Source: Nitrososphaerota archaeon | Lineage (GTDB): Archaea; Thermoproteota; Nitrososphaeria; Nitrososphaerales; Gagatemarchaeaceae | DNA length: 64,000 nt | Assembly (NCBI GenBank): GCA_029785615.1 | Contig: JAFLZH010000001.1 | Location: 289,044-353,043, forward strand | Direction: 5' to 3' | Part shown: positions 1 through 64,000 of the stretch, piece by piece | How positions within the stretch are numbered: position 1 is the stretch's first letter | Layout of the letters: the number at the start of each line of letters is the position of its first letter | Made by a program: the position numbers and the translations under genes | The notes under the pieces: generated by a model | Database searches by the model: none | Told to the model about the DNA's origin: nothing | Seen by the model: the letters and a program-made list of their open reading frames with translations, nothing else

Positions 1-116
1 CTCTCCCTGCTCTTCTCCAGGTCTTCGACGGCCCGGAGCATCTCGTCGTACTGGTCCCGCTTGAAGTCGCGAGCGCTTACTACGTCCCTCCCGAGGAAGT
101 CCACGCTGGGGCCCAT
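1..116 (-). CDS. pyrB: Aspartate carbamoyltransferase catalytic subunit, N-terminal part (truncated by window edge)
   Basis: Reverse-strand reading from CAT at 114-116 gives MGPSVDFLGRDVVSARDFKRDQYDEMLRAVEDLEKSRE, resembling the PyrB N-terminus (GRDVxSxxDF); adjacent to carAB. Confidence 0.6.
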   Translation of the reverse strand, partial: MGPSVDFLGRDVVSARDFKRDQYDEMLRAVEDLEKSRE

Positions 117-300
117 CTATCTTACCCCCGCTTGAGGAAGGTTATTGATTGTTCCTCCCAGCGACCGACCTAAGAACCCTGTGAGAATTTTGAGCCCGCC
201 CTGTGTTTAGCCCCCGGAGCGATTTAAGGCTTCGACCTCGTCTGCAGGGCCACTTGGGAGGGAGACCGGAACCGGCCGGAAACCGAGATAAGCGGTCGCC

Positions 301-1338
301 ATGACCCGGGTGCCCTTGCTCCCCACAGAGTTCAGGCTGGTTGACTGGATTCTAGGGCGCTCAAAGGACGCAAAGTACAACCTCTCCAACAGCGGCCTCC
401 CCGAGCCCCCCCTCGCAGAGCTCGGGGTCGATACCTCATTCGAGGCGTTCAGCAAGGAGAAGGACGTCCACGAGAGGGTTCTGGCAGAGACCGTCGCGAG
501 GATCTATCGCGTCGAAGCAAAGAACGTGGTGGTGACCTCCGGCGCTTCGGAGGCGATCTTCCTTGCTTTCTCCGTCCTGGGCAAGGGGAGCGCCGTCGTC
601 CCCGTCCCCAACTACGAGCCCATGCTCTCCGTCCCCCGCTGGCTCGGGATGAAGGTCGGACACTCGCTCGACGGCGCGGTCCGTCCAGGCGCGGTCTATG
701 GCCTGACCGACCCGAACAACCCGACGGGCGCCAGGCTCGGGAGCGCCGCCCTGGACAGGCTCGGCGAGATCTCGAAGAAGGCGCCGGTCTTCGTGAACGA
801 AACCTACGGCGGCTTCGCCTTCGAGGAGCCCGCCACACTTCATTCGAGGCTGGATGATGTCGTCACATGCAGTTCTATGACCAAATTCTACGGCCTCGGC
901 CGGCTGAGGGTGGGATGGATGATAGCCGACGCCAAGAGGGCCGGTCTTCTGAGGAGGGGGAAGAAGCTGCTGAGCGGCCACGACTCCGAGTACAGCCTCT
1001 GGCTGGCGAGGCAGGTCCTGGAGAAGAGGGGGCCCTTCGTCGAAAGGGCGCGGAGGACCTACGAGGAGAACCTGGCGGCGGTCCGGAGGTTCGCCCGCAG
1101 AGGCCTCGGGGTGTCGGCGGAACTCTCCGGTGCCGCCCCCTTCCGCCTCTTCCGTTATGAGGGGGGTCCGAACTCGGTCTCCTTCGCGAAGGCCCTGCTG
1201 GCGCACCGCAGCGTCCTCGTCGGCCCCGGCGACTTCTTCGGGGCGCCAAGGTCGTTCAGGCTCTGCTTCACCTCGCCCAGAGACGAACTGGAGGCCGGGC
1301 TGGAAGAGCTCGCGGCGTTCCTGGGCGACCGGCGCTGA
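301..1338 (+). CDS. PLP-dependent aminotransferase class I/II
   Basis: 345 aa; SGASEAIFLAF, TDPNNPTGA and SSMTKFYGLGRLRVGW (PLP-lysine region) motifs. Confidence 0.85.
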   Translation: MTRVPLLPTEFRLVDWILGRSKDAKYNLSNSGLPEPPLAELGVDTSFEAFSKEKDVHERVLAETVARIYRVEAKNVVVTSGASEAIFLAFSVLGKGSAVVPVPNYEPMLSVPRWLGMKVGHSLDGAVRPGAVYGLTDPNNPTGARLGSAALDRLGEISKKAPVFVNETYGGFAFEEPATLHSRLDDVVTCSSMTKFYGLGRLRVGWMIADAKRAGLLRRGKKLLSGHDSEYSLWLARQVLEKRGPFVERARRTYEENLAAVRRFARRGLGVSAELSGAAPFRLFRYEGGPNSVSFAKALLAHRSVLVGPGDFFGAPRSFRLCFTSPRDELEAGLEELAAFLGDRR

Positions 1339-1417
1339 CGGACGGTCCGCGAGCCGGTGCACCCCGGAGGAACTCCAAACCCTTAAAAGCGAAACGAAGG
1401 AGGTTTCTCTTCTTAGA

Positions 1418-2584
1418 GTGCCTACTCCGAAAAGGGACGCGCTTCTTCTTCTCGAGGATGGTTCTACTTTCTTTGGTCAGGGCTTCGGGGCCGAAGCAGA
1501 CTCGGTGGGCGAGGTCGTCTTCAACACAGGCATGGTCGGCTACCTCGAGTCGATGACCGACCCCTCCTACGCGGGACAGATCCTCACGTTCACGTACCCG
1601 CTCATAGGAAACTACGGCGTCCCGCCGTACTCTGCCAGGGATGAGTTCGGCCTCCCGCGCTTCTTTGAGTCCGATTCCATCAAAGTGAGCGGGATCGTCG
1701 TCCAGGAGGCCTGCGACTCTCCAAGCCACTGGGCCTCGAAGAGGCCGCTGTCGAAGTGGATGGAGTCAGAGGGGATCCCGGGGATACAGGGGGTCGACAC
1801 CAGGGCCCTCGTCACGAAGCTCAGGGAGGCAGGTGTGATGATGGGGATCCTGGCCAGCGGCCCGGACGCGAAGGACAGGAGGATGCTCGCAGAGTTGCTC
1901 GCGAAGGCGAGCAGCTACTCCTCGCAGAACCTGGTGAAGCGGGTGTCGGTCTCCGGCCCCGTGGTCCATGGGGAGCCAGGCACGAGGGTCGTCGTCCTCG
2001 ACTGCGGGACAAAGCTCGGGATAGTGAGGAACCTGCTCAGGCGCGGATTCCAGGTGGTCCGCCTCCCCTACGACTCCTCATATTCGGCGGTCATGAAGTA
2101 CGACCCAGCGGGGGTCGTCGTCTGCAACGGCCCGGGGGACCCTAATCTACTGGCCGACACCGCGAAGTGCGTCGGCTCGCTCATAGACGGAGATGTCCCC
2201 GTCCTGGGGATCTGCCTCGGGGAGCAGGTGGTGGGGATGTCCCAGGGGGCCGAGACCTTCAAGCTGAAGTACGGTCACAGGGGGCAGAACAAGCCCTGCG
2301 TGGACCTCACCACCGGGAGGGGATACGTGACCAGCCAGAACCACGGCTACGCCATCTCGGAGAAGACCCTGAAGGGGACCGATCTCCGCCAGTGGTTCGT
2401 CAACGCAGACGACAAGACCATCGAAGGCGTCTTCCACGCTTCCAGGCCGTGCATGGCCGTCCAGTTCCATCCGGAGGCGACCCCGGGACCCTACGACACC
2501 CTCTTCGTATTCGACAGGTTCGCGGAGATGGCGCGGAGGGGAAGGCAGCCAAGAGGTGAAGAGCTTCGAAGCGTGAGAGCGTAA
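1418..2584 (+). CDS. carA: Carbamoyl-phosphate synthase small subunit
   Basis: LLLEDGSTFFGQGFGA, FNTGMVGYLESMTDPSYAGQI, glutaminase GICLGEQ and FHPEATPGP; listed ORF begins at 1130 but GTG at 1418 after GGAGGT fits the family start. Confidence 0.93.
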   Translation: MPTPKRDALLLLEDGSTFFGQGFGAEADSVGEVVFNTGMVGYLESMTDPSYAGQILTFTYPLIGNYGVPPYSARDEFGLPRFFESDSIKVSGIVVQEACDSPSHWASKRPLSKWMESEGIPGIQGVDTRALVTKLREAGVMMGILASGPDAKDRRMLAELLAKASSYSSQNLVKRVSVSGPVVHGEPGTRVVVLDCGTKLGIVRNLLRRGFQVVRLPYDSSYSAVMKYDPAGVVVCNGPGDPNLLADTAKCVGSLIDGDVPVLGICLGEQVVGMSQGAETFKLKYGHRGQNKPCVDLTTGRGYVTSQNHGYAISEKTLKGTDLRQWFVNADDKTIEGVFHASRPCMAVQFHPEATPGPYDTLFVFDRFAEMARRGRQPRGEELRSVRA

Positions 2585-5500
2585 AGAAAGTACTCGTAAT
2601 CGGGAGCGGCGCCATCAAGATCGGCGAAGCGGGGGAGTTCGACTACTCCGGGAGCCAGTGCCTGAAAGCGCTGAAGGAGGAGGGGGTCGACTCAGTCCTG
2701 GTCAACCCCAACATAGCTACGATACAGACCAGCTCGCAGTTCTCCGACCGCATCCACTTCGTCCCTGTGTCGGTCGACTCGGTCACCAGCGTCATCGAGA
2801 GGGAGCGGCCGGACGGCATCCTCCTCGGCTTCGGGGGCCAGACGGCCCTCAACTGCGGCATAGGCCTCTCCGAGTCCGGCGCCCTCGAAAGGTACGGGGT
2901 GAAGGTCCTCGGCACCCCCATCCGAGGGATCCAGCTTACCGAAGACAGGGACCTGTTCAAGAAGACCATGATCGGCTGCGACGTCCCCGTTCCGCGCAGC
3001 TTCGCCGTCTACTCCTTCGACGAGGCGAAGAAGGCGGCGGACGAGCTGGGCTTCCCTGTGATAATCCGGGTGGCCTACACCCTCGGGGGGAAGGGCGGCG
3101 GGGTCGCGAGGAACCTCCAGGAGCTCGCGCAGATAGTCGAGCGCGGCCTGAACAGCTCCCTCGCGCACCAGGTCCTGGTGGAGGAGTACCTCGGCGGGTG
3201 GAAGCAGATCGAGTACGAGATAATGCGCGACAGAGATGACAACAGCGTCATCATCTGCAACATGGAGAACATGCTCGGCATGCGCGTCCACACCGGGGAC
3301 AACATCGTGGTCGCCCCCTCCCAAACGCTCACCAACGCCGAGTATCACCTGCTCCGCACCGCCTCCCTCCGGGCAGCTCGGACCTGCGGCATCGTCGGGG
3401 AGTGCAACATCCAGTTCGCCCTCCACCCGGGCTCCGAGAGGTACGCCTCCATCGAGATCAACGCCCGGCTATCGAGGTCGTCGGCCCTCGCCTCCAAGGC
3501 GACCGGGTACCCCCTGGCCTACGTGGCAGCGAAGCTCGCCCTCGGCTACCACCTCACCGAGCTGAAGAACAGGGTGTCGGGGACCACCACCGCCCTCTTC
3601 GAGCCTTCCCTGGACTATCTGGTGGTGAAGATGCCCCGCTGGGACACGGTGAAGTTCGACGGAGCCGCCAGGGGGATCGGGACGTCGATGAAGTCAATCG
3701 GGGAGGTCATGGCTGTGGGGAGGGGCTTCGAGGAGGCCATCCAGAAGGCGGCCCGCATGGCCAACCCGCAACACGACGGCGTGGTCAGGAGAGGGAGCCC
3801 CCCCGCGCTCTCGGCAGCCCTGGGGATGCTCGAGCGCCCGTCCGATACCATCGCCTTCGACCTGGCGGAGGCGCTCCGCGCAGGGGCGGGGGAGAAGGAG
3901 GTCGCCGCCAAGAGCGAGGTGGACCCGTGGTTCGTAAGCAAGTACAAGAACGTCGTCGACTTCCACGCCTTCCTCGAGTCTCAACCCCCCGGCGCCGCCC
4001 CAAGCAAGGAGATCCTGACCAGGGCGAAGAAGCTCGGATTCTCCGACAGGCAGATCGGGGACCTCCTGGGGATCGGGGAGGACAGGGTGAGGGAGGCACG
4101 GGTGCGCATGGGGGTGACTCCTGTCACCAAGGTCATCGACACCCTCGCAGCCGAGTGGCCTTCCAGGACCAACTACCTCTACCAGACCTTCGACGCAGCG
4201 GTCGACGAGGCCCCTCCCACGTCCGGGCGTAAGGTGATGGTCCTCGGGGCGGGCCCCTACCGGATTGGGAGCTCGGTGGAGTTCGACTGGGGGACGATGA
4301 ACATGGCCTGGGCGCTGAAGGGGCTGGGCTACGAGGTCGTGGTGGTGAACTGCAACCCAGAGACCGTCTCGACCGACTTCGACATGAGCGACAGGCTCTA
4401 CTTCGAGGAGCTGACGGTCGAGAGGCTCCTCGCCATCTACGACAGGGAGAAGCCCGAAGGGATGGTCCTCTGCGTCGGCGGGCAGACCCCCAACGACCTC
4501 GCCGAGTCCCTTGAGAAGAGGGGGGTCACAATCCTGGGCACATCTTCGCAGTCCATAGAAACCGCCGAAGACAGGACCAAGTTCAGCGCCCTCCTGGACC
4601 GCCTGGGGATCCCGCAGCCGGCCTGGGGCTCCTTCCGCTCCCCCGCCGAGGCGGCGACCTTCTGCTCCAGGGTCGGGTACCCTGTGATCGTCAGGCCCTC
4701 CCACGTCCTCAGCGGCTCGGCCATGCGCGTCATCTGGGACCCCTCCGAGCTGGAGACCTACATCACGAAGGCGGCCATGGTGAACCCGGAGTACCCGGTG
4801 GTCGTCAGCGAGTTCGTCGAGGGGGCGCGGGAGGTCGAGGTCGACGCCGTGTCCGACGGGAAGAGCACGGTGATCGGGGCCATCATAGAGCACGTCCAGG
4901 ACGCGGGGATCCACTCCGGGGACGCGATCATGAGCATCCCCACGGTCTCCGTCGGCAAGGCCGCCAAGGAGAAGATAAGGGTCTACACGAGGAGCATCGC
5001 GAGGGAGCTGAAGGCGAGGGGCCCCCTCAACATCCAGTTCCTGGTCCGCGGGGCGTCGGTCTACGTCATAGAGTGCAACCTCCGTGCTTCGCGCTCCCTC
5101 CCCTACGTGTGCAAGGCGACCGGCGTAAACCTCATCGACGTCGTCGCCCCCGCGATCGAAGGCGGGACCTTGAAGAGGACGGCGGACGTCGAGGAGCCGA
5201 AACGCTTCGCCGTCAAGGCCCCCATGTTCTCCTTCCTGCAGATGGACGGGGCCGACCCCAAGCTCGGCGTCGAGATGCGCTCCACGGGAGAGGTCGCCTG
5301 CTTCGGCGACACGTTCCCAGAGGCGCTGTCGCAGGCCTTCCTGGCGACGGGGCACCGAATGCCCAAGAAGGGGGACCTGGGGATAATGCTCCTGGAGCCC
5401 TGGCAGGAGACCGCCGGGGTCAAGCCCCTGCTGTCGCGCCTCAGGGGGGAGGGGATAGAGATGCTTGAGCTCGACGAGCAGGCCCTGGACTCCAGGATGA

Positions 5501-5679
5501 CCGAAGTGATGGACCTCATAGCCGGCGGGAAGGTCTCCTTCGTGCTCTCGTTCAACGCAAACACCAACGTCGACTCCGAGCTGTTCCACAAGGTGAGGCG
5601 CAAGGCTGTCGACCTGCAGGTCCAGGTCATCTCCACCAAGGAGGAGGCCGAGGCCCTCCTCCTCTGCGTCGGAAGGTAG
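2560..5679 (+). CDS. carB: Carbamoyl-phosphate synthase large subunit (start unresolved)
   Basis: Duplicated ATP-grasp architecture. Conserved N-terminus ESVKKVLVIGSGAIKIGEAGEFDYSGSQCLKALKEEG lies upstream of the first canonical start (2767); open frame begins at 2560. Confidence 0.92.
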   Translation, partial: RASKRESVKKVLVIGSGAIKIGEAGEFDYSGSQCLKALKEEGVDSVLVNPNIATIQTSSQFSDRIHFVPVSVDSVTSVIERERPDGILLGFGGQTALNCGIGLSESGALERYGVKVLGTPIRGIQLTEDRDLFKKTMIGCDVPVPRSFAVYSFDEAKKAADELGFPVIIRVAYTLGGKGGGVARNLQELAQIVERGLNSSLAHQVLVEEYLGGWKQIEYEIMRDRDDNSVIICNMENMLGMRVHTGDNIVVAPSQTLTNAEYHLLRTASLRAARTCGIVGECNIQFALHPGSERYASIEINARLSRSSALASKATGYPLAYVAAKLALGYHLTELKNRVSGTTTALFEPSLDYLVVKMPRWDTVKFDGAARGIGTSMKSIGEVMAVGRGFEEAIQKAARMANPQHDGVVRRGSPPALSAALGMLERPSDTIAFDLAEALRAGAGEKEVAAKSEVDPWFVSKYKNVVDFHAFLESQPPGAAPSKEILTRAKKLGFSDRQIGDLLGIGEDRVREARVRMGVTPVTKVIDTLAAEWPSRTNYLYQTFDAAVDEAPPTSGRKVMVLGAGPYRIGSSVEFDWGTMNMAWALKGLGYEVVVVNCNPETVSTDFDMSDRLYFEELTVERLLAIYDREKPEGMVLCVGGQTPNDLAESLEKRGVTILGTSSQSIETAEDRTKFSALLDRLGIPQPAWGSFRSPAEAATFCSRVGYPVIVRPSHVLSGSAMRVIWDPSELETYITKAAMVNPEYPVVVSEFVEGAREVEVDAVSDGKSTVIGAIIEHVQDAGIHSGDAIMSIPTVSVGKAAKEKIRVYTRSIARELKARGPLNIQFLVRGASVYVIECNLRASRSLPYVCKATGVNLIDVVAPAIEGGTLKRTADVEEPKRFAVKAPMFSFLQMDGADPKLGVEMRSTGEVACFGDTFPEALSQAFLATGHRMPKKGDLGIMLLEPWQETAGVKPLLSRLRGEGIEMLELDEQALDSRMTEVMDLIAGGKVSFVLSFNANTNVDSELFHKVRRKAVDLQVQVISTKEEAEALLLCVGR

Positions 5680-5689
5680 GCGACCTCCC

Positions 5690-6211
5690 TTGGGGGGCGA
5701 TGAGCGCGTGGACCTCGTCGACGAGGGGGACTCGGTGGTGGGTACCTCCACCCTGGGCGAGTGCGTGAAGAGGGGGCTGCTGCACCGGGCCGTAGCCGTG
5801 GTCGTTTCGAGGTCGGACGGCAAGATCCTGCTGCAGCAGAGGAGCCGGGGAGACCTCTGGCAGCCAGGTATGTGGACGCTCTCCTGCACCGGCCACGTGA
5901 GGGAGGGGGAGACCTACGGTGAGGCCGCCGTCCGAGAGTTGGCCGAGGAGCTCGGGCTCCACTCAAGCGTCCTGGGCCTGGGGAAGTACCTGCTCCCGCC
6001 GATGAGGGAAGGGGGGCTCGTCGAGCGCGAGTGGGTGTCGCTCTTCGCCGCCTCGTCCGACGCCCCCACGCGGATCGATCCCGTAGAGCTGGAGTCGGTC
6101 AGAGAGTTCGACGGGCCGGGGCTGAACGCGATGATGGATTCAGGGGAGCTGACCCAGGACGGCGTCCTGCTGCTCCGCAAGTACCTGCGGCTCAGGCCTG
6201 GGCGAGGGTAG
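5690..6211 (+). CDS. NUDIX hydrolase, type-1 isopentenyl-diphosphate isomerase-like
   Basis: LHRAVAVVVSRSDGKILLQQRS and GHVREGETYGEAAVRELAEELG (Nudix box). Confidence 0.75.
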   Translation: MGGDERVDLVDEGDSVVGTSTLGECVKRGLLHRAVAVVVSRSDGKILLQQRSRGDLWQPGMWTLSCTGHVREGETYGEAAVRELAEELGLHSSVLGLGKYLLPPMREGGLVEREWVSLFAASSDAPTRIDPVELESVREFDGPGLNAMMDSGELTQDGVLLLRKYLRLRPGRG

Positions 6212-6252
6212 GCTCCGACGTCTTATTACGACGCCAGATTCGGCCCGACGCG

Positions 6253-6642
6253 TTGACCCCCCTCGAAGAAATCGGCTCCCACCTCGCAGGGACATCCAGG
6301 GCGATCGTAATTTCTGAGAAGGACGTGGATCTTAGGCCCTCGGCGCCGGACAATAGGCTCTTCCTCCTGAAGATTGGGGATGGCTCCCTCGCAGCGGGGG
6401 GGAGGGGGGGCGGCTTCGGCGAGAGGAAGGTCACAGCTGTGTTCTGCTATGGCAGGGCGGGAGGGGCCTGGTCGAAGCTATACGAGGCAGAAGGGGGGGA
6501 GGCCGAGGGGTTCGAAGTGCCGTACTACGTCGCCAGGCTCCCGATGACCCTGGCCGACGGGGAAGAGAGCATGGGCTACGGGGTCGTGGACCAAGAGCTG
6601 GTCGGGGACTTCCTGAGGAAGGCTGGCGTCTCCTCACCTTAA
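6253..6642 (+). CDS. Hypothetical protein
   Basis: In-frame portion of ORF 6031-6642 downstream of the NUDIX gene; TTG at 6253 gives a non-overlapping ORF. Confidence 0.5.
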   Translation: MTPLEEIGSHLAGTSRAIVISEKDVDLRPSAPDNRLFLLKIGDGSLAAGGRGGGFGERKVTAVFCYGRAGGAWSKLYEAEGGEAEGFEVPYYVARLPMTLADGEESMGYGVVDQELVGDFLRKAGVSSP

Positions 6643-6670
6643 ATAGAAAGCGCCGCCGGCCCGGACCAGA

Positions 6671-7564
6671 TTGAAGGTACTGGTGACGGGCGCCTCCGGG
6701 ATGGTCGGCCGGAACCTCGCGAGTTACTTCAAGGAGAAGGGGGTCGGGACCATCCCGACCGACCTCACCGGCTGGGAGTTGTCGGGGGACCTCCTGGACA
6801 GGGGCTTCGTGTTCGAAACACTGGCGTCGCAGGACTTCGACGCGATCGTCCATCTCGCGGCCATCACCGAGATCAAGAAGACCATCGAGGACCCCGGGCT
6901 CTGCTTCAGAGTCAACTGTTTCGGCACCCTGAACATGCTCGAGCTCGCAAAGAGGAAGGGGGTGAAGAGGATCATAGTAGCTTCCTCGGCCAATGTCTTC
7001 GGCGCCCCGAAGACCAACCCGGTGTCCGAGGAGTCACCCTTCGACCCTCGCGTCCCCTACGACTACTCGAAGGTCGCCAACGAGAACATGGCGATGGGGT
7101 TCTACAAGTCGGTGGGGCTCCCGGTGTCGATCACGCGAAGCTGGCTCCTCTTCGGCGAGTACGACCAGCCCACCAGGGCGACCATCAGGTTCATCCGTGC
7201 CTGCCTTAAGGACGAGCCTCTCACCCTGTACAACGGAGGGAAGGACACCACCTCCCCCTCCCATGCCGTCAACTACGCCAGGCTGGCGCTCTCTATCATC
7301 AACGACGACAAGGCGCTGGGCCAGGCGTTCAACTTCGGCGGCCTGGGGCCCGTCTCCATCAGGGAGCTGGCGGAGACCGTCAAGAAGCTGACCGGGTCGA
7401 AGTCGGAGCTCAAGCTCCTGCCGCCGAGGAGCGAGCTCGAGAAGGACCCTCAGATCAGCTACCCCACAATCAAGAAGGCGCAGACTCTGCTCGGCTACAC
7501 CCACGAGGTGACGCTGGAGCAGGGGCTGCAGCGGACCATCGACTGGGTGAAGAAGCAGGAGTAG
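6671..7564 (+). CDS. NAD-dependent epimerase/dehydratase (extended SDR)
   Basis: VLVTGASGMVGRNL Rossmann motif, YDYSK catalytic motif. Confidence 0.85.
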   Translation: MKVLVTGASGMVGRNLASYFKEKGVGTIPTDLTGWELSGDLLDRGFVFETLASQDFDAIVHLAAITEIKKTIEDPGLCFRVNCFGTLNMLELAKRKGVKRIIVASSANVFGAPKTNPVSEESPFDPRVPYDYSKVANENMAMGFYKSVGLPVSITRSWLLFGEYDQPTRATIRFIRACLKDEPLTLYNGGKDTTSPSHAVNYARLALSIINDDKALGQAFNFGGLGPVSIRELAETVKKLTGSKSELKLLPPRSELEKDPQISYPTIKKAQTLLGYTHEVTLEQGLQRTIDWVKKQE

Positions 7565-7883
7565 GGCGCAGGCCCGCCTGGCTTTGCTCAGCGAGGCTTC
7601 TTGGGGCTCAAGGGCGCAACCCACTCTGTGTTCGCCTGCCCTGGCATGTGCTCGTCAGCGGACCGCCGACTAGGCCACCGTTTACCGCAGATCTACGAAG
7701 CGGTCTTCATCTGGTCTCTGCGGCATGCCATCAAGGGCCTGGCATCGCACGGAGGTGCGTCCTGACGTTCCTGCCAGCATATGTGCTTCAACCTTGACGA
7801 TCCAACATTTCACCGCGCGTTCATGCTGTGTAACGCGGCCAGCGCCCCCATCGCGCGCGAGATGACTCGGCCGGGGTTCGAAC

Positions 7884-8195
7884 CTAGGATGTTAGGATAA
7901 GCTCTACCTTCACGTCATCGGGGATCCTCAGCTTCGTAATCTGCCTCATGGTCCTGTCGTCGGGCTGGACGTCGAGGATCCTCCTGTGGACCCTGAGCTG
8001 CCAGTGGTCGAAGGTGTGGCTCCCCTCCCCGGTCGGCGCCTTGCGGGTGGTTATCTTGAGCTTCTTTGTGGGGAGCGGCTGAGGGCCTCTCACCTTCACC
8101 CCGGTCTTGTCTGCGATCTCCCTGATGTCGCTGGCGACCTTCTCCAGCTCTGGGAGGTTGGTACTGGTGAGCTTGATCCTGGCGAACTGGGCCAT
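7884..8195 (-). CDS. rpsJ: 30S ribosomal protein S10 (uS10)
   Basis: 103 aa MAQFARIKLTSTNLPELEKVASDIREIADKTGVKVRGPQPLPTKKLKITTRKAPTGEGSHTFDHWQLRVHRRILDV. Confidence 0.95.
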   Translation of the reverse strand: MAQFARIKLTSTNLPELEKVASDIREIADKTGVKVRGPQPLPTKKLKITTRKAPTGEGSHTFDHWQLRVHRRILDVQPDDRTMRQITKLRIPDDVKVELILTS

Positions 8196-8260
8196 TTTCT
8201 TTCACCGGCGTCGAGGAACTCTATTTAGATGTTGCCGAGCCCGGCGATGGCGTACCCACG

Positions 8261-9076
8261 CTACCTGCGCTGGTCCCAGGAGTCGCCCGCGTATGCTCGC
8301 CTGACGGCCGGGACAGCTCCCAGCGCCTGCTCTGGGGTGTACCTGTGGGGGTTGAGCTCCAGACAGACGAGCACGTCCCTCCCGGACACCTGCTTCAACA
8401 GCGACCCGAGGGGGGCGGTCCCTCTCCCGGGGATCAGGTGGTCGTCCAGTTCGCCCGAGTTGTCGGTCAGGTGTATCTCTGTCAGGTCTCCCCCGAGCTC
8501 CCAGGCGATCTCAGCGGGGTCCTCGCCGCTCGCGTGGGCGTGGCCGCTGTCCAGGGTGACACCCGCCCCAGGGACCTTCTTCAAGATAGAGTAGAGGGAC
8601 TCCGGAGTGCTCGCCAGAGGGTAGTAGTACTTCGAGGCGCTCTTGGTCTGGTTCTCGACGTTGATGCTGACCCTCCCACCAGCCGCCCTGACCAGCCTCC
8701 GCAGCGTTGACGCCGCGCTGTCCTCGGCCAGAGACACCAGCGCCTCGTTGTGCACGCTCCCCGGATGGACGGTGACGACCCGCGCCCCCAGGAAGACGCA
8801 GTACTCCACGAACGACTCCAGGGTCTCAGCGATCGCGTCCTTCACCGGCTGGAACGGCGTCGCGGGGTTCAGGTCGGTGAACGGGGCGTGGGCGGTCACG
8901 ACCATGTCGTAGCTCGAAAGGGCGTCCCTGATCCCTTCCTTGCCGGCCCAGCTCGGGTAAGCGTGGGGAACCTCCCCCCAGAGCTCGATGTAGTCCAGCC
9001 CGGCCTCTCCGATGGCCCTTACCGCGGCGCCGGCTTCCAACCCAAGGAGCGACCACGTGCTGAGGCCCAGCCTCAA
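8261..9076 (-). CDS. Sugar phosphate isomerase/epimerase or endonuclease IV-like TIM barrel (AP_endonuc_2 fold)
   Basis: LRLGLSTWSLLG..., HAPFTDLNP, VTVHPGSV, NVENQ, TLDSGHAHASGED; TTG at about 9076 avoids overlap with the upstream gene. Confidence 0.75.
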   Translation of the reverse strand: MRLGLSTWSLLGLEAGAAVRAIGEAGLDYIELWGEVPHAYPSWAGKEGIRDALSSYDMVVTAHAPFTDLNPATPFQPVKDAIAETLESFVEYCVFLGARVVTVHPGSVHNEALVSLAEDSAASTLRRLVRAAGGRVSINVENQTKSASKYYYPLASTPESLYSILKKVPGAGVTLDSGHAHASGEDPAEIAWELGGDLTEIHLTDNSGELDDHLIPGRGTAPLGSLLKQVSGRDVLVCLELNPHRYTPEQALGAVPAVRRAYAGDSWDQRR

Positions 9077-9105
9077 CCTCCCCGACCCCCGCGAAGGACC
9101 AGCGC

Positions 9106-9531
9106 TCAGGACCCGGGCGAGCTTTCGGCCGCTCGGAGCCTCTTGACCAGTTCCTTGAGCATCGGGATCGCAACTTCGGGGTGCGCCTTTATGAGTCCCG
9201 CGAACCCCCAGGACGGGAGGACCCAGCACCTCGTCTGAGATAGCGCCACCACGTCCGCCGACCTCGGCTGCCCGTCTATGACCGACATCTCTCCGAAGAA
9301 CTGGCCCTTCTCCAGCACGGCCAGGGCCTTCTGCGCCTTCCTCACCTCCACCCTGCCGTCCAAGACCAGGTAGAACCCCACCCCCGACCCTTTCTCGCCT
9401 ACGACGACCTCTCCGGCTTTGAACGAGACCTCCTTCCCTTCCCTGGCGACCGCCTTGCGGCTCTTCTCGTCGAGGCCCTCGAAGAACGGCACCTCCGCTA
9501 TGAGGTCAACTGTGTCCGAAGAATCTCCCAT
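9106..9531 (-). CDS. Stand-alone cyclic nucleotide-binding (cNMP/CRP-like) domain protein
   Basis: FFEGLDEKSRKAVA, GEVVVGEKGSGVGFYLVLDGRVEV, GQFFGEMSVIDGQPRSADVVA = cNBD signature; no HTH. Confidence 0.85.
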   Translation of the reverse strand: MGDSSDTVDLIAEVPFFEGLDEKSRKAVAREGKEVSFKAGEVVVGEKGSGVGFYLVLDGRVEVRKAQKALAVLEKGQFFGEMSVIDGQPRSADVVALSQTRCWVLPSWGFAGLIKAHPEVAIPMLKELVKRLRAAESSPGS

Positions 9532-9581
9532 CCTGCTTCACGGACGCCTCCGCCGATTTAAACTCACCGAGCGCCGCCTGC

Positions 9582-11192
9582 TCATCTGAGCGCCTTCCTC
9601 CTTAGGAGGTATGCTCGCCAGACCACGATGTCGGCGGCCACCCCCGCGGCGAGTATCACAGCCAGCGCCAGCGACAGGGCGGGAAACTTCGCGGCGGCCG
9701 GGGTGAGCGTGACTTCGGCGGTCTGCCCTGGATACACCTGCACCACCTTGCTGACCGTCGTCCCCCCGACGCTCATGGAAAAGTTGTACTCGCCCGGAGG
9801 GAGGACCAACGTGAGGGCGCCCCCCCTCCCGGTCTTCAGATGAGCCGGCTGCGACCCAGCCTTATCCACAGTCAGAGTGGCGTTGCCGATGGGGGTCCCG
9901 GCGGAGACAGCGAAAGCGTCCACGGTCCCCAGCGAGGGCTGGATGCTCTCGGTCTGGTAGGGACCTGAGACCGAGACGGGGAACGCAACCGTGGTCACGT
10001 TCTCGAAGTCCAGCGCCACCGACGCCAGGGCTGGGAACGACCGGGCGGTCACGTACAGGCTTCCGCCGTAGGCGTCCGATTCAACGACATCCGCCCCAGA
10101 TGCGGTGGCCGTCACCATCCCCAGGCTCACAGCCTGGGTCGCGTTGCCTAGGCCGATCCTCGTCTCCGGCGCCGGGACCCCGGACAGCGTGAAGGAGTCG
10201 ATCCCATGGTCATTGTAAGTAGTTATCAGCGAGGTCGGCCACGAGGAGGCCGTGCCGTTGAGGGGGGCGCTGAGCTGGAACGAGCCTGACGTCACTTGGA
10301 TGATCTGGCTGCAGGCGCCCAGCGAGACCCAGGCGCTACCGTTCACCATGAGGTATGGGGTGTCGTAGGCAGAGATCCCGGCGGAGGTCCTGACGTAGGA
10401 CCTGAGGTCGTAGGGCCCGGTCCTCAGGCTGAGATAGGTGGCCATCAGGCCGGTCGAGGGCTCGGTGCTCGCGCCCAGCGTGAGGACCTGGCTCTGGCCG
10501 GCCATGGTGTCGTAGGTTACCAGTCCCCCCGCGGTGGAGTAGGTCCGGGGGGTGTAGAGCTGGAACCAGGCCGAGAATGGTTGCTGGGCCTGGGGGGCAA
10601 AGGCGCTGATGGAGCTGCCGTTCAGGGACACCGTCATGTCACTCCCTACAGACCCGGGGAGCTGGAATGTGGACTCCCCTCCAGCCCCCGGCCCCATCAG
10701 GCAGGCCTGGATCCCATAGGCGGAGGTGTCGGCAACGGAGTAGCCCAGGACCAGGTCCCCCTTGGACAGGCCGACAGAGGCCACCGCCGGAGGAGGGAGG
10801 GCCGTGGCGTTCAGCACCGGAAACACGACCTGGGCGAGGCCCCCCCCGAGGTATGCATCCAGGGTCCACTGGCCTACCGGTCCCGTGGAGGGGAAGGCGA
10901 AGATCTTGGCGAGGCCCCCCGGGGGGAGCTCAACCGAGGGGAAGACCGAGCCGTTCGGGGTCGCGAGTATCAACGTCATCGTGCTGCTGTTGGAGTAGGA
11001 CTGGACCCAGAGGTCGTCGCCGGGGGCGAAGATTGGGACAGCCCTGGAGGCCGGTTGGACGCTCAGCGGCCCGTACCCCAGTCCCAGCAGGGACTGGACG
11101 TAGGAGGTCGTCGCTGCGGCATGGGGGGGCACGGCCGCGAACGTCAGGATGAGCAGGGCAGCCAGGGCCAGGGCGGACTTCTTACTTCGCAA
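9582..11192 (-). CDS. Secreted, membrane-anchored surface protein of unknown family
   Basis: 536 aa; N-terminal signal peptide (KKSALALAALLILTFAAVPPHAAA), beta-rich Ser/Thr/Gly body, C-terminal TM then RRKALR. Confidence 0.7.
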   Translation of the reverse strand: MRSKKSALALAALLILTFAAVPPHAAATTSYVQSLLGLGYGPLSVQPASRAVPIFAPGDDLWVQSYSNSSTMTLILATPNGSVFPSVELPPGGLAKIFAFPSTGPVGQWTLDAYLGGGLAQVVFPVLNATALPPPAVASVGLSKGDLVLGYSVADTSAYGIQACLMGPGAGGESTFQLPGSVGSDMTVSLNGSSISAFAPQAQQPFSAWFQLYTPRTYSTAGGLVTYDTMAGQSQVLTLGASTEPSTGLMATYLSLRTGPYDLRSYVRTSAGISAYDTPYLMVNGSAWVSLGACSQIIQVTSGSFQLSAPLNGTASSWPTSLITTYNDHGIDSFTLSGVPAPETRIGLGNATQAVSLGMVTATASGADVVESDAYGGSLYVTARSFPALASVALDFENVTTVAFPVSVSGPYQTESIQPSLGTVDAFAVSAGTPIGNATLTVDKAGSQPAHLKTGRGGALTLVLPPGEYNFSMSVGGTTVSKVVQVYPGQTAEVTLTPAAAKFPALSLALAVILAAGVAADIVVWRAYLLRRKALR

Positions 11193-11961
11193 CGCCTATC
11201 CCCCATGACGCAGCCACCACTCCCAGCGCCGGCGGAGCCAGGACCAGCGGCGGATAGAGACCGGTGAGCGACGCCACGACCGCCCACCCCGCCGCGGCGC
11301 CCGTCGCGACTATGGCAATCAGGATCTGCCTCGGCTCCACCGCCTTGCTCCTGACGGTCCAGCCCACCGTCGCGTAGAGCAGCAGTATCACGTAGAGGGC
11401 AGCGAAGTCCAGGTAGATGGGATCGGAGGCAGCGAAGGACACATACCCGGAAAAGGCGCTCCGGATCACAGCGCCGACGTCTCCCCCGGACGTGGCCGCG
11501 ACCTGGGCGGAGTTGACGAGCAGCAGACCCAACTCGGCCGCCGCGAAGCAGATTGGGAGCACCTTGGTCAGGCTGTCAGAGCGATACATGGAGGCGGCCA
11601 CCCGGAACGCCACGAACGCCAGCCCGCAGGCCGACACGCCCAGGACCCACCCCAGGATGAGCCCCTGGGCCAGGGCGAGGAATAGGTTCCCGCCGAATGC
11701 GAAGTACATGAGAACCAGGGCGGGGAGCGCGAGGATGTCCGCCCCGTAAAAGTCAATCACGAAGGCGCCGCTGGCTCCCCTCAGCCTCGGCACCAGGAAC
11801 AGCGACTCCGTCTTGCCCAGCTGCAGGGCCACGACCATCAGCTCGAAGAACGTCGCCTGGGACAGGACGCCGGAGCCCATCAGGGCCCCCACGTACTCGA
11901 GGTCGATGTAGACCAGGGCCGCCGCTGCCGCGACGGGGAGGACGAGCTCCTTCGCCTTCAT
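11182..11961 (-). CDS. Polytopic membrane protein
   Basis: 259 aa with many hydrophobic helices; overlaps the start of the secreted-protein gene (operon-like). Confidence 0.7.
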   Translation of the reverse strand: MKAKELVLPVAAAAALVYIDLEYVGALMGSGVLSQATFFELMVVALQLGKTESLFLVPRLRGASGAFVIDFYGADILALPALVLMYFAFGGNLFLALAQGLILGWVLGVSACGLAFVAFRVAASMYRSDSLTKVLPICFAAAELGLLLVNSAQVAATSGGDVGAVIRSAFSGYVSFAASDPIYLDFAALYVILLLYATVGWTVRSKAVEPRQILIAIVATGAAAGWAVVASLTGLYPPLVLAPPALGVVAASWGIGVAK

Positions 11962-13019
11962 TTGCTGAGCACCATGGCCACAAGACCGCTGATGTCCTCT
12001 CTCCCGGTGAAGAACGCGACGCCTGACCCTATCACCGGGTTCCTCTTACCCCATGAAAGCACCAGGGACGGCTTCTCGAGCACCAGCGCCATTGTCTCCG
12101 CGTCCTGGGTCTCGACCTGCCCCACCACCACGAAGTCGGCGTCCCCGGGGGCTCCCCTGGACTTCTCCCTTCCGCCGTCCCTCCTCCAGAGCCATACTAT
12201 CATCTCCGCCAGCTCCGCCGGGTCCCTGGCCTCTGTCACCCTCGCGTCGCCGTCGACCACGTGAAGGAGCCTCACCGCGGTCCCCGACAGGATCGCAGGG
12301 AGCGCGACCCTGGCCATGGCCTCCGACGCCAGGTCCATCCAGATGGCCGTCCCGCGCTCTTCGGCGTCCCTCTTCTCCAGGAAGCAGACGGTCATCGTTT
12401 CAGGTATGTTCGCCTCCCCCACCCTGACGTACAGGCGGTCGCTGGGGAGCTTCGCCTCCCTCTTCCACATTATGTCCCTGGAGCTCGATGAGGTGTTGTA
12501 GACCTCGGCCGAATAGAACTCCTGCCCGAACCCGCTCCTCCCCGCGGGTAGGTCGCCGAGCATGGCCGCGGCAACCCGGATCGGCTCTCTGCTCCCAAGC
12601 AGGAAGGTCGGGAGGAACTCCAGCGTGAGGTCGAGCTCATGGAACTGGCTCCTGACGAAGAGCCCGAGTGGGTCCCCGGCCCCCACCCTGACCACGAACC
12701 CCTTGAACACCCCGGCGAACCTCGACTCCACCGTGAGGGTCCTCGCGCTTCCCTCTCCTTCCAGCGAGGCCTCCACCCCGTTGGGGCCCGATACCAGCTC
12801 GAAGTCCACGGCGACCCTCCTCCGGCCCGACCATCCCCTCAGGGAAGTCGTAGCCTTCCCGCCCTTGAACGTTCTTTCGCGGCTCTTCTCGGCGTGGAGG
12901 GTCAGCGCCTCGGGAGGGAGCGCCACCACCGCGAGGAGAGAGATCAGCGCCACGAAGGAGAGCGAAAGGGCCGTCGCCATCCCCCATCCGAAGTTTGAGA
13001 GCGCGCCGACGACGGTCAC
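11958..13019 (-). CDS. DUF58-domain protein
   Basis: N-terminal TM hairpin, RDPLGLF-like motif (GDPLGLFVRSQF), YNTSSSSRDIMWKREAK; directly downstream of a MoxR ATPase. Confidence 0.75.
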   Translation of the reverse strand: MTVVGALSNFGWGMATALSLSFVALISLLAVVALPPEALTLHAEKSRERTFKGGKATTSLRGWSGRRRVAVDFELVSGPNGVEASLEGEGSARTLTVESRFAGVFKGFVVRVGAGDPLGLFVRSQFHELDLTLEFLPTFLLGSREPIRVAAAMLGDLPAGRSGFGQEFYSAEVYNTSSSSRDIMWKREAKLPSDRLYVRVGEANIPETMTVCFLEKRDAEERGTAIWMDLASEAMARVALPAILSGTAVRLLHVVDGDARVTEARDPAELAEMIVWLWRRDGGREKSRGAPGDADFVVVGQVETQDAETMALVLEKPSLVLSWGKRNPVIGSGVAFFTGREDISGLVAMVLSK

Positions 13020-13063
13020 CAGGGCTGTGGCCTTCAGGAAGTCCTTGCCGTGTCTTGTCAGCC

Positions 13064-13993
13064 TTATCGTGGCGGCTTCACTCTTGTGAGTATCTCTCGA
13101 ACTATCTGCCCGGGGTCGCTGGCCTTGCCTACCAGCACCGCTGACTGGTCCAGCTTCAGCCTGTGTCCGAGGACCTCGACGGCGACCTGCTTGACGTCCT
13201 CGGGAGTCACGTAGTCGCGCCCCTCGAGGAATGCAAGGGCCCTGGCGCAGTGGGTCATGTGAACCATCGCCCTGGGGCTCGCGCCCAGGCTCAGCCTCGC
13301 CTCCGCTCTGCTCTCCTTCGCGATGGTCGCCAGGTATCCGATGATCTCGTCTGACACCTTCACCTTCTGCACGTCTTCGAGGACCTTCACCAGTTCGGCG
13401 GCGCTCACGACGGCTTTGATCTGGCCGGTGTCCATGTCTCCGAGGTTCCTCTTGATCAGGGCGGACTCGGTGGCGAGATCAGGGTAGGACATCTCGATCC
13501 TCATGAGGAACCTGTCCAGCTGGTTCTCAGGGAGGGGGTAGACGCCGTGGAACTCCTGTGGGTTCTGGGTCGCGATCACCATGAACGGCCGGGGGAGGGT
13601 TTCGGTCTGGCCTTCGACGGTCACCTGGAACTCCTGCATCGCCTCGAGGAGGGCGCTCTGCACCTTGGGGGGTGCCCTGTTGATCTCGTCGGCTAGGAGG
13701 ATGTTGGTGAAGACGGGGCCCTTCCTGAAGTCGAAGACCCTGTCCTTCATGTTGAACACGAACCCCCCCACCATGTCCATGGGGAGCATGTCCGGGGTGA
13801 ACTGGATCCTCTTGAAGTCGATGCCCATGCACCTCGCGAAGGACTTCGCCAGGACCGTCTTCGACACCCCCGGCACCCCCTCGAGGAGGACGTGTCCCCC
13901 CGCGAGGAAGGAGACCAGGAGGAGCTTGACCTCCTTCTCCCTCCCTATGACGACGTTGCTAATCTGCTCTGATACTCTTTCCCTTAGGTCCAT
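13064..13993 (-). CDS. MoxR-family AAA+ ATPase
   Basis: LLEGVPGVSKTVLAKSFA (Walker A), ILLADEINRAPPKVQSALLEAMQE (Walker B), VIATQNPQEFHGVYPLPENQLDRF; ATG at 13993. Confidence 0.92.
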   Translation of the reverse strand: MDLRERVSEQISNVVIGREKEVKLLLVSFLAGGHVLLEGVPGVSKTVLAKSFARCMGIDFKRIQFTPDMLPMDMVGGFVFNMKDRVFDFRKGPVFTNILLADEINRAPPKVQSALLEAMQEFQVTVEGQTETLPRPFMVIATQNPQEFHGVYPLPENQLDRFLMRIEMSYPDLATESALIKRNLGDMDTGQIKAVVSAAELVKVLEDVQKVKVSDEIIGYLATIAKESRAEARLSLGASPRAMVHMTHCARALAFLEGRDYVTPEDVKQVAVEVLGHRLKLDQSAVLVGKASDPGQIVREILTRVKPPR

Positions 13994-14321
13994 GTCCAAC
14001 CACTCCTCTCTGGATTCTTGTCGCGAGCCCGGCCACCTCTTCCTTCCCCTCCACGGGGTCGGGCCTTCCACCGAACCGGAACGCTTCGTAGGCCTTCAGG
14101 GTCTCCCGCATCTTCGACCAGTCGGCTTCCACTCCCTCCCCCTTAAGGCGCTCGAAGGTCTCACCCCAGGTCGACCCCTGGGGGAGCCAGGGCGCGCCCA
14201 CGGCGATCGAGCGCTCAAGGGTGCCGAACGCCTCAGCCAGGTTCTCGACTTTCCTGGCCCGGACCCCCCTCAGGGCAAGCACCCCGGCGACGGCCGCGGC
14301 CAGGACGGCTGCGTCTCCCAC
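13959..14321 (-). CDS. Small membrane-associated hypothetical protein in the MoxR cluster
   Basis: 120 aa, N-terminal hydrophobic helix (AAVLAAAVAGVLALRGV), overlaps the moxR start. Confidence 0.55.
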   Translation of the reverse strand: MGDAAVLAAAVAGVLALRGVRARKVENLAEAFGTLERSIAVGAPWLPQGSTWGETFERLKGEGVEADWSKMRETLKAYEAFRFGGRPDPVEGKEEVAGLATRIQRGVVGHGPKGKSIRAD

Positions 14322-14334
14322 GGCCAGCAGTGCT

Positions 14335-15165
14335 TCAGACAGGAAAGTAGCTCACCTCTGCAGACGTGGCGTACTGGAGGAGCGAAAGGTCGAATGACGG
14401 AAGAACCGGGTACTCGCCCTGCGGCTTGAGGACCACCGTGGTCCCTCCTGGAGAGCCGTAGGCCCCGATGACGGTCATGTTCACGCTGAGAAAGTCCTGG
14501 AGGTTCCCCCCGGGCCCGGTGTAGCCCCTGAGCTCGGTCGAGGAGTCCGAGAAGTTGGCCGCCCCTCCTACCCTCGCGTAGACCGTCGCGGTCGGCTCTG
14601 TCCCGACCAGGGTGTCCTGGTTCACGACGCGCAGGCTCGCCACGGCGCCAGAGGCAGGGACGACCTTGAGGGTCAGGTAGGTGACCGTGTTCGGCTTGAA
14701 CGACAGGTACCCCTTGAAGCTGACATAGGGTCCAGAACCGACCACGCTGTAGTTCCCCTCGAGGACCGATATCTCGCCTGTCCCCGTCGAGTTGGTGATC
14801 AGGATGTTGGAGAGGAACTTCCCATGGAAGACCTTGGGGAGCCCTATCACCTCGAACCTGACGCCGCCGACAGGCGTGCTAGGCTGGGTGATGAAGACCG
14901 GGGAGCCTGCCCCGAGGGACGTGGAACCGTTGATGGTCACCGAAGTCCCCGTGGTGGCGTTCCCCAGCCCCGTGGCAGATATCGAGACGCTCACCTCGAA
15001 GTAGGGCCCCTTGGAGGCCTGCGTCGTCTGCGCCGCGGCCTGGGTGGCGATCGGGAGCCGACCCTGGAGGCCGGTCCCCCCGGCGAGGGCGAAAGCCAGG
15101 CCACCGGTCGCAGCCAGCAGCACAACAAGGAGCGCGGTCACAACCGTGGGGCGCCTCATCGGCAC
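14335..15165 (-). CDS. Secreted/lipid-face hypothetical protein in the MoxR cluster
   Basis: 276 aa; signal-anchor TVVTALLVVLLAATGGLAFALA followed by a Gly/Ser/Thr-rich beta region. Confidence 0.65.
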   Translation of the reverse strand: MPMRRPTVVTALLVVLLAATGGLAFALAGGTGLQGRLPIATQAAAQTTQASKGPYFEVSVSISATGLGNATTGTSVTINGSTSLGAGSPVFITQPSTPVGGVRFEVIGLPKVFHGKFLSNILITNSTGTGEISVLEGNYSVVGSGPYVSFKGYLSFKPNTVTYLTLKVVPASGAVASLRVVNQDTLVGTEPTATVYARVGGAANFSDSSTELRGYTGPGGNLQDFLSVNMTVIGAYGSPGGTTVVLKPQGEYPVLPSFDLSLLQYATSAEVSYFPV

Positions 15166-15789
15166 AGCCTCTCCAAAGGCGCCGAAGCGCTAAAAGCATT
15201 GTTGACACCTGCGGTGCCTACCGGGGGCCTCATCGGGACGGCGACCGACCTGGGACGCTTCGTTCTTGCGTTTCCATCGCCCGGCGGCCTCCCCCCCAGG
15301 CTCGTGGCTGTTGCCGACATCCCTCTCATCCGCACCTGTGCCATCGAGTGGACCGAGACGCAGGGGGTCTTGGCAGAGGGGGAGGGGTGAAATTCAACGG
15401 TCCAACTCGGCGGGACTGCTTTTTAACCAATGCAGCCTCCGGCCGAACCGTTGCACTCAGATACCTCCCAGAGAAGCTCCTCGGAGGGGGTCAGGCTGCT
15501 CTACGCCCCCCAGAGTGCAAGCGCAGATGAGGTCGGTCTCTGAGCTTGGCTGCCCTGAATGGGAGGGGGTTGACCGGCTGCGCGGCCTCGGCCTGGTCCC
15601 TCGAGGCTACGAAGAGGGGGTACAACCCATGGGCCGCGGTCGTTGAGATGCTCGGTCTCTCGGCGGGGACCGGGTCTGTGACGGCCTTCGGGAATGTGAG
15701 ACCGGCCGTCTCTGGGTCCTGCTGGGACGCGCGCATCTGGGCGGAGGAGAAGGGAAGGTTCGAAAGAGGGGCCGGGGGGTGAACGCCTG

Positions 15790-16572
15790 GTGTCGAGGAG
15801 GCTGCTGAAGGACAAGGAGCTGTTCCTATTCGACCTGGACGGGGTCTTCTACAAGGGGAAGGAGAGCCGGGTCAAGATAGGCGGCACCGCCGCGGTCGAG
15901 GCCATCCGCTCCCGGGGGAAAAGGCTCTACATACTCACCAACAACTCTACCGACTCTGCCAAGACCGTCTGGGGTCGGCTTGTCGAGTTCGACATCCCGG
16001 TCAGGGAGGACGAGGTCCTCACCTCCGGCCTCCTCACTGCGGAGTACCTCAAGGATAGGTACGGCAGGGTCACCTACTACCTCGTAGGCGAGGAGGGGCT
16101 CGAAGAGGAGCTGAATGGACGCGGCCACAGGAGGACCTCGGGGGAGAGCTGCGACGTCGTTGTCGTGGGACTCGACAGGAGGGTGACCTACGACAAGCTC
16201 GACCGCGCGGCCAGGCTGGTGAGGAACGGGGCGAAGCTTGTCGCGACCCACTCCTCCAGGCTCTACGCTTACACGACGGGCCCGGCCATGGCCACGGGCC
16301 CGCTGGTGAAGGCCATCGAATATGCGAGCCGCAGGAGGGCGACAACCGTAGGTAAGCCCTCCCCGCTCATGTTCGAGGTCGCGCTGAAGCGGGCGGGCAT
16401 CGGGAGGGCCGGGGCTGTCATGGTCGGGGACCAGCTCGACACCGACATCGAGGGGGCTGCCAGGGCCGGCATCGACTCCATCCTGGTCACCAGCGGGGTC
16501 GACAGATACCCTTCAGGGCACAAGGTGCTCGCGACCCTGGACAACGTGGACCGCATCGTCCCGCTGCTCTAG
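15790..16572 (+). CDS. HAD-IIA family phosphatase (NagD/phosphoglycolate phosphatase-like)
   Basis: LFDLDGVFYKG, ILTNNSTDSA, VGKPSPLMF, MVGDQLDTDIEGA. Confidence 0.9.
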   Translation: MSRRLLKDKELFLFDLDGVFYKGKESRVKIGGTAAVEAIRSRGKRLYILTNNSTDSAKTVWGRLVEFDIPVREDEVLTSGLLTAEYLKDRYGRVTYYLVGEEGLEEELNGRGHRRTSGESCDVVVVGLDRRVTYDKLDRAARLVRNGAKLVATHSSRLYAYTTGPAMATGPLVKAIEYASRRRATTVGKPSPLMFEVALKRAGIGRAGAVMVGDQLDTDIEGAARAGIDSILVTSGVDRYPSGHKVLATLDNVDRIVPLL

Positions 16573-16593
16573 GGGAGTTCCGGGGGAATTCCC
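16573..16593 (+). terminator. Terminator-like hairpin after the HAD gene
   Basis: GGGAGTT CCGGGGG AATTCCC (7-bp stem, one GT wobble) directly after the stop codon. Confidence 0.35.
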
Positions 16594-16832
16594 GGCTGCG
16601 CCTGACTCCACGGAGACCCGCGGCCTGCCTGCGAGGTAGCAGCCTTGACCCGGACCGAATCCGGGCCGGAGCGCACGCGCCGCGAGCTCCCTCCACAGGA
16701 AAGAGGCCAAGCCGGCGCGGCTCGGAGCGAGGCTGGCGGCGGTTCCACCGATTCCACCGCGGCCGAAGGCTAGGGCGACCCCTCAGCCCCCCGGCGCAGA
16801 CTTAAATCGGCTGGCGCGTGCTTGGACCAACG

Positions 16833-17246
16833 TTGCCACACGCTTCAACGAAAGGCCCGGCGAGGTGCTCCCTCTGTGGCGCCGAAGAGCCCCGGCCCGG
16901 AGCCTTCCCCTTGGTGGTGGGGGTGGGGAGGGTCTGCCTGGTGGACGGGATGGGCAAGGTCAGCTGCGAGGCCTGCGGAACGGAGGTCAAGAGGGTCACG
17001 TCGGCCATACTGCAGGGAAGGACGTTGTGCCTGACGGACTACATGAAGGAGGTCGAGAAGTACAGGAAGCACATCGTGCAGAGCTTCGACGAGGCCGACC
17101 AGCCTGCCGTCGAGATACTCCAGCGGGCCTACAACGACGCCCCCAACGGGTACACCCTCCTCGCAGTCCGCCGGGGGAGGAACAGCACCCACGCCTGGGA
17201 AGCCGAGTACGAGAAGACCGAGGTATTCCAGATGCGGTGCAGCTGA
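16833..17246 (+). CDS. Zinc-ribbon hypothetical protein
   Basis: Two CxxC knuckles (CSLC, CEAC); TTAAAT box at 16802 is about 30 bp upstream of TTG 16833 (ORF track starts at GTG 16818). Confidence 0.65.
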   Translation: MPHASTKGPARCSLCGAEEPRPGAFPLVVGVGRVCLVDGMGKVSCEACGTEVKRVTSAILQGRTLCLTDYMKEVEKYRKHIVQSFDEADQPAVEILQRAYNDAPNGYTLLAVRRGRNSTHAWEAEYEKTEVFQMRCS

Positions 17247-17283
17247 CCGCTAGACCAACAAACTAACCGCGAGACCAACAAAC
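17246..17283. repeat. Tandem direct repeat ACCGC(T/G)AGACCAACAAAC x2, 20-bp period
   Basis: 17246-17263 and 17266-17283 differ at one position; just upstream of a TTAAA box and ORF 17335. Confidence 0.85.
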
Positions 17284-17334
17284 ATACACACTTTTCCTTA
17301 AACCGCCAGGTGGCCGTCACACGCCCATTCGCCA

Positions 17335-17658
17335 ATGGCCAACGAAGAGATACTGGTCCTCAACAAGCTCCTCCAGGAAATCGAGGACCTCAAGCAGGGG
17401 CTGGACCCTGCGATCCTGTCGGCGTGGTATCAGAAGGTGGCGAGCGACGCCAGAGCCGAGGCCCCCGGGCACCTGATCGATTCCATCGACGTCATCCAGG
17501 ACCCCATCCTCCCCATGAAGTTCGAGTTCAAGACGTCAAGGCGAGCGATACGCTACGTCGTCGACGCCATAGAGCGCAACCTCGACGCCATGCCCATGGC
17601 GACCAGGCTATACTTCCAGAAGGTGGAGGAGCTGATACAGGCTGAGGCCCTCCGCTAG
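17335..17658 (+). CDS. Hypothetical protein (107 aa)
   Basis: Clean ORF with upstream CCTTAAAC box; helical, charged. Confidence 0.65.
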   Translation: MANEEILVLNKLLQEIEDLKQGLDPAILSAWYQKVASDARAEAPGHLIDSIDVIQDPILPMKFEFKTSRRAIRYVVDAIERNLDAMPMATRLYFQKVEELIQAEALR

Positions 17659-17775
17659 CCAGAGCGGCGCGGCGACAAAGAGCGGCTCGGCATCCCTGCG
17701 ACACCAATAGCTACGCCCACGCCGCCCCGAGGCCAGCCCCTCACAGAGGGGCCTTGCCCCGGCCCGAAATCGCCG

Positions 17776-18060
17776 CTACCCCTTCGCCCGCGCCAGGGAG
17801 TATACGATCATCAAGAACCCGACCGCCTGGCAGTAAGCCTGCACAGTGATGACCGCCTCCAGGTCTTTCGCGCCGAAGTTGTAGATCACTCCGGCGACCA
17901 GCGCCCCGAGCGTCACGAAGGCGAAGCCGACCGCCAGGAAGAACATCGCTTGGCTCCTGGTCTTCCCATATGCCTTGCCCGCATAATAGACCACGATGCC
18001 GCCGAAGACGAGGATTAGCGCTTGCGCTATATCGAGATACACAAAGTCCATGACTATCAA
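17776..18060 (-). CDS. Small membrane protein (about 3 TM)
   Basis: MIVMDFVYLDIAQALILVFGGIVVYYAGKAYGKTRSQAMFFLAVGFAFVTLGALVAGVIYNFG. Confidence 0.7.
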   Translation of the reverse strand: MIVMDFVYLDIAQALILVFGGIVVYYAGKAYGKTRSQAMFFLAVGFAFVTLGALVAGVIYNFGAKDLEAVITVQAYCQAVGFLMIVYSLARAKG

Positions 18061-18113
18061 GTGTCACCTCCCATGAGTTTTAAAGTCTTGAGCCCGAATC
18101 TCATGGCTGGAAA

Positions 18114-18476
18114 TCAGTCGATCTCCCTCATCGTCCCCCAGAGGCGCTTCAGCTTCTCGGCGACGTCCTCGTTTATCACTGCGTCCACCTTCATCACGCC
18201 ACCGTCGAATGACACGTTCATTGCTCTGTAGGCACTCCTGAGCAGCTCGTACTTCTTACCGTCGGGCGTGATTATTATCCGCTCGACCAGGAGGATCTGG
18301 GCGTCGAGGAGCTCGTGGACCCTCCTGTAGCAGGTGCTCAGGGGTATGTCGTTTTCTTTACTCATGTCCTCGACCGACTTGCTCTTGGGTATGGCAGAAA
18401 GGATGATCTTGCGCGAGTATTCGTCAGCGAGCCCGTGTACCAAGGCCTGGATGCGGGCCGGCTCGGTTATCTCCAA
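18114..18476 (-). CDS. ArsR-like winged-helix transcriptional regulator
   Basis: LADEYSRKIILSAIPKSKSVEDMSKENDIPLSTCYRRVHELLDAQIL. Confidence 0.75.
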   Translation of the reverse strand: MEITEPARIQALVHGLADEYSRKIILSAIPKSKSVEDMSKENDIPLSTCYRRVHELLDAQILLVERIIITPDGKKYELLRSAYRAMNVSFDGGVMKVDAVINEDVAEKLKRLWGTMREID

Positions 18477-18557
18477 GCTCTGAGAAATCCCACGGCATCG
18501 TATTTGAGCTTAACCGGCGTCGCACGCACGAAAAAATTGGGTGGAAGCAGGACTCAC

Positions 18558-19121
18558 TCAGCGCGTCCTGCTTCGAACTAGGTATCCCAGGCCGCCCAAG
18601 AGCGCGCCGAGGGCCGCCACCAGGATCAGCGCCCCGATGGGGTCAGTGAGGTGGCCGAGTATCTGGACGTGGATCTGTTCTGGGACCAGCCCTTCTCCGC
18701 CGTTGGAGACGGGTGCGCTTGCCCAGCCTGCGAGGTAACCTCCCCACATCATGAGGAACATGGAGCCCGCCACGCCCACGTTCATCAGAAGGAGGTGCGC
18801 CCAGGCGAGCGCGTTTGTCAGACCCTTGTATGGCCTGCCCTGAATCCCTTCGATGTAGAGGTAGAATATTGCTGTGACCGCCATAGCTACGACCCCCACC
18901 ACAAGGAAGGAGATGTAGCCGGTGAAGAACCAGGTCCCGGCACCGTTGCTGGCAATCACCATCGCGGGCGGGTAGTAGTATGTGACCCCAGTGACGTACT
19001 GGAGCGGGTCGAGGATGAGCACGGTGGCGACCACCGCGAAGATCCCTTCGATGACTGCTGCCCAGATGAACCTGCCTGCCCATTTGCTCTTGATTGCGGG
19101 TTGCTGTGTCGTGTTTTCCAT
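18558..19121 (-). CDS. Membrane protein resembling part of heme-copper oxidase subunit I
   Basis: Four to five TM helices; TNALAWAHLLLMNVGVAGSMFLMMWGGYLAGW and ILGHLTDPIGALI. TATA-like TTATAAT at about 19147-19153 favours ATG at 19121 over 19136. Confidence 0.55.
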   Translation of the reverse strand: MENTTQQPAIKSKWAGRFIWAAVIEGIFAVVATVLILDPLQYVTGVTYYYPPAMVIASNGAGTWFFTGYISFLVVGVVAMAVTAIFYLYIEGIQGRPYKGLTNALAWAHLLLMNVGVAGSMFLMMWGGYLAGWASAPVSNGGEGLVPEQIHVQILGHLTDPIGALILVAALGALLGGLGYLVRSRTR

Positions 19122-19380
19122 GAACTCGGCGTCCATCCTAGGCGTTTATAATGGCCTGAGACGTTTTTCGCATCTGATAATCAGTTCTGGAGGCGCTCCG
19201 GCTCCTCCGGGCGCTGATGTCGCCTCGGAGTTCTTCCGATCGCTTTGGTCAGGTCGCGCCGACTCCGCGTCACCGCCTGCGCCCCCTCTTCGGCCAGGTG
19301 CGTCCTCGCGTTAGGTTCTCAACTGTGGGAATTGTGAGCGCGCATTAAATAGCTAAGGGGCCGAAGTGAGACTGACAGAC

Positions 19381-19839
19381 ATGGCAAGCAACGGCAAGGG
19401 GTTCCAGAAAATTGTGGTCGCCTTCGACGGGTCGAAGGACTCGGTGGAGGCCGTCCGGCTGGCGTGCTCGATGGCCGCGAAGTTCGGGTCCAAACTGACG
19501 GTGACCCACGTCTACAGCTCGCCTGCGATGATATTCTCGGGAGGGGCTGGCATACCCATCCCCAACTACGGCGAACTGGATGACGCGGCGAAGGAGGCGG
19601 CGGAGGCGGTCCTCTCCAGGGGGGTCCAGCTCGCGGCCCAGGCGGGGGTGAACGCCAAGGGGGAGCTACTCGAGGCTGCGTCAGTGGTGGAGGCGCTGGT
19701 GGGTTTCGCAACTGACCAGAAGGCCGACCTCATCGTGGTGGGGACGAGGGGGATGACCGGATTCAAGAAACTGATTGTCGGTAGCGTCTCCTCCGGCCTG
19801 GTCGGACACTCTCATTGCCCGGTCCTCGTGGTAAGATGA
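19381..19839 (+). CDS. Universal stress protein (UspA family)
   Basis: KIVVAFDGSKDSVEAVRLA ... DLIVVGTRGMTGFKKLIVGSVSSGLVGHSHCPVLVVR. Confidence 0.93.
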   Translation: MASNGKGFQKIVVAFDGSKDSVEAVRLACSMAAKFGSKLTVTHVYSSPAMIFSGGAGIPIPNYGELDDAAKEAAEAVLSRGVQLAAQAGVNAKGELLEAASVVEALVGFATDQKADLIVVGTRGMTGFKKLIVGSVSSGLVGHSHCPVLVVR

Positions 19840-19843
19840 GAGG

Positions 19844-20275
19844 ATGATCTATGTCAAGGACATCATGGCCAGAAAAGTCAGGACCATAGACGCGGACGCC
19901 CCCATCAAAGAAGCGGCGGGGAAGATGGTGAGGTGGGGCATCGGCGCCCTCGTCATCACGAAGGGCGGGTCCAGGCCGGTGGGGATAGTCACAGAGGGGG
20001 ACATCTCGAGGAGCGTGGCCAGGGGCCTCGACCCGGGCGGCAGCCTGACAACCCTGAGGAGGAAGAAGCTGGTCACGGTCTCTCCGGCCGAAAGGGTCGA
20101 GGTGGCGGCCAAGATCATGTCGGACGCGAGGGTCAAGAAGCTCCCGGTGATGGAGAGGGGGAAGCTCCTAGGCATCGTGACCCAGAGCGACATAGTGGGC
20201 TCGAGCTTCTCCCTGGTCACCTCCCTCAAAGAGATGGTCCAGGCGAGGTACAGGCCTCCGGACTTCGAAATGTGA
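19844..20275 (+). CDS. CBS-domain pair protein
   Basis: VKDIMARKVRTIDADAPIKEAAGKMVRWGIGALVI ... KLPVMERGKLLGIVTQSDI. Confidence 0.92.
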   Translation: MIYVKDIMARKVRTIDADAPIKEAAGKMVRWGIGALVITKGGSRPVGIVTEGDISRSVARGLDPGGSLTTLRRKKLVTVSPAERVEVAAKIMSDARVKKLPVMERGKLLGIVTQSDIVGSSFSLVTSLKEMVQARYRPPDFEM

Positions 20276-20340
20276 CCCCGGAGGCTCGCCCCCCACCGCG
20301 GAACTGACTTTAAGCACCTGTCGGAAGGGGCGGTCACGGC

Positions 20341-20661
20341 TTGAGCATCCCAGACTACACCGTGGTGGTAGATTACGTCAGCGAAGGCGAGGTGGCGAAC
20401 CTCATCAGGGGGTATGTCGAGGTGAAAGGGAAGAAGGTCAGGTTCTCCGGTGTGGCCTACGGTCGCTTCGGCGGCCAGAACTTCTCCCCACAGTTCACGG
20501 AGGGGGCGAAGTCGAAGCTCGCGGCCCTCACGGGGGACTTCCCGAAGTTCGAGGAGGATCTCCAGATGCGCCTGGTGAGGGGGGAGTTCGACGCAAAGCC
20601 CGGAAAGGACGAACACCACCATCACCATCACCTGGGCGAGCCGGAGGGGGGTCCCGCTTGA
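20341..20661 (+). CDS. Small protein with natural C-terminal His6 tract
   Basis: 106 aa; ...[32 protein letters not shown] box upstream at about 20308. Confidence 0.65.
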   Translation: MSIPDYTVVVDYVSEGEVANLIRGYVEVKGKKVRFSGVAYGRFGGQNFSPQFTEGAKSKLAALTGDFPKFEEDLQMRLVRGEFDAKPGKDEHHHHHHLGEPEGGPA

Positions 20662-21581
20662 ACCTCCTCGTGGGCGGGACGGGTTTCGTCGGGGGGCACC
20701 TGGTGGAGTACCTGTTCCAGCAGGGTGAGATCTCCAAGGGAGCCTTCAGGATGGGGGCGCACCTGAAGACCATGGACACCAACGGGGTCCAGGGGATAGA
20801 GGTCGACCTCTCGGACCACCACTCGATCCACGAAGCCATGGAGGGGGTGGACGCGGTCTACAACCTGGCCTCCCCCATGCCGTATTCCGAGAGCGATTTC
20901 CTGGGGACCAGCACCGTGGGCCTGCTCAACCTCCTGGAGGCGGCCACCGAGGCGAATGCAAAGTGCTTCGTGCACCTGAGCACCCTGGACGTCTATGGGT
21001 TCGGCGCGACGAAGATCGACCCGTCGAGGGAACTCAGCCCGTCGGGGGAATATCAGAAAGCGAAGGCCGAAGCGGAGCGGCTCCTCCTCGAGTTCACGAA
21101 GCGGAGCGCCACACCCAGGATCACTGTGATTCGAGCTGCGAAGGCTTTCGGATCGAGGGACCCGTCGCTGGCCTTGCCCTTCCTCAGGATGATCGAGCAA
21201 GGGAGGGTGACAGTCCCCCGCGGCGGGACCATGTCCTACTCGCATCCGCGGGACATCGCCCAGGCGATGTACAAGGCGACCCAGGGGAACCTACGATCCG
21301 GCTCTTCCTACCTCGTGAAGTCCTTCGACGCAACCCCCGAGGCCCTGGCGAAGGGGCTGTCGTCAGCGGCAGGAAAAGACGCGGAGTTCAAGAAGCAGGG
21401 GCTCCTCTCCGGGCCAGCCATCCCGAGGTACGCTTCAGAGCAGTTGAGGGCGTCCCTTACCATCGACGACCAGCCGAGCTGGGCGGAGCTGGGGTACGCC
21501 CCGCAGTACGACCTGAAGGCCGCCTGCGACGAGGTCGCCGCCTGGTACAAGAAGGAGCCATGGGTCACCGAGAGCGCCTAG
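20658..21581 (+). CDS. NAD-dependent epimerase/dehydratase
   Basis: [26 protein letters not shown]; 307 aa. Confidence 0.85.
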
Positions 21582-22252
21582 GCATCCCCCAGCTTCTCAG
21601 GGAAATCAGGGGGATGGTCTATGGCTCCACGGACAGGAGGGCCACCGCCCTCGCCCAGTTGCAGGCAGCCGAGGAGGGGGACCCTTTCCGCATACTGATC
21701 GGGACCATTCTCTCCCACAGGACCAGGGATGAAAACACCACCAGGGCGACTGAAAACCTGTTTTCCAAGTACAAGACGCCCGAAGAGTTGGCGAAGGCAG
21801 ACCCCATCGCCGTCAGCCGGCTCATCAGGCCGGCAGGGTTCTACAGGATGAAGGCGAAGAACATAATCCGGGTGTCCAAGCAGCTGGTCTCCGAGTTCGG
21901 TGGAGAAGTCCCTGAAAGCGAAGAGGAACTGCTGACGCTCCACTCGGTCGGGAGGAAGACGGCGAACTGCGTCCTCGTGTACGCCTTCAACAAGCCGGCC
22001 ATACCCGTGGACACCCACGTCCACCGGATTTCGAACAGGCTCGGGCTGGTGAAGACGAAGACTCCCGAGGAGACCGAGGCTGGGCTCGTCAAGACGGTCC
22101 CCCGCCGCTACTGGCTTGAGCTTAACGACCTGTTCGTGAGGTTCGGGCAGACCACCTGCAAGCCCATCGGACCGAAATGCTCGTCGTGCACCATCGCCCC
22201 CTCCTGCGAGTACTACAAGGCCGTCGTTGCACCCCGGACCAAAGATTCTTAG
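21560..22252 (+). CDS. nth: Endonuclease III (HhH-GPD, FeS cluster)
   Basis: [37 protein letters not shown]-x6-C-x2-C-x5-C at the C-terminus; ATG at 21560. Confidence 0.93.
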
Positions 22253-22276
22253 CCCCACTTTGGAGGCTGGCGGCCT

Positions 22277-22597
22277 GTGCCGACGCTGGAAGCTTCGAAG
22301 AAGAAGGTCGAGGAGCTCGTCGTGGCGAAGGGGTTCGGCAACTCCCCCGACGAGATCGCCAACAAGCTGCTCTTCGCGTTCATAGAGCTCGGGGAGGCCG
22401 GGGACTCCTGGAAGAAGGGGCGGCCGAAGGAGGAGACCATCGAGGAGCTGATCGACGTGATATTCTACGTGCTTGACGCCTCGAGATTGATCTCCCCCGA
22501 AGCAGACCTCGACGCCGTCTTCGAAGCGAAGTGGACGAAGAACATGACGAGGCCCCACAGGTACGGCGAAGGCTTCAGGGACAAGAAACAGGGCTAG
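22277..22597 (+). CDS. MazG-like nucleotide pyrophosphohydrolase
   Basis: KLLFAFIELGEAGDSWKKG...EELIDVIFYVLDASRL (ExxE...D helices). Confidence 0.75.
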   Translation: MPTLEASKKKVEELVVAKGFGNSPDEIANKLLFAFIELGEAGDSWKKGRPKEETIEELIDVIFYVLDASRLISPEADLDAVFEAKWTKNMTRPHRYGEGFRDKKQG

Positions 22598-22833
22598 TCT
22601 TCCTTCACCCAGGTGACCTGCTTGTCTGCATGGCAGACGTACCCAACGTACCCTGGGCCTCGGCCGTCAGTCACGGTCTCAGTCTTCATCAGGGGGAGAC
22701 CGCAGAGGGTGCACTTCATCTCCGACCCCTCCTGCCTGACCGTCCCCCAGTCGACCATGTAGTACGTCAGCCACATGGGGGATACGTCTGTCTTCAACGC
22801 GACTGCGCTCCAGAGGGATTGGCCCTTAAGCAT
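22594..22833 (-). CDS. Small zinc-ribbon-like protein
   Basis: MKCTLCGLPL...YVCHADKQVTW; start uncertain (could be the internal ATG before KCTLC). Confidence 0.5.
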   Translation of the reverse strand: MLKGQSLWSAVALKTDVSPMWLTYYMVDWGTVRQEGSEMKCTLCGLPLMKTETVTDGRGPGYVGYVCHADKQVTWVKED

Positions 22834-22879
22834 GCGCTCCGGTGAGGATTAAATCCGGGCCCCCCTCCGGTGGCCAGCC

Positions 22880-24103
22880 ATGGAAACGCTGTTCCAGTCC
22901 TCGGTGGACGAGGTGGACCGCCTCGTCGGGCTCGGGGAGGAGGAGAAGGTGCTCCTCCAGGACGCCGACGCCGCCGCTGCGGAACTGCTCGTCTCTGAGT
23001 TCGAGAAGTACGTGGAGAGAAAATACAACCCCGAGATAGCCGGGGTGCTCAGGCGGCACAACCTGATGGGGGTCCCGATAGCCACGAAGTACGGGGGCCG
23101 GGGGGCGCGCCAGCTCGCCGAGGCCCTCTTCCTGGAGAGGATGGGGCAGACGGGGATGGGGGTCATCACGCTCGCGGACGTCCACATGTGCCTAGGGAGC
23201 CTCGCTGTCCAAGACTGGGGGAGCGAGGAACAGAAGGACAGGTACCTCCCTGCGGCGGCGAAGGGCGACGTCCTGTTCGCCTACGGCCTCACCGAGCCGG
23301 AGGCCGGCTCCGACCCCGGGTCGCTGAAGACCAGCTACGCCAGGGAAGGGGCTGGGTTCAGGCTGACGGGGTCGAAGTATCTGATCTCGAACGGCTCGAT
23401 CGCGACCAACATGATAGTCTTCGCCCGACCCCAAGGCGACTCCAAAGGGGTCACCGCCTTCTTGGTCGACACCAAGCGGGAGGGGTTCAGCGTAGACATG
23501 AGGCTCGAAGAGAAGATAGGGCTCTTCACCTCGGACACGTCCCTGGTCAGCCTCGACGGGGCGTTCGTGCCAAAGGAAGACGTGCTCGGTGAAGAAGGGA
23601 AGGGGCTCTCGGTCGCATACTCGGCCCTCCTCAACGGCCGGATAGGCATCGCGTCCGGGTGCCTCGGGGTGATGGAGGACTGCCTCAACCAGGTCAGGGA
23701 GCGGACCACGTCCAGGGTGCAGCACGGGAAGGAGATAGCCAGGCACCAGCTGATCCAGAAGCACGTCGCCTTCATCGAATCCAGCCTCGAGGCGTGCAGG
23801 TGGCTGGTCTACAGGGCAGCGCTGAAGAAGGACGAATTCGGAGGCTCCCCCAGGGACGTCTCGCTCCGCTCGGAGGCGGACAGGCTCTCCGCGGTGGCGA
23901 AGTACATGTCGTCAAGGTGCGCCTTCGAGTCGGCGGACAGGGCCGTGCAGTGCTTCGGGGGGTTCGGATACTCGATAATGTCCCCCGTCGCAAAGCACTT
24001 CCTGGACTCCAGGGTCGCCAGGATCTACGAGGGCACCGACGAGATAATGGAGCTCAAGATAGCGTCGTCGGTCCTGGGGAAGCAGTTCGAGGCGTACAGA
24101 TGA
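22880..24103 (+). CDS. Acyl-CoA dehydrogenase
   Basis: YGLTEPEAGSDPGSLKTSY, QCFGGFGYS, RIYEGTDEIMELKIA. Confidence 0.93.
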   Translation: METLFQSSVDEVDRLVGLGEEEKVLLQDADAAAAELLVSEFEKYVERKYNPEIAGVLRRHNLMGVPIATKYGGRGARQLAEALFLERMGQTGMGVITLADVHMCLGSLAVQDWGSEEQKDRYLPAAAKGDVLFAYGLTEPEAGSDPGSLKTSYAREGAGFRLTGSKYLISNGSIATNMIVFARPQGDSKGVTAFLVDTKREGFSVDMRLEEKIGLFTSDTSLVSLDGAFVPKEDVLGEEGKGLSVAYSALLNGRIGIASGCLGVMEDCLNQVRERTTSRVQHGKEIARHQLIQKHVAFIESSLEACRWLVYRAALKKDEFGGSPRDVSLRSEADRLSAVAKYMSSRCAFESADRAVQCFGGFGYSIMSPVAKHFLDSRVARIYEGTDEIMELKIASSVLGKQFEAYR

Positions 24104-24342
24104 CGCAGGGCCCCATGGACCATCACAGCAGGCTGCGCAGGTTCTCCCTGGTCGTGGCAGTTCTCGGCGCCTCCCTGTCGACCGCCGTCACCGTCATGAA
24201 CAGGTTCTATTGGGAGCCTGGGAACCTCGCGGTCCTAGTCGCGAACCTGGCCATCCTCGCCATCTTCGTTGCACTCGGTGCAGCCTCAGCCGCGCCGCGG
24301 GGGCCGCGCGGGCTTCTGGCCAGGGCCGCGCTCCCCATATGA
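24100..24342 (+). CDS. Small membrane protein (80 aa)
   Basis: ATG overlaps the ACAD stop; two hydrophobic segments FSLVVAVLGASLSTAVTVM and LAVLVANLAILAIFVALGAAS. Confidence 0.5.
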   Translation: MTQGPMDHHSRLRRFSLVVAVLGASLSTAVTVMNRFYWEPGNLAVLVANLAILAIFVALGAASAAPRGPRGLLARAALPI

Positions 24343-24391
24343 CGTTCCGCCGTCGGATAGGGGTTATATCGCCCGGGAGCGCCGGTTCGCC

Positions 24392-24838
24392 ATGCAACTC
24401 CACCTCGACGGGTCGACCGTCATCAACGCCCCCCAGAGCAAGGTGTACGCCCTCCTCACCGACCCCAATTTCATAGCCAAGACACTCCCAGACGCCGAGG
24501 ACGTCCACGTGCTCGACGCCCAGAGCCTGGAAGCAAGGATGAAGCTGAGGGTCGCGGTGGTGTCGAGCGCGCTGAAGGTGAAGATGAGCATCTCGAAGAC
24601 CGCGCCCGGCTCCAAGGCGACGTTGGTCGCGGAAGGGACGGGGAGCGGGAGCGCCATGAAGATCACCAGCGTCTTCGACCTGGCTGGGGGTTCGTCAACC
24701 ACCATGGGCTGGTCGGCGGACGCTGAGATAACGGGCGTGATGGCGGGCCTGGGCTCGTCCCTCCTGAAGGGCTTCGCGACCAAGAAGGTGGCCGAAATCT
24801 TCGAAGGGATCACCAAGGCAATCGAAGAGGCAGCCTGA
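24392..24838 (+). CDS. CoxG/SRPBCC-family protein
   Basis: LDGSTVINAPQSKVYALLTDPNFIAKTLPDAEDV...KGFATKKVAEIFEGITKAI. Confidence 0.8.
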   Translation: MQLHLDGSTVINAPQSKVYALLTDPNFIAKTLPDAEDVHVLDAQSLEARMKLRVAVVSSALKVKMSISKTAPGSKATLVAEGTGSGSAMKITSVFDLAGGSSTTMGWSADAEITGVMAGLGSSLLKGFATKKVAEIFEGITKAIEEAA

Positions 24839-24897
24839 GCCCTGAGCGGTCAGGCCAGCGGCGCTCCCGGGGGATGAAGGCGGGAGGCACCGGCGTC

Positions 24898-24916
24898 CCC
24901 GGCCAGGCTGGCCGGG
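24898..24916. terminator. Perfect hairpin CCCGGCCA-GGC-TGGCCGGG
   Basis: 8-bp perfect stem, 3-nt loop, in the intergenic region after the CoxG-like gene. Confidence 0.4.
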
Positions 24917-25053
24917 TCCCTCCAATGCCTGCTGGCGAGCGCTGCGGCAACAACCCTCTGCCTTCCGTCATGAACCAAAACGAAGACGATTAGCAGGCTT
25001 ACGTCAAGCCACGTTAAATACGGACCGGGGGTCGGCGGCCCTGGCACCCTGCC

Positions 25054-25998
25054 ATGACCCGGATATTCTTCACGACTGACGTCCACGGCTCGGACAGGTG
25101 CTTCAGGAAGTTCCTCAACGCGGCCAAGGTGTACAAGGCCAGCTGCCTTATCCTAGGCGGAGACATCACCGGCAAGGTCCTCATACCGGTCGTCGAGAGA
25201 GAGGACGGGAAGTACGAGGCCCAGGTCTTCGGCGAGCGAGCCGTCTTCGGAAAGGAGAAGGTGGACGAAGTCAGGAAGAGGCTGCAGGACGCGGGGCAGT
25301 ATTCGGTGGTCACCACCAGAGCGGGGCTGGCGGAGATCCAGGCGGACAAGGCCAAGGAGGAGAAGGTCTTCAACGATGCCATGGCCGAAGTCCTGACGTC
25401 CTGGGTGGCGCTGGCACAGGAGAGGCTGAAGGGGACGGGGACCGTGTGCTACGTCTCGCCGGGGAATGACGACAAGCTCGAAATCGATTCGGTCCTGGTG
25501 GACTCCGGCCCGTTCGTCAACCCGGAAGACAGGGTCGTCGAACTCGATGGCGGATTCGAGATGATAACCTTGGGCACCGCCAACCCCACTCCCTGGAAGA
25601 GCCCCAGGGAGGTGAGCGAGGAGAGGCTCGGGGAGATTATAGAGCGCCTCGCGTCGCAGGTGAACAGGCCCGAGGACGCCGTCTACAACCTCCACGTCCC
25701 TCCGATAAACACTGAGCTGGACAGGGCCCCAGCCGTCAGCCACGACTTCAACTACGTGAAGGAAGGCCTCGGCGTCAAGTACATCCACGCGGGGAGCTCT
25801 GCCGTGCGGAAGGCTATCGAAAAGCATTCGCCCCTGCTCGGCCTCCACGGGCACATCCACGAGTCGAAGGGTTTCGTGAGGATAGGGCGAACCCTCTGCC
25901 TCAATCCGGGGAGCGAATACGCCGATGGAATCCTCCGCGGGGTGCTGGCCAACCTAGAACCGGGGAAGGTCCACGACTTTATGCTCACGAGCGGCTAG
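25054..25998 (+). CDS. Calcineurin-like metallophosphoesterase
   Basis: FFTTDVHGSDRC, LILGGDITG, SPGNDDK, LHGHIHES motifs; TTAAATAC box at about 25013. Confidence 0.85.
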   Translation: MTRIFFTTDVHGSDRCFRKFLNAAKVYKASCLILGGDITGKVLIPVVEREDGKYEAQVFGERAVFGKEKVDEVRKRLQDAGQYSVVTTRAGLAEIQADKAKEEKVFNDAMAEVLTSWVALAQERLKGTGTVCYVSPGNDDKLEIDSVLVDSGPFVNPEDRVVELDGGFEMITLGTANPTPWKSPREVSEERLGEIIERLASQVNRPEDAVYNLHVPPINTELDRAPAVSHDFNYVKEGLGVKYIHAGSSAVRKAIEKHSPLLGLHGHIHESKGFVRIGRTLCLNPGSEYADGILRGVLANLEPGKVHDFMLTSG

Positions 25999-26846
25999 GA
26001 CGTGAATTCCTTCCGCTCGAACAGGACTAGGCCGAGTACCAGCATCACCACGAAGTAGATCCCGAGTATCAGAAGCCCCTCGGGGACGGTCGCGTTGAAC
26101 TGGGAGATGGTGAACCTGCCTCCTGGCCCTGCAGCTACCACCGTCTTGGCTGCGGGATACGGCACGGTCAGGATGTTGGACACGATGCCCGCGCCATAGG
26201 TGATGGAGAACCAGGGCTCGATCCCGGCGACCAGGGCCGCGACGGTGTCGACGACATTGAAGACAAAGAGCAGGAGTATCACGCTCATGAGTATGGAGAT
26301 GGAGCTGCTCTTGAACAAGGAGCTGAAAGCGAAGGCGAGCGACAGGGCCGCCACCATGTATACGAAGGCGAAGGCAACCGACTGCACGAACTCCCAGGGG
26401 ACGGTCCCAGGGAAGTAGAACAGGCCGTTGGCCAGCATGGCCAGGGCGAACACCGCGAGGACGATGGTCGACGCGACCAGGGCCGCGATCCACTTCCCGA
26501 GGTAGATGGCCGACCTTCTGATTGGGTTGGGGACCAGGAAGTAACCCGTCCGGTTCTGGAACTCCCCTGAAATGGCATCTCCTCCGAAGAAGGCGGCGGA
26601 AAGGACCACCACGAAGTTGGCGAAACTCCCCCATCCCGCCCCGTAGAAGCCCAGCGCGTTCCCATCAACGAAGCCAGGGGGCCTGTAGTACCCGACGAGG
26701 ACGGTGAGGAGCCCGGATATGATCAGAATGATGGCGAGCATGACGTAGAACCGCCGCGCCCTGAAATAGTTGAGGAAGTTGTACTTCGCAGAGATCCAGA
26801 CGTGGGCCAGTGAACCCGCCTTCGCTCTGGGGTGCTCTTCCGACAT
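25995..26846 (-). CDS. ABC transporter permease (ABC-2 type)
   Basis: 283 aa, six TM helices, FGGDAISGEFQNRTGYFLVPNPIRRSAIYLGKW. Confidence 0.85.
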   Translation of the reverse strand: MSEEHPRAKAGSLAHVWISAKYNFLNYFRARRFYVMLAIILIISGLLTVLVGYYRPPGFVDGNALGFYGAGWGSFANFVVVLSAAFFGGDAISGEFQNRTGYFLVPNPIRRSAIYLGKWIAALVASTIVLAVFALAMLANGLFYFPGTVPWEFVQSVAFAFVYMVAALSLAFAFSSLFKSSSISILMSVILLLFVFNVVDTVAALVAGIEPWFSITYGAGIVSNILTVPYPAAKTVVAAGPGGRFTISQFNATVPEGLLILGIYFVVMLVLGLVLFERKEFTS

Positions 26847-26849
26847 GTC

Positions 26850-27782
26850 CTAAAGGGTCTCCTTGATCAGCGACAGATAGGCGTCTTCGAGCCCCGAAGC
26901 CGGGGCGAACGTCAGCGCACCAGCCTTCAGACCTGCCACCAGCTCGAGGAGCTTGTCCTGGGTGACTGCTGCATGGTCGAACTTCACTATCAGGTGCCTG
27001 TCATTCGACCTGGTGGCGGACGACACGCCCTGGAGCTTTGAGACGCGGAGCCTGAGGGGCTCGTCTACTCCCCCCGCGAAGCCGATCTCCACGGCGTTCC
27101 CCCCTCCGGCGAACTTCCCAGTCACGTTTTCGATGGTGTCATACACCAGGAGCTTCCCATGGTCTATCATCGCCACCTCCTGGCAGACCTCTGTCACCTC
27201 GGCGAGAAGGTGGGAGCTCATGAAGACGAGCCTGTCTTTGAGGGACATCACGATGTCCCTGACCTCGCTCATCCCCCTGGGGTCCAGTCCTGTCGAGGGC
27301 TCGTCGAGTATGATCACTTCCGGGTCGCTCAGGAGCGTCGAGGCCACGTTCACCCTCTGCTTCATCCCTTTGGAGAACCCTCCGACCTTCTTGTTCTCCC
27401 ATTCGCTCATCTTGACCCTCGCAAGCGCCTCGTCTATCCTCTTGTTCCTCTCCCCGCGAGGGACCCCCCGGATCTCGCAGAGCATGGAGAGCGCCTCCTT
27501 GGGGGTCAGCGAAGGGTAGATTTCGGGGGTCTCGATGAGGGTGGAGCAGGACGCCAGCGCCCCTCTCTTGTCTTTCGCAACGTCTACCCCGTTGATAAGC
27601 GCCGTCCCCTCCGTGGCCCTGATCAGGCCCGCGAGTATCTTCATGGTGGTTGTCTTCCCTGCGCCGTTGGGGCCGAGGAACCCCACGCACTTCGTCCCCT
27701 GGATCTTGAGGTCGAGCTTCGTGAGCGCCGCGAACTGTCCGTAGCTCTTGGAGAGCTGGCGCGCTTCGATGGATGGAGACAA
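26850..27782 (-). CDS. ABC transporter ATP-binding protein
   Basis: FLGPNGAGKTTTMKILAGL, VGGFSKGMKQRVNVASTLLSDPEVIILDEPSTGLDP. Confidence 0.95.
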   Translation of the reverse strand: MSPSIEARQLSKSYGQFAALTKLDLKIQGTKCVGFLGPNGAGKTTTMKILAGLIRATEGTALINGVDVAKDKRGALASCSTLIETPEIYPSLTPKEALSMLCEIRGVPRGERNKRIDEALARVKMSEWENKKVGGFSKGMKQRVNVASTLLSDPEVIILDEPSTGLDPRGMSEVRDIVMSLKDRLVFMSSHLLAEVTEVCQEVAMIDHGKLLVYDTIENVTGKFAGGGNAVEIGFAGGVDEPLRLRVSKLQGVSSATRSNDRHLIVKFDHAAVTQDKLLELVAGLKAGALTFAPASGLEDAYLSLIKETL

Positions 27783-27828
27783 CGGGGAAGCCTTACAGCC
27801 CGGCCGAGGGTCAGGATTTAAGGGTTAT

Positions 27829-27846
27829 CTGATACGATATCGAATA
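27829..27846. promoter_or_regulatory. Candidate PadR operator between divergent ABC and padR promoters
   Basis: CTGATACGATATCGAATA with palindromic core CGATATCG; flanked by divergent boxes CCTTAAAT (minus) and TTTTATAC (plus). Confidence 0.5.
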
Positions 27847-27887
27847 CTACTTTTATACCGCACCCTCAGCCGTGGGACGCTCTTAGC

Positions 27888-28463
27888 ATGGCCCGCCCCC
27901 TCTCGAAGCGTTGGCTCAATCCCCAGGCCGTCCCTCGTGGGTTCCTGCGGCTCTACATCATGACACTCCTCTCCCGGGGACCTGAGACGGGCTACTCGAT
28001 AATCCAGAAGATAGACGAGAGGACGGAAGGCGCCTGGAGGCCGGGGCCGGGGACCATGTATCCCACGCTGAAGGGGCTGGTCTCCGACGGGCTCGTGAGG
28101 GCAGCGCCGGGCGTCGGCGCTTCAGGGGCCAAGGCGTACATGATGACCGCGGAGGGCCAGAGAGCGCTCAGGGAGATGCGCGAAAGGCTCGCCAGCCTGG
28201 GAAGGAAGGAGAGGGTCGTCGCCCGCCTGTTCTCAGATATTCTCCCGCCGACGGTCTACGTCCCGCTCGTGGTGAACAGATACAAGGAGGGGGCCCAACA
28301 GCTGAGGGAGAGGATGTCCGAGATCCCCCTTCCGGAGAGGGTGGCGTATCTCAAGGAGCTCAGGCTGTTCATGGAGACCCAGATCGGGTGGATCGACTCT
28401 CAGCTCCAGTTGCAGAGGGCGGTCCTTCACGGCGCCCCGCCGCGGCCACGCCGAAGATACTAG
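27888..28463 (+). CDS. PadR-family transcriptional regulator
   Basis: RLYIMTLLSRGPETGYSIIQKIDERTEGAWRPGPGTMYPTLKGLVSDGLV. Confidence 0.9.
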   Translation: MARPLSKRWLNPQAVPRGFLRLYIMTLLSRGPETGYSIIQKIDERTEGAWRPGPGTMYPTLKGLVSDGLVRAAPGVGASGAKAYMMTAEGQRALREMRERLASLGRKERVVARLFSDILPPTVYVPLVVNRYKEGAQQLRERMSEIPLPERVAYLKELRLFMETQIGWIDSQLQLQRAVLHGAPPRPRRRY

Positions 28464-28520
28464 AGGAGGGACATCGCAGAACATGGTTCCAGTGCATTCC
28501 ATAGAGGGGACGGGCTGAGC

Positions 28521-30275
28521 ATGCAATACAAGTGGACGGTGCTGTCCAACACCACCATCGGGGTGCTGATGGCCACCATCGACGGCACCATCGTGCTGAT
28601 TTCGCTCCCGGCCATCTTCAACGGTATCAAGATTGACCCCCTCGCCTTCGGGTCCTTCCAGTACCTCCTCTGGATCCTCTTCGGGTACAGCATTGTCACC
28701 GCCACCCTCCTCGTCACCTTCGGCAGGATCTCAGACATGTTCGGCCGGGTCAGGCTCTACAACCTCGGGTTCGCCATATTCACCCTGGGCTCGTTCCTAG
28801 CCTACCTCACCCCCAACACAGGGAGCACCGGGGCGATGGAGCTTATCGCCTTCAGGATAGTCCAGGGCGTCGGGGCTGCCTTCCTCTGGTCGAACAGCGC
28901 AGCCATCGTGACCGACGCCTTCCCTGCCAACGAGCGCGCCCAGGCCCTCGGGATCAACATGGTCGCGGCCCTGGCGGGGTCGCTCCTCGGGATCATCATG
29001 GGGGGGATCCTGGCCGCGATCAACTGGCGCTTCATCTTCCTGGTGAGCGTCCCGGTCGGCATCTTCGGGACGGCCTGGTCCTATCTGAAGCTTAGGGAGG
29101 TTGTGTCGGTGAAGAAGCACCAGAAGTTGGACTACTGGGGGAACGTGACCTTCGCCCTGGGGCTGATCCTACTGCTCGTGGGGGTGACCTACGGCCTCCA
29201 GCCATACGGCACCTCCGACATGGGGTGGGGGAACCCCTGGGTCATAGGGGCGCTGACCGTGGGAGCCGGCTGCCTCCTCGTGTTCCCACTGATAGAGGCG
29301 AAGGTCGAGGACCCTATGTTCAGGCTCAGCCTGTTCAAGAACCAGGCCTTCAGCGCCGGGAACTTCGCCGGGCTTCTGGCGGCAATCGGGAGGGGGGGCG
29401 TGCAGCTGATGCTCATCATACTGCTTCAGGGGATCTGGCTCCCCCTGCACGGTTACTCCTACCAGTCCACCCCCTTCTGGTCGGGGATCTACATCACCCC
29501 CATGCTTGTTGGCTTCGTGGTGATGGGACCCATAAGCGGGCGAATCTCAGACAGGCGGGGGGCGAGGTTCCTGGCCACCCTCGGCATGGTGATAACAGGG
29601 GTCACCTTCATCCTGCTTTCGTTCCTCCCATACGACTTCGCCTTCCCCGAGTTCGCGGCGATAATCTTCCTGATGGGGCTCGGAGGCGGGATGTTCGCCG
29701 CTCCCAATACGGCGGCGATAATGAACGCGTCCCCGGCCGAGCAGAGGGGGGCGGCCTCGGGGATGAGGGCGACGATCCAGAACGTGGGCCAGACCGCGAG
29801 CCTCGGCGTCTTCTTCTCCATAGTCCTCGTCGCCCTCGCTGCCTCCCTCCCGGGGGCGCTGGGCAACGCCCTGAGCAGCGCTGGGGTGCCTCAGCTCGCT
29901 GCCACCTTCAATCAGATCCCCCCGACCAACGCGCTCTTCGCCGCCTTCCTGGGCTACAACCCGGTCGCGGCGACCCTGAGCGCCGCCCCCGCGTCTCTGA
30001 CATCGTCCATCCCGCCGGCGACGCTGGCGTACCTGACCGGCAAGGACTTCTTCCCGACGGCCATCGCCCCCGCCTTCATGTCGGCGCTCAGGCTGACCTT
30101 CTATATCGGAGCCGTGCTCTCGTTTGCGGCCGCGGTTGCCTCGGCGCTCCGGGGAAGGACGTACATCCACTTCGAGGAGCTCAAGGGGACTGAGAGGCCC
30201 AAGATTCCAACGGGCCAGACCGGCGAGCGGGTGCCTGGAGCGGTGGGTCCCGCGGTCGACCCTCGCCCTGACTGA
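28521..30275 (+). CDS. MFS transporter, DHA2-like (14 TM)
   Basis: MQYKWTVLSNTTIGVLMATIDGTIVLISLPAIF; FGRISDMFGRVRLYNLGFAIF; 584 aa. Confidence 0.9.
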   Translation: MQYKWTVLSNTTIGVLMATIDGTIVLISLPAIFNGIKIDPLAFGSFQYLLWILFGYSIVTATLLVTFGRISDMFGRVRLYNLGFAIFTLGSFLAYLTPNTGSTGAMELIAFRIVQGVGAAFLWSNSAAIVTDAFPANERAQALGINMVAALAGSLLGIIMGGILAAINWRFIFLVSVPVGIFGTAWSYLKLREVVSVKKHQKLDYWGNVTFALGLILLLVGVTYGLQPYGTSDMGWGNPWVIGALTVGAGCLLVFPLIEAKVEDPMFRLSLFKNQAFSAGNFAGLLAAIGRGGVQLMLIILLQGIWLPLHGYSYQSTPFWSGIYITPMLVGFVVMGPISGRISDRRGARFLATLGMVITGVTFILLSFLPYDFAFPEFAAIIFLMGLGGGMFAAPNTAAIMNASPAEQRGAASGMRATIQNVGQTASLGVFFSIVLVALAASLPGALGNALSSAGVPQLAATFNQIPPTNALFAAFLGYNPVAATLSAAPASLTSSIPPATLAYLTGKDFFPTAIAPAFMSALRLTFYIGAVLSFAAAVASALRGRTYIHFEELKGTERPKIPTGQTGERVPGAVGPAVDPRPD

Positions 30276-30296
30276 GGCTGGACCAGGAGACCGGGC

Positions 30297-30875
30297 TTGG
30301 CTCAAGACAGGCAGACTGTCAACGTCCTGGTGCTCGAGTTGGCGACCATGGTCGTCGCCATCTCGCTCGCTTTCACAACCACCTTCGTCGCGACCCTCGA
30401 CCTCTACACGGTCGTGTCTTACATCTTCACCAACATCATCGTGATCTGGTTCTGGTGGGGATACGTAGTCGACAGGCTCGCCTACCCGCCGAAGACCATG
30501 AACTTCCCCATCCTGGACATCTTCATCCTGATACTGATCTCCCTCCTGCCGTTCGCCCTCAAGCTGGGAGGGACATCGTACATCGCCGGGGTGGTCGGGA
30601 TGATCATCATAGTCTGGGCCTTCCTGATCCGTTTCATACTCAAGGAATACGGCGGAGAGATGGCGCCCGAAAGGAGCAGGTCGCTCCGGGCCGAGGTGAA
30701 GCAGAGGCTGATCATCGGGCCCCTCTTCGTGATCGACGCAGGGCTGACCTACTTCGCCCCCCCAGTCGGCCCTGTGCTCTTCGACATCCTGGTCCTCTCA
30801 CTCATCGCGTGGAACGCGTCCAACAGGCGCCGGGCGAGGCCCGGCTCTCACCCTGACCCATCGCCGACGGTCTAG
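30297..30875 (+). CDS. Membrane protein of unknown function
   Basis: 192 aa, five to six hydrophobic helices. Confidence 0.7.
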   Translation: MAQDRQTVNVLVLELATMVVAISLAFTTTFVATLDLYTVVSYIFTNIIVIWFWWGYVVDRLAYPPKTMNFPILDIFILILISLLPFALKLGGTSYIAGVVGMIIIVWAFLIRFILKEYGGEMAPERSRSLRAEVKQRLIIGPLFVIDAGLTYFAPPVGPVLFDILVLSLIAWNASNRRRARPGSHPDPSPTV

Positions 30876-30940
30876 GGGCCGGAACCCCGGCCGGGGCCTA
30901 ACTTTATTCCACTCCAACGCGAGGGAAGAGCCGCCACGCG

Positions 30941-32347
30941 TTGAGGAAGACCAAGATCGTCGTAACCATAGGCCCGGCAAGCAGCGCCCCCGAGACGGTG
31001 AGGGAGCTGGTAGGCCTGGTCGACGTGTTCAGGATCAACTTCTCCCACGGGGACAGGGAGAGCCACCTCAAGGAGATCCACACGATCCGCGCCGAGGCTA
31101 GGCGACTTGGGAAGACAGTGGCCATCCTCCAGGACCTCCCTGGGCCCAAGATCAGGGTGGGGAAGATGGCCAGCGGGTCGGCCGAGCTGGCCCAGGGGTC
31201 AGAGGTGGTCCTTGACGCCTCCGACGCCGAAGGAGACTCGCATAGGATACCGGTGAACTACCCTCCCCTCCTCGGTTCGCTCGAGAAGGGGGACATGCTC
31301 TACCTCGCCGACGGGGTCATCAGGCTCAGGGTGGATGGCGCCTCCCCCGGCTCCGTCGCCTGCACGGTCCTCGCCGGCGGCGTCCTGAGCTCGGGGAAGG
31401 GGATCAACGCCCCTGGGATCAAGCTGAACATAGACTATCCGACAAAGAACGACGAGGCGCACCTGCGGTTCGGGGTCCAGCACAAGGTGGACTTCGTCGC
31501 GGCTTCGTTCGTCCGGTCAGCGTCCGACCTCCACTCGATCAGGAGGCTCCTGCCTCGAGGTGGGCCCATGCTCATCGCCAAGATTGAGAAGATGGAGGCC
31601 GTGAAGGCGTTCGACTCCATACTCGCCGAGGCCGACGGCGTCATGGTGGCCAGGGGGGACCTGGGGATCGAGGTGCCCATCGAGACTGTCCCGGAGATCC
31701 AGAAGAGGATAATCACAAAGTGCAACGGCGCGGCCAAGCCTGTGATCGTGGCAACGCAGATGCTTGTGAGCATGGTGAGCTCCCCCATGCCCAGCAGGGC
31801 CGAGGTGACCGACGTTTCGACGGCGATCCTCGAGGGGACTGACGCCGTGATGCTCTCGGACGAGACGACGGTAGGGAAGTACCCGGTGGAGGCGGTGAAG
31901 ATGCTCGATAGGATCGCCCGGACGACCGAGAAGTCCCCGCACACCTACGAGGTCCCCGCCCTCTCTCCCACCCTCCACGAGACCGGCCCGGCCATCGCCC
32001 GCGCCGCCTGCAGGCTGGCTGACTACGTCGGGGCCAAGGCCATCGTCGCCCCCACCCAGACAGGGTCGACGGCCCGCAGGGTCTCCATGAACCGGCCCCG
32101 CCAGCCCATACTCGCGATCTGCTCCAGCGCCCAGGTCGCCCGGTGGCTCAGCCTCTACCGCGGTGTGGTCTCGATGGTGACCAGGCAGGCAAAGACGGTC
32201 GACTGGCTCTTCGGCAGGTCAGACGCCGCCGCCGAGGAGCTCGGGCTCGCGCGGAAGGGGGACCGGATCGTCGTGATCTCGGGGACCCCGGGGGTGAAGG
32301 GGACGACGAACCACATCAAGGTGTCCATCGTCGGAAGGAAGGACTAG
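30941..32347 (+). CDS. pyk: Pyruvate kinase
   Basis: RKTKIVVTIGPASS, INFSHGD, ILQDLPGPKIRVG, MVARGDLGIEVP, KPVIVATQML. Confidence 0.95.
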   Translation: MRKTKIVVTIGPASSAPETVRELVGLVDVFRINFSHGDRESHLKEIHTIRAEARRLGKTVAILQDLPGPKIRVGKMASGSAELAQGSEVVLDASDAEGDSHRIPVNYPPLLGSLEKGDMLYLADGVIRLRVDGASPGSVACTVLAGGVLSSGKGINAPGIKLNIDYPTKNDEAHLRFGVQHKVDFVAASFVRSASDLHSIRRLLPRGGPMLIAKIEKMEAVKAFDSILAEADGVMVARGDLGIEVPIETVPEIQKRIITKCNGAAKPVIVATQMLVSMVSSPMPSRAEVTDVSTAILEGTDAVMLSDETTVGKYPVEAVKMLDRIARTTEKSPHTYEVPALSPTLHETGPAIARAACRLADYVGAKAIVAPTQTGSTARRVSMNRPRQPILAICSSAQVARWLSLYRGVVSMVTRQAKTVDWLFGRSDAAAEELGLARKGDRIVVISGTPGVKGTTNHIKVSIVGRKD

Positions 32348-33897
32348 CTCAGGAAATCCATCAGGGTAGGGTTCCTGGCCCTCTTCCGGGGCTGCCGCAT
32401 CCCGGTCTGCTTCACCAGCTCCCTCATCCTGTTTTCCTTCATCAGGGTGCTGTAGTAGTAGGACTCGTCCACTGTCCCCTCTGCCAGCAGAATCACGACC
32501 CTCCCCTCGGTCGTCCTCCCAGTCCTCCCGCGACGCTGTATGTACCTTATCTCGGACGGGACGGCCTCGTAGAAGACGACCAGGTCGACGTCAGGGACGT
32601 GCAGCCCCTCCTCGCCTATGCTGCTGCTCACCAGAACCTTGAACTCTCCATCCCTGAACCTCTCCAACGCCTCGGTCTGGGCCTGTTGGTCCATCCCCTT
32701 GCTCCCCTCCCTGTCGGCCTGGCCGACGAACCTCCTGGCAGAGACTCCCTCCCCCTCGAGGGCCTTCACCAAGTCTTCGATGGTGTCGCGGTACTGGGTG
32801 AAGACTATCACCCTGGAGTCGGCTTTCTTCGCGAGTTGGGTCCTGACCACAGACAGCATCACCGACACCTTGGGGTGGGGGAAGGACGCGAGCTTTGCGG
32901 CCTCCTCCTCGACCTTCTCCCACGCCGGGTCCTTCAGGAGGGAAGAGATGGCCTTGCCCTTGTCCTGCCTCTCGCGCATCTTCTCTAGGTACCTGAGCAG
33001 TGTCCCCGGGCCCTGGGTCTCGATCATCTCGATGGCGTGGAGGATGGCCACGGACTGAGCCTGGTTGATGATGGCGCCGAAGATGTACCCCTTCTGACCC
33101 CCCCCGGCCTGGGCGACCTTCAGCCTCGCGGAGATCGTCCCCCTCGCCTCAAGCAGCGCCTTCTTCGACACCCGGTTGCTGCGCAGGAACCCGCCGGCGA
33201 GGAGCTTCTTCACCTTGTCATTGAAGAGCTCCCTGAGCCTCAGGACGGTCTCGTAGTATTCGTCGGGGACCTTGACCCTGATGGGCTCGACGGCGGTCTT
33301 CTCGACGTAGCCCTTCACGTCGTCGCTTTCCTCGTTCCTGGCCTCGACCGCCTCTATGAACAGGCTCCTCTTGATCTCGTTCACCTTCTCCCTGGAGGCC
33401 CCGGGGGACGCGGTCAGGCCCAGGATCAGGGGCTTTTCTGCCTCCTCCCTGTAGGCGCCCGCCAGCTTGGTGTAGGTGTAGTCCCTGACGCTCCTGTGGG
33501 CCTCGTCGAACACCGCCAGCGCGACGTCCCTGAGGGAGACCCTCCCCTGGCGGACGTCGTTGTAGACAGTCTGCGGGGTGGCGAAAATCACCCTGGCTTT
33601 CCTCCAGAGCAGCTCCCTCTCCCCGGGGTCGACGGTGCCGGTGAGCGCCACCATGGACCCCTCCGGGAGCGTCAGCCCCTCGCCGAAGGAGCGGAGGTGC
33701 TGCAGGACCAGGGGCCTGGTGGGTGCGAGCACCACTACCTTGGACCCCGGCCTGGCGCTCAGGACCCGTTCGGCGACGAGCATGGCGATGATGGTCTTCC
33801 CCAGGCCGGTCGGGAGGACGACGAGGGTGTTGGTCGTGGACGCCACGTCGGCTATCTTCTTTTGGTACTCTCTAGGTTCCAGGCCGGCAGAAAGCAA
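32344..33897 (-). CDS. Hef/FANCM-like superfamily 2 helicase (helicase part only)
   Basis: LVVLPTGLGKTIIA, VFDEAHR, GLTASPG, VIVFTQYRDT, RYIQRRGRTGRTTEGRV; no ERCC4 nuclease; C-terminus NPTLMDFLS. Confidence 0.88.
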   Translation of the reverse strand: MLSAGLEPREYQKKIADVASTTNTLVVLPTGLGKTIIAMLVAERVLSARPGSKVVVLAPTRPLVLQHLRSFGEGLTLPEGSMVALTGTVDPGERELLWRKARVIFATPQTVYNDVRQGRVSLRDVALAVFDEAHRSVRDYTYTKLAGAYREEAEKPLILGLTASPGASREKVNEIKRSLFIEAVEARNEESDDVKGYVEKTAVEPIRVKVPDEYYETVLRLRELFNDKVKKLLAGGFLRSNRVSKKALLEARGTISARLKVAQAGGGQKGYIFGAIINQAQSVAILHAIEMIETQGPGTLLRYLEKMRERQDKGKAISSLLKDPAWEKVEEEAAKLASFPHPKVSVMLSVVRTQLAKKADSRVIVFTQYRDTIEDLVKALEGEGVSARRFVGQADREGSKGMDQQAQTEALERFRDGEFKVLVSSSIGEEGLHVPDVDLVVFYEAVPSEIRYIQRRGRTGRTTEGRVVILLAEGTVDESYYYSTLMKENRMRELVKQTGMRQPRKRARNPTLMDFLS

Positions 33898-34114
33898 GCG
33901 GGAGTCTGCCCGCTCAAACGACTAAAAGAGTTGCCTATCTGGTTCGGGACTTCCCTTAAACGGGCGGCCCCGGCCTCTGGGGCAGGGAACCCAGCGCGTT
34001 GGCCCGGATGGAGCGGAGGCGAAGGATGGGGAGGCTGAAGGCCGCGGCCCTCGCCGCCGAAATGCCCCCCACGGCGGGAGCCTCGCAGCCCGGGCTGCAG
34101 CGGGTGGCCGTCTC

Positions 34115-34630
34115 TTGAGGATCTCCAGGCTGAAGCTGCTCATACTCGTCGCCATGTCCGCCTTCGGGCTCTGGGCCTCGGGGACCGTGCTGGTGATCTT
34201 CTACACCCTGAACCAGCAGCTCCCCCTGTGCCCGACGGGGACCTTCCTCGGCCTCCACTTCGACTGCGGCGCTGTCCTCAGCAGCGGCTACAGCAGGATC
34301 TTCGGGGTGCCCCTCGAGCTCCTCGCCATGGCCTACTTCATAGTCAACCTGGGGATGGTGTATCTGATCGCCTTCGGATCGAAGCGGGTCTCCGACTTCA
34401 TGCTCGAGGCGCTCTTCGGCTGGAGGTTCATCGGGCTGATACTCGTCCCGTACCTCGTCTTCGTCGAGGTTGGCATACTCCACGCGATCTGCGTCTACTG
34501 CACCATGATGCACGTCGCCATCATACTCGACTTCGTGGTCGTCAGCTACCTCCTTTTCTTCGGAAAGCACGCCCTCTTGAACGAGGGGGAAGCGGGGGAG
34601 GCTGAGGCGCCGGAACAGCCGAGCCCGTAG
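34115..34630 (+). CDS. Vitamin K epoxide reductase (VKOR) family membrane protein
   Basis: LPLCPTG, HFDCGAVLSSGYSRIFGVPLELLAMAYF, CxxC active site AICVYCTMMH. Confidence 0.85.
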   Translation: MRISRLKLLILVAMSAFGLWASGTVLVIFYTLNQQLPLCPTGTFLGLHFDCGAVLSSGYSRIFGVPLELLAMAYFIVNLGMVYLIAFGSKRVSDFMLEALFGWRFIGLILVPYLVFVEVGILHAICVYCTMMHVAIILDFVVVSYLLFFGKHALLNEGEAGEAEAPEQPSP

Positions 34631-34872
34631 CCTTCAACCCCGAGGACCAGGCCCCGTCGGCACGATCGAGTGCCCGGTGGCCATAGTGGGCTACGACCAC
34701 GCTAAGCCCATCATAGACGTCCAGGTCTCGGCGGCGCGTCTCGAGCCGTTCGACCCCTGCCTTTCGCCGCTGACCTCCTTGTCCCCTCCAATGAAGATGG
34801 TGGCTGCGAATAGGTGAACTTGGAGAGCGGGCATCCCCCAGGTTCGTTCGTTGCGGCGGCCCAACCGGTTGC

Positions 34873-36381
34873 CTAGACGATTTGTTCCTGCGCCGTGATG
34901 TGGTGCAGGCTTGTGACGTCTGCCTTCCGGAGGTAGTTCGTTCCCAGGATCGCTCCCAGCCCCATGAGAAGCCCACCGAAGGCGGCCAAGTAGAGCTCAA
35001 GGGGGTCCAACGTCACCATCGCGTATGTCTCTCCGAAGACGAAGGTGATTATCATCCCAGAAAGATAGAGGTAACCCGTCCACCTCCTCACCTTCCCCTG
35101 CATGCCGAAGGTCTCGAAGACGAGCACGGTGGTCACCAAGGCCGGGAGAAGGAAGAATGCGAAGTCGTTGTGGAACCTGGTGAACGCGGCATCGAAGCCG
35201 GCTCCAGCCGCGCTATAGAAGTCTTGATGAAATTCGATGTAGTAGCCCGTGACAGGAATCACGAGATAGATGATGATCCAGCCTGCGATTACCGAAAGAA
35301 AGAGAGAGTCTCTTATCAACGGCCGCCCGTCCCGCGTCTTTGCATTGGTCGCGTGCGCCACCAGCGCTATCAATACGAAGACGGCGCCGAGCCCCACGAA
35401 ACCGGTCACCAGGTCGTCCTCGGCAACCCCGTTGATGCCGCCCGGGCCTGAAGTCAGCAGCGAGGGAATCGAAAAATTCCCCATCCCGGACACCCAGTAT
35501 ATCCAGACCGTGGCGACTATGGCGCAAATCATGATCATGAAGCCGAACGACGCGATCAACCTCTCTCTGCTCGGCCAGTCGTGGTACCCATAGACCATGG
35601 CCGCAAGAGCCACGACCCCGGCCATGAGCATCGGAAGCATCGTATGTGAGTGCGAGGTTAGGACGTTCTCCGTGAACGTTACGACAGCGGATGAGTTGTA
35701 GTAACCGAGGACCGGATACATCGTCGAGTTTATGTAACCAGCTACAGGCGCTGGCGAAGGCCCGCTTATAGTGATGTAAGCGCCAACGTACCCCATGGAC
35801 GCCGCGACGAAAGTCCCTGCCACGCTGAGGAGGATGACGTAAAACGGCGACCCAACCTTCCTATAGCCTTTGCCGGACACGTATGGATAGACAATCATGG
35901 TGACAATCAAGGTTATGGCTATCAGGTCAAGGAATGCGAAGCCGGTGGACTCCATCCAGTGCGGTATGCTCAAAGCGAAACTGTCCGTGACGTTGAAGAT
36001 GCCCCCGATGCCCGCTAGGGGCACGGCGACAAGCGCAGCCCAGAAGAGGAGCGCCCTCAGGGCCCTCGCCGGGAGCTCTTTTCGCCTGTCAAACCCAAGC
36101 ACCAGGTAGGCAAGCGTGGCGAGCACGATCACCCAGGGCAGGAATAGTCCGCCATGCCAGTAGAGGAGAAGCCTATAGAAGAAGTCTGGGGTCCACTGAT
36201 TGTTGTACGCGGGGTTAAGGAAGGGCGTCACGTAGTTCACGATGGGGGACAGAGCCATTATGACGACGGCCCACGCCAATGTCCACCACAAGGCGAACTT
36301 CATGTCAAGATACCGACCTCCCCATCTCCTTGAAGTGGGCCTCTGTTCGCTTCCCTTCGCTGTCTCGCCCTTGGGGGCCAA
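34873..36381 (-). CDS. 12-TM membrane protein, possible divergent heme-copper oxidase superfamily member
   Basis: 502 aa; His in TM2 (YWHGGLFLPW), TM6 (SHSHTMLPML) and TM10 (RFHNDFAFFLLP); lacks canonical HPEVY and HH motifs. Confidence 0.6.
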   Translation of the reverse strand: MAPKGETAKGSEQRPTSRRWGGRYLDMKFALWWTLAWAVVIMALSPIVNYVTPFLNPAYNNQWTPDFFYRLLLYWHGGLFLPWVIVLATLAYLVLGFDRRKELPARALRALLFWAALVAVPLAGIGGIFNVTDSFALSIPHWMESTGFAFLDLIAITLIVTMIVYPYVSGKGYRKVGSPFYVILLSVAGTFVAASMGYVGAYITISGPSPAPVAGYINSTMYPVLGYYNSSAVVTFTENVLTSHSHTMLPMLMAGVVALAAMVYGYHDWPSRERLIASFGFMIMICAIVATVWIYWVSGMGNFSIPSLLTSGPGGINGVAEDDLVTGFVGLGAVFVLIALVAHATNAKTRDGRPLIRDSLFLSVIAGWIIIYLVIPVTGYYIEFHQDFYSAAGAGFDAAFTRFHNDFAFFLLPALVTTVLVFETFGMQGKVRRWTGYLYLSGMIITFVFGETYAMVTLDPLELYLAAFGGLLMGLGAILGTNYLRKADVTSLHHITAQEQIV

Positions 36382-36623
36382 GCAGACTCGGTTCTTGTGC
36401 GTCGCCTTGTCATTATTTAAGAGACGATATCAATTGTCAAAGCTGATAATGGATTGATAATCTCGGTTGGTGAGCGGCGTCGAAGCAAGCAAGAAAGTGG
36501 GTCACAGGGCTGCTCACGAGACCTTTCCGCTGCTGCAGACATGATTCAGGACGATGAACCGGAGAATTGTGAGCAGGGAATCCCCACATGGAGGCGAAAC
36601 ACAGGTTCGAATCCCGGCCCCCC

Positions 36624-36938
36624 TCAGAGCGGGACCAGAGGGCCTGCGCACCCGACGTCGAAGCCTCCCAGGTTCGGCGAGTACGTGGTCCCTATTCCAA
36701 GGAAGACGCACCCGAGCGAGTGGTAGACGGGCCGATAGGGAGGAGGGCTGCCCTGGCGGAGAGGGCCGCCGCCCGCGTCATGCCAATAGAATACGGGGGC
36801 GAAGAGGAGCGCGGCCAAGAGGACGACCAGCACGGCGCTCATCGCCAGCGCCCGATGCAGTTTCAATGCGACGGTCTGCCTTCGCCGGGATATAGCTCTA
36901 GCCACGAAAACTGCATTGCGACGATTTTTGAGACTCAC
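36624..36938 (-). CDS. Small secreted/membrane hypothetical protein
   Basis: Hydrophobic helix MSAVLVVLLAALLFAPVFYW then YHSLGCVFLGIGTTYSPNLGGFDVGCAG; TTTAAG box about 40 bp upstream of the start. Confidence 0.45.
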   Translation of the reverse strand: MSLKNRRNAVFVARAISRRRQTVALKLHRALAMSAVLVVLLAALLFAPVFYWHDAGGGPLRQGSPPPYRPVYHSLGCVFLGIGTTYSPNLGGFDVGCAGPLVPL

Positions 36939-37105
36939 AAAACCGAGTAGAGTCTTCAGCCAAACTCAGTTAACACCGTCTTAAACCCGCAACAACTGCA
37001 ACATTTCGACTCGACATTCAAGAAACTGCGCGAAATTCTGTCGCAAGGCCCACGAAAACAGTCCGTGGACTTTCCAATGAGGCTTTCGCGGAGGAGGCGC
37101 AGCGG

Positions 37106-37627
37106 CTAGGTGGTCGACGTGTATCCTTCGACGGCCCCGATGACCCCTCCCGTGATTCCCAGCAAGGCGACGCCGAAGGCGCCGAAGAAGACCCCTACGA
37201 CCATCCCCAGGGCGGTCCCGGCTGCGAAGTCCTGCGCTGCTCTGTTAGACCAGTTCTGCGCGACGACGATGCCGGTGAGGGCGTAGTTGGTCGCGTAGAG
37301 GCCCACGTAGGCCGCGTTGAACGAGTTGGCCACGAGAAGGTCTACGAACCAAAGGTATCCGGTGAAGACGTTCCCGACAGTGAGGAAGAGAAGCAGCTGC
37401 CACTTCAGGGCCTCGCGCCCAAGGCGAGTGGTCCAGAGAGCCACGACGAAGACGAGGGGGAACCAGACGACCCCGAACGCCCAGTAAGGAACGCCGAAGA
37501 ATGAACCATATGGCGCGAACTTCACAATGAGCCAGTTCGTGGTGAACGCGTTCTCAAGCCAGGCGTGATAGAAGGCCTCGCCCACGCCGACGGCCGAGAG
37601 GAATATGAAGACCGAAGACGCCCTCAT
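37106..37627 (-). CDS. VKOR-like four/five-TM membrane protein lacking cysteines
   Basis: GSFFGVPYWAFGVVWFPLVFVVAL resembles the VKOR GVP...Y helix; no Cys in the translated sequence. Confidence 0.6.
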   Translation of the reverse strand: MRASSVFIFLSAVGVGEAFYHAWLENAFTTNWLIVKFAPYGSFFGVPYWAFGVVWFPLVFVVALWTTRLGREALKWQLLLFLTVGNVFTGYLWFVDLLVANSFNAAYVGLYATNYALTGIVVAQNWSNRAAQDFAAGTALGMVVGVFFGAFGVALLGITGGVIGAVEGYTSTT

Positions 37628-37945
37628 GGCCGGGCCGAAGGAGGGCCAGAGCTTTAACGGAGGGAGTCGATTGCCAAGTCTGAGAACAAAGACAGGACGA
37701 ACCAGGTGAACACCCTGGACAGGTACAGGTTGGGTAGCCTCCTCGGGAGGCTCCTCGTGAGCCGCGCCGAGTCGGCGCCCAGCGCAGGCTCGAAGGCGAA
37801 GAGGACGAGGGCCAGCGCGAAAGCCTGTCGCCCTCCACTGCCTCCTTTACTGGGGTGACCGATCCTCTCTCGGCGCAGGTTCCGCACTGGATTCTACGTC
37901 AGAGCTGGGGGGTGGTGGCCAAAGCGGCCATCTCAGGCATCTAAA

Positions 37946-37978
37946 CCTAAGCAATTAGGGGTAACCGATATCGGTTAC
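37946..37978. promoter_or_regulatory. Two adjacent inverted repeats upstream of osmC
   Basis: CCTAA-GCAA-TTAGG (37946-37959) followed by the perfect 18-bp palindrome GTAACCGATATCGGTTAC (37961-37978), 18 bp before ATG 37997. Confidence 0.85.
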
Positions 37979-37996
37979 GTATCCCGAACGCTTTCC

Positions 37997-38545
37997 ATGG
38001 CACAGTCCCAGGAGCAGCCGACCGAGCTCAATGGTCTGAACCTGAAGAAACTGGGCGAAATCGTGGAAATGGGGACCAAGGAGCCCGAGACGGTGGGCGC
38101 CCAATTCAACAACTGGAAGGCGAGGGTGAAGTGGCTTGGGGGCTTCAGATCTAGGGCGTACATCAGGGACCACGCTTTCCTGATAGACGAGCCGTCTGAC
38201 CTCGCTGGAGTCGACACTTCTCCGAACGCAACTGAGTACATCCTGGCAGCTTTGGGCGCCTGTTACAGCGTTGGTTTCGCGCTCAACGCAACCAAGAGGG
38301 GCATCAAGGTAGACGCCATGGAGGTCGCCCTCGAGGGGAGGTTGAACAACGTGCTGACCTTCTTCGGTCTCAGCGACAAGGGGCATCCGGGCTATGAGGA
38401 GATCAAAGCGAAACTCTTCGTGAAGACGTCGGCCAATGAGAAGCAGGTCGAGGAAGCGTGGACGGAGACCCTCGCAAGGTCGCCCGTGGGCAACTCTCTG
38501 ACGAGAAACGTCAAAATCACGGCTCAGATTAGCGTGGCGAAATAA
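37997..38545 (+). CDS. OsmC-family protein
   Basis: DTSPNATEYILAALGACYSVGFALNATKRGIKVDAMEVALEG. Confidence 0.85.
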   Translation: MAQSQEQPTELNGLNLKKLGEIVEMGTKEPETVGAQFNNWKARVKWLGGFRSRAYIRDHAFLIDEPSDLAGVDTSPNATEYILAALGACYSVGFALNATKRGIKVDAMEVALEGRLNNVLTFFGLSDKGHPGYEEIKAKLFVKTSANEKQVEEAWTETLARSPVGNSLTRNVKITAQISVAK

Positions 38546-38575
38546 GCCCTGCCAGACGAAGCTTTTCAGACGACG

Positions 38576-39709
38576 ATGGTGGGGAGCTGGCCCAGGCCGG
38601 ACTGGCTGCTGCGCGAGCTGAAGCGCAAGAACGAAGGCGAAGCCACATATGACGAATTCTCGGCCAAGGCCGACCAGGCCGTCCTTCTCGCGCTGAAGGG
38701 CGAAGAGGAGGCGGGTCTGGACATCGTCACCGACGGCGAGCAGAGGCGAGACAGCTTCTACTCCTTCGTCGCAGACAAGTTCTCCGGGATCAAGCTTCTC
38801 TCGGTTTCGGAGCTGATAGACTACGCGGAAGAGAAGGCCATGTACGAAAGGATGCTCAGGACCCTCGATGTGCCCGCTTTCGCGATAAAGAGCCCGGTGG
38901 CGGTGGGCGAGATCAAGAGACGGCGACCGTTGGCTGGTGACGAGCTGCTTTTCCTGAAGGGGCACACCCGCCGAAAGACGAAGATCCCTCTCCCCGGCCC
39001 GTTCATGCTGACGAGGGCGAGCTGGGTCGAACCGCTGACGAGGGAGGCCTACAGAACGAGGGAAGAGCTAGCCTCTGCCTATGTGAGGGCGCTTCGGGAG
39101 GAGATAATCTCGCTTCGTGATGCAGGCGCGTCCTTCGTCCAGCTCGACGAACCGACGCTGACCGAGGTCGTCTATGGCGCGTCCAACCAGACCACTTTCA
39201 TGTGCGCTGCCATCATGTCGAAGGTCAATCCCAGGGAAGAGTTGACCTTTGCCACAGACCTCATCAACGAGGTGACGAAGGGTATCTCAGGAATCAAAGT
39301 TGGAGTTCACGTCTGCAGGGGCAACTGGAGCAGGAAGGACGATGCACTACTCGCCGGCGACTACTCCCCCCTCATCCCCTACTTCCAACAGATGAAGGTC
39401 GACCAGCTTGTGCTGGAGTTCTCCACGGACAGAGCAGGCTCGATGGGCGTCTTCGAAGGGACTCCTGACAGCAAGGAGATAGGCCTAGGCGTCGTCAACC
39501 CGCGCAGCGACCAGGTTGAAACGGCCGGCCAGATCGTCGCGAGGGCCCGAGAAGCTACGAAGTACTTCGACCCCTCACGGATCTGCCTGAACCCAGACTG
39601 CGGTTTTGCCACCTTCGCCGAGGTCCCCCTCAACGCCGCGGAGACAGCCAAGAGGAAGCTGACCTCGATGTGTCAAGCTGCGGTCGAACTGAGAAGACAG
39701 TACACTTAG
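38576..39709 (+). CDS. Cobalamin-independent methionine synthase (MetE)-family protein
   Basis: MVGSWPRPDWL, DIVTDGEQRRDSFYSF, FVQLDEPTLTE, HVCRGNWS, NPDCGF. Confidence 0.88.
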   Translation: MVGSWPRPDWLLRELKRKNEGEATYDEFSAKADQAVLLALKGEEEAGLDIVTDGEQRRDSFYSFVADKFSGIKLLSVSELIDYAEEKAMYERMLRTLDVPAFAIKSPVAVGEIKRRRPLAGDELLFLKGHTRRKTKIPLPGPFMLTRASWVEPLTREAYRTREELASAYVRALREEIISLRDAGASFVQLDEPTLTEVVYGASNQTTFMCAAIMSKVNPREELTFATDLINEVTKGISGIKVGVHVCRGNWSRKDDALLAGDYSPLIPYFQQMKVDQLVLEFSTDRAGSMGVFEGTPDSKEIGLGVVNPRSDQVETAGQIVARAREATKYFDPSRICLNPDCGFATFAEVPLNAAETAKRKLTSMCQAAVELRRQYT

Positions 39710-39766
39710 AGGATCGGTTGCCCAACAGACAACGCCCACGGCCAGCTCCATCGAGCGAGGTCTGAC

Positions 39767-40234
39767 ATGAAGTCTTTCCGAAGCACCACGCTGACGCCGC
39801 GGCAGTGGCAGGTTGTTCGCTACAGAGCCAAGGGGATCACGCAGAAAGAACTCGCGGTGCTCCTCAACACCACAAGGGAGAACGTGAGCGAAATAGAACA
39901 CAGGGCCAGGCTCAATATCGCCGCTGCGAAGGCCACGATTGCCGCCCTCAGTGAGCTCGAGGCGAAGGGAGAGGTGCTCGTGCCCAACGGGACGTCCATC
40001 TTCGAGGCCGTCTCAATGATAATCCTCAGTGCGGACTTGCTTGGCGTCAAGCTCCACGGTTCCGCCGACGACATCCTCAAGGCAATTCGGCTCAGGTGGA
40101 GAGAGAGGATCCACGGCCACCGTTTGACCTCTGCGGTAAAGGTCGAGATCGCGAAAGACGGATCACTCTTCGCGACGGACTTGGGATCGCGGGTCAGAAT
40201 ACTCCCCCTGGCGAAAAGACGAAGCAGCCCCTGA
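39767..40234 (+). CDS. Tfx-family DNA-binding protein
   Basis: TLTPRQWQVVRYRAKGITQKELAVLLNTTRENVSEIEHRARLNI; Tfx-like ligand domain follows. Confidence 0.85.
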   Translation: MKSFRSTTLTPRQWQVVRYRAKGITQKELAVLLNTTRENVSEIEHRARLNIAAAKATIAALSELEAKGEVLVPNGTSIFEAVSMIILSADLLGVKLHGSADDILKAIRLRWRERIHGHRLTSAVKVEIAKDGSLFATDLGSRVRILPLAKRRSSP

Positions 40235-40396
40235 ACCTAACTCGTGGCGGGTCCTTGACCGCACAACGGTTCAGAGGTCGGCCTCTCCCACAAGAGGGGC
40301 GTCAGGAAGCATGTAATCATGAAACCAAGCGTTCATCGCCCTTCCCTCCCCGTAACGGCGTCTTCAGCCTCGGTATCCATCAGTTAGGATGTGCTG

Positions 40397-40481
40397 TGCG
40401 GGGGGTGGGATTCGAACCCACGAACCCCTAAGGGACGAGGTCCTAAGCCTCGCGCCGTTGACCAGGCTGGGCGACCCCCGC
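40397..40481 (-). tRNA. tRNA-Leu(UAG)
   Basis: Reverse strand GCGGGGG...CTTAGGA anticodon loop...GTGGG-TTCGAAT-CCCAC...CCCCCGC-A; 7-bp acceptor and 5-bp T stem pair perfectly; type II length. Confidence 0.95.
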
Positions 40482-40506
40482 GCGAGGGTCGGTCCTCCCG
40501 GTGAAA

Positions 40507-41133
40507 CTATATGGCTTGCGCGCCCGCGTCGGGAGGCCTGCTCTTGTCCAGCTCGATGTGGAGGTACTTCTTGACGAGCCCCTCCCAGTCGAGCTGATAG
40601 ACGACGATCCCCAGGGCCATGAAGCCGGCCGTGACCGCCACCGTCAGCCATATGTTGGAGAAGGTGAACACCTGGATGACCGCCTTCAATACGGCGAACT
40701 CGACGGCTATCTCCACCCCGCTCTTCAGCAGCTTCGCTCCCAGGGTGACGGCCGATATCCCAGGGAGCGACACCGATGTCGCGCCCGCCCCTATGTAGAT
40801 GAAGTCGTCCAGGGGGAGGATTGGTATGAAAGCCGCCACGAAGAGGACGGCGTAGAAGGTGCGGGTCGAGGCGTTCCTGCCTATCAGCTGGACGTTCCTG
40901 TTACCGACGAGGAACCGCCTTAGACCGAACGCCCCATAGTAGATCACGAGCTTCCCAAGCGCCGCCCCAGCGGCGGAGAGGGCGACGACCAGGAGGAAGT
41001 TGGCGGGGGTGAACCCCAATAGGATGAGGTCAAGGGTGGCGAAGAAGGTGTAGGAGGCGCCGAAGAATGGGGAGATGTTGGAGACGAATGAGACGGCAAG
41101 AATCAACAGCGCCGCCAGCAGCCACGGGCTCAA
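40507..41133 (-). CDS. SNARE-associated/DedA-like membrane protein
   Basis: 208 aa polytopic; LVIYYGAFGLRRFL, FVAAFIPILPLDDFIYIGAG. Confidence 0.65.
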   Translation of the reverse strand: MSPWLLAALLILAVSFVSNISPFFGASYTFFATLDLILLGFTPANFLLVVALSAAGAALGKLVIYYGAFGLRRFLVGNRNVQLIGRNASTRTFYAVLFVAAFIPILPLDDFIYIGAGATSVSLPGISAVTLGAKLLKSGVEIAVEFAVLKAVIQVFTFSNIWLTVAVTAGFMALGIVVYQLDWEGLVKKYLHIELDKSRPPDAGAQAI

Positions 41134-41253
41134 TCTGGTCTAGGTACCGCCCTCGCTATTTATCTCTGGCAGGGCGCGGCCAGGGTTCCACCTCCTGTTT
41201 GCGAACGTATATATCGGCGACAGGGGGGCCGCCCGAAACAACGGTCCTGCTAA

Positions 41254-41544
41254 ATGGCCAAAATGCTTGCCTTCGTGGACATATTCGTGGACTCGCCCAG
41301 CATGGACGATGTGGTCGAAGCGCTGAGCAGGATCCCGAACATAGAGGAGCTCTATGAGGTGACCGGGGAGTTCGACATTGTGACGCTCGTGTCCGCTGCA
41401 GACATAGAGGAGTTCAGGGACATACTGAAGAACAAAATCCTCAAGATAAAGGGGATCAAGAGCACAGTGAGCGCCATGGTCCTCCACACGCACAAGGGAC
41501 CGCGCTTCAACGGAGACTCGAAGCCAAGGGTTTCCGGGCGCTAG
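41254..41544 (+). CDS. Stand-alone Lrp/AsnC ligand-binding (RAM) domain protein
   Basis: AFVDIFVDSPSMDDVVEALSRIPNIEELYEVTGEFDIVTLVSAADIEEFRDIL...TVSAMVL. Confidence 0.85.
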   Translation: MAKMLAFVDIFVDSPSMDDVVEALSRIPNIEELYEVTGEFDIVTLVSAADIEEFRDILKNKILKIKGIKSTVSAMVLHTHKGPRFNGDSKPRVSGR

Positions 41545-41601
41545 GGCGCCCTCGAAAGACTCACATTAGAGGCCCAGGGGCAGCAGTGGAACTCGAGATA
41601 G

Positions 41602-43269
41602 TTGATAGACGTCATCCAGGCCCTGGCGGTCATCGGCATCCTGGCTGCCGCCCTGGTCTCCGGTAGCCTCCTCGCCCCCTACGTGGTCAGGGTCCTCACG
41701 GGCGCCCCCACGCGTCTCGACAGGTTCCTGGACCCGGTCGAAAAGAGGGTCTACGGGCTCATCGGAGCCGACCCCACGGTCGCGATGGGTTGGAAGCAGT
41801 ACTTCTTCGCCGCGCTCCTACTCAACCTGGCCCAGATGGCCATAGCCTTCGCGATCCTCGTGGCCCAGGGGGTGCTCCCGCTGAACCCCCAGGGGTTCCC
41901 CGGCCTCCGCTGGGACCTCGCCCTCAATACCGTGGTCTCCTTCGCCACCAACACCAACCTCCAGCACTATGCGGGGGAGGCGACCCTGTCCTATTTCTCC
42001 CAGATGACCGCCATCCAGTTCCTCCAGTTCACCTCCGCCGCGACCGGCGTCTGCGTGATGGCCGCGATGGTGAGAGGTTTCAAGCCCGGCTCAGCCCACA
42101 TGGGGAACTTCTACGTAGACTTCGTGAGGGTGCTCACCCGGATAATCTTGCCGCTTTGCATCTTGGCCGCCCTCGTCCTCGTCGCCCTGGGCGTCCCACA
42201 GACCATAGGGGGGTACGTCGCGGTGAAGACCGTGGAAGGGGCGACCCAGACTCTCCTGGTGGGACCCGTCGCCTCCCTGGTCGCCATAATGCAGATCGGG
42301 ACAAACGGCGGAGGCTACTTCGGCGCCAACTCCGCCTACCCGTTCCAGAACCCCAACCCCGCGACCGACGTGCTGCAGATCTACCTGATGCTCCTGATCC
42401 CTACCACCCTCGTCTTCGTGTTCGGGGAGATGATAGGGAAGAAGAAGGAGACGCGGCCCATCCTGATAGGGAGCTACAGTCTCCTCGCCATCGACCTTGT
42501 CATAGGCTTCCTCGGCTCGATTCCGACGGTGGGACCTGGTATCGAGACTAGGTTCGGGGGATTCTTCTCCACCTTCTGGACCGTCATCACGACGGCGGTC
42601 ACCACCGGCTCGGTGAACGCCTCTCTCTCGGGAATCAATCCGCTCGGTATCCTATCTGCGTTCATGGGGATGCTCATCCAGGCCACCCCCGGCGGCAAGG
42701 GGGTGGGGGTCATGTACATGATAATGTACATCGTGATCACGGTCTTCGTGGTCGGGCTCATGACCGGGCGCACCCCGGAGTACCTGGGGGTGAAGATCAA
42801 CGCCAGGGACGTCAAATTGGTCATGGTCGCCTTCCTGGTCCACCCGATCGCGATTCTGGTGCCGACCATAGCCGCCTACGCCACGAAGGCGGTCGACGCC
42901 ATCCCTGGCTTCACTTCCCTCCCGACCTCGGTGGGATTCACCCAGGTGCTGTACGAGTTCGCGAGCTCGGCCGCCAACAACGGGTCGGACTTCTTCGGCG
43001 CCGCGGCCAACACCCCTTTCTTCAACCTCTCCACCGCGGCGGTGATATTCGTCGGGCGCTACGTCCCCATCGCGATACTCCTGGCGCTGGCAGGCTCGAT
43101 GATAGGCAGGAAGAGGGTCGCAGAGCAGAGCCTCAGGACCGACGGCGCCGCCTTCTCCGTGGTCCTGATAGGGAGCATCCTCCTCCTAGTCGTCCTGGCC
43201 TTTCTGCCTTTCCTCATGCTCGGGCCGCTGTTGACCTACTTCCAAGGCATGGTGAACTTCTTTGGCTAG
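41602..43269 (+). CDS. kdpA: Potassium-transporting ATPase subunit A
   Basis: 555 aa; GTNGGGYFGANSAYPFQNPNPATD selectivity region; followed by kdpB/kdpC. Confidence 0.95.
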   Translation: MIDVIQALAVIGILAAALVSGSLLAPYVVRVLTGAPTRLDRFLDPVEKRVYGLIGADPTVAMGWKQYFFAALLLNLAQMAIAFAILVAQGVLPLNPQGFPGLRWDLALNTVVSFATNTNLQHYAGEATLSYFSQMTAIQFLQFTSAATGVCVMAAMVRGFKPGSAHMGNFYVDFVRVLTRIILPLCILAALVLVALGVPQTIGGYVAVKTVEGATQTLLVGPVASLVAIMQIGTNGGGYFGANSAYPFQNPNPATDVLQIYLMLLIPTTLVFVFGEMIGKKKETRPILIGSYSLLAIDLVIGFLGSIPTVGPGIETRFGGFFSTFWTVITTAVTTGSVNASLSGINPLGILSAFMGMLIQATPGGKGVGVMYMIMYIVITVFVVGLMTGRTPEYLGVKINARDVKLVMVAFLVHPIAILVPTIAAYATKAVDAIPGFTSLPTSVGFTQVLYEFASSAANNGSDFFGAAANTPFFNLSTAAVIFVGRYVPIAILLALAGSMIGRKRVAEQSLRTDGAAFSVVLIGSILLLVVLAFLPFLMLGPLLTYFQGMVNFFG

Positions 43270-45421
43270 GAGGCTCCCGGGCGTCGACCGGATCCTGGGG
43301 AGGGCGAGGCTCGCCCGTCGCCCCTCCGCCCTGACTTCCAAGACCCTGGCCGACTCGGTCCTGCGGCTGAACCCGGTCTCGCTCCTCGCCAACCCAGTGA
43401 TGCTGATCGTGGAGCTGACATTCTTCGTGGTCGCGGCCATGGCGGCGTACCCCTACGCCTTCGTCCCATTCGCCAGTCCCGGGGAGCGGTGGTTCTACGT
43501 GGAAGTGGCTGCCATCCTCCTTGTCACGGTCTGGTTCAGCACCCTCTCGGACTCCCTGGCCGAGCAGCAGGCGAAGAACACGGCGAACAGCCTGAAGCGG
43601 CTGGAGACCGAGGTGCCGGCGAAGAAGGTGGTCACCGAAGGCTGGGAGCGGCAGATAGTCCACACCGAGTCCACCAAACTCCAGAAGGGGGACCTGGTCC
43701 TGCTCGAGAAGGGGGACGTCGTCCCCATGGACGCGGAGGTCCTGGAGGGGATAGCCATGGTGGACGAGTCCCTGGTCACCGGCGAGTCGGCGGCGGTCCG
43801 GAAGGCCCCCGGGGACAGCCTGATCGGGGGGTCGAAGGTGGCCAGCGACACCATGACCGTCAGGGTGGCCGTGAACCCCGGCGAGAGCTACCTCGACCAG
43901 ATGGTCCGCCTCGTCGAGTCCTCCAAGCGCCCCAAGACACCCAACGAGGTCGCCATCACCATGGTCCTCTTCGGCCTTTCCGCAGTCTTCACCATAATCA
44001 TAGCCTCCATCCTCGGGCTCTCGGTCACCCTGGGGCTCAGCGTCGACCTCTCTGTCCTGATCGCGCTCTACGTCTGCCTCCTCCCGACCACCATCGGGGC
44101 CCTGCTCCCGGCCATCGGACTGTCTGGGATCAGCCGCCTCTACGAGAGGAAGGTGGTCGCGAAGTCCGGCCGGGCGATAGAGACCGCCGGGGACACGGAC
44201 GCCATACTGCTGGACAAGACCGGGACCATCACCGTGGGCAACAGGCAGGCGGTGGAGATGATCCCGCTGGGGGGGAAGACAGAGAAGGAGGTGGGTGAGG
44301 CTGCCTTCCTTTCGTCCTGGTTCGACGACACACCCGAAGGGCGCAGCGTGATCAGGCTCGGCCACGAGAAGGGCTACGTCCCCCGGGAACTCAACGCCCT
44401 TACCATGTCCGAGGTCTACGACTTCTCGGCGCAGACGAGGACCAGCGGGGTGAAGCTACACTTCGGAGCCAGCTTCGTCCTCCCCAAGGGGAGCGTCCAG
44501 AGGGTCAGGCGCAAGTTCTACCTCGAGGACGCCAGCGAGCAGGGGATGCACCTATCGGGGGAGGAGACCGAGATTGTGAAGGGGGCCCCCGACTCGTTCC
44601 TGAGGTCGGGGTTCAAGGTCCCCCAGGGGTTCCAGGAGCTGGTGGACAGGGTCGCCTCGGAGGGGGACACGCCGATGGCTGTCGCCCGGGACCACGAAGT
44701 GATAGGGCTGGTCAGGCTCAAGGACGTCCTGAAAACCGGGACCAGGGAGAAGATAGAGGCCGTGCGCTCCATGGGGATCAGGCCGGTCATGATAACCGGG
44801 GACCAGCCCCTGACCGCCAAGAGCATAGCCTCCGAGGTGGGGATCGACGAGTTCGTTGCCCAGGTCAAGCCTGAGGACAAGTACAGCATCGTCCTGAAGG
44901 AGCAGTCTCAGAACCACATCGTAGCGATGATCGGGGACGGGACCAACGACGCCCCGGCCCTGGCTGCGGCTGACGTGGGTCTGGCCATGAACTCCGGCAC
45001 CGAGGCCGCCAAGGAGGCGGCAAACATGGTGGACCTCGAGTCCAACCCCGCCAAGATAATCGACGTGGTGCTGCTGGGGAAGCAGCTCCTCATGACCCGG
45101 GGGGCGGTGACAGCCTTCAGCATCTCCAACGACGTGGCGAAGTACTTCGCCATCCTCCCGGTCATGTTCGCCACCGCCTTCCCCGCCCTCGAGTCATTCA
45201 ACGTCCTGGGGCTCAACCTTCAGACCGCCGTCCTCTCCGCCCTCATCTTCAACGCTGTTATCATACCCATGCTCATCCCTCTGGCAATGCGCGGGGTGAC
45301 CTTCAAGCCGTCGAGCACCATGTCCCTCTTCCTCAGGAACGTCCTGATCTACGGCGTCGGCGGGGTCATCGTGCCGTTCATCGGGATAAAGCTCATCGAC
45401 CTGCTCCTGGGGGTCCTGTAG
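43262..45421 (+). CDS. kdpB: Potassium-transporting P-type ATPase subunit B
   Basis: DESLVTGESAAV, LLDKTGTITVGNR, MIGDGTNDAPALAAADVGLAMN. Confidence 0.97.
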   Translation: MARRLPGVDRILGRARLARRPSALTSKTLADSVLRLNPVSLLANPVMLIVELTFFVVAAMAAYPYAFVPFASPGERWFYVEVAAILLVTVWFSTLSDSLAEQQAKNTANSLKRLETEVPAKKVVTEGWERQIVHTESTKLQKGDLVLLEKGDVVPMDAEVLEGIAMVDESLVTGESAAVRKAPGDSLIGGSKVASDTMTVRVAVNPGESYLDQMVRLVESSKRPKTPNEVAITMVLFGLSAVFTIIIASILGLSVTLGLSVDLSVLIALYVCLLPTTIGALLPAIGLSGISRLYERKVVAKSGRAIETAGDTDAILLDKTGTITVGNRQAVEMIPLGGKTEKEVGEAAFLSSWFDDTPEGRSVIRLGHEKGYVPRELNALTMSEVYDFSAQTRTSGVKLHFGASFVLPKGSVQRVRRKFYLEDASEQGMHLSGEETEIVKGAPDSFLRSGFKVPQGFQELVDRVASEGDTPMAVARDHEVIGLVRLKDVLKTGTREKIEAVRSMGIRPVMITGDQPLTAKSIASEVGIDEFVAQVKPEDKYSIVLKEQSQNHIVAMIGDGTNDAPALAAADVGLAMNSGTEAAKEAANMVDLESNPAKIIDVVLLGKQLLMTRGAVTAFSISNDVAKYFAILPVMFATAFPALESFNVLGLNLQTAVLSALIFNAVIIPMLIPLAMRGVTFKPSSTMSLFLRNVLIYGVGGVIVPFIGIKLIDLLLGVL

Positions 45422-45432
45422 GAGGCGCGACC

Positions 45433-45903
45433 ATGAGCTCCAAGGTATCCAAGTGGAAGACCTACAGGCCGGTGATCGCCCTTTCCATCCTGTCCATGCT
45501 CGTCTGCGGGCTCGCATACCCTCTTCTGATCACGGGGGTCTCCCAGGCGGCGTTCCCCTATCAGGCAAACGGGAGCCAGGTCCAGTTGGGAGGGAGGGTC
45601 GTCGGGTCCTACTACATCGACAACGGCTTCACCCTCCCGATCTTCTTCCATGGGAGGAACGAGACCAACCCGCTCACTGCGTCCGCTTCTGGGGTCGACC
45701 CTGACATCACGCTCTCGGACGCCCTGTCCCAGGTCCCGAGGATCTCGAACGCCACCGGCATACCGGCGTCCAGCCTCGACGCCCTGGTCAAGGCCCACGA
45801 GCGCTGGACCCTCTGGGTCACCGGGGACCCCTACGTCAACGTCCTGGAACTCAACCTGGCGCTGATCGCTGCCTACCCGTCTTCCTACCCTGGGTACGCC
45901 TAA
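45433..45903 (+). CDS. kdpC: Potassium-transporting ATPase subunit C
   Basis: RPVIALSILSMLVCGLAYPLLITGVSQ; FHGRNETNPLTASASGVDPDITLSDA. Confidence 0.93.
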   Translation: MSSKVSKWKTYRPVIALSILSMLVCGLAYPLLITGVSQAAFPYQANGSQVQLGGRVVGSYYIDNGFTLPIFFHGRNETNPLTASASGVDPDITLSDALSQVPRISNATGIPASSLDALVKAHERWTLWVTGDPYVNVLELNLALIAAYPSSYPGYA

Positions 45904-45907
45904 AATC

Positions 45908-46210
45908 TCAGTTCTTGGTCGGGCGCCTGCGCTTCTCCTCTTCCTTCTTGGCCTTCTTCTCGCGCTCTTCGCGCTTCTGGCGGTCGAACTCCCCCAGAGG
46001 GCCTTCGTGCTCGGTGAAGCCATGGTGCATCTCGAGGGTCCTCTTCACTATCTCTTCTGAGTCCCTGTCCCTCTTGGCCAGCCTCACCGAGATGTTCCGC
46101 CTGTCGATGACTGTCCACTCGAGCCCCTTCTGCTTCTTGAGCTCTTCTATCGCCTGCTCCATGGCGTACTCGTTCCCGAAGAGACCTCTAATCTCCCAAG
46201 TCCCGGCCAT
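45908..46210 (-). CDS. Hypothetical protein (100 aa)
   Basis: Charged, Lys/Glu-rich C-terminus; good ORF between convergent genes. Confidence 0.6.
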   Translation of the reverse strand: MAGTWEIRGLFGNEYAMEQAIEELKKQKGLEWTVIDRRNISVRLAKRDRDSEEIVKRTLEMHHGFTEHEGPLGEFDRQKREEREKKAKKEEEKRRRPTKN

Positions 46211-46243
46211 CTGTCTTCCGCCCCCGGAGGGGCGATAAAAGGT

Positions 46244-48325
<2,082 letters not shown>

Positions 48326-48372
48326 GTCTCACGCGGTCGGAACACAAGGCCCGACGGGCCCCGTGAACCAAT

Positions 48373-49833
48373 TTGCAGTACAAGTGGACCGTCCTCACCG
48401 TCACCACCGTAGGCGTGCTGATGTCAGGGATCGACTCCAGGATCATCGTCATCGGCATCCCTGAGGTGGCAGCCGCCCTGGGTGCCGGTGCGGAGCAGGC
48501 CATCTGGTTCACCCAGGCCTACGTCTTCGGGAGCACCGTGGCCCTGCTCTTCATCGGGAGGGTGAGCGACATGATGGGGCGGGTGAAGATCTACACGGCG
48601 GGGTTCCTCATCTTCACCGTGGGGTCCCTCCTGACCAGCGTCTCTCCATCTCCGAACTACGTCATCATCTTCAGGGTGCTGCAGGGGCTCGGATCGGCCG
48701 CCCTGTTCGCCAACAGCGCCGCCATCATCACAGACGCGACCCCCAGCGACCAGCTCGGGCTCTTCCTCGGGATCAACCAGGTCGCCTTCAGGGTCGGGGC
48801 CATGGCCGGCCTGACCCTCAGCGGCCTGATACTCCTTTTCCTGGACTGGCGGGCCCTCTTCTACATCAACGTCCCCATCGGAATCTTCGGGATCCTTTGG
48901 GCCCGCCGCAGGCTCAAGGAGCTCTCCAAGCCAGAGCGGGGGGTCCCCATGGACTGGACCGGGTTCGTCACGTTCACGACGGCCGTGGTCCTGCTCCTGC
49001 TCGCGCTCACCTACGCCACCTATGGGACCTTCCCCCTGGAAGAGCTGGCCGCGCTGCTGGCGGGGACCGCCGTCTTCTTCGCCCTCTTCGTCTATCAGGA
49101 GCGGCGGGTGCCTCACCCGCTCCTGAATCTCGGGCTCCTCAGGATCAGGGAGTTCACGGGGGGCGTCACGGCGCAGATGCTGAACTCTCTGGCCTGGGGG
49201 GCGGTCATACTCCTGCTGAGCCTCTACCTGCAGCTTGTGAAGGGGATGTCCCCTCTCGCCGCAGGCATCGCCATCATCCCCTTCGACCTCGCCTTCCTGG
49301 CCGTGGGCCCCCTAAGCGGGCGGCTCTCGGACAAGTACGGGCACATGCCGTTCACCACCACCGGCATCGCCATCATGAGCGGCTCGCTCCTCCTGTTCTC
49401 CACAACCACCGTGTCGACCCCATACGCGGTGCTGGCCGGATACCTGGTCGTCTTCGGGCTCGGGGTCGGCGTCTTCAGCTCCCCCAACATGAGTTCGATC
49501 ATGGGCTCTGTCCCTCCGGCGGATAGGGGGGTGGCCTCGGGGGTGCGCGCCACTTTCTTCAACGTGGGGTACGTGCTGAGCTTCAACGTCGCCTTGCTCG
49601 TGATGACCGCGGTCCTGCCATACTCGACGATAACGGCGGTCATTTCGTCCACCAACCCCGCCGCCATCGCCGGCGTCGACAAGGCCCTCTTCGCCAGGGG
49701 GCTCGACTACGCCTTCGAGGTCTCCGCGGCCATCAACGCCGTCGCCATCCTCCCCTCGGTGCTCAGGGGGAAGCGGTCCGCCACCTACCAGGAGGGGAAG
49801 GGCGCGCCCACGGGGGGACTCGAGCCCGGGTGA
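48373..49833 (+). CDS. MFS transporter, DHA2-like
   Basis: MQYKWTVLTVTTVGVLMSGIDSRIIVIGIPEV; GRVSDMMGRVKIYTAGFLIF; related to ORF 28521. Confidence 0.9.
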   Translation: MQYKWTVLTVTTVGVLMSGIDSRIIVIGIPEVAAALGAGAEQAIWFTQAYVFGSTVALLFIGRVSDMMGRVKIYTAGFLIFTVGSLLTSVSPSPNYVIIFRVLQGLGSAALFANSAAIITDATPSDQLGLFLGINQVAFRVGAMAGLTLSGLILLFLDWRALFYINVPIGIFGILWARRRLKELSKPERGVPMDWTGFVTFTTAVVLLLLALTYATYGTFPLEELAALLAGTAVFFALFVYQERRVPHPLLNLGLLRIREFTGGVTAQMLNSLAWGAVILLLSLYLQLVKGMSPLAAGIAIIPFDLAFLAVGPLSGRLSDKYGHMPFTTTGIAIMSGSLLLFSTTTVSTPYAVLAGYLVVFGLGVGVFSSPNMSSIMGSVPPADRGVASGVRATFFNVGYVLSFNVALLVMTAVLPYSTITAVISSTNPAAIAGVDKALFARGLDYAFEVSAAINAVAILPSVLRGKRSATYQEGKGAPTGGLEPG

Positions 49834-49914
49834 GCCCCTGACCCGCCTCCCGCCTCCGGCGAGCCGGAAACCTAAATTCAAATAGCCGGGGGGAGTCGCG
49901 CCGATTCGATCTCG

Positions 49915-52611
49915 ATGCCGCTAGAAAGCCTCGACCGCCTCCGCGAAAAGTTCGACTCCCCCTATGGCAGGGCGGCTGTGTATGACGTCCTCAGGATGAA
50001 GGAGCTCGGATACGACGTCGAGCATCTCCCTTATTCTATACGCGTCCTGCTTGAAAACGCCGCACGCCACTCGGGGAAGGTCGGCGGTGCGCTGGAGGCC
50101 GCCCACGCGCTGGCGCAGTGGCCGAGGTCAGTCGGGGCGGAGACCCCGTTCATGCCCTATAGGGTCCTCCTCCAGGACTACACCGGGGTCCCCCTGGTTG
50201 TCGACCTGGCGGGGATGCGCGACGCGGCCAGGGCCGCGGGGATCGACCCCAACGCCGTCAACTCGAAGGTGCCGGTGGACCTTGTCATCGACCACTCGAT
50301 CCAGGTGGACGCCTGGGGGAGCGGCTCGGCCTTCTCGGTCAACCTGGAGAAGGAGTACGAGCGGAACGCCGAACGCTACTCACTCCTGAAGTGGGCCCAG
50401 ACCGCCTTCAAGGGGATGAGGGTCTTCCCTCCGGGGAAGGGGATCTGCCACCAGTTCAACCTCGAGTACCTCTCGCAGGTGGTCGCGACCTCTGGAGAAG
50501 GGGACGGGATGGCTGCGCACCCGGACACCCTCGTCGGCACCGACTCGCACACCACCATGGTGAACGGGCTGGGCTGCCTCGGCTGGGGGGTCGGGGGGAT
50601 AGAGGCGGAAGCGGTCATGCTTGGAGAGCCGTACCACATGCCGATACCGAAGGTCTTCGGCGTCAGGCTCACGGGGGCCCTCCGGGAGGGTGTCACCCCC
50701 ACCGACCTGGTGCTCACGGTCACCGAGCGACTCAGGGAGAAGAACGTGGTCGGCGCCTTCGTCGAATACTTCGGGGAAGGGTACGGCCGACTGTCGGTCC
50801 CTGACCGGGCGACCATCGGGAACATGTCCCCGGAGTACGGGGCGACGTCAGGATACTTCCCGATTGACGCCGCAACCATCGCCTATCTGACCGGGACGGC
50901 CCGGCCCAGGAAGCAGGTGGAGTTCGTCTCGAGCTACGCGAAGCGCTACGGTTTCTTCGTCACAGACGTTGAGCCGCGTTACACCGAGGTGATACGCATC
51001 GAGCTCGACAGGATCGAGCCGTCCATCGCGGGTCCACGCAACCCAGAGGAGAGGCACCCCCTGGTCTCTGTCCCGTCGTTCGCCAGGGCGCTCTTCGACC
51101 AGCGGGGCCGCGAACCCAGCGGCGGAGCCGCGTCGTCCGCTCCGTCCAGGGGCCAGGCTACGGTCCAGGTACAGGGCGCCAGCTCCGGGCTCGCCGACGG
51201 CTCTGTGGTGATAGCCGCCATAACGAGCTGCACCAACACCTCGAACCCCACGGTGATGGTCGGGGCCGGCCTGATGGCCAAGCGCGCCGTGGAGGCGGGG
51301 CTGTCCGTGAAGCCATGGGTGAAGCCAAGCCTCGCCCCGGGTTCCACCGTGGTCACCGACTACCTCAACGGCGCGGGGCTGGTCCCCTACCTCGACAAGC
51401 TCGGTTTCTTCCTTGTGGGGTACGGGTGCACAAGCTGCATCGGCAATTCTGGGCCGCTGGCCCCGGAGGTCGAGCGGGCGATCAAGGAGAGGGACGTCTA
51501 CGCCGTCGCCGTCCTGTCGGGGAACAGGAACTTCGAGGGGAGGATCCATCCGCTGGCGAAGGGGTCCTTCCTCATGTCCCCCATGCTGGTGGTCGCATAC
51601 GCCCTCGCGGGGAGGATCGACATCGACTTCTCGTCGACTCCCCTCGGTACCGGAAAGGACGGACGCCCCGTCTTCCTGAGGGACCTCTGGCCCTCCATGA
51701 GCGAGGTCAAGGGCACCGTCGAGAAATGCCTCGAGCCCGGCCTCTACGCGAGGCGCTACGCGGACGCCATGGAGGGGGATGAGAGGTGGGAGGAGCTCGG
51801 GTCGTCGTCGGGGGACGTCTACGGCTGGGACGCCGGTTCGACTTACATCAGGCAGCCTCCGTGGCTTCAGCCCGGCCAGTCTGTCTCGGCGAAGCACGAC
51901 GTCAAGGGTGCGAGGGTCCTGGCGGTGTTCGAAGACAAGGTGACCACCGACCACATCTCCCCCGCCGGCACAATCCCGGTAGACAGCCCAGCCGGCGCCT
52001 ACCTCACGGAGCGCGGGGTAGACCTTCTCATGATGTCGACCTACGGTAGCAGGAGGGGGAACCACGAGGTCCTCGTCCGGGGCGCCTTCAGCAACATCAG
52101 GCTCCACAATGCCCTGGCGAAAGGGAAGGAGGGCGGCTACACGTCCCACCTGCCAGACGGGGAGGTGATGAGCATCTTCGACGCGGCCGCGAAGTACGCC
52201 GAGGAGAAGACCCCGCTCGTTGTCCTTGCGGGGAAGCAGTACGGGGCCGGGAGCTCACGGGACTGGGCGGCCAAGGCTCCGAAGCTGTTGGGCGTCAGGG
52301 CGGTCATCGCGGAGAGCTTTGAGCGGATCCACCGGAGCAACCTGGTCGCCATGGGCGTCATCCCCCTCCAGTTCAAGGACGGGGAGGGGGTCAGGCAGCT
52401 CGGGCTCACCGGCGAGGAGACCATAGACATCGTCGGCGTCGAGGGGATGGAATCCCCCAAGGCCACGGTCGAGGTGACCGCCAAGGGGCCGGCGGGGGAG
52501 AAGAGGTTCAGGGCCCTGGTCAGGGTGGACAACGCGATAGAGATGGAGTACCTTCGGTCTGGCGGCGTCCTCCCATACGTCTTCGGGCGTCTCCCCAAAT
52601 CCGTACATTGA
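49915..52611 (+). CDS. acnA: Aconitate hydratase (AcnA family)
   Basis: VGTDSHTTMVNGLGCLGWGVGGIEAE, ITSCTNTSNP, GYGCTSCIGNSGPL, VLAGKQYGAGSSRDWAAK. Confidence 0.96.
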   Translation: MPLESLDRLREKFDSPYGRAAVYDVLRMKELGYDVEHLPYSIRVLLENAARHSGKVGGALEAAHALAQWPRSVGAETPFMPYRVLLQDYTGVPLVVDLAGMRDAARAAGIDPNAVNSKVPVDLVIDHSIQVDAWGSGSAFSVNLEKEYERNAERYSLLKWAQTAFKGMRVFPPGKGICHQFNLEYLSQVVATSGEGDGMAAHPDTLVGTDSHTTMVNGLGCLGWGVGGIEAEAVMLGEPYHMPIPKVFGVRLTGALREGVTPTDLVLTVTERLREKNVVGAFVEYFGEGYGRLSVPDRATIGNMSPEYGATSGYFPIDAATIAYLTGTARPRKQVEFVSSYAKRYGFFVTDVEPRYTEVIRIELDRIEPSIAGPRNPEERHPLVSVPSFARALFDQRGREPSGGAASSAPSRGQATVQVQGASSGLADGSVVIAAITSCTNTSNPTVMVGAGLMAKRAVEAGLSVKPWVKPSLAPGSTVVTDYLNGAGLVPYLDKLGFFLVGYGCTSCIGNSGPLAPEVERAIKERDVYAVAVLSGNRNFEGRIHPLAKGSFLMSPMLVVAYALAGRIDIDFSSTPLGTGKDGRPVFLRDLWPSMSEVKGTVEKCLEPGLYARRYADAMEGDERWEELGSSSGDVYGWDAGSTYIRQPPWLQPGQSVSAKHDVKGARVLAVFEDKVTTDHISPAGTIPVDSPAGAYLTERGVDLLMMSTYGSRRGNHEVLVRGAFSNIRLHNALAKGKEGGYTSHLPDGEVMSIFDAAAKYAEEKTPLVVLAGKQYGAGSSRDWAAKAPKLLGVRAVIAESFERIHRSNLVAMGVIPLQFKDGEGVRQLGLTGEETIDIVGVEGMESPKATVEVTAKGPAGEKRFRALVRVDNAIEMEYLRSGGVLPYVFGRLPKSVH

Positions 52612-52649
52612 CAAAATCGTTTTAACGTCCCCGGGGCGGTCGTCTCCCA

Positions 52650-53558
52650 ATGGTCAAGGAGCCGCTGGTCTACGTCGACGGCAGGTTCGTCGAGAAGTCG
52701 AAGGCGGTCGTCTCAGTCTTCGACCACGGGCTCCTCTACGGAGACGGCGTCTTCGAAGGGATAAGGGCGTACAACGGGAGCGTATTCAGGCTCGCCGACC
52801 ACATCAGCCGGCTCTACGACTCTGCAAAGGTCATCCGGCTCAAGATGCCCATCGACGAACGCGAGATGACCGCGGCGGTCCTGGAGACGATGAGGAAGAA
52901 CGACTTGAGGGATGCGTACATCAGGCTCGTCGTGACCAGGGGCGCAGGCGACCTGGGCGTCGACCCCGCCCTCTGCAAAAGCCCCACTGTCTTCATCATC
53001 GCCGAGCCCATGGCCAGCTCCCTGGGGCCGAGGGAACCGAGGGTTGTCAGGATGATATTCTCGTCCTACAGGAGGGACGCCGTCGACGCCACCTCACACG
53101 AGATAAAGTCTCTAAACTACATGAACAGCATCCTCGCGAAGATGGAGGCCAGCAGCGCCGGGGCGGACGACGCCATCATGCTCGACCACAGGGGGTTCGT
53201 ATCCGAGGCGAGCGTCAGCAACATCTTCATTGTCAAGGACGGGAAGCTGTCTACCCCATCCTCGGGGGCGGGGATCCTCCACGGCATCACCAGGAGGCGC
53301 GTCATCTCGCTCTGCTCCGACCTCGGGCTGGAGGTCGCGGAGAGGGACATCACCCCGTTCGAACTCAGCACCGCAGACGAGGTCTTCCTAGTGGGGACGA
53401 AGTCCGAGGTCCTGGCGGTCGGCTCCGTCGGCGGGGTGGACATCGGGACCGGTGGCGTCGGCGGGGTGACGAGGAAGCTCTACGGCGAGTTCTCGAAGGT
53501 CGTCCGGAGGGCCGAGGAGGGCACCCCGGTCTACGAGCCCGAACGAGTGAGAGCCTGA
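52650..53558 (+). CDS. ilvE: Branched-chain amino acid aminotransferase (class IV PLP)
   Basis: YVDGRFVEKSKAVVSVFDHGLLYGDGVFEGIRAY; EIKSLNYMNSILAKMEA; EASVSNIF. Confidence 0.9.
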   Translation: MVKEPLVYVDGRFVEKSKAVVSVFDHGLLYGDGVFEGIRAYNGSVFRLADHISRLYDSAKVIRLKMPIDEREMTAAVLETMRKNDLRDAYIRLVVTRGAGDLGVDPALCKSPTVFIIAEPMASSLGPREPRVVRMIFSSYRRDAVDATSHEIKSLNYMNSILAKMEASSAGADDAIMLDHRGFVSEASVSNIFIVKDGKLSTPSSGAGILHGITRRRVISLCSDLGLEVAERDITPFELSTADEVFLVGTKSEVLAVGSVGGVDIGTGGVGGVTRKLYGEFSKVVRRAEEGTPVYEPERVRA

Positions 53559-53586
53559 CCCGCACCCTTCCAAGCAGGGCGCTATT

Positions 53587-53624
53587 CCGGCGTTTTTCCG
53601 CCTGAAAAGGGCAGAATACGCCGG
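53587..53624 (+). terminator. Inverted repeat downstream of ilvE
   Basis: CCGGCGT (53587-53593) / ACGCCGG (53618-53624) with nested TTTTC/GAAAA. Confidence 0.3.
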
Positions 53625-53841
53625 TTCAACGGCTTAGGCGTGCCATTCTTGCTCCGAATTGCCAGAGAGACCGGGAGAGGGCTCTTGACATCCGGCCGCC
53701 GCACCCTTGGTTATGGCTAAGACCTGCTCCAGCTTTGGCTTCGCAAAATCTAAATACGCGTTCAAAATCGGCCCCCAAGGGGCCCTGTTCCGTGTATTGT
53801 TCGAGTGAGGTAGTCCGTATTATCAATGGAGGTAAACCGGC

Positions 53842-54141
53842 ATAGCAGCGCCGAAGACAGCGACCAAGAAGACCGTCAAGAGGAAGAAGGTCGAGGACGA
53901 GGTCCCAGCCTTCAAGGTCAGCACGCACTTCCTGATCCCAAAGCATGAGCTTCTTACCAAGGAGGAGGCCGCCCAGGTGGTCGCCAGGTCCAGCGCCTCG
54001 CCTTCGCAGTTCCCATACATCCAGTCGACGGATTCGATAGCGAAGGAGATCGGCGCGAAGCCCGGAGACTTCGTAAGGATCACGAGGACCAGCGAGACGG
54101 CCGGCACCAGCGTGTACTACCGGTACGTGGTGGAGGGATAG
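53842..54141 (+). CDS. rpoH: DNA-directed RNA polymerase subunit H (Rpb5 C-terminal homolog), apparent ATA start
   Basis: (M)AAPKTATKKTVKRKKVEDEVPAFKVSTHFLIPKHELLTKEEAAQVVARSSASPSQFPYIQSTDSIAKEIGAKPGDFVRITRTSETAGTSVYYRYVVEG; immediately upstream of rpoB; missing from the supplied ORF track because no ATG/GTG/TTG starts the frame. Confidence 0.9.
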   Translation: MAAPKTATKKTVKRKKVEDEVPAFKVSTHFLIPKHELLTKEEAAQVVARSSASPSQFPYIQSTDSIAKEIGAKPGDFVRITRTSETAGTSVYYRYVVEG

Positions 54142-54144
54142 AGA

Positions 54145-57100
54145 TTGAGCAAACAGATCGCAAACAACGCCTGGGTAATCCTGAGCGACCTGCTCCAGAG
54201 GGAGGGGGTAGCGCGGCAGCACCTTAACAGCTACAACGAGTTCGTGACCAGGGGCCTGCAGAACATCGTCGACGAGATCGGCGAGGTCGAAATAGAGACT
54301 GTAAGCACTCCATACAAGATAAAGTTCGGCAGGGTGACCCTGGGGTCCCCCCGGGTCGTAGAGATAGACGGCTCAGTCAGCAGCATCCTCCCGATGGAGT
54401 CGAGGCTGCGGAACCTGACCTATTCGGCGCCTATCCTCCTCGAAATGACCATCGAAGAGGAAGGGCTCCCGCGCGACACCACACGCCAGCACATCGGGGA
54501 CCTCCCGGTGATGGTGAAGAGCGAGCTCTGCCAGCTCTCGAACCGCTCGAGGGACCAACTCATAGATTCAGGCGAAGACCCCAACGACCCCGGAGGCTAC
54601 TTCATCATACACGGCGCGGAGAGGGTGATAGTCGGTCTCGAAGACCTCTCCCCCAACAAGATACTCGTCGACGCTGAGAAGCTCGCCGGTGCCACCACCT
54701 ACAAGTCCCGGGTATATTCGTCGGTCGTGGGGTACAGGTCGAAGCTGGAGTTGACCCTCAAGCAGGACGGCGCCATCAACGTCAAGGTCCCCAGTTGCCC
54801 TGTCGACCTTCCCTATGTGATCGTCATGCGCGCCCTCGGGATAAAGTCGGACAAGAGCATCGCCGACGCCGTCTCCCCGAAGCCCGAGATCCAGGACCTC
54901 CTCGAGGTCTCCTTCGACAAGGCGAGCGAAGCGCCCACGGAGAAGGACGCCCTGGTCTTCATCGGGAACAGGGTCGCCCACGGCATGCTCGAGGAGTTCA
55001 GGGTCAAGAGGGCCCTGTCCATGCTGGACTGGGGGCTGCTGCCTCACCTGGGCAAGACCGAGGACAAGCGCTTCGACAAGTCGATGTTCATGGGCGAGGC
55101 CGCATGCAAGCTGCTAGAGCTGAGGCTGGGCTGGATCGAGGCGGACGACAAGGACCACTACGGGAACAAGGTGATAAAGTTCGCAGGCCAGATGCTGGCC
55201 GACCTCTTCAGGACAGCCTTCCGCAACCTGGTGAGGGACATGAAGTATCAGCTCGAAAGGACGGGCCAGAAGCGGGGAGGGAACGTCGTCGGCGCAGCCA
55301 TCAGGACAGGGATAATCACTGACAAGCTCAACAACGCCATCGCCACCGGGAACTGGGGGAGGGGGAAGGTCGGAGTCACCCAGCTCCTCGACAGGACCAA
55401 CTACCTCAGCACGCTGAGCCACCTGAGGCGGGTCCAGTCTCCGCTCAGCAGGAGCCAGCCGAACTTCGAGGCCAGGGACCTGCACGCGACGCACTTCGGC
55501 AGGATTTGCCCGTCTGAGACCCCTGAGGGCGTCAACTGCGGCCTGGTGAAGAACCTCGCGCTGTCCGCCATCATATCGGTCAGCGTCCCGTCGCAGGAGG
55601 TAGAGGAGAAGCTCTGGGAGCTTGGCGCCAAACAGATCCGCGACGCCGACCAGAAGCTGCAGGTGGAGGGGTGCAGGATATTCATGGACGGGAGGTTCCT
55701 GGGATACGTCGACGACGGCGAGCGGCTGGCGAAGGCGTTCCGGAAGCTGAGGCGCGAGGGCCAGATCAACCCCGGCGCCAGCGTCCTCCACGTCATCCCG
55801 GTGAACGAGAACGCCTACCCCCGCGTCTACATCAGCCTCAGCTCCGGCAGGGTCCTGAGGCCGCTGGTCGTGGTGGAAAGTGGCCGCCCTCTGCTAAACC
55901 CCGAGGTCATCGACAAGGTCAGCACGGGCCAGACTTCATGGAGGGACCTGGTAGACCAGGGAGTCATCGAGCTGATAGACGCCAACGAGGAGGAGAACTG
56001 CCTGGTGTCCATGGGCGCCGATGACGTCTCCACCAAGAACAGCCACATGGAGCTCTTCCCCGCGGCGATGTTCGGCATCGCGGCGTCCATCATACCGTAC
56101 CCTGAGCACAACCAGTCCCCGAGGAACACCTACGAGTCGGCGATGGCGAAGCAGAGCCTCGGCTTCAGCTCCCCGACTTATCCGATATCTCCACACGTGC
56201 GCCAGCACCTGCTGGTGAGCCCCCAGGCGCCGGTGGTCCGCACTCGGACGCTCGACCTGCTGAAGATAGACGAGCGCCCGCTGGGGACGAACTGCGTGGT
56301 GGCTGTCCTCTCCTTCGAGGGGTACAACATAGAGGACGCGATCATCTTCAACAGGTCCAGCGTCGAGAGGGGGATGGCCCGGTCGTTCTTCTACAGGCTC
56401 TACGAAGGCGAGGCGAAGCAGTACCTCGGCGGGATGCGCGACACCTTCGAGGTCCCGGCCGCCGACTCCAACATCCGCGGGTACAGGGGCGAGAAGTTTT
56501 ACCGCCTCCTCGAGGGAGACGGGATCGTCGCCCACGAGTCGCAGGTGACCGGCGGGGACGTGGTGATAGGCAGGACCAGCCCTCCGAGGTTCATGGAAGA
56601 GTACAAGGAGTTCGAGATCAAGGGGCCCTACAGGCGGGACACTTCCGTCGCCGTCCGGCCGTCCGAGGCCGGGGTGGTCGACTCCATTTTCATGACCGAG
56701 AACGTCGAAGGAGGCAAGATGTTCAAGGTGAGGGTCAGGGACATGAGGGTCCCTGAGATAGGCGACAAGTTCGCCTCCAGGCACGGCCAGAAGGGGGTCA
56801 TCGGGCTGGTGGTCCCCCAGGAGGACATGCCCTACACAGCCGAAGGGATCGTCCCGGACGTGATAATCAACCCCCACGCCTTCCCGTCCAGAATGACCGT
56901 TGGCCAGTTCATCGAATCGATAGCGGGGAAGGCCGCTGCCTTCCGCGGTTCGCCTGTCGACGGTTCAGCCTTCGCCGGGGAGAGCATCGACGAGATGGAG
57001 AAGGTCCTCAGGGGCAAGGGCTTCGAGCCCACGGGGAGGGAGGTAATGTACGACGGGAAGACGGGGAAGAAGTTCGCGGCCGACGTCTTCGTCGGGGTGG

Positions 57101-57498
57101 TCTACTACCAGAAGCTCCACCACATGGTCGCAGACAAGATACACGCCAGGGCCAGGGGCCAGGTGCAGATGCTCACCAAGCAGCCCACCGAAGGGAGGGC
57201 TCGGGGCGGAGGGCTCAGGTTCGGGGAGATGGAGAGGGACTGCCTCATCGCCTACGGCGCCTCCATGGTCCTCAAGGACAGGCTGCTGGACGAGGCCGAC
57301 AAGACCGAGATCTACGTGTGCGAGAAGTGCGGCCTGATCGCCTACTACGACGCCAAGCAGAGGAAGTACTCCTGCAAGATAGACGGCGACCAGGCGAAGA
57401 TATCCACCGTGGTGGTCGCCTACGCGTTCAAGCTGCTGCTCCAGGAGATGATGAGCCTGAACATCGCGCCGAGGCTCCAGCTGAAGGACAAGGTATAG
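54145..57498 (+). CDS. rpoB: DNA-directed RNA polymerase subunit B (unsplit)
   Basis: 1117 aa; GYNIEDAIIFNRSSVERGMARS, RMTVGQFIESIAGKA, C-terminal CEKCGLIAYYD zinc motif. Confidence 0.97.
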   Translation: MSKQIANNAWVILSDLLQREGVARQHLNSYNEFVTRGLQNIVDEIGEVEIETVSTPYKIKFGRVTLGSPRVVEIDGSVSSILPMESRLRNLTYSAPILLEMTIEEEGLPRDTTRQHIGDLPVMVKSELCQLSNRSRDQLIDSGEDPNDPGGYFIIHGAERVIVGLEDLSPNKILVDAEKLAGATTYKSRVYSSVVGYRSKLELTLKQDGAINVKVPSCPVDLPYVIVMRALGIKSDKSIADAVSPKPEIQDLLEVSFDKASEAPTEKDALVFIGNRVAHGMLEEFRVKRALSMLDWGLLPHLGKTEDKRFDKSMFMGEAACKLLELRLGWIEADDKDHYGNKVIKFAGQMLADLFRTAFRNLVRDMKYQLERTGQKRGGNVVGAAIRTGIITDKLNNAIATGNWGRGKVGVTQLLDRTNYLSTLSHLRRVQSPLSRSQPNFEARDLHATHFGRICPSETPEGVNCGLVKNLALSAIISVSVPSQEVEEKLWELGAKQIRDADQKLQVEGCRIFMDGRFLGYVDDGERLAKAFRKLRREGQINPGASVLHVIPVNENAYPRVYISLSSGRVLRPLVVVESGRPLLNPEVIDKVSTGQTSWRDLVDQGVIELIDANEEENCLVSMGADDVSTKNSHMELFPAAMFGIAASIIPYPEHNQSPRNTYESAMAKQSLGFSSPTYPISPHVRQHLLVSPQAPVVRTRTLDLLKIDERPLGTNCVVAVLSFEGYNIEDAIIFNRSSVERGMARSFFYRLYEGEAKQYLGGMRDTFEVPAADSNIRGYRGEKFYRLLEGDGIVAHESQVTGGDVVIGRTSPPRFMEEYKEFEIKGPYRRDTSVAVRPSEAGVVDSIFMTENVEGGKMFKVRVRDMRVPEIGDKFASRHGQKGVIGLVVPQEDMPYTAEGIVPDVIINPHAFPSRMTVGQFIESIAGKAAAFRGSPVDGSAFAGESIDEMEKVLRGKGFEPTGREVMYDGKTGKKFAADVFVGVVYYQKLHHMVADKIHARARGQVQMLTKQPTEGRARGGGLRFGEMERDCLIAYGASMVLKDRLLDEADKTEIYVCEKCGLIAYYDAKQRKYSCKIDGDQAKISTVVVAYAFKLLLQEMMSLNIAPRLQLKDKV

Positions 57499-57502
57499 AG
57501 AT

Positions 57503-60500
57503 ATGTCAATGGAACAGGCTCTCAAGACGATAGGCGGGATCAACTTCGCGGTCTTCTCGCCAGCGGAGATCAGGAAGTACTCCGTCGCCGAGATTACCCA
57601 GCCGGAGACCTACGACGAGGACGGGATGCCCGTCCAGGGGGGCCTCATGGACAGCAGGCTCGGGACCCTGGAGCCGGGACAGAAGTGCGGCACCTGCGGC
57701 AGCACCGCGGGGAGGTGCCCCGGGCACTTCGGCCACATCGAGCTGGCGGAGCCAGTGCTCCACATCGCTTTCGTGGACGAGATCAACCGGCTGGTCCAGA
57801 CGACGTGCAGGTCCTGCGGAAGGATACTCCTCCCTCAGCAGGAGCTCGACGCCTACAGGACGAAGCTGACCAGCCAGACCGACTTCACCCCGTCGCTGGT
57901 GGAGGGGGTCGCAAAGGAGATCGTGACGAAGGCGAAGAAGGTCAAGCTGTGCCCACACTGCGGGAAGCAGCAGTACCAGATCGAATTCACAAAGCCCACC
58001 ATCTTCCACGAGATCACAGAGGAGGGTGGGGCGACCCGGCTCCTGCCGGTGGCGATCCGGGAGCGCCTCGAGAGGATCAACAACGAGGACCTCGGGCTCC
58101 TCGGGTTCAACTCCAAGGCGGCCAGGCCTGAGTGGTTCGTCCTCCAGGTCCTCCAGGTGCCGCCCCTCACCGTCCGCCCCTCCATCACCCTCGAATCCGG
58201 CATCAGGTCGGAGGACGATCTCACCCACAAGGTGGTCGACATCCTCAGGGTCAACCAGAGGGTGCGCGAGTCCAAGGAGTCAGGGACGCCGCACCTCATC
58301 GTCCAGGACCTGGTCGACCTGCTCCACTACCACGTCACCACATACTTCGACAACGAGGTGTCAGGGATCCCGCAGGCCCACCACAGGTCGGGGAGGCCCC
58401 TGAAGACCCTCAGCCAGAGGCTGAAGGGGAAGGAGGGAAGGTTCAGGGGGTCGCTCTCAGGGAAGAGGGTCGACTTCTCCAGCCGCACGGTGATCAGCCC
58501 AGACCCCAGCCTAGACATAGGCGAGGTGGGCGTCCCCTATGAGGTAGCGAAGAAGCTCACGATACCCGAGAAGGTCTCCCCGTTCAACATCGAGCACCTG
58601 AAGGAGCTGGTGAACAGGGGGCCGTTCGAACACCCCGGGGCAAACTACGTCATCAGGCCCGACGGCGTGAAGATCAGGCTGGACTTCGCCAGCGACAGGA
58701 AGGCTCTGGCCGACTCCCTGGTCCCCGGATACATAGTGGAGAGGCACCTGATGGACGGGGACGTCGTACTCTTCAACAGGCAGCCGTCGCTTCACAGGAT
58801 GTCCGTGATGGCGCACTTCGTGCGCGTCCTCCCGTTCAGGACCTTCAGGCTCCACCCGTCCGTCTGCCCGCCGTACAACGCTGACTTCGACGGGGACGAG
58901 ATGAACCTCCACGTCCCCCAGAGCGAGGAGTCCAGGTCAGAGGCCCTCATGCTCATGAGGGTGCAGGACCAGATACTCTCGCCCAGGTACGGGGGCCCGA
59001 TCATAGGGGGGATCAGGGACTTCATCACCGGCGCGTTCATGCTCACGAGGGACGAGGCGCTGCTGACCCCGGGCGAATTCTCGAACCTCGCCCTGGTGGG
59101 TGACTTCGTCGGGGACCTCCCAGAGCCGGCGGTGAAGGGACCCCACCCCATGTATACCGGCAAGCAGCTGTTCTCTCTCTTCCTCCCCAAGGGGATGAAC
59201 TACGTCCTCACCTCGAAGTGGGCGAAGGCCCAGAGGACCGGGGCCACCAACGACGTCGTGATACGCGACGGGGAGCTGATCTCCGGCGTGGTGGACAAGG
59301 CGGTCATAGGGGCCGAGGAGCCGGACTCCCTGCTGCACAGGATAGCCAAGGACTACGGCAACGAGGACGCGCGCAACTTCCTCAACTCTATACTCAAGGT
59401 GCTCAAGACCTTCCTCACGCGGAGGGGCTTCACCTACGGGTTCAACGAGCTCGAGCTCCCGGCCGAGGCGAAGAAGGGGATCACCGACGCCCTCGACGAG
59501 GCCTACTCGAGCGTCACGGACCTCCAGAAGAAGTACAAGACTGGCTCGCTGCAGCTCACCAGGGGGCTCTCGGCCGAGGACACTCTCGAGGCCTACATAG
59601 TCAACGAGCTAGCGAAGGCGAGGGACAGGGCCGGAAGGATCGCCGACAGGGCGTTCCCCGCCGAGAACTCCGGGATGATAATGGCCAGGACGGGGGCAAG
59701 GGGTTCGAGCCTCAACGTCGGGCAGATGACCGCGGCCCTCGGGCAGCAGTCCGTCCGCGGCAAGAGGATCAGCCACGGCCTGAGAGGGAGGGCCCTAAGC
59801 CACTTCGCCTGGAACGACCCTTCGCCGACCGCGAAGGGGTTCGTGAAGAGCAACTACAGGGACGGCCTGTCGCCGACTGAATTCTTCTTCCACGCCATGG
59901 GCGGCCGCGAAGGGCTGGTGGACACGGCTGTCAGGACCCAGCAGAGCGGCTACATGCAGAGGAGGCTGGTCAACGCCCTGGAGCACCTGAAGGTGGAGTA
60001 CGACCTCACGGTGAGGGACCCCCACGGACACATCATCCAGTTCCTCTACGGCGAGGACGGCGTCGACCCAGCCAAGAGCGACCACGGCCGGCCCATCAAC
60101 CTAGATCGGCTGGTCGAGACGGAGGAGCTCTCCTACAAGTCCAAGGCGAAGGTGGACGAAGCGGAGCTGGGGAAGCTCCTGAAGAAGTACCAGCCGCTGC
60201 TCAACGAGAGGCTGCTCAAGGAGCTGAACGACAAGCTCGGGAACTCTCACCTGACCGAGGACGGGCTCAAGGAGACGATGGAGAAGGTGGCCGAGGCCCT
60301 CGACTACTCGAGGGTGGAGCCGGGCGAGGCGTCCGGCATCGTCGCCGCCCAGTCCATAGGGGAGCCGGGCACCCAGATGACCCTCAGGACCTTCCACTTC
60401 GCAGGGGTCCGCGAGAGGGACGTCACCCTGGGGCTCCCGAGGCTGATGGAGCTGGTGGACGCCAGGAAGATACCGGCGAAGCCTTCCATGGACATCTACC

Positions 60501-61291
60501 TCACCAAGGAGTACGCCGCCCAGAACGAGAAGGCGGTCAAGGTGGCGAAGGAGATACTCTTCACCAAGGTAGGGAACGTCGTCGCCTTCAGCGAGGTCGA
60601 CCCCACCGAAGGGATCAAGCTTCACCTCAACCCCGAGATGATGGCCGACAGGGACACCAACCCCGAGGAGATCGCGAAGGTGATCGAGACCGGGAAGAGG
60701 AAGGTCCAGCAGGACAAGCGGAACCCGAACATCATCCACGTCAGCATGCCGGAGGCCGACCTTTCGGCCCTGTTCACCCTCAGGAACAAGATCCTCAACA
60801 TGAAGCTGAAGGGGATCCCGGGGATCACCAGGGTCACCGTGGTGAAGGAGGGGGAGGAGTGGTTCATCCAGACGTCGGGCTCGAACCTCGGCAAGGTGGT
60901 GCAGGTCCAGGGGGTCGACCAGGCCAAAGTCTACACCAACAACGTCCACGAGGTCGCCCAGGTCCTTGGGATAGAGGCTGCCCGCGCTACCCTCGTCAGG
61001 GAGCTGATGAGCACCCTGGACGAGCAGGGGCTCGAGGTCGACATCCGCCACATCTTCCTGGTGGCCGACCTGATGACGTCCAAGGGCTACATCCAGCAGA
61101 TAGGCAGGCACGGCATCGCAGGGACCAAGAGCAGCGTCCTCGCCAGGGCTGCCTTCGAGATCACCGTCCCGACCCTCGCCGAGGCTGCGGTGAAGGGCGA
61201 GGTGGAAGACCTGAAGGGGGTCACCGAGAACGTCATCGTCGGGCTCCCGATACCCGTGGGGACCGGGATGATCGACCTCTACATGAGCTGA
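57503..61291 (+). CDS. rpoA: DNA-directed RNA polymerase subunit A, fused A' and A''
   Basis: 1262 aa; CGTCGSTAGRCPGHFGHIEL, YNADFDGDEMNLHVPQ (A') and GEPGTQMTLRTFHFAGV...GLPRLMELVDARK (A'') in one ORF. Confidence 0.97.
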   Translation: MSMEQALKTIGGINFAVFSPAEIRKYSVAEITQPETYDEDGMPVQGGLMDSRLGTLEPGQKCGTCGSTAGRCPGHFGHIELAEPVLHIAFVDEINRLVQTTCRSCGRILLPQQELDAYRTKLTSQTDFTPSLVEGVAKEIVTKAKKVKLCPHCGKQQYQIEFTKPTIFHEITEEGGATRLLPVAIRERLERINNEDLGLLGFNSKAARPEWFVLQVLQVPPLTVRPSITLESGIRSEDDLTHKVVDILRVNQRVRESKESGTPHLIVQDLVDLLHYHVTTYFDNEVSGIPQAHHRSGRPLKTLSQRLKGKEGRFRGSLSGKRVDFSSRTVISPDPSLDIGEVGVPYEVAKKLTIPEKVSPFNIEHLKELVNRGPFEHPGANYVIRPDGVKIRLDFASDRKALADSLVPGYIVERHLMDGDVVLFNRQPSLHRMSVMAHFVRVLPFRTFRLHPSVCPPYNADFDGDEMNLHVPQSEESRSEALMLMRVQDQILSPRYGGPIIGGIRDFITGAFMLTRDEALLTPGEFSNLALVGDFVGDLPEPAVKGPHPMYTGKQLFSLFLPKGMNYVLTSKWAKAQRTGATNDVVIRDGELISGVVDKAVIGAEEPDSLLHRIAKDYGNEDARNFLNSILKVLKTFLTRRGFTYGFNELELPAEAKKGITDALDEAYSSVTDLQKKYKTGSLQLTRGLSAEDTLEAYIVNELAKARDRAGRIADRAFPAENSGMIMARTGARGSSLNVGQMTAALGQQSVRGKRISHGLRGRALSHFAWNDPSPTAKGFVKSNYRDGLSPTEFFFHAMGGREGLVDTAVRTQQSGYMQRRLVNALEHLKVEYDLTVRDPHGHIIQFLYGEDGVDPAKSDHGRPINLDRLVETEELSYKSKAKVDEAELGKLLKKYQPLLNERLLKELNDKLGNSHLTEDGLKETMEKVAEALDYSRVEPGEASGIVAAQSIGEPGTQMTLRTFHFAGVRERDVTLGLPRLMELVDARKIPAKPSMDIYLTKEYAAQNEKAVKVAKEILFTKVGNVVAFSEVDPTEGIKLHLNPEMMADRDTNPEEIAKVIETGKRKVQQDKRNPNIIHVSMPEADLSALFTLRNKILNMKLKGIPGITRVTVVKEGEEWFIQTSGSNLGKVVQVQGVDQAKVYTNNVHEVAQVLGIEAARATLVRELMSTLDEQGLEVDIRHIFLVADLMTSKGYIQQIGRHGIAGTKSSVLARAAFEITVPTLAEAAVKGEVEDLKGVTENVIVGLPIPVGTGMIDLYMS

Positions 61292-61296
61292 TAGAG

Positions 61297-61599
61297 ATGG
61301 TGGACAGCGCTCAACTCTCCAAGGTGATAAAGGACGCCATGAAGGCCGGCAAGACCGCCCTCGGCGCCAAGGAGAGCATCGCGGCGGTGAAGGGGAGCAA
61401 GGGGATCCTCATCACGCGGTCCATCCCTACCGGCCTGGGCGACAAGCTCAGGGAGGAGGCGAAGAAGAACGGGGTTCCGATCGTCGAACTGACACAGACG
61501 TCAGCGGAGCTGGCGCGGCTGGTGGGGAGGCCCTACAAGGTCTCGGCCATGGCGCTCAGGAACGTGAGCGACACCGACGTCAAGCAGCTGATGCGGTGA
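61297..61599 (+). CDS. rpl30e: Ribosomal protein L30e
   Basis: MVDSAQLSKVIKDAMKAGKTALGAKESIAAVKGSKGILITRSIP; position between rpoA and nusA. Confidence 0.9.
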   Translation: MVDSAQLSKVIKDAMKAGKTALGAKESIAAVKGSKGILITRSIPTGLGDKLREEAKKNGVPIVELTQTSAELARLVGRPYKVSAMALRNVSDTDVKQLMR

Positions 61600-62054
61600 T
61601 CCTGCAGGTGCCAGAGATCAAGCTCTCCTCCGACGAGCTCTCCCTGATGTCCATGTTCCAGGAGATGACGGGTGCCACAGCCAGGGACTGCGTCATCGAC
61701 GATAAGAGAGACAGGGTCATCTTCGTGATAGCCCAGGGGCAGATGGGTCTCGCCATAGGCAAGGAGGGGGCATCTGTGAAGAAGATAGAGCGGGCGGTGA
61801 GGAGGCCGGTGGAGGTCGTGGAGTGGGCGGACGACGTGGAGGGGCTGGTCAGGAACACCCTGGGGACGAAGTTCGTCCAGGAGGTGCGCATCAGCGAGAT
61901 GCTGGACGGGACGAAGGCGGTCGTTGTGGTTGTAGACTCCCGGAAGAAGGGGGCCGTCCTCGGGCTCGGGGGGAAGAACGCAGAGAAGGTGAGGCTCCTC
62001 GCCAGGCGTTACTTCGAAGTGGGCAATCTGCAGATAACGTCCGAACTCCTTTGA
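61596..62054 (+). CDS. nusA: NusA-like KH-domain transcription factor
   Basis: LSLMSMFQEMTGATARDCVIDDKRDRVIFVIAQGQMGLAIGKEGASVKKIERAVRRPVEVVEW. Confidence 0.92.
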   Translation: MILQVPEIKLSSDELSLMSMFQEMTGATARDCVIDDKRDRVIFVIAQGQMGLAIGKEGASVKKIERAVRRPVEVVEWADDVEGLVRNTLGTKFVQEVRISEMLDGTKAVVVVVDSRKKGAVLGLGGKNAEKVRLLARRYFEVGNLQITSELL

Positions 62055-62092
62055 AAGCTCTATATACAGTGGGAGAAGGCGGCGTCTGAAGC

Positions 62093-62530
62093 ATGTCCGG
62101 TTCACCACGCGGGGAGTTCGCAGCGAGGCAGATCTCGCTCAAACGCCAAAGGTTCCGCTGGTCCAACAAGTGGTACAAGAGACGGAAGCTGGGGCTCGAC
62201 TACAAGGCGGACCCCCTCGAAGGCGCCCCCCAGGCCAGGGGCATCGTCCTCGAGAAGGTGGGGATAGAGTCGAAGCAGCCCAACTCTGCCATCAGAAAGT
62301 GCATCCGGTGCCAGATAGTCAAGAACGGGAAGCAGGTGACCGCCTTCCTCCCCGGTGACGGGGCCCTGAACTTCGTAGACGAGCACGACGAGGTCGTGCT
62401 GCAGGGGATCGGCGGGTCGATGAAGAGGGCCATGGGGGACATCCCCGGGGTCCGCTGGACGGTGTTCAAGGTCAACGGCGTTTCGCTGAACGAGCTGGTC
62501 TACGGGCGGAAGGAGAAGCCGAGGAGATAG
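62093..62530 (+). CDS. rps12: 30S ribosomal protein S12 (uS12)
   Basis: [48 protein letters not shown]. Confidence 0.96.
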
Positions 62531-62532
62531 GC

Positions 62533-63144
62533 GTGAGCAAGCAGGCGCTCGAGTACCCCAACCTCCTCCTCTGGGAGAAGTGGGACCTGACCGGGGTGAA
62601 GATAAACGACCCTGGGCTCCAGACGGTGATCAACGTGAGGCCGATCCTCATCCCGCACTCCGGGGGGAGGCACGAGCACAAGAAGTTCGGGAAGACCAGG
62701 ATCAACATAGTCGAGAGGCTCGTCAACGAGATGATGCACTTCGGCAAGAAGTACGCCAAGAACACCGGGAGGATGGGCGGGAAGAAGCAGAAGGCGATGA
62801 ACGTCGTGAAGACCTCCCTCTCCATAATAGAGCTCAGGACCGGGCAGAACCCCGTGCAGCAGCTGGTGAAGGCCATAGAGAACGCCTCCCCCAACGAGGA
62901 CACCACGAGGCTCAGCTACGGCGGCGTGGTCTATCACCAGTCGGTGGACATATCCCCGGTCAGGAGGGTCGACCTTGCCCTGAGGTTCATCTCCGAGGGA
63001 GTGAGGGAGTCGGCGTTCAACTCTCCAAAGACAGTGGAGGAGGTCCTGGCAGACGAGATAATCCAGGCGGCGGCCGGAGACGCCAACAGCTACGCGGTCA
63101 AGAAGAAGAACGAGCAGGAACGCGTGGCGATGGCTTCGAGGTAG
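62533..63144 (+). CDS. rps7: 30S ribosomal protein S7 (uS7)
   Basis: HEHKKFGKTRINIVERLVNEMMHFGKKYAKNTGRMGGKKQKAMNVVKTSLSIIELRTGQNPVQQLVKAIENASP. Confidence 0.96.
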   Translation: MSKQALEYPNLLLWEKWDLTGVKINDPGLQTVINVRPILIPHSGGRHEHKKFGKTRINIVERLVNEMMHFGKKYAKNTGRMGGKKQKAMNVVKTSLSIIELRTGQNPVQQLVKAIENASPNEDTTRLSYGGVVYHQSVDISPVRRVDLALRFISEGVRESAFNSPKTVEEVLADEIIQAAAGDANSYAVKKKNEQERVAMASR

Positions 63145-63811
63145 GCTCTCCGCGCGACGCAGGCTGGGAGAGCCGCCGAGATTCAGCCAAGGGCCTTGCC
63201 CCCCGGTCAGGGAGGATTCGCTTGGTCACGACCCAGCGGTGCATCGCGATCTTCCTGGCCTTCACGAAACCTGCCGCCTCGAACATCCCGAGGGTCCCAC
63301 TGCAAAGGAACGAGCTCGATATCTTCTGCCCAGAGTAGTCTTCGGGATAGGCCTCGACGCTCCCACCCCCGAGCCTTGCGATCTCCTTCAGCGCCTCGCC
63401 CATGGCGAAGGTCGCCACCCCTTCCCCCCGGCGCTCGCGGTCGATGAAAAAGCAGGTGATGCGCCAGTCGGGGAGCTCCCCCAGCCCCTTCTCGTAGGCC
63501 TTCCTGCTCCTGATGTTAGGAAGCTCCGCGGTCGGGCCGTATTGGCACCACCCCACGGCGTCGGGACCGTCGAAGACGAGGGCGGCATGGGCACGACCCT
63601 GGCTGACCAGGGCCCTCTTCATCTCCCTGTAGGCGCTGGCGCCGTGCCTCTTCTCCCCCTGCTCAAGGTGAAAGGAGATGCACCAGCACCCCCCGAATAT
63701 CCCGTTGTGCTTCTCCACGAGGCGGGCGAAGGCGGGCCAGGTGCCCGGGGCGAGGGGCTTCGAGGTGAGAGGCAAGGGAGGAGCAGCGGGGGTTGTCCCG
63801 GGGCTGCTCAC
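63098..63811 (-). CDS. GNAT-like N-acetyltransferase
   Basis: GWCQYGPTAELP, ITCFFIDRERRGEGVATFAMGEALKEIARLGGGSVEAYP; overlaps the rps7 3' end tail-to-tail by 47 bp. Confidence 0.75.
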   Translation of the reverse strand: MSSPGTTPAAPPLPLTSKPLAPGTWPAFARLVEKHNGIFGGCWCISFHLEQGEKRHGASAYREMKRALVSQGRAHAALVFDGPDAVGWCQYGPTAELPNIRSRKAYEKGLGELPDWRITCFFIDRERRGEGVATFAMGEALKEIARLGGGSVEAYPEDYSGQKISSSFLCSGTLGMFEAAGFVKARKIAMHRWVVTKRILPDRGARPLAESRRLSQPASRGEPTSKPSPRVPARSSS

Positions 63812-63860
63812 AAAAGGGTTCTGGTGGCCGGCGTGGTTTCCTTGGATGGGGCGGAGCTGG

Positions 63861-64000
63861 CTAGCTCTTCTTCCAGATGGCCCCGTCCTTCTCGTCTTCC
63901 TTCCTCAGCGCCTGCCCGCGGAGCTCGTTCTCCAGCTCGGGGGGCTCCGCGACCATGGCCGAGGGCCTGGAGAGGAAGGACCTGGCCAGCTGCAGCACCT
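63861..64000 (-). CDS. C-terminal part of an unidentified protein (truncated by window edge)
   Basis: Reverse frame VLQLARSFLSRPSAMVAEPPELENELRGQALRKEDEKDGAIWKKS* is open to the window end. Confidence 0.45.
   Translation of the reverse strand, partial: VLQLARSFLSRPSAMVAEPPELENELRGQALRKEDEKDGAIWKKS

Follow-up and report, generated by a model that had tools for sequence, protein, structure and literature searches.

A conserved NTA codon overlapping a leader stop codon as the predicted start of rpoH in uncultured archaea

In a genus of uncultured archaea and one genome of a sister genus, the gene for RNA polymerase (RNAP) subunit H (rpoH) appears to begin at a non-canonical codon, usually ATA, which forms a 4-nt overlap with the stop of a hitherto unseen leader ORF, itself conserved and 17 codons long. 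We consider it probable, on the strength of the aligned sequences, that termination-reinitiation at this overlap couples the translation of the two ORFs, the restart taking place at NUA.

Results

Identity and setting of rpoH

The window analysed here is a 64,000-nucleotide stretch (contig C11:289044-353043) of the 1.39-Mb archaeal genome G000. The rpoH product matches Pfam PF01191 (RNA_pol_Rpb5_C) over residues 24-96 with E 3.6e-27 and 94.4 bits, well past the curated cut-off of 23.5, and thus belongs with RpoH, as a sequence-only reading of this DNA had supposed. That reading had also located a Shine-Dalgarno (SD) motif GGAGGT, an in-frame TAA (53833-53835), the ATA codon and the terminal TAG (54139-54141); these coordinates are all correct (Table 1), eight nucleotides do separate GGAGGT from ATA, and on re-reading there is again no in-frame ATG, GTG or TTG ahead of the conserved core. 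It was equally right that rpoH precedes rpoB, which adjoins it, and that the ORF track misses the gene: the table-11 caller detected only a 54-aa rpoH fragment, from GTG 53977. In gene order and in the RpoH/Rpb5 protein domain, the locus resembles the archaeal rpoH-rpoB-rpoA operon, from which it differs in that a leader ORF and a non-canonical start stand before rpoH. The rpoH stop and the rpoB start overlap as TTGA in several relatives. We also noted that rpoA (window 57503-61291) is a single 1262-aa gene in which A' and A'' are fused; in another family of the order, an rpoH match at G047:C6:97591 lies inside a 1206-codon open frame, a possible rpoH-rpoB fusion.

Table 1. Features at the rpoH locus (window coordinates)
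Feature	Position	Strand	Remarks
BRE/TATA-like promoter element AAAATCTAAATA	53745..53756	+	near-invariant in 26-genome alignment; role predicted from archaeal consensus
Leader ORF, 17 codons + stop	53792..53845	+	start and stop kept in 26/26; coding-like substitutions; homologues in g2, g5, g7
SD GGAGGT inside leader (AAT GGA GGT = Asn-Gly-Gly)	53828..53833	+	motif kept in 26 genomes
4-nt stop/start overlap ATAG	53842..53845	+	rpoH ATA 53842-53844 over leader TAG 53843-53845
rpoH (RNA polymerase subunit H / Rpb5 C-terminal domain)	53842..54141	+	99 aa counted from ATA; PF01191
rpoB	54145..57498	+	TTG start; next operon gene after rpoH; from ORF list

The start codon in related genomes

We found rpoH in 52 of 61 related genomes, and in 39 of 46 genomes of the family. 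The start site was readable in 26 genomes (25 of the same genus, plus G033 of a sister genus; mostly MAGs), many of which are close relatives, so that all counts below are counts of related rows. The first codon of rpoH is ATA in 20 genomes, TTA in three, GTA in one and TTG in two; neither ATG nor GTG occupies the start site in any of the 26. The comparison with close relatives that the sequence-only reading had called for thus yields NTA in 24 genomes, TTG in two and no ATG. A sequencing or assembly error, A for G, had been its alternative, and a single base change would indeed restore ATG; the chance of this is close to nil, since NTA recurs in 24 genomes that were assembled independently in separate projects, and ATGG would in addition remove the stop codon of the leader. 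The layout conserved in the 26 genomes is far beyond chance or error, and the non-canonical rpoH start is, as judged from these sequences, a conserved feature and not a mistake.

Could RpoH begin elsewhere? In 12 of the 26 genomes, G000 included, the stretch from the in-frame stop to the PKHEL core contains no ATG, GTG or TTG. In another nine, such codons occur only downstream of NTA, in the Lys-rich tail or the approach to the core, and at unconserved places. In three more (G003, G026 and G024), an in-frame ATG or GTG stands two codons ahead of NTA, and such a codon also occurs downstream; the upstream codon sits only ~2 nt from the SD. The remaining two genomes are the TTG-start pair. The GTG and TTG codons inside the tail of some relatives, and the NTG at -2 in three, could suggest a different start for RpoH, either the upstream NTG or a codon that is downstream or otherwise non-standard; with such codons unconserved, and wholly lacking before the core in 12 genomes, we regard this as highly improbable. 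Moreover, the RpoH N-terminus that begins at NTA aligns with the canonical 'GTG/ATG CCA GCA AAR' starts of other genera. In a tree built from RpoH and part of RpoB, TTA has three separate origins, and the two TTG genomes are nested within an ATA clade.

The leader ORF and its overlap with rpoH

The codon discussed above is one half of an overlap: TAG, the last three bases of ATAG, is the stop codon of another reading frame, that of the leader, and this explains why the NTAG pattern is kept. The leader reads GTG TAT TGT TCG AGT GAG GTA GTC CGT ATT ATC AAT GGA GGT AAA CCG GCA TAG, and its peptide follows the pattern of a GTG/TTG start, [V/L]YC...NGG...stop. All 26 genomes have a start codon (GTG in 21, TTG in five) and, at the same place, a stop codon (TAG in 22, TAA in two, TGA in two), so that the overlap takes the form NTAG/NTAA in 24 and TTGA in two. 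Inside the leader, the SD is GGRGGT in 24 genomes; the remaining two have AGGAGAT. Initiation at AUA behind an SD, as first proposed for this gene, is supported in so far as the protein begins there: the codon is NTA in 24 of 26 genomes, and the N-terminus matches canonical starts elsewhere. That proposal, in which the codon might also tune RNAP subunit dosage, missed the overlap with the leader stop, which indicates how the codon is probably used.

The base before the leader stop is also the first base of the rpoH start: it is A in 20 genomes, T in five, G in one and C in none, whereas third positions in the genes of C11 are A in 8% and C in 44%. This bias fits a need for a start-like codon at that position, although the relatedness of the rows weakens the count.

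Several properties suggest that the leader may be translated. Among pairwise differences in its 16 internal codons, second positions have the fewest (810, against 1366 and 1381). Amino acid exchanges are conservative, with a mean BLOSUM score of 0.76 compared with -0.23 +/- 0.43 for column shuffles, of which 17/1000 scored as high; only 6/1000 column shuffles were free of stops in all sequences. With an ORF this short and rows this related, the coding test is moderately strong only. Upstream, the position of the promoter-like element leads us to expect a transcript start at ~53776-53782, near 53780, where a conserved GGGGCCCTG begins; the leader would then be the first ORF of the mRNA.

Two other candidates at this site were rejected. 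A conserved out-of-frame ATG (53826-53828, in AATGGRGG), taken as the true start followed by a +1 shift, corresponds to the leader codons AAT GGR (Asn-Gly), and its frame closes after 10-20 codons in several genomes. A conserved GGGCCCTG, taken as part of a longer leader (GPC...), is out of frame in G033 and more likely marks the transcript start. There was no Rfam match in 53550-54250 up to E 0.5, and no consensus fold that would indicate a conserved RNA structure in the leader.

Leaders in other genera

Homologous leaders precede rpoH in three further genera of the family, in which the rpoH start is canonical (ATG/GTG). In genus g2, the leader '...FCLRLVLVFNRGGCA' ends in TAA or TAG, and the GTG of rpoH follows immediately. 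Genus g7 has 'VYSRPMLELIMKGEVS' TGATG and 'VHCTLFLGLTVDGGIPA' TAATG, and an ATG leader start in one genome. In genus g5, 'VYFMKRLLFFMEGGEQ' TAA A ATG places the stop one base before the rpoH start. No clear leader ends at the rpoH start of G066 (g7) or G035 (g6). Across genera, stop and start stay close together and the leader retains an SD within it.

The phase of the leader relative to rpoH differs by genus: -1 in the main genus, 0 in g2 and +1 in g5. This bears on a programmed -1 frameshift at the leader stop, which would generate a leader-RpoH fusion. Within the genus, rpoH is indeed in frame -1 relative to the leader, and the upstream SD has a counterpart at some known -1 sites; but the codons before the leader stop vary freely, with no shared slippery heptamer, no conserved stimulatory structure emerged from the search for a consensus fold, and the sister genera combine phase 0 or +1 with canonical rpoH starts. 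A conserved frameshift fusion is thus very unlikely; the three reading phases argue against it and support termination-reinitiation.

De novo initiation is another alternative: the strong SD would bring a 30S subunit straight to AUA, independently of the leader, and the weak start would limit RpoH output. GGRGGT does stand 8 nt ahead of NTA in 24 of the 26 genomes, and some genes are known to use rare starts, as infC does with AUU. Nevertheless, we consider this explanation unlikely; it does not account for a start codon that always overlaps a kept stop, for conservation of the leader ORF across genera, or for the same overlap at a second gene, carB.

A second case at the carA/carB joint

The carA/carB joint lies at G000:C11:~291624 (window ~2581; L187). 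The carB start overlies the carA stop as GTAA in 10 and GTAG in six of 20 genus genomes (16 in all), and as GTGA in the other four; elsewhere we observed GTGA in eight g6/g7 genomes and ATAG in two g2 genomes, giving totals of 18/30 for NTA and 12/30 for GTG (the joint of G016 was read by eye). The residues that follow NTA (KKVLVIGSG) are the conserved CarB N-terminus, and most of the NTA cases have no canonical in-frame start near it. The distance between the carB SD and GTA is not the usual one. GTAA and GTGA are one base apart, and either leaves the reading of carA intact (TAA or TGA); that the joint has switched back and forth between them suggests that GTA and GTG are nearly interchangeable here.

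Two side observations concern these genes. In nearly all g1, g6 and g7 genomes, carA contains an NTG (GTG/ATG/TTG) three codons before its stop. In addition, a ~21-25 nt insertion precedes FDYSGSQ in carB of L203 (G005), L204, L205, L206, L202, L267, L268, L270 and L272-L276, and is absent from other genus members; it forms a hairpin with paired stem variation (GCTGG..CCAGC, GCCGCT..AGCGGC, GCCAGT..ACTGGC) and contains an internal stop codon. This insertion is a candidate archaeal mini-intron or translational bypass.

Non-standard starts are rare

We surveyed the start codons of 246 conserved genes in the whole of G005, contig C11 of G000 and half of contig C13 of G008; the survey omits carB (its G005 copy is interrupted) and rpoH (its leader is below 50 codons). 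It contained 22 ordinary NTGA -4 overlaps (upstream ORF of at least 50 codons), two CTG start candidates and, beyond carB, no NTA start, which speaks against a general switch to ATA starts among these genes. NTA restarts are rare. The tRNAs of these genomes are intron-rich, and ARAGORN is unreliable on them.

At top6B (G000:C11:73936; L218), a CTG start is conserved (TTG in G002, G019 and G010) and in many genomes has a GGAGGTGGT-like SD ahead. A nuoK-like gene at G000:C11:~89890, noted in the survey, has an apparent CTG start that overlaps the upstream stop (CTGA). Separately, top6B, the gene for topoisomerase VI subunit B, carries in 12 genomes (L233-L244) an extra T, GAGTTCTTTCTACCG in place of the GAGTTCTTCTACCG of L217-L232, with a nearby 0-frame stop; UUU-C is here a candidate site of programmed +1 frameshifting.

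Discussion

Experiments in Haloferax volcanii and E. coli have demonstrated termination-reinitiation at 4-nt overlaps (PMC6728339). The arrangement at rpoH has much in common with this type of coupling (PMC6728339, PMC10666635, PMC12548453), which likewise occurs in archaea and involves co-directed ORFs, four shared bases and an SD in the upstream ORF: in all 26 genomes four nucleotides are shared (NTAG/NTAA/TTGA) and an SD (GGRGGT or AGGAGAT) lies inside the upstream ORF. The difference is in the start, which is NTA over TAG/TAA in 24 of 26 genomes at rpoH and NTA in 18 of 30 at carB, and in the upstream ORF of rpoH, a leader of no more than 17 codons. In published surveys, which describe such overlaps with NTG starts only, the -4 overlap is ATGA/GTGA or NTGA by definition (PMC10666635, PMC12548453), and one of them reports G in the third position of all start codons (PMC10666635). 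Within the open-access library searched, we found no archaeal case of an AUA start codon. Also comparable is the delivery of ribosomes to a coupled gene by a short uORF (discussed in PMC12548453), in that a short leader stands directly ahead and stop and start are coupled; here, in contrast, several genera seem to share a conserved peptide, and the codon for restart is a non-canonical one.

A further parallel is bacterial infC, which encodes IF3 and is autoregulated through its rare AUU start: there too, a near-cognate start is conserved in an essential information-processing gene. However, the product here is an RNAP subunit and not an initiation factor, and its start lies over a stop codon and takes several NTA forms. 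We know of no autoregulation by RpoH.

We favour, as the probable explanation, the coupling of leader and rpoH outlined at the outset, and we envisage its steps as follows. On a leader-rpoH-rpoB-rpoA transcript, rpoH would be the second cistron. After translating the 17-codon leader near the 5' end, a ribosome would terminate at UAG (in relatives, UAA or UGA); kept in place, as 30S or 70S, by the SD GGRGG within the leader, it would restart one base back, on the overlapping NUA (AUA, UUA or GUA), which initiator tRNA would read as Met. Initiation factors normally reject NUA, and under ordinary initiation one would expect AUA, UUA and GUA to serve very poorly as starts; in the proposed restart, stop codon and SD would position the ribosome, such that codon identity would matter little. 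While translation of the leader, restart at NUA and insertion of Met are inferred, the arrangement itself, its conservation, the coding-like pattern of the leader, the canonical starts at the joint in sister genera and the parallel at carB are all read directly from the genomes. The non-standard codon persists partly because a change of ATAG to ATGG would destroy the leader stop; even so, ATAA and GTAA are one base from ATGA and GTGA, yet are kept in many genomes, so NUA seems to work well enough.

More tentatively, NUAA/NUAG overlaps might form a hidden class of restart sites at which any NUA, perhaps any NUR, would serve because its position is already set; rpoH and carB might then be its first natural cases, missed or truncated by annotation pipelines. 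Gene finders that accept only NTG starts have a blind spot for such starts. If the proposal is true, a ribosome that restarts at a stop codon is bound by looser start-codon rules, and AUA, UUA or GUA can be the starts on which essential genes (rpoH and carB among them) depend in these uncultured archaea, which come from soil, groundwater and mine waste. The choice of codon in termination-reinitiation (by a positioned 70S/30S or by a new scan for a start codon) becomes open to direct tests, since nature has separated position from codon identity in one gene across many species. Finally, the RNA polymerase operon would gain a predicted, conserved 17-residue leader peptide.
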